Positions 1 through 40,161 of a stretch of DNA of 40,161 nucleotides are shown here, piece by piece; the stretch's first letter is position 1; every line of letters starts with the position of its first letter. Made by a program: the position numbers and the translations under genes. The stretch lies in the NCBI RefSeq assembly GCF_003946275.1, contig NZ_RHNQ01000018.1:1-40161 (forward strand), in the 5' to 3' direction. The DNA comes from Loigolactobacillus backii (GTDB lineage: Bacteria; Bacillota; Bacilli; Lactobacillales; Lactobacillaceae). The notes below the pieces were generated by a model, which did no database searches, was not told where the DNA came from, and was given only the letters and a program-made list of their open reading frames with translations.

Positions 1-48
1 GTCTTTAATACTGAGCGCAAATTTTATATGATTGTCTATAGGGTTCAC
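1..48 (-). CDS. ISL3-family transposase, N-terminal 16 codons (partial)
   Basis: Reading leftwards from a GTG at 48-46, the peptide is MNPIDNHIKFALSIKD. It resembles the start of ISL3 transposases, which commonly open with a short helix followed by an 'IKD' motif. An AAAGGA sequence lies upstream on the minus strand. The remaining several hundred codons are beyond the left edge. A TTG seven codons upstream (TTG AAA GGA TAT) is in frame and cannot be excluded as the start. Confidence 0.6.
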   Translation of the reverse strand, partial: MNPIDNHIKFALSIKD

Positions 49-148
49 GGTTTTCTCATATCCTTTCAAATGATACTGTAGTGGGTGGATTTTTTGGATG
101 AGGGCTGTGAGCTCTTTTTCTGTCCTTAAATTGTAAATTCAAAGGCAC

Positions 149-192
149 AAAAAATCCTGTTAATAGTTTACCATTTGTAAACTATCAACAGG
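149..192 (-). terminator. Hairpin plus T-run inside the IS end
   Basis: On the minus strand CCTGTTGATAGTTTAC pairs with GTAAACTATTAACAGG around a short loop, giving about 16 pairs, followed by six T. It would stop transcription entering the element from the pepX side. Outward-facing terminators near IS ends commonly protect transposase from read-in expression. Confidence 0.75.
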
Positions 193-207
193 AAAAAGTA
201 TAGAGCC
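182..207 (-). repeat. Terminal inverted repeat of the left IS copy
   Basis: The 26-base end starts GGCTCT and finishes CCTGTTGATAG. It matches the terminus at 40017-40042 at 19 of 26 positions: the outer 6 and inner 11 bases are identical and the middle 9 mostly differ. The element therefore ends at 207, and host DNA starts at 208. Confidence 0.75.
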
Positions 208-293
208 ATTTATTTTAACAATTAGGCCGCACTTTTTTGTTATTCAGGAAAATTTTTATTAAGAATATAGTCGGGCAAATCTAGGTCGGGTTT

Positions 294-318
294 GAAAAAT
301 ACTTTTATTAGTATTTTC
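294..318 (-). terminator. AT-rich hairpin downstream of pepX
   Basis: GAAAAATACT and AGTATTTTC form a 9-10 pair stem around a six-base loop, 35 bases beyond the pepX stop. It lacks a clean T-tract on the minus strand, so termination here would be weak. The IS hairpin at 149-192 is a stronger stop for the same transcript. Confidence 0.35.
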
Positions 319-352
319 ATGACTACTTTTGGGCAAACACTTCCTGGCAGTT

Positions 353-2764
353 TTATTTTCTAAAAGGTATTTCTAATTGACTAGCATTTAAATCCAAAAT
401 ATAGTTGGCCTTCTTGGGGGAACGCAATGTCATGCCCATATCGGTTGCATAAACAACAAGTCCCAATTGGTGACCAGCGGCCAAGTGGAAACGAGTAGGT
501 TGGAGTTCAAAGTGGACGGTGTAGAATTCGTTTGGGATAACTTCCTCATTTTTAAACGGTTGTTGCCGGTTTTGTAGATTAATGTGGCCCTTAGTAATCA
601 GCTTAAATGGTGTGGTCTGTGCCTGCGTTGTGAACTCAACTAGGTCATCGCTCTTCCAGTTATAGCCGAGTTTATAGCCTGATCGTTCTAAGACAGTAGG
701 TACTTCAGTTAAGCGCTTAGCGACACCATAATCGACCAACATCACACTTAAAAGTCCAGTTGGTTGGTCCACCGCGGCCTGTAAAGTAACGGTTGGTTTA
801 CCATCGATTATTTGTGTTTGTTTAAAGGGTGCTGTTTTTAAGCAGATTCGATTATTTTGGTAGGGGCCATCCGCGGTTAATAATTGCTGCTGCCATTGAT
901 GTTCATCACCGTTAGTTTGTTTAAATTGTTCTAGACCGTCATCTTTAAAACTTAGACTAGCTGCGGAAGTTGGTTTTGTTGTGGTCAGATCTTTAGTTGT
1001 TAAATGATAAAGTGTCAATTTTTGATCAATTCGCGACCAATCATGCTGGGGTGTCCAGGTTTCCGGAGTTAAATTATCCTGAATGGTGACGTTAGGTAAA
1101 ATCTCTTTAGCATGATTGACCACACCATAAAGTTCATAACTTAACCAAAGATTCATCATGTCCGTAAAATCAATAGATGGCATGTTGTTCATGTAGATAT
1201 GCTTACCTTGGTGTAAAAATAATTTGCGACTAATATTTTGTCCGCGTAAACCGGCCCAAAGTTTCTCAACATTTCGCGGTTTAACGTTCCAATCATTTAG
1301 CCCGTGAACCATTACCATATCGGCCTTCACGTTGCTTAAATTGCGGCGATAATTACGTTCATCCCAAAAATGATTGTAATTGCCGGTGACACGATCTTGG
1401 TCTTTGGCTAAAGCCGCAAGATTCTGCTGGAAAATAGTTTTTACCTGCGTGTAGTCACCAGCGTCCATTTGGCGGGAAAAACATAATTCAGCAAGCACAT
1501 CAGCGTCTTCTCCTTGGCAATCAATAGGTGCAACGACTAGCCCATTATCGCGATAATAATCGTACCAACTGGAAATGGCCGCCTCTGAAATAACCGTTTT
1601 AAGTCCAGCAACACCAGTAGTTGCAGCTGCCGTAGCCAAGGTTCCAAGGTAAGATTTACCCGTCATTGCTACGTTTCCATTACACCACCAGGCCTTAATC
1701 ACGATACCATCAGTTCTGTTAGTAAATGCCTTCCGATCACCATGCAGCCACTGAATGATGGCAATTGTGGATTCAGTTTCGGCCGGGGAGCCACAAGTTC
1801 GAATACCATCAGATCCACGTGTGCCAATCCCACCCGCGTAAACGTTAACGAAACCACGAGGTAGAAAATAATCATTTAGTGAATAAAAACTTGGTTCATC
1901 GCCATAACGTTCTGCCGTTTGGCTTTCACTATTAACCGGCATTTCCTCTGGTAATTGGGTGGTTGGTTCGCTGTAATTAATAGCAGCATAGTCCGTATTG
2001 CTGGGTGTTTTTGGACTGATTTCTTGATCAACTGAGTGAAGGTAGTCCGTAACGTCGTTCATTCCCTTGTAGTAGGGGTTAGCGGTGTATAAAACGGGCA
2101 TTTTTAAGCCTTGGTTGGTTTCCCGTGGACGAAAAATGGTTGTCTCAAGTAAATCGCGGTGACCATCCTGATCAGTATCCAAACTGGATTCAACGTAAAC
2201 GACTTCCTTAACAACTTGGTTGGGATCGAAAACTGGCTGCATTTTACCATTAAAGGTTAGTGGGTGGGGATTTTCTTTCGATTGAAAATCTTTAAAATAG
2301 CCGCGGTTAGCGAGATCGTCAAGAAAAGTAACGCCAAACCTAGTGTGTGTCGTTAATAGCAAGTAGCTGTTCTTTAAAAGTGCCTGATTGTCAAAAACAG
2401 CAGGTTCATTAAAGGCCAGTTTAGTTTGGCGCATGAATTCAAGTGGTGAATTGAGCTTGAAGTCAGTTTTCGGATGGAAGCCGAGAAGTTGTAAGGCAAT
2501 ATTATAAAAAATTTGGTTGTTAAACGGTTTGGCTTGGTCTAGTAGGTCAGTAACTGTGAAAACTGAAGTGGCTAATAAATTTGCACAGGCCGCCTTTTTT
2601 GTTGTTGCCGTATAGCAATCAGGAAAAACTTGGTTAAAAAAGTGAATGAGATTATCTTGTAAGGGACGTTTGAAAAAATTAGCGTCAATAAACTTAATCG
2701 CCAATAATTCATGCACCATGGTCTCTTGCGGAACTGTTATTTGTGCAAACTGATTAATTTTCAT
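353..2764 (-). CDS. pepX: Xaa-Pro dipeptidyl-peptidase PepX
   Basis: This cytoplasmic serine exopeptidase (family S15) removes N-terminal X-Pro dipeptides from peptides, and in lactic acid bacteria it completes the breakdown of proline-rich casein peptides. At 803 aa it has the usual length. The nucleophile region GKSYLGTLA, the acid region HGLNDWNVKPRNV and the histidine region LHQGKHIYM are all visible in order, and the N-terminal helical domain and C-terminal jelly-roll region are present. The ATG follows AGGAGG with seven bases between. It lies downstream of a small membrane protein gene and uspA on the same strand, but a hairpin at 2816-2852 separates them, so it probably has its own promoter. 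Confidence 0.96.
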   Translation of the reverse strand: MKINQFAQITVPQETMVHELLAIKFIDANFFKRPLQDNLIHFFNQVFPDCYTATTKKAACANLLATSVFTVTDLLDQAKPFNNQIFYNIALQLLGFHPKTDFKLNSPLEFMRQTKLAFNEPAVFDNQALLKNSYLLLTTHTRFGVTFLDDLANRGYFKDFQSKENPHPLTFNGKMQPVFDPNQVVKEVVYVESSLDTDQDGHRDLLETTIFRPRETNQGLKMPVLYTANPYYKGMNDVTDYLHSVDQEISPKTPSNTDYAAINYSEPTTQLPEEMPVNSESQTAERYGDEPSFYSLNDYFLPRGFVNVYAGGIGTRGSDGIRTCGSPAETESTIAIIQWLHGDRKAFTNRTDGIVIKAWWCNGNVAMTGKSYLGTLATAAATTGVAGLKTVISEAAISSWYDYYRDNGLVVAPIDCQGEDADVLAELCFSRQMDAGDYTQVKTIFQQNLAALAKDQDRVTGNYNHFWDERNYRRNLSNVKADMVMVHGLNDWNVKPRNVEKLWAGLRGQNISRKLFLHQGKHIYMNNMPSIDFTDMMNLWLSYELYGVVNHAKEILPNVTIQDNLTPETWTPQHDWSRIDQKLTLYHLTTKDLTTTKPTSAASLSFKDDGLEQFKQTNGDEHQWQQQLLTADGPYQNNRICLKTAPFKQTQIIDGKPTVTLQAAVDQPTGLLSVMLVDYGVAKRLTEVPTVLERSGYKLGYNWKSDDLVEFTTQAQTTPFKLITKGHINLQNRQQPFKNEEVIPNEFYTVHFELQPTRFHLAAGHQLGLVVYATDMGMTLRSPKKANYILDLNASQLEIPFRK

Positions 2765-2799
2765 TGTAAGCCTCCTGTGATAATCGAGTCATTCTTTCA

Positions 2800-2852
2800 A
2801 AAATAAATAAAAAATGGTACAACTCAATTATAGTTCACAACTGAGTTATACC
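2800..2852 (-). terminator. Hairpin with T-rich tail between the 50-aa gene and pepX
   Basis: On the minus strand GGTATAACTCA (2852-2842) pairs with TGAGTTGTACC (2826-2816), 11 pairs with one G-U, followed by a T-rich tail. It would end transcription of the uspA/small-protein unit. Because a promoter-like sequence at 2870-2898 lies upstream of it, it could alternatively act as an attenuator in the pepX leader. Confidence 0.65.
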
Positions 2853-2869
2853 ACTACGAAAATTTTTAG

Positions 2870-2898
2870 ATTAAATTGTGCTAGAAAGTGTTTTACAA
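2870..2898 (-). promoter_or_regulatory. Possible pepX promoter
   Basis: On the minus strand TTGTAA and TTTAAT are separated by 17 bases. Transcription from here would run through the 2816-2852 hairpin before reaching pepX. The match is moderate and no better candidate was seen between the hairpin and the gene. Confidence 0.4.
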
Positions 2899-2930
2899 AG
2901 CAGTTAGAATTTGGCCGCCATTGAACTCAC

Positions 2931-3083
2931 CTAATGAAAGAAGATATAGATAATGGCGGGCAACAAGATGGCAAGTAGCCAAATGAGATATCTGGCGCCA
3001 GTTGTACTGGTAGTTCGGTAAAGAATAAACGCAATGAACCAAATAATTAATACGCTAATTCCAAGCGTTAGCCAGTGAGCCAT
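2931..3083 (-). CDS. Small two-helix membrane protein, unknown function
   Basis: This 50-aa protein starts MAHWLTLGISVL and has two hydrophobic segments, roughly residues 5-22 and 31-48, joined by a short polar loop with two basic residues. The ATG at 3083 follows AAGGAGTGATATT and sits four bases after the uspA stop, so the two genes are almost certainly co-transcribed. A longer reading frame begins upstream inside uspA but lacks a ribosome site at that point. I do not recognise a family; short membrane proteins of this type are common in lactobacilli. Confidence 0.7.
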   Translation of the reverse strand: MAHWLTLGISVLIIWFIAFILYRTTSTTGARYLIWLLAILLPAIIYIFFH

Positions 3084-3087
3084 AATA

Positions 3088-3522
3088 TCACTCCTTAATA
3101 ATTGTGACGTTACAGTGGGAATTTTGAGCAATGTAGGTAGCAGTCGAGCCTAACTTACCGGATTCAAAAGCATTATTACCAGTAGCGCCAATAAATAATA
3201 AATCAAACTTTAATTGTTCAGTTAACGCTACGATTTGTTCTTTCGGGTAGCCATAAACAACCTTTGTTTCAACTTGTTTTAAACCAACCTTTTGTGCTTC
3301 TTCTGTGTAATCCGCGACGAGTTCAGTTGCCAAATTAGTTTCCTGATCAACTAAGTGTAAAAATGTATCGTGATAACGTTCAGCAAGGTAGCCGCGGTCA
3401 TTAACAACGTAAAGAATAGTGAGCGCTGCTTGCACGGCCTTAGCTAACTCAACTGCGCGTTGAAATGCTGTGTACGCTGCCTTGGAACCATCGACGGCGA
3501 CAAGAAAAGTTTGTTTCATCAT
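3088..3522 (-). CDS. Universal stress protein, UspA family
   Basis: The 144-aa protein has the single-domain UspA fold: an N-terminal strand FLVAVDGSKAA and a C-terminal ATP-binding signature G-2x-G-9x-G-S-T (GATGNNAFESGKLGST). Proteins with this signature bind ATP and are produced under starvation or stress, though their exact job is usually unknown. It has a strong sigma-A promoter at 3561-3590 and heads a short unit with the 50-aa membrane protein. A second UspA protein lies at 33966-34424 and shares the signature but is otherwise clearly different. Confidence 0.92.
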   Translation of the reverse strand: MMKQTFLVAVDGSKAAYTAFQRAVELAKAVQAALTILYVVNDRGYLAERYHDTFLHLVDQETNLATELVADYTEEAQKVGLKQVETKVVYGYPKEQIVALTEQLKFDLLFIGATGNNAFESGKLGSTATYIAQNSHCNVTIIKE

Positions 3523-3560
3523 TTAACCCCCTCGTTGTAAAGGCTTACCTTAACAACTTT

Positions 3561-3590
3561 AGTATACGGGGCCTTTAATGGAGAAGTCAA
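3561..3590 (-). promoter_or_regulatory. uspA promoter
   Basis: On the minus strand TTGACT, an 18-base spacer, then TATACT. Each hexamer has one mismatch to the sigma-A consensus. It lies about 40 bases upstream of the uspA start. Confidence 0.8.
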
Positions 3591-3886
3591 AAAAAATGGT
3601 TAAGTTAATAGAATAATAAATAAGCAAAAGTGGGTGCGAACAGTCAGGGAAGACTCGCAGATTTTGCAATAATGATTGCTAAATGATTTGCTGTTATCTT
3701 TTTTGATAATAGTATTATTAATTGTTCAGCGGCACTAAATTAAGTGAGAATAACGTTAAAAAGCCTTGAAAACAAATGACTCATAGGAATCGGCATAATA
3801 GTTTAATAAAAAATGAGATTACAAACTATCGGCGGTATAGGTACTTTAAATTGGTCTAGTCTAAAATTTAACTGCAAACAGTTTGA

Positions 3887-3900
3887 TGAAAGCACTTGCA
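3887..3900 (+). promoter_or_regulatory. Possible cre (CcpA) site
   Basis: TGAAAGCACTTGCA resembles the catabolite response element TGWNANCGNTNWCA, differing at the central G (A here) and at the W near the end. It overlaps the -35 region of the dehydrogenase promoter, where CcpA binding would block transcription when preferred sugar is available. Carbon control of this gene is inference. Confidence 0.45.
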
Positions 3901-3925
3901 AAAAAGTCACCAGTAATGGTAGAGT
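3896..3925 (+). promoter_or_regulatory. Promoter of the aldehyde dehydrogenase gene
   Basis: TTGCAA and TAGAGT separated by 18 bases, with the start codon about 50 bases downstream. The hexamers have two mismatches each. Confidence 0.5.
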
Positions 3926-3975
3926 AGTCTCTAAGAATTAATATTAATTAAAGTACAATTAGGAGGTACTTAAAA

Positions 3976-5385
3976 ATGGCATATAAAACAATTAACCCCT
4001 ATACGAATGAATTGGTAAAGACGTACCCGAATCATGACGATGCGTACGTTGAAAAGACGCTTAGTAAGGCCGATGCACTTTATCATCAATGGCGGAATCA
4101 ACCAGTTAAAGAACGAACGGTTCTATTACAAGCGGTGAGTGACTATTTTACGGCACACACGGACGAACTGGCTAAAGTTCTTACAATTGATATGGGTAAA
4201 CGGCTTAGCGAAGCAAAAGGTGAAGTGGCCATTTGTGCCGCAATTGCGCAATATTATGCGGATCACGGTGAAGAAATGCTTCAGCCACAGACGATTAAAT
4301 CTTCGGCTGGTGAAGCACGAGAAGAAAAACACCCAGTTGGTACGTTGATGATGGTCGAGCCGTGGAACTTTCCATATTACCAGCTAATGCGAGTTTTCGC
4401 GCCCAACTTTGCGGTAGGTAATCCAGTTGTTTATAAGCACGCCAGTAATACACCGGCCTCGGCGGCAGCATTTGAGGAAGCAGTTTGTAATGCCGGAGTA
4501 CCTGATGGCAGTTGTACCAATCTTTTCATTAGTTACGATCAAGTTTCTAACGTGATTGCTGACAAGCGAATCCATGGTGTGGCTTTGACTGGCTCCGAAA
4601 GAGCCGGCAAAAAAGTTGCGGCTGAAGCCGGGCAAAACTTGAAGAAAAGTACACTAGAATTAGGTGGTAGCGATGCGTTTATCGTTGCTGAAGATGCTAA
4701 TCTAGAGGAAGTTAACAAGGTTGCCACTTCGGCACGGCTTTATAATGCAGGGCAAGTTTGCACGTCATCTAAGCGCTTTATTATTACCGAAAATCATTAT
4801 GATGAATTTTTGGCCGCTTTAAAGAAGAGCTTCGCGCAAGTTAAGTGGGGCGATCCAATGGATGATGCAACAACTCTGGCACCGCTTTGTACGGTCAGCG
4901 CTAAGGAGAAACTTCAAGCGCAAGTAGATGATGCCATTGCTAACGGCGCAACACTTGAATACGGAAATCAGCCAATTGATCATCCTGGGAACTTCTTTGA
5001 GCCAACTATTTTAACTAATATTACGCGGGATAATCCAGCATACTTCACCGAATTCTTTGGCCCAGTTGCACAGGTTTATAAAGTTAAGGATGATGCAGCG
5101 GCAATTAAATTGGCCAATGATTCTGATTATGGTTTAGGTGGGGTTGTCTTTGCTGGTAATCCTAAGCATGGGGCAGAGATTGCGTCACAAATTGAAACCG
5201 GCCAAGTTTTCGTAAATACCTATTTTGGAACGTTACCTGAATTACCATTTGGCGGTGTCAAGAATTCTGGGTACGGGCGCGAACTTGGTCATTTAGGAAT
5301 TAATGAGTTTGTTAATAACGAGTTAGTGGTTGTTAATCCAGAACCAAAAGTTGATTTTGAGAATACTTTTGGTGGCTTTGTTTAA
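3976..5385 (+). CDS. NAD(P)-dependent aldehyde dehydrogenase, succinate-semialdehyde type
   Basis: The 469-aa enzyme oxidises an aldehyde to the acid with NAD(P). Overall sequence and length resemble the short GabD-type succinate-semialdehyde dehydrogenases found in lactobacilli. The general base E228 (LELGG) and the nucleophile C262 (GQVCTSSKR) are both present, as is the VEPWNFPYYQ cofactor region. The ATG follows AGGAGG. It stands alone, with a promoter and a possible cre site upstream and a terminator at 5586-5617. The true substrate cannot be read from sequence; no GABA aminotransferase or transporter is next to it. Confidence 0.9.
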   Translation: MAYKTINPYTNELVKTYPNHDDAYVEKTLSKADALYHQWRNQPVKERTVLLQAVSDYFTAHTDELAKVLTIDMGKRLSEAKGEVAICAAIAQYYADHGEEMLQPQTIKSSAGEAREEKHPVGTLMMVEPWNFPYYQLMRVFAPNFAVGNPVVYKHASNTPASAAAFEEAVCNAGVPDGSCTNLFISYDQVSNVIADKRIHGVALTGSERAGKKVAAEAGQNLKKSTLELGGSDAFIVAEDANLEEVNKVATSARLYNAGQVCTSSKRFIITENHYDEFLAALKKSFAQVKWGDPMDDATTLAPLCTVSAKEKLQAQVDDAIANGATLEYGNQPIDHPGNFFEPTILTNITRDNPAYFTEFFGPVAQVYKVKDDAAAIKLANDSDYGLGGVVFAGNPKHGAEIASQIETGQVFVNTYFGTLPELPFGGVKNSGYGRELGHLGINEFVNNELVVVNPEPKVDFENTFGGFV

Positions 5386-5585
5386 GGCTAGCACTCAGAG
5401 CCATGTTTCTTGCGGCATGTACTTTGCCACAAGAATGGCCATCGTTCGTAGCATCAAGATTATTAGCGATTCTGACTAATAATCCTCAATTGCGAAGTAG
5501 AATCTAACCGTTTTTTCAAACACTCTCGTTAGGCACGTGAACCTGGACTTTTGGTGCACGTTCTGGCGTAATGTTTGGAAATAGG
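5386..5585. other. Structured noncoding region after the dehydrogenase gene
   Basis: Two consecutive hairpins are visible. The first (about 5412-5455) pairs GCCAT/ATGGC and TCTTG/CAAGA with GGCA/TGCC around a bulge. The second (5457-5485) is a perfect nine-pair stem, GATTATTAG with CTAATAATC. They are followed by the dispersed repeat at 5476-5525. No ribosome site or plausible gene is present. It may be part of a mobile noncoding repeat or a structured transcript end. Confidence 0.5.
5476..5525 (+). repeat. Dispersed noncoding repeat, copy A
   Basis: From 5485 the 41-base core (beginning CTCAATTGCGAAGTAG) matches the reverse strand of 22201-22161 at 36 of 41 positions without gaps. Neither copy lies in a recognised gene. 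The similarity extends less well to the left, into CTAATAATC. Confidence 0.75.
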
Positions 5586-5617
5586 AAGAGGCTGGGGCTG
5601 TTGTCCCGGCCTCTTTT
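5586..5617 (+). terminator. Terminator AAGAGGCTGGG/CCCGGCCTCTT
   Basis: An 11-pair stem with one G-U closes an eight-base loop and is followed by TT. Stems of the GAGGCTGGG type are common in lactic acid bacteria. The flanking bases allow weak function on either strand; it would end the dehydrogenase transcript. Confidence 0.7.
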
Positions 5618-5649
5618 GCATGCCGTAAATTTGGTCGATTAATTATGTG

Positions 5650-5678
5650 CCGACAAGTTACAAACAATTTGTTATACT
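5650..5678 (+). promoter_or_regulatory. Promoter of the 134-aa gene
   Basis: CCGACA and TATACT are separated by 17 bases, with the ATG 37 bases further on. The -10 has one mismatch and the -35 has two. Confidence 0.6.
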
Positions 5679-5715
5679 GGAGACAAGTTATTTTAATTAA
5701 AAGAGGTTGTAAAAA

Positions 5716-6120
5716 ATGAAACAGCTCGCAGATGGTAATTGGCAATGGCCTCGTTACCAGGATTTCTTACCTGAATTTATTCAGGCTTACATGGCAGTTG
5801 ATCCAACGATTGTTACTGATTTTGATCGTTATGTCACTAATTTTCCGAAACGAACTGAGATTTGTCAGCATTACGCTAAAAAATGGCTAACAATAAAGCA
5901 GGATGCTGGGCTTAACTTTCAACCAACTACTTTATCCGTTGGTGAATTATTAAATTTCATCAGTGAAATTTGGGCGCAAGAACCTGTTAATTTATACTCA
6001 TTGATGAAGCATGGTATCACTGAACAGTTAGTTGCTGCCCGCTTTGAAAGTCTGGACCGGCTTTACGCCATGCTACATGCTACATGTCACCCCAAAGGAG
6101 AACTAAATGCCAAGTCATGA
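5716..6120 (+). CDS. Unknown 134-aa protein
   Basis: I do not recognise this protein. It is soluble, with no signal peptide or membrane segment, rich in aromatic residues in its first third (NWQWPRYQDF), and probably mainly helical. The ATG follows GAGG nine bases upstream and the gene has its own promoter. Its last 14 bases overlap the zinc-ribbon gene, and the ribosome site of that gene (AAAGGAG) lies inside it, so the two are translationally linked. Codon use looks like that of neighbouring genes, which supports a real gene. Confidence 0.75.
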   Translation: MKQLADGNWQWPRYQDFLPEFIQAYMAVDPTIVTDFDRYVTNFPKRTEICQHYAKKWLTIKQDAGLNFQPTTLSVGELLNFISEIWAQEPVNLYSLMKHGITEQLVAARFESLDRLYAMLHATCHPKGELNAKS

Positions 6121-6328
6121 ATCAAAAAACGACGACACTACCGCAGAAATAAACGTTGAAAAAACGGAAACAAAATTTTCTTGTCCAGTTTGTCAAGAAG
6201 AGTTAATTTTTGGTACAAAAGAATGTCGTTCTTGTGGTACGCAGATATTTTACCGTGACTTATCAAACGAATATTGGAACGAACGCAAACTAAAGATGTT
6301 ACACAATAGTGATGCAATCGGTCATTAA
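6107..6328 (+). CDS. Small zinc-ribbon protein
   Basis: The 73-aa protein has an acidic, disordered N-terminus followed by a CPVC...CRSC arrangement (FSCPVCQEELIFGTKECRSC), a single four-cysteine zinc ribbon that probably binds one Zn(II). A short basic helix (YWNERKLKML) follows. It overlaps the preceding unknown gene and has AAAGGAG seven bases upstream of the ATG. Its partner and function are unknown; co-translation suggests it works with the 134-aa protein. Confidence 0.8.
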   Translation: MPSHESKNDDTTAEINVEKTETKFSCPVCQEELIFGTKECRSCGTQIFYRDLSNEYWNERKLKMLHNSDAIGH

Positions 6329-6340
6329 AATGAAATGTCG

Positions 6341-6369
6341 TTGACACGCCGGTTTTTCTTATTTATAAT
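6341..6369 (+). promoter_or_regulatory. Consensus promoter of tRNA-Arg
   Basis: TTGACA, a 17-base spacer and TATAAT: a perfect sigma-A consensus. Position +1 would fall only a few bases before the mature tRNA 5' end at 6383. Confidence 0.92.
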
Positions 6370-6382
6370 TAAGCCTGTTATT

Positions 6383-6456
6383 GTCTCAGTAGCTCAGCTG
6401 GATAGAGCAATGGTCTTCTAAACCATGGGTCGTGGGTCCGAATCCCACCTGAGGCA
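6383..6456 (+). tRNA. tRNA-Arg (anticodon TCT)
   Basis: The cloverleaf is complete: acceptor GTCTCAG pairs with CTGAGGC (one G-T), D arm GCTC/GAGC, anticodon stem ATGGT/ACCAT with loop CTTCTAA giving anticodon TCT, variable GGGTC, and T arm GTGGG/CCCAC. The discriminator is A and CCA is not encoded, so it must be added enzymatically. It reads AGA (and AGG by wobble). It stands alone with its own promoter and terminator. Confidence 0.97.
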
Positions 6457-6465
6457 TAAATAGTA

Positions 6466-6547
6466 ACTGCAAGTAGTTTTTTAAATAGCTTAAATGCCTT
6501 TATATCGGGTATTTAGACTATTTTTTTATTTTTTGCTACTGCAAGTA
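6466..6547 (+). repeat. 10-base direct repeat flanking the tRNA terminator
   Basis: ACTGCAAGTA occurs at 6466-6475 and again at 6538-6547, on either side of the hairpin at 6483-6523. A looser third version, CACTGCAGGT, follows about 50 bases later. Confidence 0.5.
6483..6535 (+). terminator. Terminator of tRNA-Arg
   Basis: AAATAG-C-TTAAATGCC pairs with GGTATTTAG-A-CTATTT with one mismatch, followed by a tract of mostly T (6521-6534). This is a good intrinsic terminator, about 27 bases after the tRNA. Confidence 0.8.
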
Positions 6548-6556
6548 TATCAATTT

Positions 6557-6576
6557 AAACTGGGCATAAACTGGGC
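6557..6576 (+). repeat. Tandem AAACTGGGC motif
   Basis: AAACTGGGC occurs twice, 11 bases apart (6557-6565 and 6568-6576), about one helical turn. Such short direct repeats near a tRNA 3' end can be integrase arm sites, but no integrase or duplicated tRNA end is present here. Confidence 0.5.
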
Positions 6577-6803
6577 TGATGAGTTGCTTTTTTCTATCAC
6601 TGCAGGTTTGTTTATTTTAAGTGGGAATTACCTTCGACAAAAATGCTAACTTTAAACCCGTATCTGTTGTACTATACTAATTAATTAGGTAATTTAATTG
6701 TCCTTGCAACGTTGCGCTGTCTTTATATCAGTCTAAAAAAATAATTATCGGTATAAGTCGCCGCAAAATTATTTTATAAGTAAATAAATTGCTTAAAAAT
6801 AGA

Positions 6804-6836
6804 GGCCTGCTAAATTTATATTTGGCAGGCCCTTAT
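6804..6836 (-). terminator. Two-way terminator GGCCTGC/GCAGGCC
   Basis: A seven-pair GC-rich stem is extended by AAAT/TTT pairs. It lies 13 bases past the stop of the minus-strand orphan gene, with T-rich sequence on both sides, so it can act in either direction. Confidence 0.75.
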
Positions 6837-6843
6837 TTTTATT

Positions 6844-7098
6844 CTATTCTAATTTAATTACATGAAGGTTGTCATCAATATCATATAGATCATATTTATC
6901 AGTTTCAATAAATTGGTGGTTTTTAAGGTTAGCAAAAATGTAATGACAAACTAAAGTTGCTATTTCATTTGTGAGACAATCTTGATTAATAGTAATAATA
7001 GAATTCTTATTTGTGTGAAAATAATCAATAGTGAGTTCATTGTTGTACATTTCAACAAATACCACCTTATCAGTGTTTTCAAAAGTCCAACCTGGCAT
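6844..7098 (-). CDS. AT-rich orphan protein, 84 aa, unknown function
   Basis: I do not recognise this protein. It starts MPGWTFENTDKVVFVEMYN, has no signal or membrane segment, and looks like a small alpha/beta protein rich in N, D, I and Y. The start at 7098 is chosen because GGAAG lies ten bases upstream; an ATG seven codons earlier would place that ribosome site inside the gene. Base composition is clearly more AT-rich than the surrounding core genes, which hints at transfer. It has a terminator behind it and lies in the accessory-like stretch after tRNA-Arg. Confidence 0.65.
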   Translation of the reverse strand: MPGWTFENTDKVVFVEMYNNELTIDYFHTNKNSIITINQDCLTNEIATLVCHYIFANLKNHQFIETDKYDLYDIDDNLHVIKLE

Positions 7099-7272
7099 AA
7101 ATATATTACTTCCTTTCATGTATCTATTTAGTAAGATACGTAAAAGTAAGCCATTTATTTTTTAATTAATAATTAAGTTGTGTTAAATATATGTGAACTA
7201 CAAATCACATTCTAGCTAAACATCATCAAACAACTAAAATCATTTTTTTAAGCACACCAAACTTCCTAGAAT

Positions 7273-7911
7273 TTAATTTCCGGCCGCAGTCGAATTAGCG
7301 TTAACACCGTTATCTGTTGATTGCGCATTTGCTGCACTTGTTCCAGTGGCATTTAAGTTGCCGCCACCAATCCAATCAGTTTGACCTTGCGTTCCAGAAT
7401 TGGATGAATCACTGGAATCATCTCCAGAAGTAGCTGGTGGTGTTTGCTGTGATTGCGCTTGAGCGGCCTGCTGACTTTGTTGTGCCTGCTGTTGACTAGC
7501 CTGGGCAATTTGTTGACTACTTGCAATTGCGGCCTGTTCTGAACTATTGGCCGCGGCCGTTTGGGAGGAACTATCAGCTGCCTGTTGTTGGGCAATAGAA
7601 GAAGATTGGGCGGCGGCTGAGCTTTCACTTGCGGCTTCAGTGCTTGATGCACTGGCGGCCTTGGCCTTACGCTTGCTTTCAGATTTGGCCTTGGCACTGG
7701 CTTTCTTAGCCGAAGAACGTTTGGCCTTAGCTTCAATTTTGGCCTTACTTTCTGCCTTAGCTGCAGTTTTTTTCTTACTACTTTGCTGTTTGGCCACACT
7801 TTCAGATTTAGCCTTTGCTAACGAGCTACTTTTGCTCGCCAAATTATTTCCACAAGCGGTCAGGTTAATAGTGGCCAGGGCGATGATTCCCAAACTAACT
7901 AATTTTTTCAT
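7273..7911 (-). CDS. Low-complexity Ala/Ser/Lys/Gln-rich lipoprotein
   Basis: The protein (212 aa from the second ATG) begins MKKLVSLGIIALATINLTAC, a lipoprotein signal ending in the lipobox LTAC, so the cysteine should be lipidated and anchor it to the outer face of the membrane. The rest is low complexity: a Lys/Ala/Ser-rich stretch (roughly residues 25-90), a Gln/Ala/Ser-rich stretch, and a C-terminal segment with TPPATSGDDSSDSSNSG and an Asn/Thr/Gly-rich end. No enzymatic domain is visible. The basic stretch may contact wall polymers. GGAGG lies eight bases from the chosen ATG; an ATG one codon earlier is also possible. Confidence 0.85.
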   Translation of the reverse strand: MKKLVSLGIIALATINLTACGNNLASKSSSLAKAKSESVAKQQSSKKKTAAKAESKAKIEAKAKRSSAKKASAKAKSESKRKAKAASASSTEAASESSAAAQSSSIAQQQAADSSSQTAAANSSEQAAIASSQQIAQASQQQAQQSQQAAQAQSQQTPPATSGDDSSDSSNSGTQGQTDWIGGGNLNATGTSAANAQSTDNGVNANSTAAGN

Positions 7912-7914
7912 CAT

Positions 7915-7944
7915 TTATTCCTCCAAATAAATTATTCCTCCAAA
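7915..7944 (-). repeat. 13-base direct repeat carrying the ribosome site of the lipoprotein gene
   Basis: TTATTCCTCCAAA (minus strand TTTGGAGGAATAA) occurs at 7915-7927 and 7932-7944, 17 bases apart. Each copy contains GGAGG. Only the nearer one is at a productive distance from the start codon. Confidence 0.8.
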
Positions 7945-7990
7945 ATTATCGTAAAATTCCCCAAAAGTTGGAAATTGCTTTAAAATAACG

Positions 7991-8422
7991 CTATTTGTTC
8001 CTTAAAAGCCTAACTAAATTCCCAAGTTTACTCGATTTAGTAAATTCAGAAACATCTTCAGTGACTTCGATGCAACCAATGTAATCCCCTGAATCATTAT
8101 GTAAGGCGTAGAAGGCGATGTGAATTTGTTTACCTTTTGCAGGAACTGTCATCTGGATGGAATCACGTTCACCGCTGTGCATTTCAGCAAGTACTTTTTT
8201 TACGCGACCAGCACTGTGAGCGGGATGGACAGCCAATACAGGTTGGTTAAGTTTACTAGTATCGCGTGCGAATAAACGATTAGTGTTATTTGAATACCAA
8301 CGCACAATATCGTTTTCATCAATGAAATCAAATTCTTGGGGGATTGTCTTGAAGATTGCGTTGAGTTGTTCTAATTTTAAGGTTCCACTGGCTAAATTTA
8401 CTTTCATCTGTTGATCATTCAA
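7991..8422 (-). CDS. PAS-domain protein (DUF438 C-terminal type)
   Basis: The 143-aa protein is essentially one PAS domain. The stretch FDFIDENDIVRWYS, the VHPAHS motif, the GERDSIQM segment and the closing IGCIEVTEDVSEF match the PAS module found at the C-terminus of DUF438 proteins. The usual N-terminal DUF438 and hemerythrin-like parts are absent, so it is a stand-alone sensor module with no output domain; it may bind haem, flavin or a small ligand. Translation probably starts at the TTG at 8422, ten bases after AAGGAG; an ATG five codons later lies too far from it. Confidence 0.85.
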   Translation of the reverse strand: MNDQQMKVNLASGTLKLEQLNAIFKTIPQEFDFIDENDIVRWYSNNTNRLFARDTSKLNQPVLAVHPAHSAGRVKKVLAEMHSGERDSIQMTVPAKGKQIHIAFYALHNDSGDYIGCIEVTEDVSEFTKSSKLGNLVRLLRNK

Positions 8423-8633
8423 TTGAAATTAACTCCTTATAGGTATTGTATTTATAGCTATTAGTATAGCAGAGCAGTCTCTATAAAAAAGTTAATTTAC
8501 AGTGATTTGTTTTCGGATAACCCGTTTGTTAGTTATTAAGGATTGTAAAATTACTTTTGAAACAGTTTTAGTATAATTTAGCCGTAATAGGGTATATATT
8601 TATCCTAGAATATCAATGAGGAAGCGATATGAA

Positions 8634-8900
8634 ATGTACAAAGTGTTGGTGGTACTTCATGATGGGAATGATTATATTCGAATGAACAAGGTGTATTTTG
8701 AAAATATTCCGGTAGCCGGTCAGTATATTATTCATTCTGACGGCCTCGCTTATGCCGTCGAAGAAGTGACAAGTTTTGCGGGTTACGTAAGTAGTAAAGG
8801 TGCAACTACGATTCTAATCGTTCATCAGGCACAAAAAGATGCTGCTGTTAATAAACTCTACGGCATGAATATTGAAAGCGATCTTGATGATCCAGAATAA
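8634..8900 (+). CDS. Unknown 88-aa protein
   Basis: I do not recognise this protein. It starts MYKVLVVLHDGNDYIRMNKV, alternates short strands with turns, and ends in an acidic tail (ESDLDDPE). It has no membrane segment. The start at 8634 follows GAGGAAG nine bases upstream; an ATG six codons earlier would place that site inside the gene. It is divergent from the PAS gene, and the 211-base gap between them contains TATAAT-like boxes but no convincing full promoter. Confidence 0.7.
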   Translation: MYKVLVVLHDGNDYIRMNKVYFENIPVAGQYIIHSDGLAYAVEEVTSFAGYVSSKGATTILIVHQAQKDAAVNKLYGMNIESDLDDPE

Positions 8901-8994
8901 TAACGTGATGTTATTCTAAAAGGTAGTTGTGAGGTTATTAAATCAATTCGAGAAATAAACGATTATTTAAAGATAATTAGGCACTTTTCGTGTA

Positions 8995-9024
8995 TTGATA
9001 GTTACTTAAATGGTAAACTATACA
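8995..9024 (+). promoter_or_regulatory. Promoter of the cytochrome b5-like gene
   Basis: TTGATA, 18-base spacer, TATACA. The ATG is 35 bases downstream, and AGGAG precedes it. Confidence 0.6.
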
Positions 9025-9058
9025 TGGTAGTAAATAAATCAAGATTAGGAGTGGTTAT

Positions 9059-9298
9059 ATGGCAGAAAAGACATTTACAAAAGCTGAGTTAGCTAAGTTT
9101 GATGGTAAGAATGGTAACAAGGCTTACGTTGCAATTGATGGCGCTGTTTATGATGTTACCAACATTCCCCAGTGGGCTGAAGGTCAACATCATGGCCATG
9201 TTGCTGGTCAAGATTTGTCAGAAGCGATTACTCAGGCGCCCCATAAAAAATCGGTTTTACAGAAATTAACAGTGGTTGGTAAATATAGCGCAGAATAA
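9059..9298 (+). CDS. Cytochrome b5-like haem/steroid-binding domain protein
   Basis: The 79-aa protein is a free cytochrome b5 fold: it starts with KTFTKAELAKFDGKNGNKAYV, then the GAVYDVTNIPQW strand, the haem region EGQHHGHVAGQDLSEAI and a second His in APHKKSVLQKL, ending VVGKY. In family members two histidines bind haem. There is no signal or membrane anchor, so it should be cytoplasmic. Lactobacilli generally do not make haem, so any cofactor would have to be taken up, or the protein binds something else. It is a single-gene unit with its own promoter and a terminator at 9339-9374. Confidence 0.9.
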   Translation: MAEKTFTKAELAKFDGKNGNKAYVAIDGAVYDVTNIPQWAEGQHHGHVAGQDLSEAITQAPHKKSVLQKLTVVGKYSAE

Positions 9299-9338
9299 AT
9301 TTTTAGGCTTTTTGGCGTTATTTTATCTTGACCAAATT

Positions 9339-9380
9339 AGAGGAAGCAGGGAGGTTACAAACTCTGTTTCCTCTTTCATT
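9339..9380 (+). terminator. Terminator after the cytochrome b5-like gene
   Basis: AGAGGAAGCAG pairs with CTGTTTCCTCT (11 positions, one G-T), followed by TTCATTT. The loop is 14 bases. Confidence 0.7.
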
Positions 9381-9447
9381 TATTGTAAGGGTCCTTAGGT
9401 AGCCTTTTAAGTGTCAATTTATATAATCGGGAAGCTGAATATTTTGA

Positions 9448-9476
9448 TTGCATATTGATACAAAGTTTGCTATCAT
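9448..9476 (+). promoter_or_regulatory. Promoter of rplU-prp-rpmA
   Basis: TTGCAT, a 17-base spacer and TATCAT. The transcript would start near 9483, at the beginning of the L21 leader. Confidence 0.75.
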
Positions 9477-9482
9477 TAGAAC

Positions 9483-9586
9483 GTTGTATTTGTAGCTTCC
9501 AAAGCTGCAACCGCACGAAGCGAGTTTTTAAGTTTCGTCTGAACACTTGTATTCGGCGAGTCTAAGATATTAAGGAGGTGCATATT
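9483..9586 (+). promoter_or_regulatory. L21 ribosomal protein leader
   Basis: The ~100-base untranslated leader between the promoter and rplU is at the position of the Firmicutes L21 leader. It contains GTAGCTTCCAAAGCTGC, which folds into a short stem, and the CGAAGCGAG...TTTCGTCTG region typical of this element. In the family, free L21 is thought to bind it and limit expression of its own operon. Assigned by context and these pieces, not by a covariance search. Confidence 0.7.
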
Positions 9587-9587
9587 A

Positions 9588-9896
9588 ATGTACGCAATTA
9601 TTAAAACTGGTGGTAAACAACTTAAGGTAGAAGCTGGCGAACAAATTTGGGTTGAAAAACTCGATGCTAACGAAGGTGAACAAGTTACGTTCAGCGACGT
9701 TATCCTTGTTGGTGGCGATGATACTAAGATTGGCGCACCAACAGTTGACGGTGCAACTGTTACTGGTACAGTTGAAAAGCAAGGTAAGGAAAAGAAGGTT
9801 GTTACTTTCAAGTACAAGCCTAAGAAACATAGCCATACTAAGCGTGGCCATCGTCAACCATATACTCGTGTCAAAATTGACGCAATTAACGCATAG
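9588..9896 (+). CDS. rplU: 50S ribosomal protein L21
   Basis: The 102-aa protein matches L21 from end to end: [20 protein letters not shown] at the start, [20 protein letters not shown] in the RNA-binding region, and the expected length. It binds 23S rRNA early in assembly of the large subunit. AAGGAGG precedes the ATG, and the gene is first in rplU-prp-rpmA. Confidence 0.98.
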
Positions 9897-9913
9897 TTAA
9901 AAGTGGTGACACA

Positions 9914-10246
9914 ATGATAAAAGCTAGTTTTGAGCGAAATGCAGAACAGGAAATTATTTATTTTCGGTTAACTGGTCACGCCGATTCTGGCCCTTACGGT
10001 AGTGATATCGTTTGTGCCGCTGTTTCGGCAGTCGCAATTGGTGCAGTTAATGGCGTTGAAGTATTGGCTGGGTTTGAACCACAAGTTAAGATGGATGCTG
10101 AAAATGGAGGCCATTTAGAGCTTCGATTACCGGCTAACTTAACTTTGGAACAAAATAAGACAGCACAAATTATCCTCGCCAATTTACATTTATCGCTTGA
10201 AAGTATTGTTGCAAGTTATCCAGATTATGTTGTAATCAAAAAATAA
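9914..10246 (+). CDS. prp: Ribosomal-processing cysteine protease Prp
   Basis: The 110-aa protease removes the N-terminal extension of L27, a step required in Firmicutes that carry the extension. The catalytic residues are at the family positions: H22 in [11 protein letters not shown] and C34 in [10 protein letters not shown]. It lies between rplU and rpmA, 17 bases after L21 and 31 before L27, as in other Firmicutes, and its substrate site is intact in the adjacent rpmA. Confidence 0.96.
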
Positions 10247-10277
10247 AATCTATCAAAAACGTAGGAGGTGCACGCAT

Positions 10278-10571
10278 ATGTTGAAAATGGATCTGCAATT
10301 CTTCTCTCACCATAAAGGTGGTGGTTCCACTGCTAACGGCCGTGATTCAGCTGGCCGTCGTTTAGGCAGCAAACGTGCTGATGGTCAAACAGTTACAAGT
10401 GGTTCAATTCTTTATCGTCAACGCGGAACTAAAATTCATCCTGGCGAAAACGTTGGGATTGGCGGCGATGATACATTATTTGCTTTAACAGATGGCGTTG
10501 TTCGTTTTGAACGTCTTGGTAAAAAGAAGAAAAAAGTTTCTGTTTACCCAGCTGAAGCAGCTGCTAAATAA
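10278..10571 (+). CDS. rpmA: 50S ribosomal protein L27 with Prp-cleaved extension
   Basis: The 97-aa protein starts [16 protein letters not shown]. The first nine residues form the extension removed by Prp, with cleavage expected after FF; the new N-terminus reaches toward the peptidyl-transferase centre. The core [17 protein letters not shown] and GDDTLFAL regions are typical. GTAGGAGGTGC precedes the ATG. It is the last gene of the operon and is followed by a strong terminator. Confidence 0.98.
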
Positions 10572-10577
10572 TTATTT

Positions 10578-10611
10578 AAAGGTCGAGGGCGTTTGCCTTT
10601 GGCCTTTTTTT
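10578..10611 (+). terminator. Terminator after rpmA
   Basis: GGTCGAGGGC pairs with GCCTTTGGCC (ten pairs including three G-T), loop GTTT, followed by seven T. Confidence 0.88.
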
Positions 10612-10625
10612 GTGGTTTAGTGTAT

Positions 10626-10653
10626 TTCGTTTATAGTTAGTTTTTGCTATACT
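10626..10653 (+). promoter_or_regulatory. Promoter of pepP
   Basis: TTCGTT, a 16-base spacer and TATACT. The start codon is 41 bases downstream. Confidence 0.55.
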
Positions 10654-10694
10654 GTTAGGCGTAAGTAAAAATGAGAGTGGGGAGGGTTGAGGCT

Positions 10695-11768
10695 ATGGCA
10701 AGTCGGTTAGAGCGATTACGTGAAAAGTTGGCAGAAATTGGATTAGATGGTCTATTAGTAACTAGTCAGGCCAATTTACGTTATTTGTCGGCTTTTACTG
10801 GAACGACAGGTGTAGCCTTGATTACGCGTACTGCTGCTTATTTTATAACTGATTCGCGTTATTTAATTCAAGCGCAACAACAAGTGGCCCCACGTGGTTT
10901 TGTGATTACTGAAAATAAAGGGTCAATTTACGACATGGTGAATCAACTATTGCTGGACTGTCAGTTAACGACGTTAGGCTTTGAAGAGGCCTATATTTCT
11001 TTTCAAACCTATGATGAACTGGCGGACTTATTTGATGTTGGTTTGGTTCCTGTTGCCGGTATGATTGAGGAATTACGTGAAATTAAAGAACCAGCAGAGC
11101 TTGAACTAATTGAAAAGGCGATTAAGATTGCTGATCAAGGTTATCAACATATACTGGTCACCATTCGTCCTGGAATGACTGAACGACAAGTAGCAAATGA
11201 ATTGGATTTTTATATGCGTAAACTAGGCGCTAGTGGTACTTCATTTGAGACAATTGTTGCTAGTGGTGTGCGATCAGCGTTACCACATGGTGTTGCGACT
11301 GATAAGATTATTCAGCAGCATGAATTAATTACGGTTGATTTCGGTTGCTACTATCACGGGTACGTTTCTGACGTGACCCGAACTTTCGCGATTGGCCGGC
11401 CAGATACCCAATTACAAGAAATTTATAAGATTGTGCTTGAAGCACAACAGGCTGTTGTAGATCAATTGCAACCGGGTGTTACTGGCGCAACAATTGATGC
11501 AGCGGCACGTGACCGGATTACTAAGGCTGGTTATGGGCCTGAATTTGGCCACGATACAGGTCATGGAATTGGTTTAGAAATACATGAAGGGCCGTATGCC
11601 GGTCCGAAAGTTCAGCAGCAATTTATAGTTGGCAATGTTGAAACTGCTGAACCAGGTATTTATCTGCCTGGGCTTGGTGGTGTTAGAATAGAAGATGATC
11701 TGTTAGTGACGCCAACGGGAAATCAGGTTTTAAATCAGGCACCGAAGCATGAATTGATTGTTCTCTAA
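10695..11768 (+). CDS. pepP: Xaa-Pro aminopeptidase, M24 family
   Basis: The cytosolic 'pita-bread' metallopeptidase removes an N-terminal residue preceding proline. Metal ligands are visible in VDFGCYYHGYVSDVTRTF (two Asp), GHDTGHGIG (His), and ETAEPGIY and VRIEDD (two Glu). The N-terminal creatinase-like domain occupies about the first 125 residues. The start at 10695 gives 357 aa, the family's usual length; GGGAGGG lies nine bases before it, while an ATG eight codons earlier would lie upstream of that site. It stands alone between rpmA and efp, as commonly seen in Firmicutes. Confidence 0.93.
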   Translation: MASRLERLREKLAEIGLDGLLVTSQANLRYLSAFTGTTGVALITRTAAYFITDSRYLIQAQQQVAPRGFVITENKGSIYDMVNQLLLDCQLTTLGFEEAYISFQTYDELADLFDVGLVPVAGMIEELREIKEPAELELIEKAIKIADQGYQHILVTIRPGMTERQVANELDFYMRKLGASGTSFETIVASGVRSALPHGVATDKIIQQHELITVDFGCYYHGYVSDVTRTFAIGRPDTQLQEIYKIVLEAQQAVVDQLQPGVTGATIDAAARDRITKAGYGPEFGHDTGHGIGLEIHEGPYAGPKVQQQFIVGNVETAEPGIYLPGLGGVRIEDDLLVTPTGNQVLNQAPKHELIVL

Positions 11769-12011
11769 GTACTGATTTACCGAATATTTGGCCGCGATCG
11801 GCGATCAATTTAATTAGTTATGAAACGTTAGTAAAAATTGTGCTCTAGCCAAATTTACTTTATTTTGTAAAAGTAACAAGAATTAAATGAAATATGTTTA
11901 CTAGCTATGGCTCAAGTATATAAATCTGCGCCGCTACTGGCTTTCCAAAAGCGGAATTTTAGTCAATAATTGACCAAAAAGATATTATGGATTTTAGGAG
12001 GAACAATACGG

Positions 12012-12569
12012 ATGATTTCAGTTAATGATTTTAAGACTGGTTTGACAATTGAAGTTGAAGGTGAATTATGGCGGGTGGTTGAATTTCAGCACGTTAAACC
12101 TGGTAAGGGTAGTGCCTTTGTTCGGTCAAAGCTTAAAAATTTACGTACGGGTGCTGTACAAGAAAAAACTTTTGCGGCAGGTAAAAAAGTGGGCCGCGCC
12201 CAAATTGATAATAAAAAAATGCAATATCTCTATCAAGATGGTGATAATTATGTCTTTATGGATACGGCAACTTACGAGCAATTATCTTTACCTGGTACTC
12301 AGATTAAGGATGAGCTAAATTACATCAAAGAGAATATGGAAGTTAGCGTTAGTATGTATGGTAGTGAAACCTTAGGTATTTCTTTACCTAATACAGTTGA
12401 ATTAGAAGTTGCGGAAACTGAACCAGGAATTCGTGGTGATACACAATCTGGTGGCTCAAAACCCGCAACGATGGAAACTGGTTTAGTTGTTCAGGTACCA
12501 TTTTTCATTAATGTTGGCGAAAAATTATTGATTAGTACTCAAGATGGTTCGTATATTTCACGTGCCTAG
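12012..12569 (+). CDS. efp: Elongation factor P
   Basis: The 185-aa factor helps the ribosome through polyproline stretches. The three-domain sequence is intact, starting [20 protein letters not shown], and the residue expected to be modified, K32, sits in VKPGKGSAF. The start follows AGGAGG ten bases upstream, giving exactly the usual length; a frame starting 14 codons earlier is not supported. It follows pepP after a 243-base gap. Confidence 0.97.
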
Positions 12570-12673
12570 TTTGTTGTAGAAGAACGATTGTTGCGTAATT
12601 AGGGGACAATAAAAGATTTTCAGCCGTTGATTACGTATAATGACGATCACAGTATACAAAACAAACCTTAGAA

Positions 12674-12784
12674 AATTGAGGAGGCCATGTTTCGAGTGCA
12701 TAATTTATTATGCAAGGAGAATGGTCATCCTCCGAAAATAAGATTTTGTGGTGACACAAAATAACCCTGATAGAATTGAGGAGG
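12674..12784 (+). promoter_or_regulatory. Candidate structured leader before yqhY with two Shine-Dalgarno copies
   Basis: GAGGAGG occurs at 12678-12684 and again just before yqhY (12777-12783). Between them is a perfect hairpin GCATAA-TTTA-TTATGC (12698-12713), then ATGG-TCAT-CCTCC (12721-12734). The block GGAGG..CCAT at the first copy can pair with ATGG..CCTCC, and the same CCTCC could instead pair with GGAGG of the second copy. A 25-codon frame (12687-12764) starts right after the first copy, but its spacing of two bases is too short for good initiation. Confidence 0.4.
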
Positions 12785-12792
12785 TTCAGAAT

Positions 12793-13236
12793 ATGGCTGA
12801 AGACAACAATATTGTTTTGGATTCAAAGGAACAACCTTCCCTTGGAAAAATTGAAATTGCACCAGAAGTAATCGAGATTATTTTAGGAATTGCGGCCCGT
12901 GAAGTGAAGGGTGTTTATCAAATGCGGGGAACACTTGCCTCAAGTATTAACGCGTTATTTGGTCGGGAAAATCGTGGTAAGGGCGTTAAACTAAGCGTTT
13001 CTGACGGTAAAATCAAGGCCGAAGTTTACGTTTATTTAAATTATGGTGTTTCGGTACCTCAGGTCGCTTTAAAAATGCAGGATCGAATTAAAGAACAATT
13101 GTTATTTATGACGGATCTTTCATTAGTAGAGGTTAATATTCATGTGGTGGGGGTTATTCCGGAAAAATTGGCAACAACTGTTGATCCTAACAACCTATTT
13201 GCGGACGATGATGATGAAAATGGTGATAATAAGTGA
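12793..13236 (+). CDS. yqhY: Asp23/Gls24 family protein, YqhY type
   Basis: The 147-aa protein has the Asp23 (DUF322) domain: IEIAPEVIEIILGIAAREVKGVY, followed by VKLSVSDGKIKAEVYVYLNYG and VNIHVVGVIPE. In Bacillus the YqhY homologue is linked to control of acetyl-CoA carboxylase; other members are envelope-stress proteins. The start at 12793 follows GAGGAGG after eight bases. Its stop overlaps the nusB start by four bases. An acidic tail (DDDDENGD) closes the protein. A paralogue (YloU type) lies at 34701-35063. Confidence 0.9.
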   Translation: MAEDNNIVLDSKEQPSLGKIEIAPEVIEIILGIAAREVKGVYQMRGTLASSINALFGRENRGKGVKLSVSDGKIKAEVYVYLNYGVSVPQVALKMQDRIKEQLLFMTDLSLVEVNIHVVGVIPEKLATTVDPNNLFADDDDENGDNK

Positions 13237-13667
13237 CAATTACACGGCATAAAATTCGGGAATTAGCTTTTCAAACGCTTTTTGCAATTGATGCTAATCC
13301 AGAAGTTGATCAAACGGCCTTAATGAATTCATTATTAGCGCCAGTTGACTCAGTTACTGAAGAATCAGTGATCCCAGCATATTTACAAAGCCTAGTAACT
13401 GGCGTGTCCAATAGTACGGAAGTATTAGATGAACAGATTGCTGTACATTTAAGTAAAAATTGGTCGATTAAACGGATTGCTAAAACAGATTTGGTTATAT
13501 TACGGATTGCCATTTTTGAGATTACTAATGTGGAAGATGTTCCGGCACGGGTTGCCGTCAATGAAGCTTTAGAGTTGGCTCGTAAATACAATGATGAACG
13601 TTCACGTCGTTTTATTAATGGTGTTTTATCGGCTATTTTACGTGAACAGGCAACACCGAATAATTAA
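13233..13667 (+). CDS. nusB: Transcription antitermination factor NusB
   Basis: The 144-aa all-helical protein binds boxA RNA with S10 (NusE) in rRNA antitermination. The opening RHKIRELAFQTLFAID and the closing VNEALELARKYNDERSRRFINGVL are typical. It starts at GTG inside the end of yqhY (four-base overlap), so the two are translationally coupled. It is followed by a 156-base gap before folD. Confidence 0.96.
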   Translation: MTITRHKIRELAFQTLFAIDANPEVDQTALMNSLLAPVDSVTEESVIPAYLQSLVTGVSNSTEVLDEQIAVHLSKNWSIKRIAKTDLVILRIAIFEITNVEDVPARVAVNEALELARKYNDERSRRFINGVLSAILREQATPNN

Positions 13668-13823
13668 TTTTACAATGGACCAAAAAAGCAGTTTAGCCTT
13701 AGTGAATCCCAGTTTTCTGCAATTATTTAAATGTAGATTGGGTGTAAAATGACAAACTGTTTTTTTGTCTAGCTTACATAAATTATGGGCCGTTGATTAG
13801 TTTTTAATGAAAAGGGTGGTTTT

Positions 13824-14669
13824 TTGGCAACTGTAATAGATGGTAAAGCCGTATCTGGGGAGATTATGGCCGATTTAACACTGGAGGTAGCTCAACTAAA
13901 ACAGCAGGGAGTAGTTCCGTGTTTGGCCGTTGTTATTGTGGGTGATGATCCGGCTAGCCACGTTTATCTACGTAGTAAGCAACGCCGCGCAAAAAAATTA
14001 GGAATTAGAGTGCTTGTTAAAGCTCTGGCTGAAACGGCGACTGAGGCGGCAGTGCTTAAGGTATTGGCCGAGTTAAATCAGGATCCAAAGATTAACGCAA
14101 TTCTAGTTGAAATGCCTTTACCCAAACAGATTAATCAGCAACATATTTTAGAGGCAATCAATCCGGCCAAAGATGTGGATGGGTTTCACCCGATTAATTT
14201 GGGCCAATTATTTGCGGGGACGCCTAGAAATATTCCGAATACACCCTATGGCGTCATGAAATTATTGGCGCATTATCAAATACCGCTGGCAGGTAAAAAT
14301 GCGGTTGTTATTGGTCGAAGTGTGATTGTTGGTCGACCAATGGCGGCTTTATTAATGAATCAAAACGCGACCGTGACCGTTGCCCACAGTTACACGACTA
14401 ATTTAAGTGCTTTAACGAAGCAAGCAGATGTTTTGGTAGTTGCGGCTGGTAAGGCCAATTTTATTCATGGGGATGCCATCAAGCCTGGTGCAACCGTTAT
14501 TGACGTAGGTATGAACCGAACGGCAGCCGGTAAATTAGTGGGCGACGTTTCCTATCAAGAGGCTAGCCAGGTAGCCAGTGCGATTACGCCGGTTCCCGGT
14601 GGTGTTGGGCCGATGACAATCACGATGTTGATGTACCAAATTGTGAAATTAACAAAGGGTGTGGCTTAA
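13824..14669 (+). CDS. folD: Methylenetetrahydrofolate dehydrogenase/cyclohydrolase FolD
   Basis: The bifunctional enzyme interconverts 5,10-methylene-THF and 10-formyl-THF, supplying one-carbon units for purines and for formyl-Met made by Fmt (also in this window). At 281 aa, it shows the DPASHVYLRSK region with the catalytic Lys, PLPKQI, KDVDGFHP, the GRSVIVGRP nucleotide-binding loop and PGGVGPMTI. The start is TTG preceded by AAAGGGTGG. xseA begins immediately after its stop. Confidence 0.97.
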   Translation: MATVIDGKAVSGEIMADLTLEVAQLKQQGVVPCLAVVIVGDDPASHVYLRSKQRRAKKLGIRVLVKALAETATEAAVLKVLAELNQDPKINAILVEMPLPKQINQQHILEAINPAKDVDGFHPINLGQLFAGTPRNIPNTPYGVMKLLAHYQIPLAGKNAVVIGRSVIVGRPMAALLMNQNATVTVAHSYTTNLSALTKQADVLVVAAGKANFIHGDAIKPGATVIDVGMNRTAAGKLVGDVSYQEASQVASAITPVPGGVGPMTITMLMYQIVKLTKGVA

Positions 14670-16037
14670 ATGGCAACGCAAACTGATTATTTATCAGTTA
14701 CAGCATTAACTAAATATTTAAAGCGCAAATTTGATAGTGATCCCTATTTAGATCGCGTTTATTTAACCGGTGAAATTTCTAACTTTCGTTTACGTCCCAA
14801 CGCCCACCAGTATTTTTCTTTGAAAGATGATCACGCTAAGATTAGTGCAATTATGTTTCGTTCTGCCTTCAATAAAGTGAAATTTACCCCTGAAGAAGGG
14901 ATGAAGGTTTTGGTTGTCGGACGCATTTCATTATACGAGCCGTCTGGAAGTTATCAGATCTACGTTGAACGGATGGAACCCGATGGTGTTGGGGCGCTTT
15001 ATCAGGCTTATGAACAATTAAAAAAGAAGTTGACTCAAGAAGGGCTATTTGCGGCACCTAAAAAACCGTTAGTCCGTTTTCCAAAACGAATTGCAGTTAT
15101 TACGAGTCCAAGTGGTGCGGTTATTCGTGATATTATTACCACAACTAGACGGCGCTACCCAATTGCACAACTTATTTTATTTCCAACGCTGGTTCAAGGA
15201 ACTGAGGCGGCCAGTGATATTACCGCTAAAATTCAGCAGGTTAATCGAATTGGCAATTTTGATACGTTAATCGTTGGTCGTGGTGGGGGTTCGATTGAAG
15301 ATTTGTGGCCTTTTAATGAAGAAAAAGTAGCTCGTGCAATTTTTGCTAGTCAAGTGCCCATTATTTCTTCAGTTGGTCACGAAACTGACACAACGATTGC
15401 TGATTTGGTTGCTGATGTACGTGCGGCAACACCAACGGCCGCTGCTGAATTAGCCGTTCCGGTACTCAGTGATGAAGTATTGAAATTGCAGCAGCAACGA
15501 ATCCGTTTATTTCAAGCTCTACAGGCTAAACTAGCCGTCGCTAAAAAGCAATTAGAACGTTTGCGGCAATCTTACGTTTTTCGGCAGCCCAATCGGCTTT
15601 ATGATGGGTACAGTCAACGAGTTGATAGTTTAAAACAACAGCTGACAAGTGGGTTTCAGCAAACGTATTTAAAACAAAATCAGCAGGTCGCTATTTTAAA
15701 AACACGCTTGAAGCAGCAAACACCTTTACGAATGATTCAGTTGGCCCAAGAAAATCTACAACGGCAGCAACAACAGTTAACGGATGCTGGTCAGCGTTAT
15801 TTTCAGAAAAAACGGCAGCTTTTACAGCAACAAATTCAATCGCTTGATTATTTAAGTCCTTTAAAAATTATGCAGCGGGGTTACAGCTACGTAACTGATG
15901 ACCAGGGAAATGTTTTAAAACGTGCGACCGATTTTAAACCGGCCAACGACGTTACGTTACACGTGTTGGACGCAACTGTGATGGCAACGATTAAGAAGGT
16001 CACATTAAATGAGCAAAAGGAGGAAGACAATGGCTAA
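14670..16037 (+). CDS. xseA: Exodeoxyribonuclease VII large subunit
   Basis: The 455-aa subunit has an N-terminal OB fold (about residues 8-110), the catalytic region with [15 protein letters not shown] and [11 protein letters not shown], and a long C-terminal Gln/Leu-rich coiled coil that winds XseB subunits. The complex degrades single-stranded DNA and acts in repair. It begins directly at the folD stop and its end overlaps the ribosome site and first codons of xseB. Confidence 0.97.
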
Positions 16038-16278
16038 AGAACAACCATCATTTGAGGATAATCTCACCCAATTAAATGAGATTGTCACGAATCTGGAAAA
16101 AGGTGACGTTCCATTAGAAGAAGCGTTGAGCGAATTTCAAAAGGGTGTTACGTTAAGTAAAAACCTACAGGATACTTTAGACCACGCCGAGAAGACGTTG
16201 ACAAAAATGATGAATGAAGATAATCAGGAAGTACCTTTTGAGGGGCCTGAAGGGACAGACGATAAAAATGACGACTAA
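16030..16278 (+). CDS. xseB: Exodeoxyribonuclease VII small subunit
   Basis: The 82-aa helical subunit wraps around the XseA coiled coil. [20 protein letters not shown] and [14 protein letters not shown] are typical. The start at 16030 lies eight bases past AGGAGG; an ATG seven codons earlier includes that site and is not used. It overlaps xseA by eight bases and ispA by 11, indicating one operon. Confidence 0.95.
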
Positions 16279-17149
16279 ACTAACTCGTTTGACAACAGAA
16301 ATGGTGCCTGCATTGGATAGTCTATTAACCATGAAAATCCAGCATGATGTGCCAGATGAGACGCTGCAAAGTGCAATGGCATATTCAGTAATGGCTGGTG
16401 GTAAGCGATTACGACCACTTTTACTTTTGGCAACCGTGCAAACTTTTTTGCCGGGTCAAATACCACAAAGTTTACAGGCGGCGGCTGCAATTGAATTAGT
16501 GCATACATACTCATTGATTCATGATGATCTACCAGCAATGGACAACGATGATCTCCGTCGTGGCAAACCGACTAATCACGTCAAATTCGGGGAAGCACAG
16601 GCTATTTTGGCCGGTGATGGTCTCTTAACCTTGGCTTTTCAGTGGTTAAGCGATTGCCAGTTAGCGGCTGAGGTCAAGGTTGCTTTAGTGCATGAATTAG
16701 CGTTAGGTGCCGGGCCTGCCAAAATGGTGGCGGGCCAAAGTGAAGATATCGCTGGTGAAGCGCGGCAATTAACGTTACCGCAACTACAAGCATTACATGA
16801 AAAGAAAACGGGAGCATTGATCAAGGCAAGCATCTTAATGGGTGCCGATATTGCAGGTGTTCAAGATTACCGGCGTGCTGCCTTAACTAAATATGCTGTC
16901 AATCTTGGTTTAGCTTTTCAAATCAGAGATGACATTCTGGATGTCACAAGTACGGCTGAGGAATTAGGTAAGCCAGTTCATCAAGATGAGGCTGCCCACA
17001 AGAATACTTATCCTGGATTATTAGGATTGGCCGGCGCCAAAGACTCATTTAATAAGGCCATTGCAGCTACTAGGTTGGCACTTGATCCATTAGTTGCGTC
17101 AACCGACATAACATTATTTGAAGATTTTGCTGATTATTTGGAAAAATGA
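16268..17149 (+). CDS. ispA: Farnesyl diphosphate synthase (polyprenyl synthetase)
   Basis: The 293-aa enzyme condenses isopentenyl diphosphate with allylic diphosphates to farnesyl diphosphate, the precursor of undecaprenyl carrier lipid. The first aspartate-rich motif [14 protein letters not shown] and the second, DDILDVT, are intact. The start at 16268 overlaps the xseB end; the preceding GAAGGG is a weak ribosome site, so coupling to xseB is likely. Longer upstream starts lie inside xseB. Confidence 0.95.
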
Positions 17150-17158
17150 GGGAATAGT

Positions 17159-17998
17159 TTGAAAAAAGAGCGGATTGATGTTTTATTGACACAGCAAGGG
17201 CTATTTGATTCTCGTGAACAGGCCAAGCGTGCGGTAATGGCCGGTGAAGTATACGATAAAAATGATCAACGTTACGATAAACCAGGTAGTAAAATTGCGG
17301 CCGACGCGGTGTTACACCTTAAAGGCAAACACTTACCGTACGTCAGTCGTGGTGGCTTAAAATTGGCCAAAGCATTAAAAGTTTTTAAGTTAGATGTCAC
17401 TGATAAAATCGTTTTGGATATCGGTTCGTCAACCGGTGGCTTTACAGACGTTGTCTTACAAAATGGGGCTAAGATGAGTTATGCGCTTGATGTAGGGACC
17501 AATCAATTGGTATGGAAACTGCGGGAGGATCCGCGAGTTGTTGTAATGGAACAAACCAATTTTAGGTACAGTAAGCCAGTAGATTTTACTGCTGGTCAAC
17601 CTAATTTTTCGTCGATTGATGTTTCATTTATTTCTTTGCGGCTAATTTTACCAAATTTAGCAACTATTTTGGCCCCACAAGGCGATGTTGTTGCGTTGAT
17701 TAAGCCACAATTTGAGGCTGGTCCCAAAAATGTTGGTAAAGGTGGGATTGTTCGTGATCGTAAAGTCCACCAACAAGTTTTAGAAACTATCCTAACTTTT
17801 GCGGCCAGCCATCATTATAATGTGCTGAACTTAGATTTTTCACCAATTAAAGGCGGCGAACGCGGTGGTGAAGGAAATATTGAATTTATCACGCATTTAC
17901 AGTTGGCCGATAGTGAAGAAGGCCAAATTGCGGCAAATGTTTCAATTGATGAAACGCTTAAGGCGGCCTACCAGGCACTTAACGGTGCAAAAGCGTAA
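17159..17998 (+). CDS. TlyA/YqxC family rRNA methyltransferase
   Basis: The 279-aa protein has an N-terminal S4 RNA-binding domain (ERIDVLLTQQGLFDSREQA) and a C-terminal FtsJ-like Rossmann methyltransferase with the SAM loop LDIGSSTGGFTD. TlyA proteins methylate ribose in rRNA; some members also act as haemolysins in other bacteria. The start is a TTG nine bases after ispA, preceded by GAGGGA. Order xseA-xseB-ispA-tlyA-argR-recN is the standard Firmicutes arrangement. Confidence 0.93.
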   Translation: MKKERIDVLLTQQGLFDSREQAKRAVMAGEVYDKNDQRYDKPGSKIAADAVLHLKGKHLPYVSRGGLKLAKALKVFKLDVTDKIVLDIGSSTGGFTDVVLQNGAKMSYALDVGTNQLVWKLREDPRVVVMEQTNFRYSKPVDFTAGQPNFSSIDVSFISLRLILPNLATILAPQGDVVALIKPQFEAGPKNVGKGGIVRDRKVHQQVLETILTFAASHHYNVLNLDFSPIKGGERGGEGNIEFITHLQLADSEEGQIAANVSIDETLKAAYQALNGAKA

Positions 17999-18068
17999 CT
18001 TTTACTTTATCTCCTTTTAAAAATACGCTATCATTAAGAAAAAACTTGCGGATTAAGAGGGTGATGGA

Positions 18069-18524
18069 TTGCGTAAAGTAGAACGGCAACGAATTATTAG
18101 ACAGTTACTCGATGAACATGATGTTGAGAAGCAAGAAGATTTGGTTGCGCTGTTAGATCACGCTGACATTAAGGTGACCCAGGCGACAATTTCCCGGGAC
18201 ATCAAGGATATGCAGTTAGTCAAGGTACCGTCACCCAGCGGCGGCTATCGTTATAGTTTGCCGGCGCAACAAGCAATGGACACGGAAAAGAAGCTTAAAC
18301 GAACGCTTTATGATGCTTATGTTTCTTTGGACGTTCAGGATTATTTTATCGTTTTAAAGGCTCTACCAGGTAATGGCACAGCAATTGCGACTTTAATTGA
18401 CCAAATGAATTTTGACGGTGCTTTTGGGACAATTGGCGGTGACGATACTGTTCTTATTATTGCCAAGTCGGCTGATGATGCGCAACATTTATACCAGACA
18501 CTTTTGGACTTGCTTGAACAATAG
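18069..18524 (+). CDS. argR: Arginine repressor ArgR/AhrC
   Basis: The 151-aa regulator has a winged helix-turn-helix (about residues 1-70, with VTQATISRDIKDMQL) and a C-terminal hexamerising, arginine-binding domain with GTIGGDDTVLII. In lactobacilli it controls arginine biosynthesis and the ADI pathway; none of those genes is in this window, and its place before recN is conserved. The start is a TTG after AAGAGGGTG. Confidence 0.95.
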   Translation: MRKVERQRIIRQLLDEHDVEKQEDLVALLDHADIKVTQATISRDIKDMQLVKVPSPSGGYRYSLPAQQAMDTEKKLKRTLYDAYVSLDVQDYFIVLKALPGNGTAIATLIDQMNFDGAFGTIGGDDTVLIIAKSADDAQHLYQTLLDLLEQ

Positions 18525-18559
18525 GCAAGTTCTTTATTTTTAAATTGAGGAGTGTTCAT

Positions 18560-20272
18560 GTGTTACAAGAATTAGCAATTCGTGATTTTGCAATTATTGA
18601 AAAATTAAATATTGAATTTGATTCTGGCATGACCGTACTAACTGGTGAAACCGGGGCCGGTAAATCTATTATTATAGATGCGGTTGGTTTACTGGCGGGT
18701 GGGCGCGGTTCACAAGAATTTATTCGAACTGGCGCCAGCAAGGCTCGGCTTCAGGGCCAGTTTCATTTACCGTCTACTGCGTTAACCTTCTCGTTACTCG
18801 ATAAGTACGGTATCGAACATCATGATCAAGATGTTTTGTTACAACGTGATTTACACCGCAGTGGTCGTAATGTTTGTCGAATTAACGGTCAGCTAGTTAA
18901 CACGGCTACCCTAAAAGAGATTGGTGAAACTATCGTTGATATTCACGGTCAAAACGAGCATCAAGAATTGATGCACGCTGAAAAGCACCTTGGTTTGTTA
19001 GATGAATTTAGCAAACAGGAAGTTGTACCAGTACGAACGCGTTACGAAGCGGCCTATCAAACTTATCAACAGTTAAATCGCGCCTACCAGCAACGTCTGG
19101 CCAATGAAAAAGAGTGGGCCCAGCGACTGGATATGTTGCGTTTTCAAGTTAATGAAATCGAGGCAGCACAATTAAAAGAAAACGAAGAAATTACGCTAAC
19201 TAAAGAAAAAGATCACCTTAGTAATTTTCAACAAATTAATGACGCGCTTCAGCATAGTTACGATGCAATTAGTAGCGATGAGGCAGAAACGCTGGATCAC
19301 ATTGGCGCCGCCATGACCGACTTACAGCAAATTGCTGACTTTGATGATAACTACAAGTCTTTAGCGGAAAGTGTGCAAACGGCCTACTATACGCTGCAGG
19401 ACGTTTCATCAGATATTTTAAAACAGACCGATTTATTGGATTGGGATGAAGGTCGCCTTGATGAAATTGAAAAGCGGCTAGAGGTGATTGAACAGCTAAA
19501 ACATAAATATGGTGACAGTACGACGCAAATATTGCATTACTACCATAAAATTAAACAAGAGTTGCAACAAATGGAAGCCACCGAAAATGATGAGGGTCAA
19601 TTAGAAGCGGATGTGGCGGCTGCTAAAGATAAATTGCTAACGATTGGTGAGCAACTTACTAAAATTCGAAAAAAAGGTGCAAAACAGTTAGCTCAGGCCA
19701 TTCACCAGCAATTACGGGAGCTTTATATGGAAAAAACAGTTTTCTCCGTTGTTTTTAAACCACAATCAGGCACGCATTTCTACGCGACAGGTTTGGATGA
19801 TGTTGAATTCTACATTCAAACTAATCCAGGAGAAACTGCTCGGCCACTTGCAAAAATTGCTTCTGGTGGTGAATTGTCCCGGATGATGTTGGCGCTGAAA
19901 ACAATCTTTACTCGTAGTCAGGGAATTACCAGTATCGTTTTTGATGAAGTTGATACAGGGGTTAGCGGTCGTGTGGCCCAAGCAATTGCGGATAAGATTA
20001 GTGGCATTGCCCGTTTTTCACAGGTGCTTTGCATTACACACTTACCACAAGTGGCGGCTATGAGTGATCATCATTTCTTTATTCAAAAACAAATCGTGGG
20101 TAAACGAACGAAAACAACCGTTGCGGCACTAACCCTAAATTCGCGGGTTGATGAATTAGCCAGGATGCTAGCGGGGACAACCGTTACTAAGTTAACTCTT
20201 GAGCACGCAAAGGAGCTTTTAGAATTAGCGGAGACTGAGAAAAGTAAGGTTATTCAGCGCACAACTGAGTAA
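18560..20272 (+). CDS. recN: DNA repair protein RecN
   Basis: The 570-aa SMC-like ATPase acts early in double-strand break repair. It has Walker A GETGAGKSIIIDAV near residue 29, a central coiled coil (roughly residues 150-360), the ABC signature ASGGELSRMMLA and Walker B VFDEVDTGVSG. Translation probably starts at GTG 18560 (MLQELAIRDF), seven bases after GAGGAG; an upstream TTG overlaps that site. No SOS box was seen in its own promoter region. Confidence 0.96.
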   Translation: MLQELAIRDFAIIEKLNIEFDSGMTVLTGETGAGKSIIIDAVGLLAGGRGSQEFIRTGASKARLQGQFHLPSTALTFSLLDKYGIEHHDQDVLLQRDLHRSGRNVCRINGQLVNTATLKEIGETIVDIHGQNEHQELMHAEKHLGLLDEFSKQEVVPVRTRYEAAYQTYQQLNRAYQQRLANEKEWAQRLDMLRFQVNEIEAAQLKENEEITLTKEKDHLSNFQQINDALQHSYDAISSDEAETLDHIGAAMTDLQQIADFDDNYKSLAESVQTAYYTLQDVSSDILKQTDLLDWDEGRLDEIEKRLEVIEQLKHKYGDSTTQILHYYHKIKQELQQMEATENDEGQLEADVAAAKDKLLTIGEQLTKIRKKGAKQLAQAIHQQLRELYMEKTVFSVVFKPQSGTHFYATGLDDVEFYIQTNPGETARPLAKIASGGELSRMMLALKTIFTRSQGITSIVFDEVDTGVSGRVAQAIADKISGIARFSQVLCITHLPQVAAMSDHHFFIQKQIVGKRTKTTVAALTLNSRVDELARMLAGTTVTKLTLEHAKELLELAETEKSKVIQRTTE

Positions 20273-20308
20273 AATTGTGATTAGATTGCGATCACTTCAA
20301 ATTAAATC

Positions 20309-20394
20309 AAAAAAAGAGGTTGCTAACAATAATTGAACTACAGGTTAGCTGTAAACTTAGGCTAAGCTTGTACTTCAATTATTGTAACAATCTC
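20309..20394 (-). terminator. Long hairpin terminator downstream of the SOS-type gene
   Basis: GAGGTTG (20316-20322) pairs with CAATCTC (20388-20394), and CAATAATTGAA with TTCAATTATTG, with a weaker inner stem (about GTTAGC/GCTAA). On the minus strand it is followed by seven T, so it ends transcription of the small gene. On the plus strand, for recN, it lacks a T-run. Confidence 0.75.
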
Positions 20395-20409
20395 TGCTGC
20401 AATCGTAAT

Positions 20410-20730
20410 TTAAGCGAGTTCGATATAGCGAATGGCATTAGCAGTAACTAAATGAATTAATTTTTGATCGAGGCTAGTAAAAAATGTAATGTGACCGCGC
20501 TGATTAAAGTAACCCGTCATGGCCGCCTGACCACCGTGATCAAAATCATTAAACTGGACGGTGACTAGTTGTTTGCGCGTGAGGACTTGTTTTAAGTAGT
20601 AGTTGATTTGAAAGAGAGGCATTTGCGGTTTTGCGGCTAAGTTTAATTGATCCTCAGGGGTTAGCAACTTATTGTAGGAAGTTTGAATCCGCGAACCTAA
20701 AGCCCTTAATCTAACTTGTTTTATTTCCAT
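20410..20730 (-). CDS. Small SOS-type gene, possible YolD-like protein
   Basis: The 106-aa protein starts MEIKQVRLRALGSRIQTSYN. Its C-terminal half, with strands around LVTVQFNDF, GYFNQRGHITFF and the end HLVTANAIRYIEL, resembles the small barrel of YolD-like proteins, which often accompany Y-family polymerases. That assignment is tentative. The start at 20730 follows GGAGG after eight bases. Its promoter contains two LexA-type boxes (20743-20756, 20770-20783), so it should be DNA-damage inducible. It sits convergent with recN. Confidence 0.75.
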   Translation of the reverse strand: MEIKQVRLRALGSRIQTSYNKLLTPEDQLNLAAKPQMPLFQINYYLKQVLTRKQLVTVQFNDFDHGGQAAMTGYFNQRGHITFFTSLDQKLIHLVTANAIRYIELA

Positions 20731-20742
20731 TTTAATTGCCTC

Positions 20743-20793
20743 CGAACGTTTGTTTGTATCATCATTATACGAACAAATGTTCAAAAAAAGCAA
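20743..20793 (-). promoter_or_regulatory. Promoter with two LexA (SOS) boxes
   Basis: On the minus strand, -35 TTGCTT (20793-20788), 18-base spacer, -10 TATAAT (20769-20764). The box CGAACAAATGTTCA (20770-20783) fills the spacer and matches the Gram-positive consensus CGAACRNRYGTTCG at 13 of 14 positions. A second box CGAACGTTTGTTTG (20743-20756) matches at 12 of 14 and lies just past the expected transcription start. Confidence 0.85.
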
Positions 20794-20885
20794 CTGCTCT
20801 TTATAATTTAATTGTGTTTTATAGTGACGCCAGGCTTTGAAGCATGTTAAACTTATCTCAATAAAATTCTGGGAGGCACCGTAAA

Positions 20886-21113
20886 TTGGCTAACCAAATT
20901 AATTTTGAAATTGAAGAAACGATTGGCACCCTAAGTAGCAATAAAAGTGGTTGGACGAAAGAACTTAATTTAATTAGTTGGAATGGTCGGCCACCCAAGT
21001 TTGATTTGCGCGATTGGGCACCTGACCACGCAAAAATGGGCAAGGGCATTACTTTAACTAACGACGAAGTGGCATCTTTACGTGAAATCCTTGTTGGTAT
21101 GGTTAATGAATAA
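20886..21113 (+). CDS. YdbC/PC4-like single-stranded DNA-binding protein
   Basis: The 75-aa protein matches the YdbC family, bacterial relatives of the PC4 coactivator that bind single-stranded DNA as dimers. The core ELNLISWNGRPPKFDLRDW and the closing GKGITLTNDEVASLREIL are typical. The start is a TTG preceded by GGGAGGC. It lies 69 bases before gmk and may be transcribed with it. Confidence 0.9.
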   Translation: MANQINFEIEETIGTLSSNKSGWTKELNLISWNGRPPKFDLRDWAPDHAKMGKGITLTNDEVASLREILVGMVNE

Positions 21114-21182
21114 CTTGAAAAAAGTTGAAAAAAAGTGCAAAATGAAATTTAATACGTTTAAGGAAGAAGGAGAAGTAAGCTA

Positions 21183-21806
21183 ATGGCAACGCGTGGAATG
21201 TTAATTGTGCTGTCTGGGCCATCGGGCGTTGGTAAAGGAACTGTTCGTAAGGCAATGTTTCGTGATAATAAGAAACGAGATTTTGTCTACTCAGTGTCGA
21301 TGACAACCCGAAAGCCACGACCTGGAGAAGTTGATGGCGTGGACTATTATTTTCGTAGTGAGCAGGAGTTTAAACACGAGATTGCGACTGACGGCATGCT
21401 CGAGTATGCTCAATACGTCGATCATTATTACGGGACACCGTTGAAGTACGTTAATCAAACGTTGGACTCTGGTAAGGATGTTTTTTTAGAAATTGAAGTC
21501 AACGGTGCAATGCAGGTTCGTGAAAAATGTCCAGACGGTGTTTTTATTTTCCTAACACCACCTGATTTATCTTCTCTCAAAGAACGAATTAAGGGACGTG
21601 GCTCTGAAGATAGCCAAACAATTAATAAACGGATGGTTAAGGCTGTGGAAGAGATTAAAATGATGCAGCAATACGATTATGCCGTAGTTAACGACCGAGT
21701 TTTCCTTGCGGTTAAACGAATTGAGAATATTATTGAAAGTGAACATTTGCGTGTAAAACGAGTTATGACGCAATATGAAAAAATGATTGGAGCGGTTGAA
21801 AAATGA
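21183..21806 (+). CDS. gmk: Guanylate kinase
   Basis: The 207-aa kinase phosphorylates GMP to GDP. The P-loop [11 protein letters not shown], the GMP-binding region [19 protein letters not shown] and the [10 protein letters not shown] lid region are present. AAGGAGAAG precedes the ATG. Its end overlaps the rpoZ start (ATGA), a conserved coupling in Firmicutes. Confidence 0.98.
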
Positions 21807-22057
21807 TTTTATATCCCTCAATTGATAAATTATTGGAAAAAGTTGATTCACGTTATTCGTTGGCAGTTTTAGCGGCTAAGCGTGCCCATGAAATTGAAGC
21901 TGGTGCTTTAAAGATGCTACCGGAATATCGGTCACCACAAACGGTGGGCCAAGCCTTAGAAGAAATTGCCGAAGGTGACGTTATCATTGATCCGGCTTCA
22001 CAAATGACTGAACGGGAAGCAGAAGCAATTGACGAAGAAAATAAGCACGATAAATAA
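21803..22057 (+). CDS. rpoZ: RNA polymerase omega subunit
   Basis: The 84-aa subunit helps assemble RNA polymerase around beta-prime. It starts [20 protein letters not shown], contains the conserved [11 protein letters not shown] helix, and ends in an acidic tail. It overlaps gmk by four bases and is followed by a terminator. Confidence 0.97.
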
Positions 22058-22071
22058 TTAATATCAACTTG

Positions 22072-22100
22072 AAGGTCAGGAAAATTCCTGTCCTTTTTTT
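22072..22100 (+). terminator. Terminator after rpoZ
   Basis: AAGG-T-CAGG and CCTG-T-CCTT form a stem with one mismatch, followed by seven T. Confidence 0.85.
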
Positions 22101-22160
22101 GTGGCAGGCGCAAAGCTATTTTAGTTGTTTTCTGCTACAATTATAGGCAGTGGAATTTGG

Positions 22161-22213
22161 GAGTCTTTGAAAAAGCGTTCAGATTCTATTTCGCAATTGA
22201 GACTTATTACTAG
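22161..22213 (-). repeat. Dispersed noncoding repeat, copy B
   Basis: Its minus strand matches 5485-5525 at 36 of 41 positions (core CTCAATTGCGAAATAG). The match becomes gapped beyond 22201. Confidence 0.75.
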
Positions 22214-22366
22214 CTTCGCTGACGTTGTCGATCGGACTAAGAAAAAATAAGGTCCGAGTCGCGGCTCAAAACGCTAACCAGCTTACTGTGCCATTTGTTG
22301 TCCATTCAACTATGGCAAAACTCGCCAAGTTGAAACCAGGTAACTGTAGGCAGTTTTTTTCACGGG

Positions 22367-22394
22367 TTTACACTAAATTAGTTCAGAAGATACT
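22367..22394 (+). promoter_or_regulatory. Possible coaBC promoter
   Basis: TTTACA, a 16-base spacer and GATACT, each with one or two mismatches to consensus, about 95 bases before the coaBC start. Confidence 0.5.
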
Positions 22395-22489
22395 AGCAAA
22401 CGTTTTTTTCAAACACGCTTGCACTAAACAAGGAAAAACTAACCTAAACGTAGTCTAAGTTGATCGATGAAGAAGTGGAGGAACTACAA

Positions 22490-23692
22490 TTGTTAGCAGG
22501 AAAACATATTGCGTTATACGTTACCGGTGGAATTGCAGCTTATAAGGCGGCTTCTTTAGTGCGAGAATTAATTCGCCGTGGCGCAGAAGTTCGTGTGGCC
22601 GAAACCGAGGGAGCAACCGCTTTTGTAACTCCACTCACCTTTCAAGTGTTGAGTAAACACGTTGTTTATACGGATCGTTTTAAACAAGAAGATGCGGCTG
22701 AGGTGGCTCATATTGCTTTGGCTGATTGGACGGATATCGCGATCATTGCACCGGCTACAGCAGATGTTATTGGTAAATTAGCCAATGGGATTGCGGACGA
22801 TTTTGTAACAACTGCATTATTGGCTACGGTTGCGCCAAAATATATTGCACCAGCAATGAACGTGCATATGTTGGCAAATTCGGCGGTAGCCCGTAATTTG
22901 GCCCAATTGCAGCAGGATGGGTTTGATGTGATTGATCCAGCCGTCGGTTTTCTTGCTGAAGGTTACTCTGGTAAGGGACGCTTGCCAGAGCCGCATGAAA
23001 TTGCGGACTACGTTGCGCATAAATCTAATCCACAACAATTACCATTGCAGGGTAAAAAAGTTATTATTACGGCTGGAGGGACCCGTGAACGGTTAGATCC
23101 AGTTCGTTTTATTGGGAATGATTCATCCGGTAAAATGGGTTATGCCTTGGCGGAAGCTGCGCGTGATCTGGGGGCTGAAGTAATCTTAATTAGTGCAAAG
23201 ACAAATCTAAGTGCACCAACTGGAATAATGCTTATTTCGGTGGAAACTGCGGCACAAATGAGTCAGGCGGTTCAGGCACAGTTTAAAACGGCCGCAATTG
23301 TTATTATGGCCGCAGCCGTTTCGGATTATCGGCCTAAACAGGTTGCTAAAGAAAAAATAAAGAAAACGGCGGTAACTTTAACTTTAGAATTAGAAAAAAC
23401 GCCGGATATTTTGGCGACACTTGGGCAGAATAAACAACAACAATACTTAATTGGTTTTGCTGCAGAAACGCAGAATATTGCTGAATATGCCCAAGGAAAA
23501 TTAACTGCCAAAAAAGCAAATATGATCGTTGCCAACGATGTTTCCAATCGTAATGCAGGTTTTAACGTTAGTACGAATAAAGTGACTATTTTCCGACCAA
23601 ATCAAGGGCCGCTTGATTTGCCGTTAGCAGATAAACATGTTATTGCCCGGGAGATTTTGGCACAAGCAGTAGAAGATTTGAAGTTAAATTAG
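22490..23692 (+). CDS. coaBC: Bifunctional CoaBC (PPC synthetase/decarboxylase)
   Basis: The 400-aa enzyme makes 4'-phosphopantetheine in coenzyme A synthesis. The N-terminal flavoprotein decarboxylase half starts VTGGIAAYKAASLVR and has the PAMNVHM motif; the C-terminal synthetase half has ITAGGTRERLDPVRF and the SSGKMG loop. The TTG start at 22490 follows GGAGG by eight bases. The site usually written G-x-LACG-x-x-GxGR reads GFLAEGYSGKGR, so the cysteine is replaced by glutamate. It opens the coaBC-priA-fmt-rsmB run. Confidence 0.95.
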   Translation: MLAGKHIALYVTGGIAAYKAASLVRELIRRGAEVRVAETEGATAFVTPLTFQVLSKHVVYTDRFKQEDAAEVAHIALADWTDIAIIAPATADVIGKLANGIADDFVTTALLATVAPKYIAPAMNVHMLANSAVARNLAQLQQDGFDVIDPAVGFLAEGYSGKGRLPEPHEIADYVAHKSNPQQLPLQGKKVIITAGGTRERLDPVRFIGNDSSGKMGYALAEAARDLGAEVILISAKTNLSAPTGIMLISVETAAQMSQAVQAQFKTAAIVIMAAAVSDYRPKQVAKEKIKKTAVTLTLELEKTPDILATLGQNKQQQYLIGFAAETQNIAEYAQGKLTAKKANMIVANDVSNRNAGFNVSTNKVTIFRPNQGPLDLPLADKHVIAREILAQAVEDLKLN

Positions 23693-23713
23693 ATCTAAAC
23701 GAGAGGAGGGCCA

Positions 23714-26128
23714 ATGGTGACGCAAATAGCAGAGGTAATTGTGGATGTTCCGACAATGCAGACTAATCGACCTTTTGATTACGCAATTCCAGCTAGTTTA
23801 ACCAAGCAAATCAGTCCCGGAATGCGAGTTGTCGTTCCTTTCGGTAAACGTCAGTTGCAAGGTTTCGTTGTTGCGATTACCGATCAAAGTTCTTTTGAAG
23901 GTACTTTAAAAGAAATCGTTGCGGTAGTTGATTTGCGGCCAGTGCTCAACCATGAATTACTACAATTGTCGCAGTGGTTGGCCCAATCAACGTTTGCTTT
24001 TTGGATTAGTTGTTTACAAACCATGTTGCCAAGTGTCATGAAGGCTAGCTACGAAAAAACGGTTCGCCTGGAACCAACTGCTGACCCTAAATTAGCGACT
24101 GAATTATTTCAAGGTAAACAAGAAATTCCTTTTTCAGAGGCAACTAATTTAACTTCGGCCCATAAATTATTACAGTTACAAAAAGAGCAGCAAGTTGAAA
24201 TTGTTTACCACGTTAATAATCGTGCGCATAAAAAAATGCTTAAAGGATTGTTGCCAACTAAATCAGTGGCCGAATGTGAAGCATTAAAAGCCAATTTAAC
24301 CAAGTCTGCCAAAAAGCAGGCTTTATTGTTGGCTTATTTGACCTCAGTTGCAGGCCAAACGGAGGCAATTGCCTACCAGCAAGTGTTGGCGGCTGTTGCG
24401 GTATCACGCGAGACATTACGGACAGCAGCAAAGAAAGGCTGGTTCAAGGAGGTTGCGATTGAGCAATACCGTGATCCCTACGCTGGCCATACAGTTGAAC
24501 ACACACGGCCACGAGTTTTAACTGCAGAACAAGCGGCCGCCGTCACACAAATTAGTCAAGCGGTTAAAGAAAGCCAAAACGAGGTTTACTTAGTTGAAGG
24601 TGTAACTGGGAGTGGCAAAACTGAAATCTATTTGCAAGTGATTCAGGATGCGCTAAAGCTTGGTAAAACGGCGTTAATGTTAGTTCCAGAAATTGCCTTA
24701 ACGCCCCAAATGGTTAATCGCGTTAAGGGCCGCTTTGGTGAGCGAGTGGCAATGTTGCATAGTGGTTTGTCGACTGGTGAGCGCTACGATGAATGGCGCC
24801 GAATTGAGCGCCAAGAGGCCCAAGTGGTTGTAGGAGCACGATCGGCTGTTTTTGCACCGTTAAGTCATTTAGGTGTAATTATTATGGACGAAGAACATGA
24901 GACAAGTTATAAACAAGATGATATGCCCCGGTACAATGCCCGGGATGTGGCCTTATGGCGGGCCAAGTATCACAATTGCCCTGTGATTTTAGGCAGTGCA
25001 ACGCCTTCATTGGAATCCCGGGCGCGTGCACAAAAGGGCGTTTACCACTTAATTCGCCTGAAACACCGAGTGAATGATCGGCCTATGCCAGAAGTAACCG
25101 TTGTTGATATGAAAAATGAATTGAAGAAGACAACTGAAGGTAATTTTTCTGAGTTAATGTTGACGCAAATTCGGCAACGGCTGATTAGACATGAACAAAG
25201 TGTTTTGATGCTTAATCGCCGTGGCTTTTCGTCATTCGTGATGTGCCGGGATTGTGGTTTTGTTTTGAAATGTCCTAATTGTGATATTTCATTAACGTTA
25301 CACATGGATACCCATTCAATGAAATGCCATTATTGTGGGCACGAAGAAGCAATCCCCAAGGTGTGCGCAAACTGTCACAGTCATAAAATACGTTATTATG
25401 GTACCGGCACCCAAAAAGTTGAAGCGGAGCTAAAGGAACTATTACCAACTGCCCGCATCTTACGAATGGATATTGACACAACTCGGCGCAAGGGTGCCCA
25501 TGAAAAAATCTTAAATCAGTTTGGCCAGCATGATGCCGATATTTTACTTGGAACACAGATGATCGCTAAAGGGCTTGATTTTCCTGATGTCACTTTAGTT
25601 GGAGTCTTAAATGCGGATACGGCTTTGGGTCTGCCTGATTTTCGGGCCAGTGAACGAACTTTCCAGTTATTAACCCAGGTCAGCGGTCGTGCTGGGCGGG
25701 CCGATAAGAAGGGTGAAGTAGTTGTACAGACTTATAATCCGGAACACTACGCTATTCAATTGGCCCGGCATCATGACTACGAAGGTTTTTACAAGCGAGA
25801 AATGACGTTACGGCATCAAGGCAATTACCCGCCTTATTATTTCACTATTTTGCTAACGGCCAGCCATGAAGAAGAAAATTTGGCCGCAAAGAAAATTTTT
25901 CAATTAATGAATCAATTAAAACCAGTTTTATCCAAAAAAGCGATTATTTTAGGCCCAACACCACGGGCCATTGCACGAGTTAACCGGCGTTATTACTACC
26001 AAATGGTGATCAAATATAAAAATGAACCCAACCTAAACGCTGAATTAACAAAAATAATGCAAGACAATCAGGAAACCAAAAAGGGAATTCAGATCTCAAT
26101 CGATCGTGAGCCGCTGAGTTTTATTTAA
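23714..26128 (+). CDS. priA: Primosomal helicase PriA
   Basis: The 804-aa helicase restarts stalled forks. It shows the N-terminal 3'-end-binding domain, Walker A GVTGSGKTEIYL near residue 295, the DEEH box, and eight zinc-binding cysteines in pairs (CRDC, CPNC, CHYC, CANC) at about 510-560. GAGGAGGG precedes the ATG. Only 84 bases separate it from fmt; peptide deformylase (def), often between them, is absent here. Confidence 0.97.
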   Translation: MVTQIAEVIVDVPTMQTNRPFDYAIPASLTKQISPGMRVVVPFGKRQLQGFVVAITDQSSFEGTLKEIVAVVDLRPVLNHELLQLSQWLAQSTFAFWISCLQTMLPSVMKASYEKTVRLEPTADPKLATELFQGKQEIPFSEATNLTSAHKLLQLQKEQQVEIVYHVNNRAHKKMLKGLLPTKSVAECEALKANLTKSAKKQALLLAYLTSVAGQTEAIAYQQVLAAVAVSRETLRTAAKKGWFKEVAIEQYRDPYAGHTVEHTRPRVLTAEQAAAVTQISQAVKESQNEVYLVEGVTGSGKTEIYLQVIQDALKLGKTALMLVPEIALTPQMVNRVKGRFGERVAMLHSGLSTGERYDEWRRIERQEAQVVVGARSAVFAPLSHLGVIIMDEEHETSYKQDDMPRYNARDVALWRAKYHNCPVILGSATPSLESRARAQKGVYHLIRLKHRVNDRPMPEVTVVDMKNELKKTTEGNFSELMLTQIRQRLIRHEQSVLMLNRRGFSSFVMCRDCGFVLKCPNCDISLTLHMDTHSMKCHYCGHEEAIPKVCANCHSHKIRYYGTGTQKVEAELKELLPTARILRMDIDTTRRKGAHEKILNQFGQHDADILLGTQMIAKGLDFPDVTLVGVLNADTALGLPDFRASERTFQLLTQVSGRAGRADKKGEVVVQTYNPEHYAIQLARHHDYEGFYKREMTLRHQGNYPPYYFTILLTASHEEENLAAKKIFQLMNQLKPVLSKKAIILGPTPRAIARVNRRYYYQMVIKYKNEPNLNAELTKIMQDNQETKKGIQISIDREPLSFI

Positions 26129-26212
26129 AAAGAAGTATGGCAAAGCGGATCATACGAACAAACTTCCGGGTGAAGTGTAGATTAACATTGAAGAATTAAG
26201 GAGGAGTTAAAT

Positions 26213-27163
26213 TTGACGTCAATTGTATTTATGGGTACTCCAGAATTTTCGGCTCCAATTTTAGAAAGTTTGCTAAAACAAGGTTACGCAGTTTTGGCCG
26301 TTGTCACGCAACCAGATCGCCCAGTTGGTCGGAAGCATGTACTGACACCATCCCCGGTAAAACGAGTTGCTTTGGAACATCAATTAGAGGTACTGCAGCC
26401 GGAAAAATTAAGCGGTAGCCCCGAGGCACAACGAATTATTGACCTGGCACCAGATTTGATTGTTACGGCCGCTTTTGGTCAATTTTTACCTAAGAGTGTG
26501 CTTGCGGCACCAAAAATTGCGGCCTTAAATGTGCACGCCTCGTTGTTACCAAAATATCGCGGTGGTGCTCCGATTCAGTATTCACTTTTAAACGGTGAAA
26601 AAGAAACCGGCGTGACCATTATGAAGATGGTGATGAAGATGGATGCAGGTGATATTTTACGCCAGGAACGTTTACCAATTGAAGCCACGGATGATAGTGG
26701 TAGTTTGTTTGCCAAACTTAGTGTAGTGGGCGAACGGCTTTTACGTACGACGTTACCAGATTTCCTGGCCGGGAAGATAACGCCGCAAGTTCAAGATTCT
26801 GCTAAAGTAACCTTTGCCCCAAACATCAAACCAGAGCAAGAAGAAATTAATTTAGAAAATACGGCGCACCAAATTGATTGCCAAGTTCGGGCCTTGCGTC
26901 CAGAACCAGGTGCTTATGTTATGATGTTAGGTAAGCGAACTAAATTATGGTCGGTGGCACCTTTAGCAGAAAAAACGACCCAGGCACCAGGAAGTGTTGT
27001 TACAGTGACAAAGCACCAATTAACGCTTGCTGCTGGGGCGGGAAGTGTCTTTGCCGTTAATGAAATTCAGCCAGCAGGTAAAGCACGAATGCCAATAACG
27101 GCCTTTTTAAACGGTATTGGGCATGGTATTAAGGAAGGACAACAATTATTCGATGGCAAATAA
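26213..27163 (+). CDS. fmt: Methionyl-tRNA formyltransferase
   Basis: The 316-aa enzyme formylates initiator Met-tRNA with 10-formyl-THF, the product of FolD. The catalytic region NVHASLLPKYRGGAPI (Asn and His) and the MKMDAGDI segment are intact, and the C-terminal tRNA-binding domain is complete. The start is TTG after AAGGAGGAG. Its stop overlaps the rsmB start by 11 bases. Confidence 0.96.
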   Translation: MTSIVFMGTPEFSAPILESLLKQGYAVLAVVTQPDRPVGRKHVLTPSPVKRVALEHQLEVLQPEKLSGSPEAQRIIDLAPDLIVTAAFGQFLPKSVLAAPKIAALNVHASLLPKYRGGAPIQYSLLNGEKETGVTIMKMVMKMDAGDILRQERLPIEATDDSGSLFAKLSVVGERLLRTTLPDFLAGKITPQVQDSAKVTFAPNIKPEQEEINLENTAHQIDCQVRALRPEPGAYVMMLGKRTKLWSVAPLAEKTTQAPGSVVTVTKHQLTLAAGAGSVFAVNEIQPAGKARMPITAFLNGIGHGIKEGQQLFDGK

Positions 27164-28505
27164 ATTAAAGCAAACACCACGTTATTTAGCAGTGGATATC
27201 TTAGAGCGAGTTGAAAAAGAGGGTAGTTACGCAAATATTGCCCTCGATCAAGTGCTTGATCGAGTACGCCTGAATTCAAGTGATGCGGGTTTACTGACTA
27301 ATATAGTTTACGGGGTTATTCAACACCGGCTAACTTTAGATTATTGGTTAGCACCATTTATAAAAAAGCCACAGCAGTTAGAACACTGGGTACGGCAGGT
27401 ATTACGGCTTTCCGTTTACCAAATGACTTATCTAGATAAAATTCCTAACCGGGCTATTTTTTATGAAGCAACCGAAATTGCTAAAAATCGTGGAAATCAG
27501 GGAACTGCTGGTTTGGTGACGGCCATTTTACGTAATATTCAACGAACTGGTTTGCGTGATCTTACGGAAATAGCGGATGCTGACGAACAAATGAGTATCA
27601 AATATAGTTTGCCGGTCTGGCTAGTTAAGAAGCTACAAACGGAATTAGGCCAGGCGAAGACCTTGGCAATTTTGGAACACATTAACGAACCACCAACAGC
27701 GTCAATTCGGGTTAATACGCGGGTGACTAACGCCGAAAAATTACAAACTGAATTGGCGGAGGTTGATCTACAGGTAGAGCCAAGCCATTTAACCCCCGTT
27801 GGTTTGGTGAGTCAAGGTGGTTTCTTTGCTGGGACGGCCGCTTTTGAGGCTGGCCAGTATACAGTACAGGACGAAAGTTCCATGTTGGTGGCAGCTAGTA
27901 TGCAACTTAAACCGAATCAACAAGTTCTAGATGCTTGTGCAGCGCCTGGTGGGAAAACCACACATATTGCAACTTATCTAAATGCTGGGGCGGGCGTTCA
28001 CGTGACTGCTTTGGATTTACACGCTAATAAGGTTCGTTTGATTGAAGAAAATGCTAATCGGTTGCACGTTTCTGATGTTGTTTCGGCCCAGGCAATGGAT
28101 GCGCGGGATGTACACAGTAAATTTGCTGATGAGCAGTTTGATCGGATTTTGGTTGATGCACCTTGTTCTGGGCTTGGCTTGTTGCGGCGTAAACCTGAAA
28201 TTAAGTATGCTCGTAGTGAGGCCGACTTACAGAACCTTAAAAAGATTCAATTGGCTATTTTAAATAGTGTTGCCAAGAAGGTAAAAATCGGTGGTATTTT
28301 GACCTACAGTACGTGTACAATTGTTGATGAAGAAAATCAGCAGGTTATTGAAAAATTTAGACAGCAGCACCCAGAATTTGACTTAATTCCGGTTAAAACT
28401 GATTATGACTTAACGGTTGAAACGGAACCATATATGAAGCTTTATCCAGACGATTACCGAACGGATGGTTTCTTTATCTGCTGTCTACAGCGAAAAACGA
28501 GGTAG
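27153..28505 (+). CDS. rsmB: 16S rRNA m5C967 methyltransferase RsmB (Sun)
   Basis: The 450-aa protein has an N-terminal NusB-like RNA-binding domain (about 1-140) and a C-terminal SAM methyltransferase with DACAAPGGKTTHIA, DAPCSGLGLLRR and the second cysteine in YSTCT. The start at 27153 overlaps fmt; a GGAAGGA sequence lies upstream. A frame starting 12 codons earlier is inside fmt. Confidence 0.95.
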   Translation: MANKLKQTPRYLAVDILERVEKEGSYANIALDQVLDRVRLNSSDAGLLTNIVYGVIQHRLTLDYWLAPFIKKPQQLEHWVRQVLRLSVYQMTYLDKIPNRAIFYEATEIAKNRGNQGTAGLVTAILRNIQRTGLRDLTEIADADEQMSIKYSLPVWLVKKLQTELGQAKTLAILEHINEPPTASIRVNTRVTNAEKLQTELAEVDLQVEPSHLTPVGLVSQGGFFAGTAAFEAGQYTVQDESSMLVAASMQLKPNQQVLDACAAPGGKTTHIATYLNAGAGVHVTALDLHANKVRLIEENANRLHVSDVVSAQAMDARDVHSKFADEQFDRILVDAPCSGLGLLRRKPEIKYARSEADLQNLKKIQLAILNSVAKKVKIGGILTYSTCTIVDEENQQVIEKFRQQHPEFDLIPVKTDYDLTVETEPYMKLYPDDYRTDGFFICCLQRKTR

Positions 28506-28510
28506 TTTTC

Positions 28511-29257
28511 ATGAAGTTTGCCTATCGGACGGATGTGGGTCAAAAACGACCAAATAATGAGGATTATGTCAGTGTTTATCAAAATCGCTCCGGCGTTCAT
28601 TTTGCGATTGTTGCGGATGGTATGGGTGGTCATTTAGGCGGTGACGTTGCTTCGGCAATGGCCGTTTTACATATTGGATATGATTTTGAACAAACAACCT
28701 TTAAAAAAGTTGAACCAATCGTTTCTTGGTTAGTCACGGAGTTACAAAAAGAAAATCAACATATCTTAACAAAATCCCAGCAGTACGTTGATCTTAGTGG
28801 TATGGGAACTACTTTTGTTGCCGTTATTTACTTTCAAAATGAATATATTATTGCCAACATTGGGGATAGTCGTGCTTATTTATACCGAAACGGCAAGTTA
28901 GCTCAATTGACTGAAGATCATTCTTTGGTTAATGAGTTAGTTAAGCACGGGGAAATTAGTAAAGAAGCCGCCCGCCATCACCCGCAAAAAAATATTATTA
29001 CCCGAACGTTAGGTGTTTCTGCGGAGGCCGATGCGGATGTGACTGTTCGGCAGTCACAGTACGGTGATTATATTTTGCTCTGTTCTGATGGTCTGACTAA
29101 CATGGTCAGTGATGATGAAATTACGGCGGTATTGGCAAGTGAGCTTAGCCTACAAGCAAAATGTGATCAGTTGATTAAACAGGCGAACGCGGCCGGTGGA
29201 TTAGATAATATTACTGCCTTGCTACTCTTTGAGGATCGTGAGGTGAAGAGCCGATGA
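28511..29257 (+). CDS. stp: PP2C-type Ser/Thr phosphatase
   Basis: The 248-aa phosphatase reverses phosphorylation by the kinase encoded next. Metal-binding motifs are intact: RTDVGQKRPNNEDY, ADGMGGHLGGDVAS, IGDSRAYLY and SDGLTNMVSDDEI. It starts six bases after rsmB and overlaps the kinase gene by four bases, so the pair is co-translated. Confidence 0.96.
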   Translation: MKFAYRTDVGQKRPNNEDYVSVYQNRSGVHFAIVADGMGGHLGGDVASAMAVLHIGYDFEQTTFKKVEPIVSWLVTELQKENQHILTKSQQYVDLSGMGTTFVAVIYFQNEYIIANIGDSRAYLYRNGKLAQLTEDHSLVNELVKHGEISKEAARHHPQKNIITRTLGVSAEADADVTVRQSQYGDYILLCSDGLTNMVSDDEITAVLASELSLQAKCDQLIKQANAAGGLDNITALLLFEDREVKSR

Positions 29258-31215
29258 TGGAAGATGGCTATAAAATAGATGGTCGTTACGAGATCCGTAA
29301 GCCAATTGGTGAAGGCGGGATGGCTAACGTTTATTTGGCGCGGGATTTAATTCTTGATCGCGATGTCGCCATTAAAATTCTGCGTTTAGATTTGCAGAAC
29401 GATCCTGACACAATTCGTCGTTTTCAACGGGAAGAATTAGCGTCAACTGAGTTAGTTCACCCGAATATCGTTGAGGTTTACGACGTTGGCGAAGATAGTG
29501 GCATGCAGTATATCGTAATGGAATACGTTAAAGGAACCGACTTAAAACGCTACATTGCCCGTAATTTTCCCATCGCTTACCCCCAGGTCATTAAAATGAT
29601 GTTAGCCATTTTGGCCGCGGTTGGTGAGGCTCACGCCCACGGGATAATTCACCGTGACTTAAAGCCGCAAAATATTTTAGTTGATGAAACCGGTCAAGTG
29701 AAAATTACGGATTTTGGAATTGCGGTGGCCTTGTCGGAGAATTCAATTACTCAGACTAATTCAATGCTGGGTTCGGTTCACTATTTGTCACCTGAACAGG
29801 CTCGGGGCAGTATTGCAACCAAGCGTTCCGATATTTATTCATTGGGCATTATTTTGTACGAAATGTTAACCAGTAAGGTTCCTTTCGAGGGTGAAACTGC
29901 TGTCAGTATCGCCTTAAAACATTTTCAAAATCAAATTCCCTCCGTTCGCGAATTTGATCATAATATTCCCCAATCACTAGAGAATGTTGTCTTGAAGGCG
30001 ACGGCCAAAGTTCCAATAGAACGCTACGCGGACGTTTCCGAAATGGCTGCTGATTTGAAAACAAGTTTGAATGTAGATCGGGCGGCTGAAGCGAAGTTTA
30101 AGCCTGAAATTGATCAAGAGGAAACAAAAGTGATCACGCCGATTTCACAGTTGAACGATCGGTTGCCCAAAGATGAGGGTGACGTCACGACGTACACAGC
30201 GAAACATCATACTGAAGAAAAGAAACCAGTCGATAATTCGGCAACTAAGGCGGCTTTACAGCAACAGAAACAAAAGCGGCGAACACCGCTATTACTAGCC
30301 TTGTTGGCGATTATAATTTTAATTCTATTAGGTGGCGGTGTTTATGCTTACCAAGAAATGATGAGTACACAAGTTCCGAACGTTGTCGGGCTAACGCAAA
30401 CTCAGGCGCAAAAAAGATTGGCCGCTAAAAATTTACAGTTAGGCAGAACAACGCGGCAAACTGATCAAAAAATCACTAATGGTAGGGTGATTCGTTCAAC
30501 ACCTAAGGGACACGTAAAGCGAAATAGTCGGGTTAGCTTGGTTATTAGCCAAGGAAAAGCGAAGGTGCGGGTAGTTGATTACACAGGACAATCCTATTCG
30601 GCGGCGGCAAAAGAGTTACGAAAAAAAGGTTTTCGAGTTAAGCAAACAGTGACCGCTTCTACTGCTACAGCCAAGGGTGTGGTGATGACCCAAAACGTTA
30701 CCGCCGGCAGCCATGTTGTACCAGAAAAAACAACGGTTAGGCTGACGGTTAGTGCTGGACAGGGGGCTTTTGGGTTAAGTAATTTGATTAATTGGTCACA
30801 GGCTAGCGCACAAGAATACGCCAGTAGTATGGGACTTGATTTAACGCTTAAGACGGCCTTTTCTGACTCAGTTCGTTCCGGTGCGGTTATGGCCCAAAAG
30901 CCTGTTGCTGGTAAGTACGCTCAACCAGGAGATCAGTTAATCGTAACAATTTCGCGAGGCCAAAAACCTGCAAATGACATCAGCTTTACCGAAAAAGTCA
31001 CTGTTCCTTACGATAAAAGCACTGGGAGTAGTAATCAGGTTGTTATTTATATTGGCGATGATGCACACGACATTGGAACGGTATACCAGCAATCAGTTAT
31101 GACTAAAACAACAACTTTTAAATTACCATTTACGCTGAAACCTGAGGCTAGCGGTCAGTACCGAGTTGTTCGGGATGGGACTACGGTAAGTGAAAACAAT
31201 AATGTAACGAAATAA
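29254..31215 (+). CDS. pknB: Membrane Ser/Thr kinase with PASTA domains
   Basis: The 653-aa kinase has an intracellular kinase domain (about 10-275; GEGGMANVYL, AIKIL, HRDLKPQN, DFGIA), a Lys/Gln-rich linker, one membrane helix at about 343-366, and three extracellular PASTA repeats starting near 372, 437 and 505, which in the family sense peptidoglycan fragments or lipid II. A further C-terminal extracellular domain follows. Either of two consecutive ATG codons may start it. It is the last gene before a terminator. Confidence 0.97.
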   Translation: MMEDGYKIDGRYEIRKPIGEGGMANVYLARDLILDRDVAIKILRLDLQNDPDTIRRFQREELASTELVHPNIVEVYDVGEDSGMQYIVMEYVKGTDLKRYIARNFPIAYPQVIKMMLAILAAVGEAHAHGIIHRDLKPQNILVDETGQVKITDFGIAVALSENSITQTNSMLGSVHYLSPEQARGSIATKRSDIYSLGIILYEMLTSKVPFEGETAVSIALKHFQNQIPSVREFDHNIPQSLENVVLKATAKVPIERYADVSEMAADLKTSLNVDRAAEAKFKPEIDQEETKVITPISQLNDRLPKDEGDVTTYTAKHHTEEKKPVDNSATKAALQQQKQKRRTPLLLALLAIIILILLGGGVYAYQEMMSTQVPNVVGLTQTQAQKRLAAKNLQLGRTTRQTDQKITNGRVIRSTPKGHVKRNSRVSLVISQGKAKVRVVDYTGQSYSAAAKELRKKGFRVKQTVTASTATAKGVVMTQNVTAGSHVVPEKTTVRLTVSAGQGAFGLSNLINWSQASAQEYASSMGLDLTLKTAFSDSVRSGAVMAQKPVAGKYAQPGDQLIVTISRGQKPANDISFTEKVTVPYDKSTGSSNQVVIYIGDDAHDIGTVYQQSVMTKTTTFKLPFTLKPEASGQYRVVRDGTTVSENNNVTK

Positions 31216-31331
31216 GTTAAACTTTGGTAAACTAGAAAGTATCTAAAGAGCGTTTAATTTCTACTCCGTAATTGGGCAAGTATTAATTAAGTGGAGAAAC
31301 TGCTTTTTAGATGTACAATCCGTTTACCTGT

Positions 31332-31357
31332 GAGGGGTCGGAAACGGCCTCTTTTTT
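31332..31357 (+). terminator. Terminator between pknB and rsgA
   Basis: A stem of about nine pairs closed by a GAAA tetraloop (GAGGGGTCG with CGGCCTCTT), followed by T. It lies 20 bases before the rsgA start, so it may also regulate read-through into rsgA. Confidence 0.75.
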
Positions 31358-31377
31358 AAATAAAGGGAGGTTACAGT

Positions 31378-32280
31378 TTGGCCACAGGACAAATTCGCAA
31401 GGCGTTAAGCGGTTTTTATTATGTTTACGCTGATCAACAAACGTTTCAAACGCGAGGCCGGGGCAATTTTCGCAAGCGTGGTTTAACGCCACTTGTCGGT
31501 GATTACGTTCGTTTTGAAAGTACCAACTTAAATGAAGGTTACGTTCTGGAACTTTTACCGCGAAAAAATCAGTTAGTGCGTCCACCAGTTGCTAATATCG
31601 ATCAGGCGGTTGTGGTGACCTCGGCGGTGAAGCCTGATTTTTCAAGTAATTTATTGGACCGCTTTCTAATTACTTTAGAGGCTAACGGTATTAAGCCAAT
31701 TATATATTTGACCAAAACCGATTTACTTTCGCCGGCGCGTTATCAGGAATTACAAACAACGCTGGCTTATTACCGGCAGTTAGGTTACCCAACTTTAGTG
31801 GCGAGAGAACCGTACGCTAAAACAAGTGTCGCCGAATTGACAGCCCATTTTAAGGATAAGTTGACTGTTTTTACAGGACAATCAGGTGCTGGAAAATCAA
31901 CCTTGTTGAACCACATATCACCGGATTTAAATTTAAAAACGGCGGCCGTTTCTGAAAGCCTCTCCCGGGGGAAACATACCACGCGCCACGTTGAATTGTT
32001 ACCCTTATTTGGCGGCCTAGTAGCTGATACACCAGGATTTTCGGCACTAAACTTAGCAGAAATTGATTTGGAGGAGTTAGGCCGACTTTTCCCAGAATTT
32101 ATGCAGGCAGCACCACTATGTAAGTTTCGTGAATGTCAGCACGATAAGGAACCTGGCTGTGAAGTTAAACGCCAGGTTGAAGCAGGAACAATTTTAAAAA
32201 GCCGTTATGAAAACTACTTGCAATTTCGTGAAGAAAAAAAAGCTGAAAAGCCTAAGTACGGTAAGGGAGGAAAATATTGA
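31378..32280 (+). CDS. rsgA: Ribosome small-subunit GTPase RsgA
   Basis: The 300-aa protein has an N-terminal OB fold, a circularly permuted GTPase (G4 TKTD before G1 GQSGAGKSTLLN at about 166-177, then RGKHTTRHVEL and DTPG) and a C-terminal zinc finger (LCKFRECQH...GCEV). It tests late 30S assembly. The TTG start follows GGGAGG. It overlaps rpe. Confidence 0.96.
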   Translation: MATGQIRKALSGFYYVYADQQTFQTRGRGNFRKRGLTPLVGDYVRFESTNLNEGYVLELLPRKNQLVRPPVANIDQAVVVTSAVKPDFSSNLLDRFLITLEANGIKPIIYLTKTDLLSPARYQELQTTLAYYRQLGYPTLVAREPYAKTSVAELTAHFKDKLTVFTGQSGAGKSTLLNHISPDLNLKTAAVSESLSRGKHTTRHVELLPLFGGLVADTPGFSALNLAEIDLEELGRLFPEFMQAAPLCKFRECQHDKEPGCEVKRQVEAGTILKSRYENYLQFREEKKAEKPKYGKGGKY

Positions 32281-32948
32281 TGAAAATTGCACCTTCAATT
32301 TTAAGTGCTGATTTTGCAAATTTGGCACGTGATGTGAAATTAGTTGAAAACGCTGGCGCCGATTACTTGCACGTTGACGTGATGGATGGCCATTTTGTCC
32401 CCAACATTACGTTTGGCCCTAGTGTCGTTGCTGCTTTACGTCCAGTCACCAAGTTAACCTTGGACTGCCATTTAATGATTGAGCACCCAGAAAACTACAT
32501 CAAGGACTTTGCGCAGGCTGGCGCTGATTTATTAACCATTCACGTGGAAAGTACACCCCATTATTACCGGGCAATTCAAATGACTAAAGAGGCCGGCCTA
32601 AAAGCCGGGGTGGTCGTTAACCCAGGAACACCGCTTGAATTGATTAAGAATGTTTTCCCGCTAGTTGATCAGGTGCTGGTCATGACCGTGAATCCTGGTT
32701 TTGGCGGACAAAAGTTTTTACCAGATATGCTGGCTAAAGTTAAGCGCCTAGATCAATTACGGCAAACGAATGATAAATATCACTTTGACATTGAAGTTGA
32801 TGGCGGTATTAATGCAGAAACGATCAAGACTTGCGCGGCCGCAGGTGCCGATGTTTTCGTCGCTGGCTCTTACATCTACGAGGCCGCCGATCCTGCCGTC
32901 CGTTTGCAAACTTTAAAAAATAATGTGGCCATCTATGACGCGGATTAA
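32280..32948 (+). CDS. rpe: Ribulose-phosphate 3-epimerase
   Basis: The 222-aa TIM barrel interconverts ribulose- and xylulose-5-phosphate. It starts MKIAPSILSADFANLARDVK and has VDVMDGHFVPNITFGP, MTVNPGFGGQKF and EVDGGIN. The ATG at 32280 is chosen over the TTG one codon earlier; GGGAGG lies nine bases upstream. It overlaps the rsgA stop and thiN. Confidence 0.96.
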   Translation: MKIAPSILSADFANLARDVKLVENAGADYLHVDVMDGHFVPNITFGPSVVAALRPVTKLTLDCHLMIEHPENYIKDFAQAGADLLTIHVESTPHYYRAIQMTKEAGLKAGVVVNPGTPLELIKNVFPLVDQVLVMTVNPGFGGQKFLPDMLAKVKRLDQLRQTNDKYHFDIEVDGGINAETIKTCAAAGADVFVAGSYIYEAADPAVRLQTLKNNVAIYDAD

Positions 32949-33597
32949 TTTATTGGTTGGTGGGCCAACTGATTTATGGCCGCAAGAGTTGACGGAAAAT
33001 CCCTTAGCGATTCCCGGAAAGTGGCTTAGTGCTGATCGGGGAACTTTACGCCTGTTACGTTTGGGGATCATCCCTGAAATTGCGGTGGGGGATTATGATT
33101 CACTTTCTCCCCGGGAATTTAATCAAGTTCAGGCGCAAGTGGCGGATATTCGAACGGCAGTTACTGATAAAGATGATACCGATACTGAATTGGCCCTGGT
33201 ACTCGCCTTACAGGAATTTCACGCACAACAAGTGGTAATCTACGGCGCGACGGGCGGACGGTTAGATCATTTTCTTGATAATCTGTTTATGCTTTTGGAG
33301 GCACGATTTTTGCCGTTTATTGAACGAATTAAATTAGTGGATAAGCAAAATAATTTTCGCTTTTTTAATCCAGGGGTCCATTCAATTGTTAGCGATCCTG
33401 ATAAGCATTATTTAGGTTTCGGGCCGTTGACGGCAGTAAAGGGTCTCACGTTGTATGACACTAAATACCGCTTGCGTGATGCTGACGTTGCACAACCAAT
33501 TATGTACGCCAGCAACCAATTCACGAAACGTTCGGCAACCTTTTCGTTTCGCAGTGGGGTTGTTTGTGTGATTCAAAGTTCGGATGAAGCAAATTAA
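32935..33597 (+). CDS. thiN: Thiamine pyrophosphokinase
   Basis: The 220-aa enzyme phosphorylates thiamine to thiamine diphosphate. AVGDYDSLSPREF, KDDTDTELAL and GATGGRLDH are family motifs. The start MTRINLLVGG at 32935 overlaps the rpe end; an ATG four codons earlier is possible. Order rsgA-rpe-thiN-rpmB is standard for Firmicutes, with rpmB on the opposite strand. Confidence 0.93.
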   Translation: MTRINLLVGGPTDLWPQELTENPLAIPGKWLSADRGTLRLLRLGIIPEIAVGDYDSLSPREFNQVQAQVADIRTAVTDKDDTDTELALVLALQEFHAQQVVIYGATGGRLDHFLDNLFMLLEARFLPFIERIKLVDKQNNFRFFNPGVHSIVSDPDKHYLGFGPLTAVKGLTLYDTKYRLRDADVAQPIMYASNQFTKRSATFSFRSGVVCVIQSSDEAN

Positions 33598-33612
33598 ATA
33601 TTTTACGCCAAT

Positions 33613-33648
33613 AAAAAAAGAGTTGGGATTTCCCCCAACTCTTTTTTA
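33613..33648. terminator. Two-way terminator between thiN and rpmB
   Basis: AGAGTTGGG pairs with CCCAACTCT, flanked by A7 on one side and T6 on the other, so it ends transcripts from both convergent genes. Confidence 0.92.
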
Positions 33649-33653
33649 ATCGC

Positions 33654-33839
33654 TTAAACGCGAGTTACTTTACCAGATTTCAAAGTACGTGCAGATACCC
33701 AAACGCGTTTTGGTTTACCATCTACTAAAATACGTACTTTTTGTAAATTAGGTTTCCAGTTACGCCGGCTATGGTTCAACGCATGCGAACGTTTGTTACC
33801 GAAGTTAGTACCTTGTCCGGTTAAAAAGTCTTTTGCCAT
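33654..33839 (-). CDS. rpmB: 50S ribosomal protein L28
   Basis: The 61-aa protein [20 protein letters not shown] is a complete L28 of the short Firmicutes form. It has no zinc-binding CxxC pairs, the C- form. GGAGGC precedes the ATG. It is a single-gene unit facing thiN. Confidence 0.96.
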
Positions 33840-33965
33840 GAGATTGCCTCCTTTACCGAAACTTTTTAAGGTTATTCATTAAACACTTACTTGAATAAAT
33901 TTAGCATAATCCGACCATGATTGCAATAGATTTCTTTCAAGTAATTTTGCTTGACAGCACCTTAG

Positions 33966-34424
33966 CTAATTGCCAAAATGTGAAATGAGAACATCACAGC
34001 TTGCAGAACGGACAACGTAACTTGCCGTTGAACCAACTAGAGCCCGGGCAACAACACCCTTACCAGTTGGGCCTAGCAGAATGAGATCAACGGCATGATC
34101 AATGGTAAAGTCATGGGCAATGACCGTCTTAGGATTGCCAAAGCGAATATGAATATCGAGATCAGTGAAGCCATAGTTTGCGGCTTCTTCTTTTAAACCA
34201 TTTAGTTGATTTTGTGTTTTTTTAACTAGTCGATCAGTATAATTATCACGCTCTTCACTCTTTTTAAAATCATAGTGGTAGTCCTCGTTCCAAATATCGA
34301 GAACTGTCAGTAAGAAGATATGTCCGTGATTTGTGCGGGCAGTTTGCAGTGCTTGTAAGAAAGCATTATGTGCTTGTTTTGATCCATCAATTGCAACAAG
34401 AATATTTTGGTAAGCCTGTGCCAT
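33966..34424 (-). CDS. Universal stress protein, UspA family (second copy)
   Basis: The 152-aa protein has the ATP signature G-PT-G-9x-G-S-T (GPTGKGVVARALVGST) and an opening YQNILVAIDGSKQAHNAF. The start at 34424 follows GGGAG; a frame starting five codons earlier includes it. A TATACT -10 lies upstream (minus strand, near 34463) without a good -35. It is a paralogue of 3088-3522. Confidence 0.92.
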   Translation of the reverse strand: MAQAYQNILVAIDGSKQAHNAFLQALQTARTNHGHIFLLTVLDIWNEDYHYDFKKSEERDNYTDRLVKKTQNQLNGLKEEAANYGFTDLDIHIRFGNPKTVIAHDFTIDHAVDLILLGPTGKGVVARALVGSTASYVVRSASCDVLISHFGN

Positions 34425-34700
34425 TGTCACCACTCCCATCTAATTCAAACCTTAAAGTTAGTATACCGCTTGCCTTTGTGTGATGACAGCATAAAGCTAG
34501 GAAGTGCTTAAAAAGATGCTGATTTTGCTTTTTTAACACGTTTCTGCTAAATTAAGCTGCAAAGTACTGGTAAGGTAATTTGCAAATATGGCTGGTTTAC
34601 CCGTTTGAATTTAGCATTATTGAAAAACAGGCCGACTTTTATTTAAACGGGGGCTATGATAGAATATCGTGTAGATTGTTTTTCAAGGAGGTTACTTAGT

Positions 34701-35063
34701 ATGGCTGTTCGAATTAAGACCCAATACGGGACGATTGATATTTCCAATACGGTCATTGCAACGGTTGTTGGTGGTGCCGCAACGGATGTGTACGGCATTA
34801 TCGGTATGGCCAGTAAAAATCAAATTCGTGATAATTTAAATGATATTTTAAGAAAAGAAAACTACGCACGTGGGGTTGTTGTTCGCCAAGAAGAAAATGG
34901 CGTTGCAATTGACGTCTACATTATTGTTGGTTATGGCACTAAAATTTCAGAAGTTTGTCGTAATGTCCAAGATAAAGTGAAGTATAATTTAGAAACAATG
35001 CTCGGTGTTTCGGCAAATTCCGTGAATGTTTTTGTTCAAGGTGTCCGGGTGTTAGCCGATTAA
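34701..35063 (+). CDS. yloU: Asp23/Gls24 family protein, YloU type
   Basis: The 120-aa Asp23-domain protein starts MAVRIKTQYGTIDISNTVIA and continues VVGGAATDVYGIIGMASK and VAIDVYIIVGYGTKI. The start at 34701 follows CAAGGAGG after nine bases. It precedes fakA by 15 bases, the usual YloU-YloV pairing, which suggests a link with fatty-acid or envelope metabolism. Confidence 0.93.
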   Translation: MAVRIKTQYGTIDISNTVIATVVGGAATDVYGIIGMASKNQIRDNLNDILRKENYARGVVVRQEENGVAIDVYIIVGYGTKISEVCRNVQDKVKYNLETMLGVSANSVNVFVQGVRVLAD

Positions 35064-35078
35064 TGAGGAGGATCTGTT

Positions 35079-36749
35079 TTGGAAGTAACTGAAATAAGAG
35101 CAGAAAAATTTCAAGATATGGTGCGGATCGGCTCCCACCGTTTAAATAAGAATGCTGATTTTGTTAACTCACTAAATGTTTTTCCCGTTCCTGATGGTGA
35201 CACTGGAACAAATATGAGTTTGTCATTTGGCAGTGGGGCTAAGGCGGTTAATGAGGCCAAGGTAACAACTGTTGGTGATCTTGCCCAGGCGCTTGCTAAG
35301 GGGCTTTTAATGGGCGCTCGTGGTAATTCTGGTGTCATTACATCACAGCTTTTCCGTGGCTTTGCTAAAAGTGTGGCTGGCAAATCAACGCTTAGCGCAC
35401 AAGATTTGACCCAAGCCTTGATGAGTGGTGTCGAGACGGCCTATAAGGCTGTAATGAAGCCAGTCGAAGGGACAATTCTAACAGTTGCCCGTGAAGCTGC
35501 GCGGGCTGCAAATAAGACCGTTAAAACAACGGATGATGCCACCGAAGTTATGCGGGCGGTGGTCATTGCTGCTAAGGAATCTTTGGCTAAAACACCTGAT
35601 TTATTGCCGGTTTTAAAAGAAGTTGGTGTGGTTGATTCTGGTGGCCAGGGGCTTGTATTTGTCTATGAGGGCTTTTTGGAAGGGCTCTCCGGTGATGCAG
35701 AAAACGAGGATGTTTATACCCCTGATGAAAGTGAAATGGATGAGATGGTTAACGCCATGCATCATCAGAGCGTTCAGAGTCAAATTGCTACCGATGACAT
35801 TGAGTACGGCTATTGCACTGAAATGATGGTCGGTTTAGGCCAAGATGGTGCAACCAAGCAATTTAATTATGACGATTTTCGCAATTATTTAGATGGCTTA
35901 GGTAATTCATTATTAGTTGTTAATGATGAAGAGGTTGTTAAGGTCCACGTTCACACTGAGCATCCAGGAACGGTGTTAAATTACGGCCACCAGTTTGGCT
36001 CAATGATGAAGATTAAGATTGATAACATGCGCCTACAGCACGAAACAATTTTGGAACACGATGAAGAAGAAAGAAACGAGCCCGCTGAGCCAGTTGATTA
36101 TGGGATTGTTGCAATTGTTTCTGGTAAAGGTGTTGGCGATCTCTTCAAGAGTCTTGGTGCCACGGTTATTTTAAGTGGTGGTCAAACAATGAATCCTAGT
36201 ACGGCTGATATTGTAGCGGCCATCAAGCAGGCTAACGCTAAGCGAGTTTTGGTGTTGCCAAATAATGGGAATATTTTATTAGCGGCCCAGGAAGCGGCAA
36301 AGGTCGTTGAAATTCCAGTTGAAATTGTGCCAAGTAAAACAATTTCCCAAGGAATGACCTCACTGCTTGCTTTCAATCCTGGTGATGATCTAAAAACGAA
36401 TCAAACTAATATGCAATCCAGTTTGGCCGATGTGATCAGTGGTCAAGTGACGAAGGCTATTCGCGATACCACCATCGACGGGCTTGAAATTCATAAAGAT
36501 GATTTTATGGGCATTATTGATGGTAAAATCAAGATTTCAGAGCCAGATCGGCAGCAGGCCGCTCAAAAAATGATTCAGGCCATGCTAAATGAAGATAGTG
36601 AAATTGTGACGCTTCTTGTTGGTGAAGGTGGTACAAAACAAGAAGCCCAGGCCATTGCTGATCAAATCACGGAAGCTAATGAAGATATCGAAGTGGAAAT
36701 CCACGATGGTGGGCAGCCCGTTTATCCGTATTTAGTTTCGGTGGAATAA
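35079..36749 (+). CDS. fakA: Fatty acid kinase subunit FakA (DAK domain)
   Basis: The 556-aa protein has an N-terminal DhaL-type kinase domain (PVPDGDTGTNMSLSF, ARGNSGVITSQLFRG) and a C-terminal FakB-interacting region. With a FakB protein it phosphorylates exogenous fatty acids, which PlsX (in this window) can then exchange with acyl-ACP for phospholipid synthesis. The TTG start follows GAGGAGG. No fakB is nearby. Confidence 0.95.
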   Translation: MEVTEIRAEKFQDMVRIGSHRLNKNADFVNSLNVFPVPDGDTGTNMSLSFGSGAKAVNEAKVTTVGDLAQALAKGLLMGARGNSGVITSQLFRGFAKSVAGKSTLSAQDLTQALMSGVETAYKAVMKPVEGTILTVAREAARAANKTVKTTDDATEVMRAVVIAAKESLAKTPDLLPVLKEVGVVDSGGQGLVFVYEGFLEGLSGDAENEDVYTPDESEMDEMVNAMHHQSVQSQIATDDIEYGYCTEMMVGLGQDGATKQFNYDDFRNYLDGLGNSLLVVNDEEVVKVHVHTEHPGTVLNYGHQFGSMMKIKIDNMRLQHETILEHDEEERNEPAEPVDYGIVAIVSGKGVGDLFKSLGATVILSGGQTMNPSTADIVAAIKQANAKRVLVLPNNGNILLAAQEAAKVVEIPVEIVPSKTISQGMTSLLAFNPGDDLKTNQTNMQSSLADVISGQVTKAIRDTTIDGLEIHKDDFMGIIDGKIKISEPDRQQAAQKMIQAMLNEDSEIVTLLVGEGGTKQEAQAIADQITEANEDIEVEIHDGGQPVYPYLVSVE

Positions 36750-36773
36750 TTAAATTTTATAGTTAAGTTATGG

Positions 36774-36851
36774 TGGGTTAAAGGACATTTCTGGATGATT
36801 AAGTGATGCTTATTCAAGAAACTAATTGTCTTTTAACCCATGTTTTTGTTT
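36774..36851 (+). terminator. Long hairpin between fakA and recG
   Basis: TGGGTTAAAGGACA (36774-36787) pairs with TGTCTTTTAACCCA (36827-36840): 14 pairs with one G-U, a 39-base loop containing an inner TTTCT/AGAAA, then TGTTTTTGTTT. It is a terminator or attenuator; recG starts only 18 bases later. Confidence 0.75.
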
Positions 36852-36868
36852 GGAGAGAGGAGAAAATA

Positions 36869-38917
36869 ATGGTTGTTGGAAAAAGTTTGCAGGATTCCGT
36901 TGCTGTTTTGCCTGGAGTTGGTCCCAAACGTGTGCAGGCTCTTAGCGAATTAAAAATTACAACAATCGCCGATTTATTACATTATTTTCCCTTTCGTTAT
37001 GAAGATCTTAAAGTTGTTGATTTAAATGAGGCCGCCGATCAAGAAAAGGTGACGCTAAAAGGAACCGTCGTCTCAGATGCAATTGTGAGTCGTTTTGGCC
37101 GCGGTCGTAATCGGTTAAACGTCCGGCTCTTAATTAAGCACGATGTAATCATAGTCACTTTCTTTAACCAACCATGGCTTAAGGATAAATTTGTGACCGG
37201 CGCCGAAATTGCAATCTATGGTAAGTGGGACGCCAAGCGAAAAAGTTTGACTGGCATGAAAGTACTGGCGGTTAAAAATTCCAATAATCCAGCGTTTGCG
37301 TCTATTTACAGTGTTAGTAAGAACATTCATCAGAGTACGCTGGTAAAGCTTATTCGCGATGCTTTTACAAGCTACCAGGATTGTATTAGTGATATTATTC
37401 CGGCCGCATTGCAACAAAAGTACCGATTACTTTCCGAAAAAGCGACAATTGCCGGAATGCATTTTCCAAAAACACAGCAAGAAGCAAATGCCGCCCGGCG
37501 AACCGCTATTTTCGAAGAGTTCTTTTTGTTTCAAATGACAATGCAGTTAGTTAAGCAGCGTGAACAGGCGCCGCAAGAGGGCATGGTGGTTGCTTATGAT
37601 AATCAGAAGTTACGGGCCTTTATTAAGACCTTACCGTTTGAATTAACCAACGCCCAAAAGCGAGTTGTTAACGAGATTTGTCGTGATTTAAAATCAACGA
37701 AACACATGAATCGACTACTGCAAGGTGATGTTGGTAGTGGGAAAACGATCGTGGCTGCAATTGTGATGTACGCCGCGGTTACTGCTGGACTGCAGGCGGC
37801 CTTGATGGCACCAACCGAAATTTTGGCGGAACAGCACTACAAGAACTTGACCAAGTTATTTGCGCCGTTTAACGTCAAAATTGTGCTGTTAACTGGTTCA
37901 ACTAAAACTAAGGTCCGGAAAGAAATTTTAGCTGGTCTTGCTGCTGGAACCGTTCAGATGATTATCGGAACGCACGCATTAATCCAAAAGGGCGTTGATT
38001 TTTCCGATTTAGGGTTAGCAATTACTGATGAGCAACACCGTTTTGGGGTAAATCAGCGGCGGATTTTACGAGAAAAGGGTTACCGGCCTGATATTTTGGC
38101 AATGACGGCCACGCCGATCCCGCGTACTTTAGCAATCACGGCCTTTGGAGAAATGGATGTTTCAACAATTGACGAGCTGCCGGCCGGGCGAATTCCGATT
38201 AAAACCTCTTGGATTCGTAGTAACCAGGTTCCTAATGCACTAACTTTTATGCAAAAAGAATTGGCCAAGCATAACCAGGCCTACGTCATTACACCCTTAA
38301 TCGAAGAATCGGAAAGTATGGATTTAAAGAACGCGCAAGAAATCTACCAGAATATGCAATTGGCCTTTGAACCAACTTACCGGGTTGGCTTACTTCATGG
38401 GCAAATGAAGGCCGACGAAAAAGAGTCGGTAATGGCTGATTTTAAGGCCAATGATTTTCAAGTTCTTGTGGCGACAACAGTAATTGAAGTTGGTGTTGAT
38501 GTTCCTAATGCGACGACCATGTTAATTTTTGATGCTGATCGTTTTGGCCTATCGCAACTTCACCAGTTGCGCGGCCGAATTGGGCGGGGGAAGGCTGCCT
38601 CTTTCTGTATTTTAGTTGCTGATCCCAAAAATCAAACTGGAATTGAACGAATGCAAGTCATGACGGAAACTAACGATGGGTTTAAAGTTTCGCAAAAAGA
38701 TTTAGAATTACGGGGACCCGGGGACGTTCTTGGTGAAAAGCAGTCCGGCATGCCCGAATTCAAAGTTGGTGATCCGGTCGCTGACTTTGCGGTTTTAGAG
38801 ACGGCACAACTGGAAGCACAAAAATTATTAACGAATAATAACTTAGATTTATCGGCCAATGAACAACTGAAGGACTATTTGGAACATGAAACTAAGGCTT
38901 ACCAGAACTTAGATTGA
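36869..38917 (+). CDS. recG: ATP-dependent DNA helicase RecG
   Basis: The 682-aa helicase remodels stalled forks and Holliday junctions. It has the N-terminal wedge/OB domain, Walker A GDVGSGKTIVAA near residue 286, DEQHRFG near 386, and the conserved GRGKAASFC and GPGDVLGEKQSG regions. The start at 36869 follows GAGAGGAG; upstream starts fall inside the hairpin. plsX follows after 12 bases. Confidence 0.97.
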   Translation: MVVGKSLQDSVAVLPGVGPKRVQALSELKITTIADLLHYFPFRYEDLKVVDLNEAADQEKVTLKGTVVSDAIVSRFGRGRNRLNVRLLIKHDVIIVTFFNQPWLKDKFVTGAEIAIYGKWDAKRKSLTGMKVLAVKNSNNPAFASIYSVSKNIHQSTLVKLIRDAFTSYQDCISDIIPAALQQKYRLLSEKATIAGMHFPKTQQEANAARRTAIFEEFFLFQMTMQLVKQREQAPQEGMVVAYDNQKLRAFIKTLPFELTNAQKRVVNEICRDLKSTKHMNRLLQGDVGSGKTIVAAIVMYAAVTAGLQAALMAPTEILAEQHYKNLTKLFAPFNVKIVLLTGSTKTKVRKEILAGLAAGTVQMIIGTHALIQKGVDFSDLGLAITDEQHRFGVNQRRILREKGYRPDILAMTATPIPRTLAITAFGEMDVSTIDELPAGRIPIKTSWIRSNQVPNALTFMQKELAKHNQAYVITPLIEESESMDLKNAQEIYQNMQLAFEPTYRVGLLHGQMKADEKESVMADFKANDFQVLVATTVIEVGVDVPNATTMLIFDADRFGLSQLHQLRGRIGRGKAASFCILVADPKNQTGIERMQVMTETNDGFKVSQKDLELRGPGDVLGEKQSGMPEFKVGDPVADFAVLETAQLEAQKLLTNNNLDLSANEQLKDYLEHETKAYQNLD

Positions 38918-38929
38918 GAGGCGTTTATA

Positions 38930-39949
38930 ATGAAATTAGCAGTTGATGCGATGGGCGGCGACAACGCACCCAAGACAATTATTGAGGGCGTTGAACGTGC
39001 CCGGGATAAATTTCCTGATATTGAGTTTCAGTTATACGGTGACGAAAAGAAAATTCGCGCTGAAATCAAGTCGGAAACAAGATTAACGGTTGTTCCCACA
39101 ACGGAAGAGATTTTAGATACCGAAGAGCCAGTTCGCGCCGTCCGTCGTAAAAAGGATGCGTCGATGGTTGTTGCTGCCCAGGCGGTTAAAGCTGGCAAAG
39201 CTGACGCAATTTTTTCAGCGGGGAGTACTGGGGCGCTATTGGCCTCTGGGTTATTTATTATTGGCCGAATTAAAGGAATTGATCGGCCAGGCTTAATGCC
39301 GACCTTGCCTGATTTTAAGAATGATGGCCAGTTCAATATCTTGGATATTGGTGCTAACGCTGATACAAAACCAGATAATCTTTACCAGTATGCGGTATTA
39401 GGTAACTATTACGCTAAAAATATGCGCCAAATTGATAATCCCCGGATTGCGTTATTAAATAATGGCACGGAGCCTGAAAAAGGTGATTTGGTGCATAAAG
39501 CGGCCTATCAACTCTTGGCGGCCAATCCTGATTTGAATTTCGTTGGAAACATCGAAGCACGTGAATTATTAAACGGTGCGGCGGACGTTGTTGTAACGGA
39601 TGGTTTTACTGGTAACGCGGCTTTGAAATCAATGGAAGGTACAGCAATGGCGATTATGCGTTTACTTAAAAAGACAATCATGGCCAGTGGCACTCGGGGT
39701 AAACTTGGTGGGCTCCTGTTAAAGCCAAGTTTAAATACGATGCGGGATGCCTTTGATTATTCACGTTATGGTGGAGCTGTATTACTAGGTTTGCAGGCTC
39801 CAGTGGTTAAAACTCACGGGACGGCCTCACCAGATGCCGTCTATTACACGGTTAGTCAAATTCGCGACATGGTGCAAAATAATGTTGTCACTGATGTAGT
39901 GGACTATTTTGGCAAGCATCAATTAGAAAAGCATCCGGAAAATAAATAA
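38930..39949 (+). CDS. plsX: Phosphate acyltransferase PlsX
   Basis: The 339-aa enzyme makes acyl-phosphate from acyl-ACP (or the reverse) for phospholipid synthesis with PlsY. It starts [20 protein letters not shown] and contains [12 protein letters not shown] and [16 protein letters not shown] precedes the ATG. acpP normally follows plsX in this family, but an ISL3-type element begins 67 bases after the stop. Confidence 0.97.
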
Positions 39950-40016
39950 GTTTGACTAGACAAGTTGTTTGAAAAACAGTAAACTACTTATGAACTTCAG
40001 CCATTTAGAATTTTTC

Positions 40017-40042
40017 GGCTCTCTGTCAAATCCTGTTGATAG
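40017..40042 (+). repeat. Terminal inverted repeat of the right IS copy
   Basis: The 26-base end matches the left one at 19 of 26 positions, identical in the outer 6 and inner 11 bases. Confidence 0.75.
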
Positions 40043-40050
40043 CCAATTTT

Positions 40051-40090
40051 ACAGTGTTAGAAGTTAGGCAACTTCTAATGCTGTTTTTTT
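40051..40090 (+). terminator. Terminator in the IS 3' end
   Basis: ACAGTGTTAGAAGTT pairs with AACTTCTAATGCTGT (15 positions, two G-T) around loop AGGC, followed by seven T. The transposase stop lies in its loop. It would stop transcription leaving plsX into the element. Confidence 0.85.
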
Positions 40091-40161
40091 ATTTGGTTTG
40101 GTGCGCATTTGTTGTAGTTTGATCCGTGAAACTAAATGGTGATAGTTGCGAAAACCAAAGG
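40064..40161 (-). CDS. ISL3-family transposase, C-terminal part (partial)
   Basis: The visible end reads FGFRNYHHLVSRIKLQQMR... and ends at TAA 40066-40064. The GFRNYHHLVSRI segment is the conserved C-terminal motif of ISL3 transposases (G-[FY]-x-N-[FY]-x-x-[FL]-x-x-R-I). The rest lies beyond the right edge. Confidence 0.75.
   Translation of the reverse strand, partial: FGFRNYHHLVSRIKLQQMRTKPNKKTALEVA

Follow-up and report, generated by a model that had tools for sequence, protein, structure and literature searches.

RUP and other MITEs of the IS630/Tc1 kind are short, noncoding elements with inverted ends and a TA duplication. RUP and IS630-Spn1 are both named in the description of the BOX elements of Streptococcus pneumoniae by Croucher et al. 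(2011, PMC3049150), according to which BOX is built of three modules, A, B and C, of which B repeats. The REP/RAYT systems comprise palindromic repeats for which movement in the form of folded single-stranded DNA has been proposed, and the words Lactobacillus and Firmicutes are absent from the main text of the paper on them (PMC3733652). For the Lactobacillales, the account of Rfam motifs in PMC2864571 includes asd, the L17 downstream element, lactis-plasmid, Lacto-rpoB and Lacto-usp. One survey of stem-loop families assigns to L. johnsonii only one family, which lies inside genes (PMC2267715). Another places the stem-loops of low-GC Firmicutes near stop codons and describes them as mostly terminator-like; by its account, they were not explained by any large repeat family in the species studied (PMC1590033). 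No description of the repeat reported here was found in searches of the open-access literature, judged by title and the start of the abstract; subscription journals lie mostly outside that literature, and a prior description is possible.

The DNA analysed here is a stretch of 40,161 nucleotides of Loigolactobacillus backii (contig NZ_RHNQ01000018.1), hereafter the window. An earlier note had pointed to a 41-base core that recurs in it in opposite orientation, both times in gene-free DNA. The results showed that the minus strand of 22161-22209 (copy B) matches 5477-5525 (copy A) at 86% over 49 bases (E 1.0e-9 in a single-genome search). Gene calls on either side confirmed that both copies are intergenic and that neither is part of a gene. 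Copy A lies between an aldehyde-dehydrogenase-family gene (3976-5385) and an ORF (5716-6120), and copy B between rpoZ (21803-22057) and coaBC (22460-23692). When 5440-5560 was used as query, 51 matches at E <= 0.001 were obtained in the source genome, a 2.57-Mb draft in 143 contigs, and of 59 relatives searched, 5 had matches, these 5 all being of the same genus. Three queries gave 51, 91 and 53 matches in the source genome, and the sister species had 97. Copy number and gene calls rule out a chance match or a gene fragment. The core itself is a real repeat but not a unit, because the module scan placed it at the junction between the end of hairpin module b and TAIL, the right end of a larger element. 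The full extent of that element, its modular build, its spread through the Lactobacillaceae and its tie to stop codons lay beyond the view of the earlier note. With a probability of about one half, we believe that both stretches are members of a non-autonomous mobile hairpin family of Lactobacillaceae, which has been selected in its folded form and has settled as 3'-UTR structure.

Copy A is the right-hand portion of a type I element, with the left end missing (5388..5528, plus strand; modules a3, b and TAIL matched at 5407-5526). Its TAIL, the right terminal arm, occupies 5499..5526 on the plus strand (96% over 28/28 positions of the module consensus). It is fused to a terminator-like type II element (5528..5617, plus strand; E2 at 5528-5575 and T2 at 5586-5617), which forms hairpins in the fold. 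In the sister species, 5388-5528 is missing and its place is taken by about 25 bases resembling the start of a type II element; the type II part is retained and could be aligned. Copy B, an element in degenerate form, spans about 265 bp of the coaBC 5' leader (22160 to about 22424) and runs from HEAD to TAIL on the minus strand. It contains TAIL (22161-22187), half of b (22186-22209), d (22219-22265) and a (22297-22336); its left end (about 22341-22424) was judged by eye against the family. Directly upstream, a stretch at 22110..22158 on the plus strand, holding TTTTCTGCTACAAT with its context, is kept in the source genome, in L. iwatensis and in four other species, and is probably the coaBC promoter. 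Copy A with its terminator folds well beyond shuffled sequences (z -5.95), and copy B folds no better than they do (z -0.60). A covariance model of the minimal unit matched neither copy in the window, since in each the unit is incomplete and interrupted by modules; the sole match in the window was weak (19.1 bits, 36769-36844). The Rfam matches in the window, a ribosomal protein L21 leader (9499-9573) and a tRNA (6383-6456), are both away from the elements.

Copies were fetched with their flanks and scanned with module consensus strings. Type I elements follow the order left hairpin P, HEAD, the optional modules f, a, a2, a3, b2, b, c and d, and then TAIL. The P module is about 60 bp long, occurs in many copies and lies outside HEAD. 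HEAD and TAIL are inverted repeats of each other, with GTGTTTGRAAAA at the left and TTTTYCAAACAC at the right in many elements; 84.5% of cells were paired over 95 distinct HEAD-TAIL pairs, so the family has terminal inverted repeats as MITEs do. At loci with at least two type I modules, module orientation agreed in 319 of 322 cases in the source genome and in 387 of 390 in the sister. Neighbouring modules stood in one order in 221 of 240 and 272 of 283 pairs, respectively, d before b being the commonest exception. Several loci carry at least two elements in a row. Tandem arrays of module a, with or without b, in which no HEAD or TAIL was detected, were seen at L166:8549-9198, at L222 and L223 (genome G005), at L225 and L226 (G004) and at L213 (G086); where measured, their period was about 107-112 or 197 bp. 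Type II elements (S2-E2-T2) have a partly palindromic sequence with a terminator-like hairpin at the end, and some of them surround type I elements. They make up a second repeat family (L037:35-240, GGAGTGGGACAAAAGTC ... GACTTTTGTCCC; 53 matches in the source genome), possibly related to repeats of other Firmicutes.

The minimal unit, about 118 nt long, forms an imperfect hairpin, 5'-AAACGTG ... CACTCT-3', with a recurrent 4-nt bulge and recurrent mismatches. Its length was 115-119 nt in 46 of the 47 cases found with a motif pattern that allowed 83-138 nt, the remaining one being 86 nt long, and nearly all 47 units fold as a single long hairpin. Alignment A1, made with plain MAFFT, contained 43 of them; a near-perfect palindrome (L160:5481), the 86-nt unit (L183:11171) and two near-copies (L184:13322 and L191:13861) were dropped. 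In A1, 93.6% of cells were paired compared with 80.0% in shuffles, two-sided change occurred in 33 of 46 pairs, and two-sided changes numbered 258 against 69 in shuffles. When the partner was slid by 1 to 3 columns, pairing fell to 30-46%. Over the loci of the source genome and the sister, the 14-bp terminal stem had 82 two-sided changes (shuffle maximum 48) and module c had 159 (shuffle maximum 86). In a simple arm test on the same loci, paired cells in modules a, b and d equalled those of shuffles, which low variation or a wrong register would explain. Alignment A2, comprising 61 matches from 30 further loci, was fitted to the covariance model with reverse-strand matches included, and 43 of 46 pairs covaried; such counts come out too high for related sequences, but the genera differ widely from one another. 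Related loci in other species and genera have the same layout with different stems.

These compensatory changes, beyond both shuffled and shifted controls, show constraint on a single strand in its folded form, whether RNA or DNA. They support the proposal of a shared structured RNA end as far as the fold is concerned; covariation does not separate RNA from single-stranded DNA. A known RNA family was rejected on 25 loci: over the elements, Rfam cmscan gave only weak matches far below the gathering score at 13 loci (E <= 0.5) and no match at 12 further loci searched at the gathering score. The Lactobacillales Rfam motifs are likewise structured and noncoding, and the L17 element, judging by its name, also lies behind a gene (PMC2864571). 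However, cmscan detected none of them at these 25 loci. The likeness to REP/RAYT lies in palindromic repeats that are thought to move as folded single-stranded DNA, but REPs are described as 20-40 bp long with a GTAG or CGTC tag (PMC3733652), and the Lactobacillaceae units of about 118 nt do not fit that definition.

The covariance model, under strict filters, detected the unit in 129 of 301 Lactobacillaceae genomes and in 19 of 40 genera, often with at least 12 candidates scored per genome. A plain DNA search found the composite element in 11 of 151 Lactobacillaceae genomes, the source genome included. One locus (L234:1255-1742, genome G121) has four tandem hairpin units with a period of about 123 nt, alike in shape and different in letters. 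Seven plasmid records, 6 of Ligilactobacillus salivarius and 1 of Latilactobacillus curvatus, contained single units, with no annotated feature beneath them. A plasmid origin was rejected: copy A had no match in the plasmid collection, and single units of two other genera matched a few plasmids and that of a third genus none. A phage origin was also rejected, as the single unit tried gave no match. On the Latilactobacillus curvatus plasmid NZ_CP031004.1 (L261:1500-1973), a stretch that matches regions of ISL3-family transposases on other plasmids ends about 30 bases from a hairpin unit; the records of those plasmids cover only the IS part at the sensitivity used.

Among the 80 loci listed from named genomes, the best match to the coaBC protein of the window was that of Loigolactobacillus iwatensis JCM 18838 (97% identity), which was also the only one of its genus among the matches listed, the source genome itself being possibly absent. 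Genome G007 is 96% identical to the window over 3.6 kb at coaBC and aligns to it exactly like the L. iwatensis locus. We took G007 to be L. iwatensis, as this alignment suggests, and treated it as the sister species. The stretches compared amounted to 391 kb of the source genome and 503 kb of the sister, and because they were picked around matches, their element densities are not genome averages. The sister loci numbered 85; three of these, from small overlapping loci, were dropped from later counts. Single-module fragments, pure type II loci and one module-a array were excluded from the site comparison. Both flanks were found in the sister stretches for 48 of the 56 source loci with type I modules. 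In the sister, 39 of these sites carried a type I element, 2 only a type II element (copy A being one of them) and 7 no detected element. The 39 shared sites had the same module string in 5 cases, the same length within 5 bases in 9 and a different length in 30. The differences inspected were often exact insertions or deletions of modules in elements that were alike in other respects, for example at L162:1970, L164:17099, L174:8723 and L163:11176. As in BOX, the elements are modular and their modules vary at a given site, with 30 of 39 sites differing in length and indels at module joints.

BOX elements are the nearest analogue. According to their description (PMC3049150), they too are intergenic and modular, have a predicted fold and many copies, vary in size among strains through gain and loss of modules at fixed sites, and show low current mobility. 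In contrast to the three modules of BOX, the hairpin family has about ten recognisable parts, two ends and eight modules, whose order is mostly fixed; this distinction is drawn from the description of BOX. The family also differs from BOX, as described there, in its core of about 118 nt with covarying arms in many genera and in its one-sided tie to stop codons.

Five of the seven element-free sister sites were inspected: one was clean, one ambiguous, one deletion-like (L169:9790) and two unclear. Several empty sites are deletion products that retain a piece of the element, not insertions. The clean site is L171:10378, where a lone minimal unit is missing from the aligned sister site (L202). 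The source genome reads AAACTA before the element, G...CC at its two ends and CTAATTC behind it, and the sister reads AAACTAATTC; CTA thus stands on both sides of the element, compared with one CTA in the sister, followed there by A and not G. As read from the alignment, this one clean site shows an insertion. At the ambiguous site, L164:15387, a full element follows the remnant of a right end. The sister has this remnant but lacks the full element, and a loss there through recombination of one TAIL copy with the other would leave the same sequence. In four other Loigolactobacillus species, the copy B site consists of roughly 45 nt and no element, between the promoter-like stretch (kept in six genomes) and the start of coaBC. 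L. iwatensis has a diverged element there with TA on both flanks. The many copies, the inverted ends, the site empty in the sister and the copy B site empty in four species support the earlier suggestion of a small noncoding mobile repeat.

The position of the elements relative to genes was determined at 28 loci, one per genome other than the source and the sister, of which 5 came from the same genus and 23 from eight other genera. Two of them (L255 and L256) appear to be one site found in two species, and five belong to one genus (g26). Here and in the source stretches, the genes were called with in-house programs that are rough at gene starts. TAIL faced the 3' end of a gene at 23 of the 28 loci (binomial p 0.0009). 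In 19 of these 23 cases, TAIL ended within 20 nt of that 3' end, whereas HEAD ends did so in 0 of 17; by eye, the 28 loci are mostly without a P module. The stop codons at the 19 loci were TAA (10), TAG (7) and TGA (2). The stop overlapped the first bases of the element in 7 of the 19, in five of these as a TAG that uses the first two. Because the CACTCT end abuts stop codons, the reverse-complement strand carries the hairpin behind the stop, in the order stop - AGAGTG - hairpin - CACGTTT. In the source stretches, TAIL was within 20 nt of a stop in 18 of 21 cases facing a 3' end (within 11 nt in 17), and copy B, at 103 nt from the stop, is an exception. HEAD was within 20 nt in 0 of 11, which is not a fair contrast, since HEAD has the P module, of about 60 nt, on its outer side. 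TAIL also pointed toward gene starts (23) as often as toward 3' ends (21) in these stretches. Because TA and the first G of the element restore TAG, stop codons would be safe targets. Both orientations would then be expected, yet only one occurs, which suggests either selection or a directional mechanism.

An RNA useful to the host could be behind this. As a 3'-UTR hairpin, the unit would shield the end of the mRNA, adjust termination or be released as a small RNA by cleavage; its copies would have spread by ordinary duplication and recombination and been kept for their function. The preference for one strand behind stops agrees with such a role. So do the wobble pairs of A2, which favour the strand transcribed with the preceding gene (51 vs 28, p 0.013, with two fixed columns omitted; 43 of the 61 matches passed the forward-strand filter for this count), but on A1 with all columns they were even (64 vs 61). 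A strong terminator-like hairpin follows the unit in L253 (fold z -12.9), and others were seen by eye, uncounted, at several further loci. However, type I elements of the source genome between co-directional genes had no clear strand preference (9 vs 17), and the presence of the hairpin varies among species. The genes that precede the units also speak against a shared function: of the 19 genes with a TAIL end within 20 nt, ten were scanned, and five of these matched NCBIfam models, and these were unrelated (LeuS, an amino-acid antiporter-like protein, MurB, CbpA and PcrA); the other five had no NCBIfam match at E <= 1e-8. We regard a host-useful RNA as rather doubtful.

TA was found near both outer ends in 15 of 26 source elements and 9 of 25 sister elements for which both ends were found, where about 12% is expected by chance. 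The evidence for a TA duplication consists of the one clean site and copy B in L. iwatensis. Repeats flanking the elements were mostly of chance length, and a few were long; long target duplications were rejected, and the 50-base repeat at L169:9789 is an artefact of end detection. Inverted ends and TA beyond chance would suit a classical MITE, whose terminal inverted repeats are recognised as double-stranded DNA and whose arms are alike only through template switching or gene conversion. The locus L174:4784-4895 would also suit it, being HEAD - f - inverted HEAD, a near-perfect palindrome of the kind that arm-to-arm copying is expected to produce and a possible template-switch product; the sister has a normal double element there. 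Such copying should erase mismatches, yet the 4-nt bulge and several unpaired positions recur in the aligned units. The letters of the terminal stem vary widely within one genus and across genera, unlike a terminal inverted repeat read by an enzyme. The family resembles IS630/Tc1 MITEs in being short and noncoding with inverted ends, and a TA duplication is likely in it too, but its terminal arms keep pairing and not sequence. An IS630 partner was rejected: the IS630-type domain PF13358, of the only transposase family examined, was absent from all 8 genomes of the genus. A classical MITE is unlikely. Ordinary bidirectional terminators alike by convergence are very improbable, since the location at gene 3' ends and the terminator-like hairpins of type II would fit them, but the near-constant length, the conserved blocks, the optional modules, the many copies over genera, the lack of a consistent U-tract in the unit (by eye) and the covariance-model results oppose them.

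Turning back to a family that moves as a folded hairpin, the data support past movement of the hairpin element and a constraint on its folded form. Such an element would insert at TA (CTA), with duplication of those bases, and a putative enzyme that requires the folded single strand would mobilise it in trans. Insertion behind stop codons in one orientation would be tolerated or favoured, as the gene would remain whole and merely gain a structured 3' UTR. The mosaic form that the element took on in the L. iwatensis clade may stem from recombination or template switching between copies. We suggest only tentatively that this is a family-wide class of mobile hairpins, specialised for gene ends and read by shape and not by letters, which inserts in one orientation into the TA of a stop codon, restores the stop, becomes the 3' UTR of unrelated genes and accretes hairpin cassettes in a set order.

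The Lactobacillaceae are widely used in food and health, and a repeat present in 129 of 301 of their sampled genomes has no Rfam match above threshold. The strong constraint on pairing, combined with free letters, makes the question of RNA or single-stranded DNA directly testable. If the stop-codon preference reflects targeting of insertion, a mobile element could colonise dense genomes without breaking genes, and the family would show one route by which bacterial 3' UTRs can arise.
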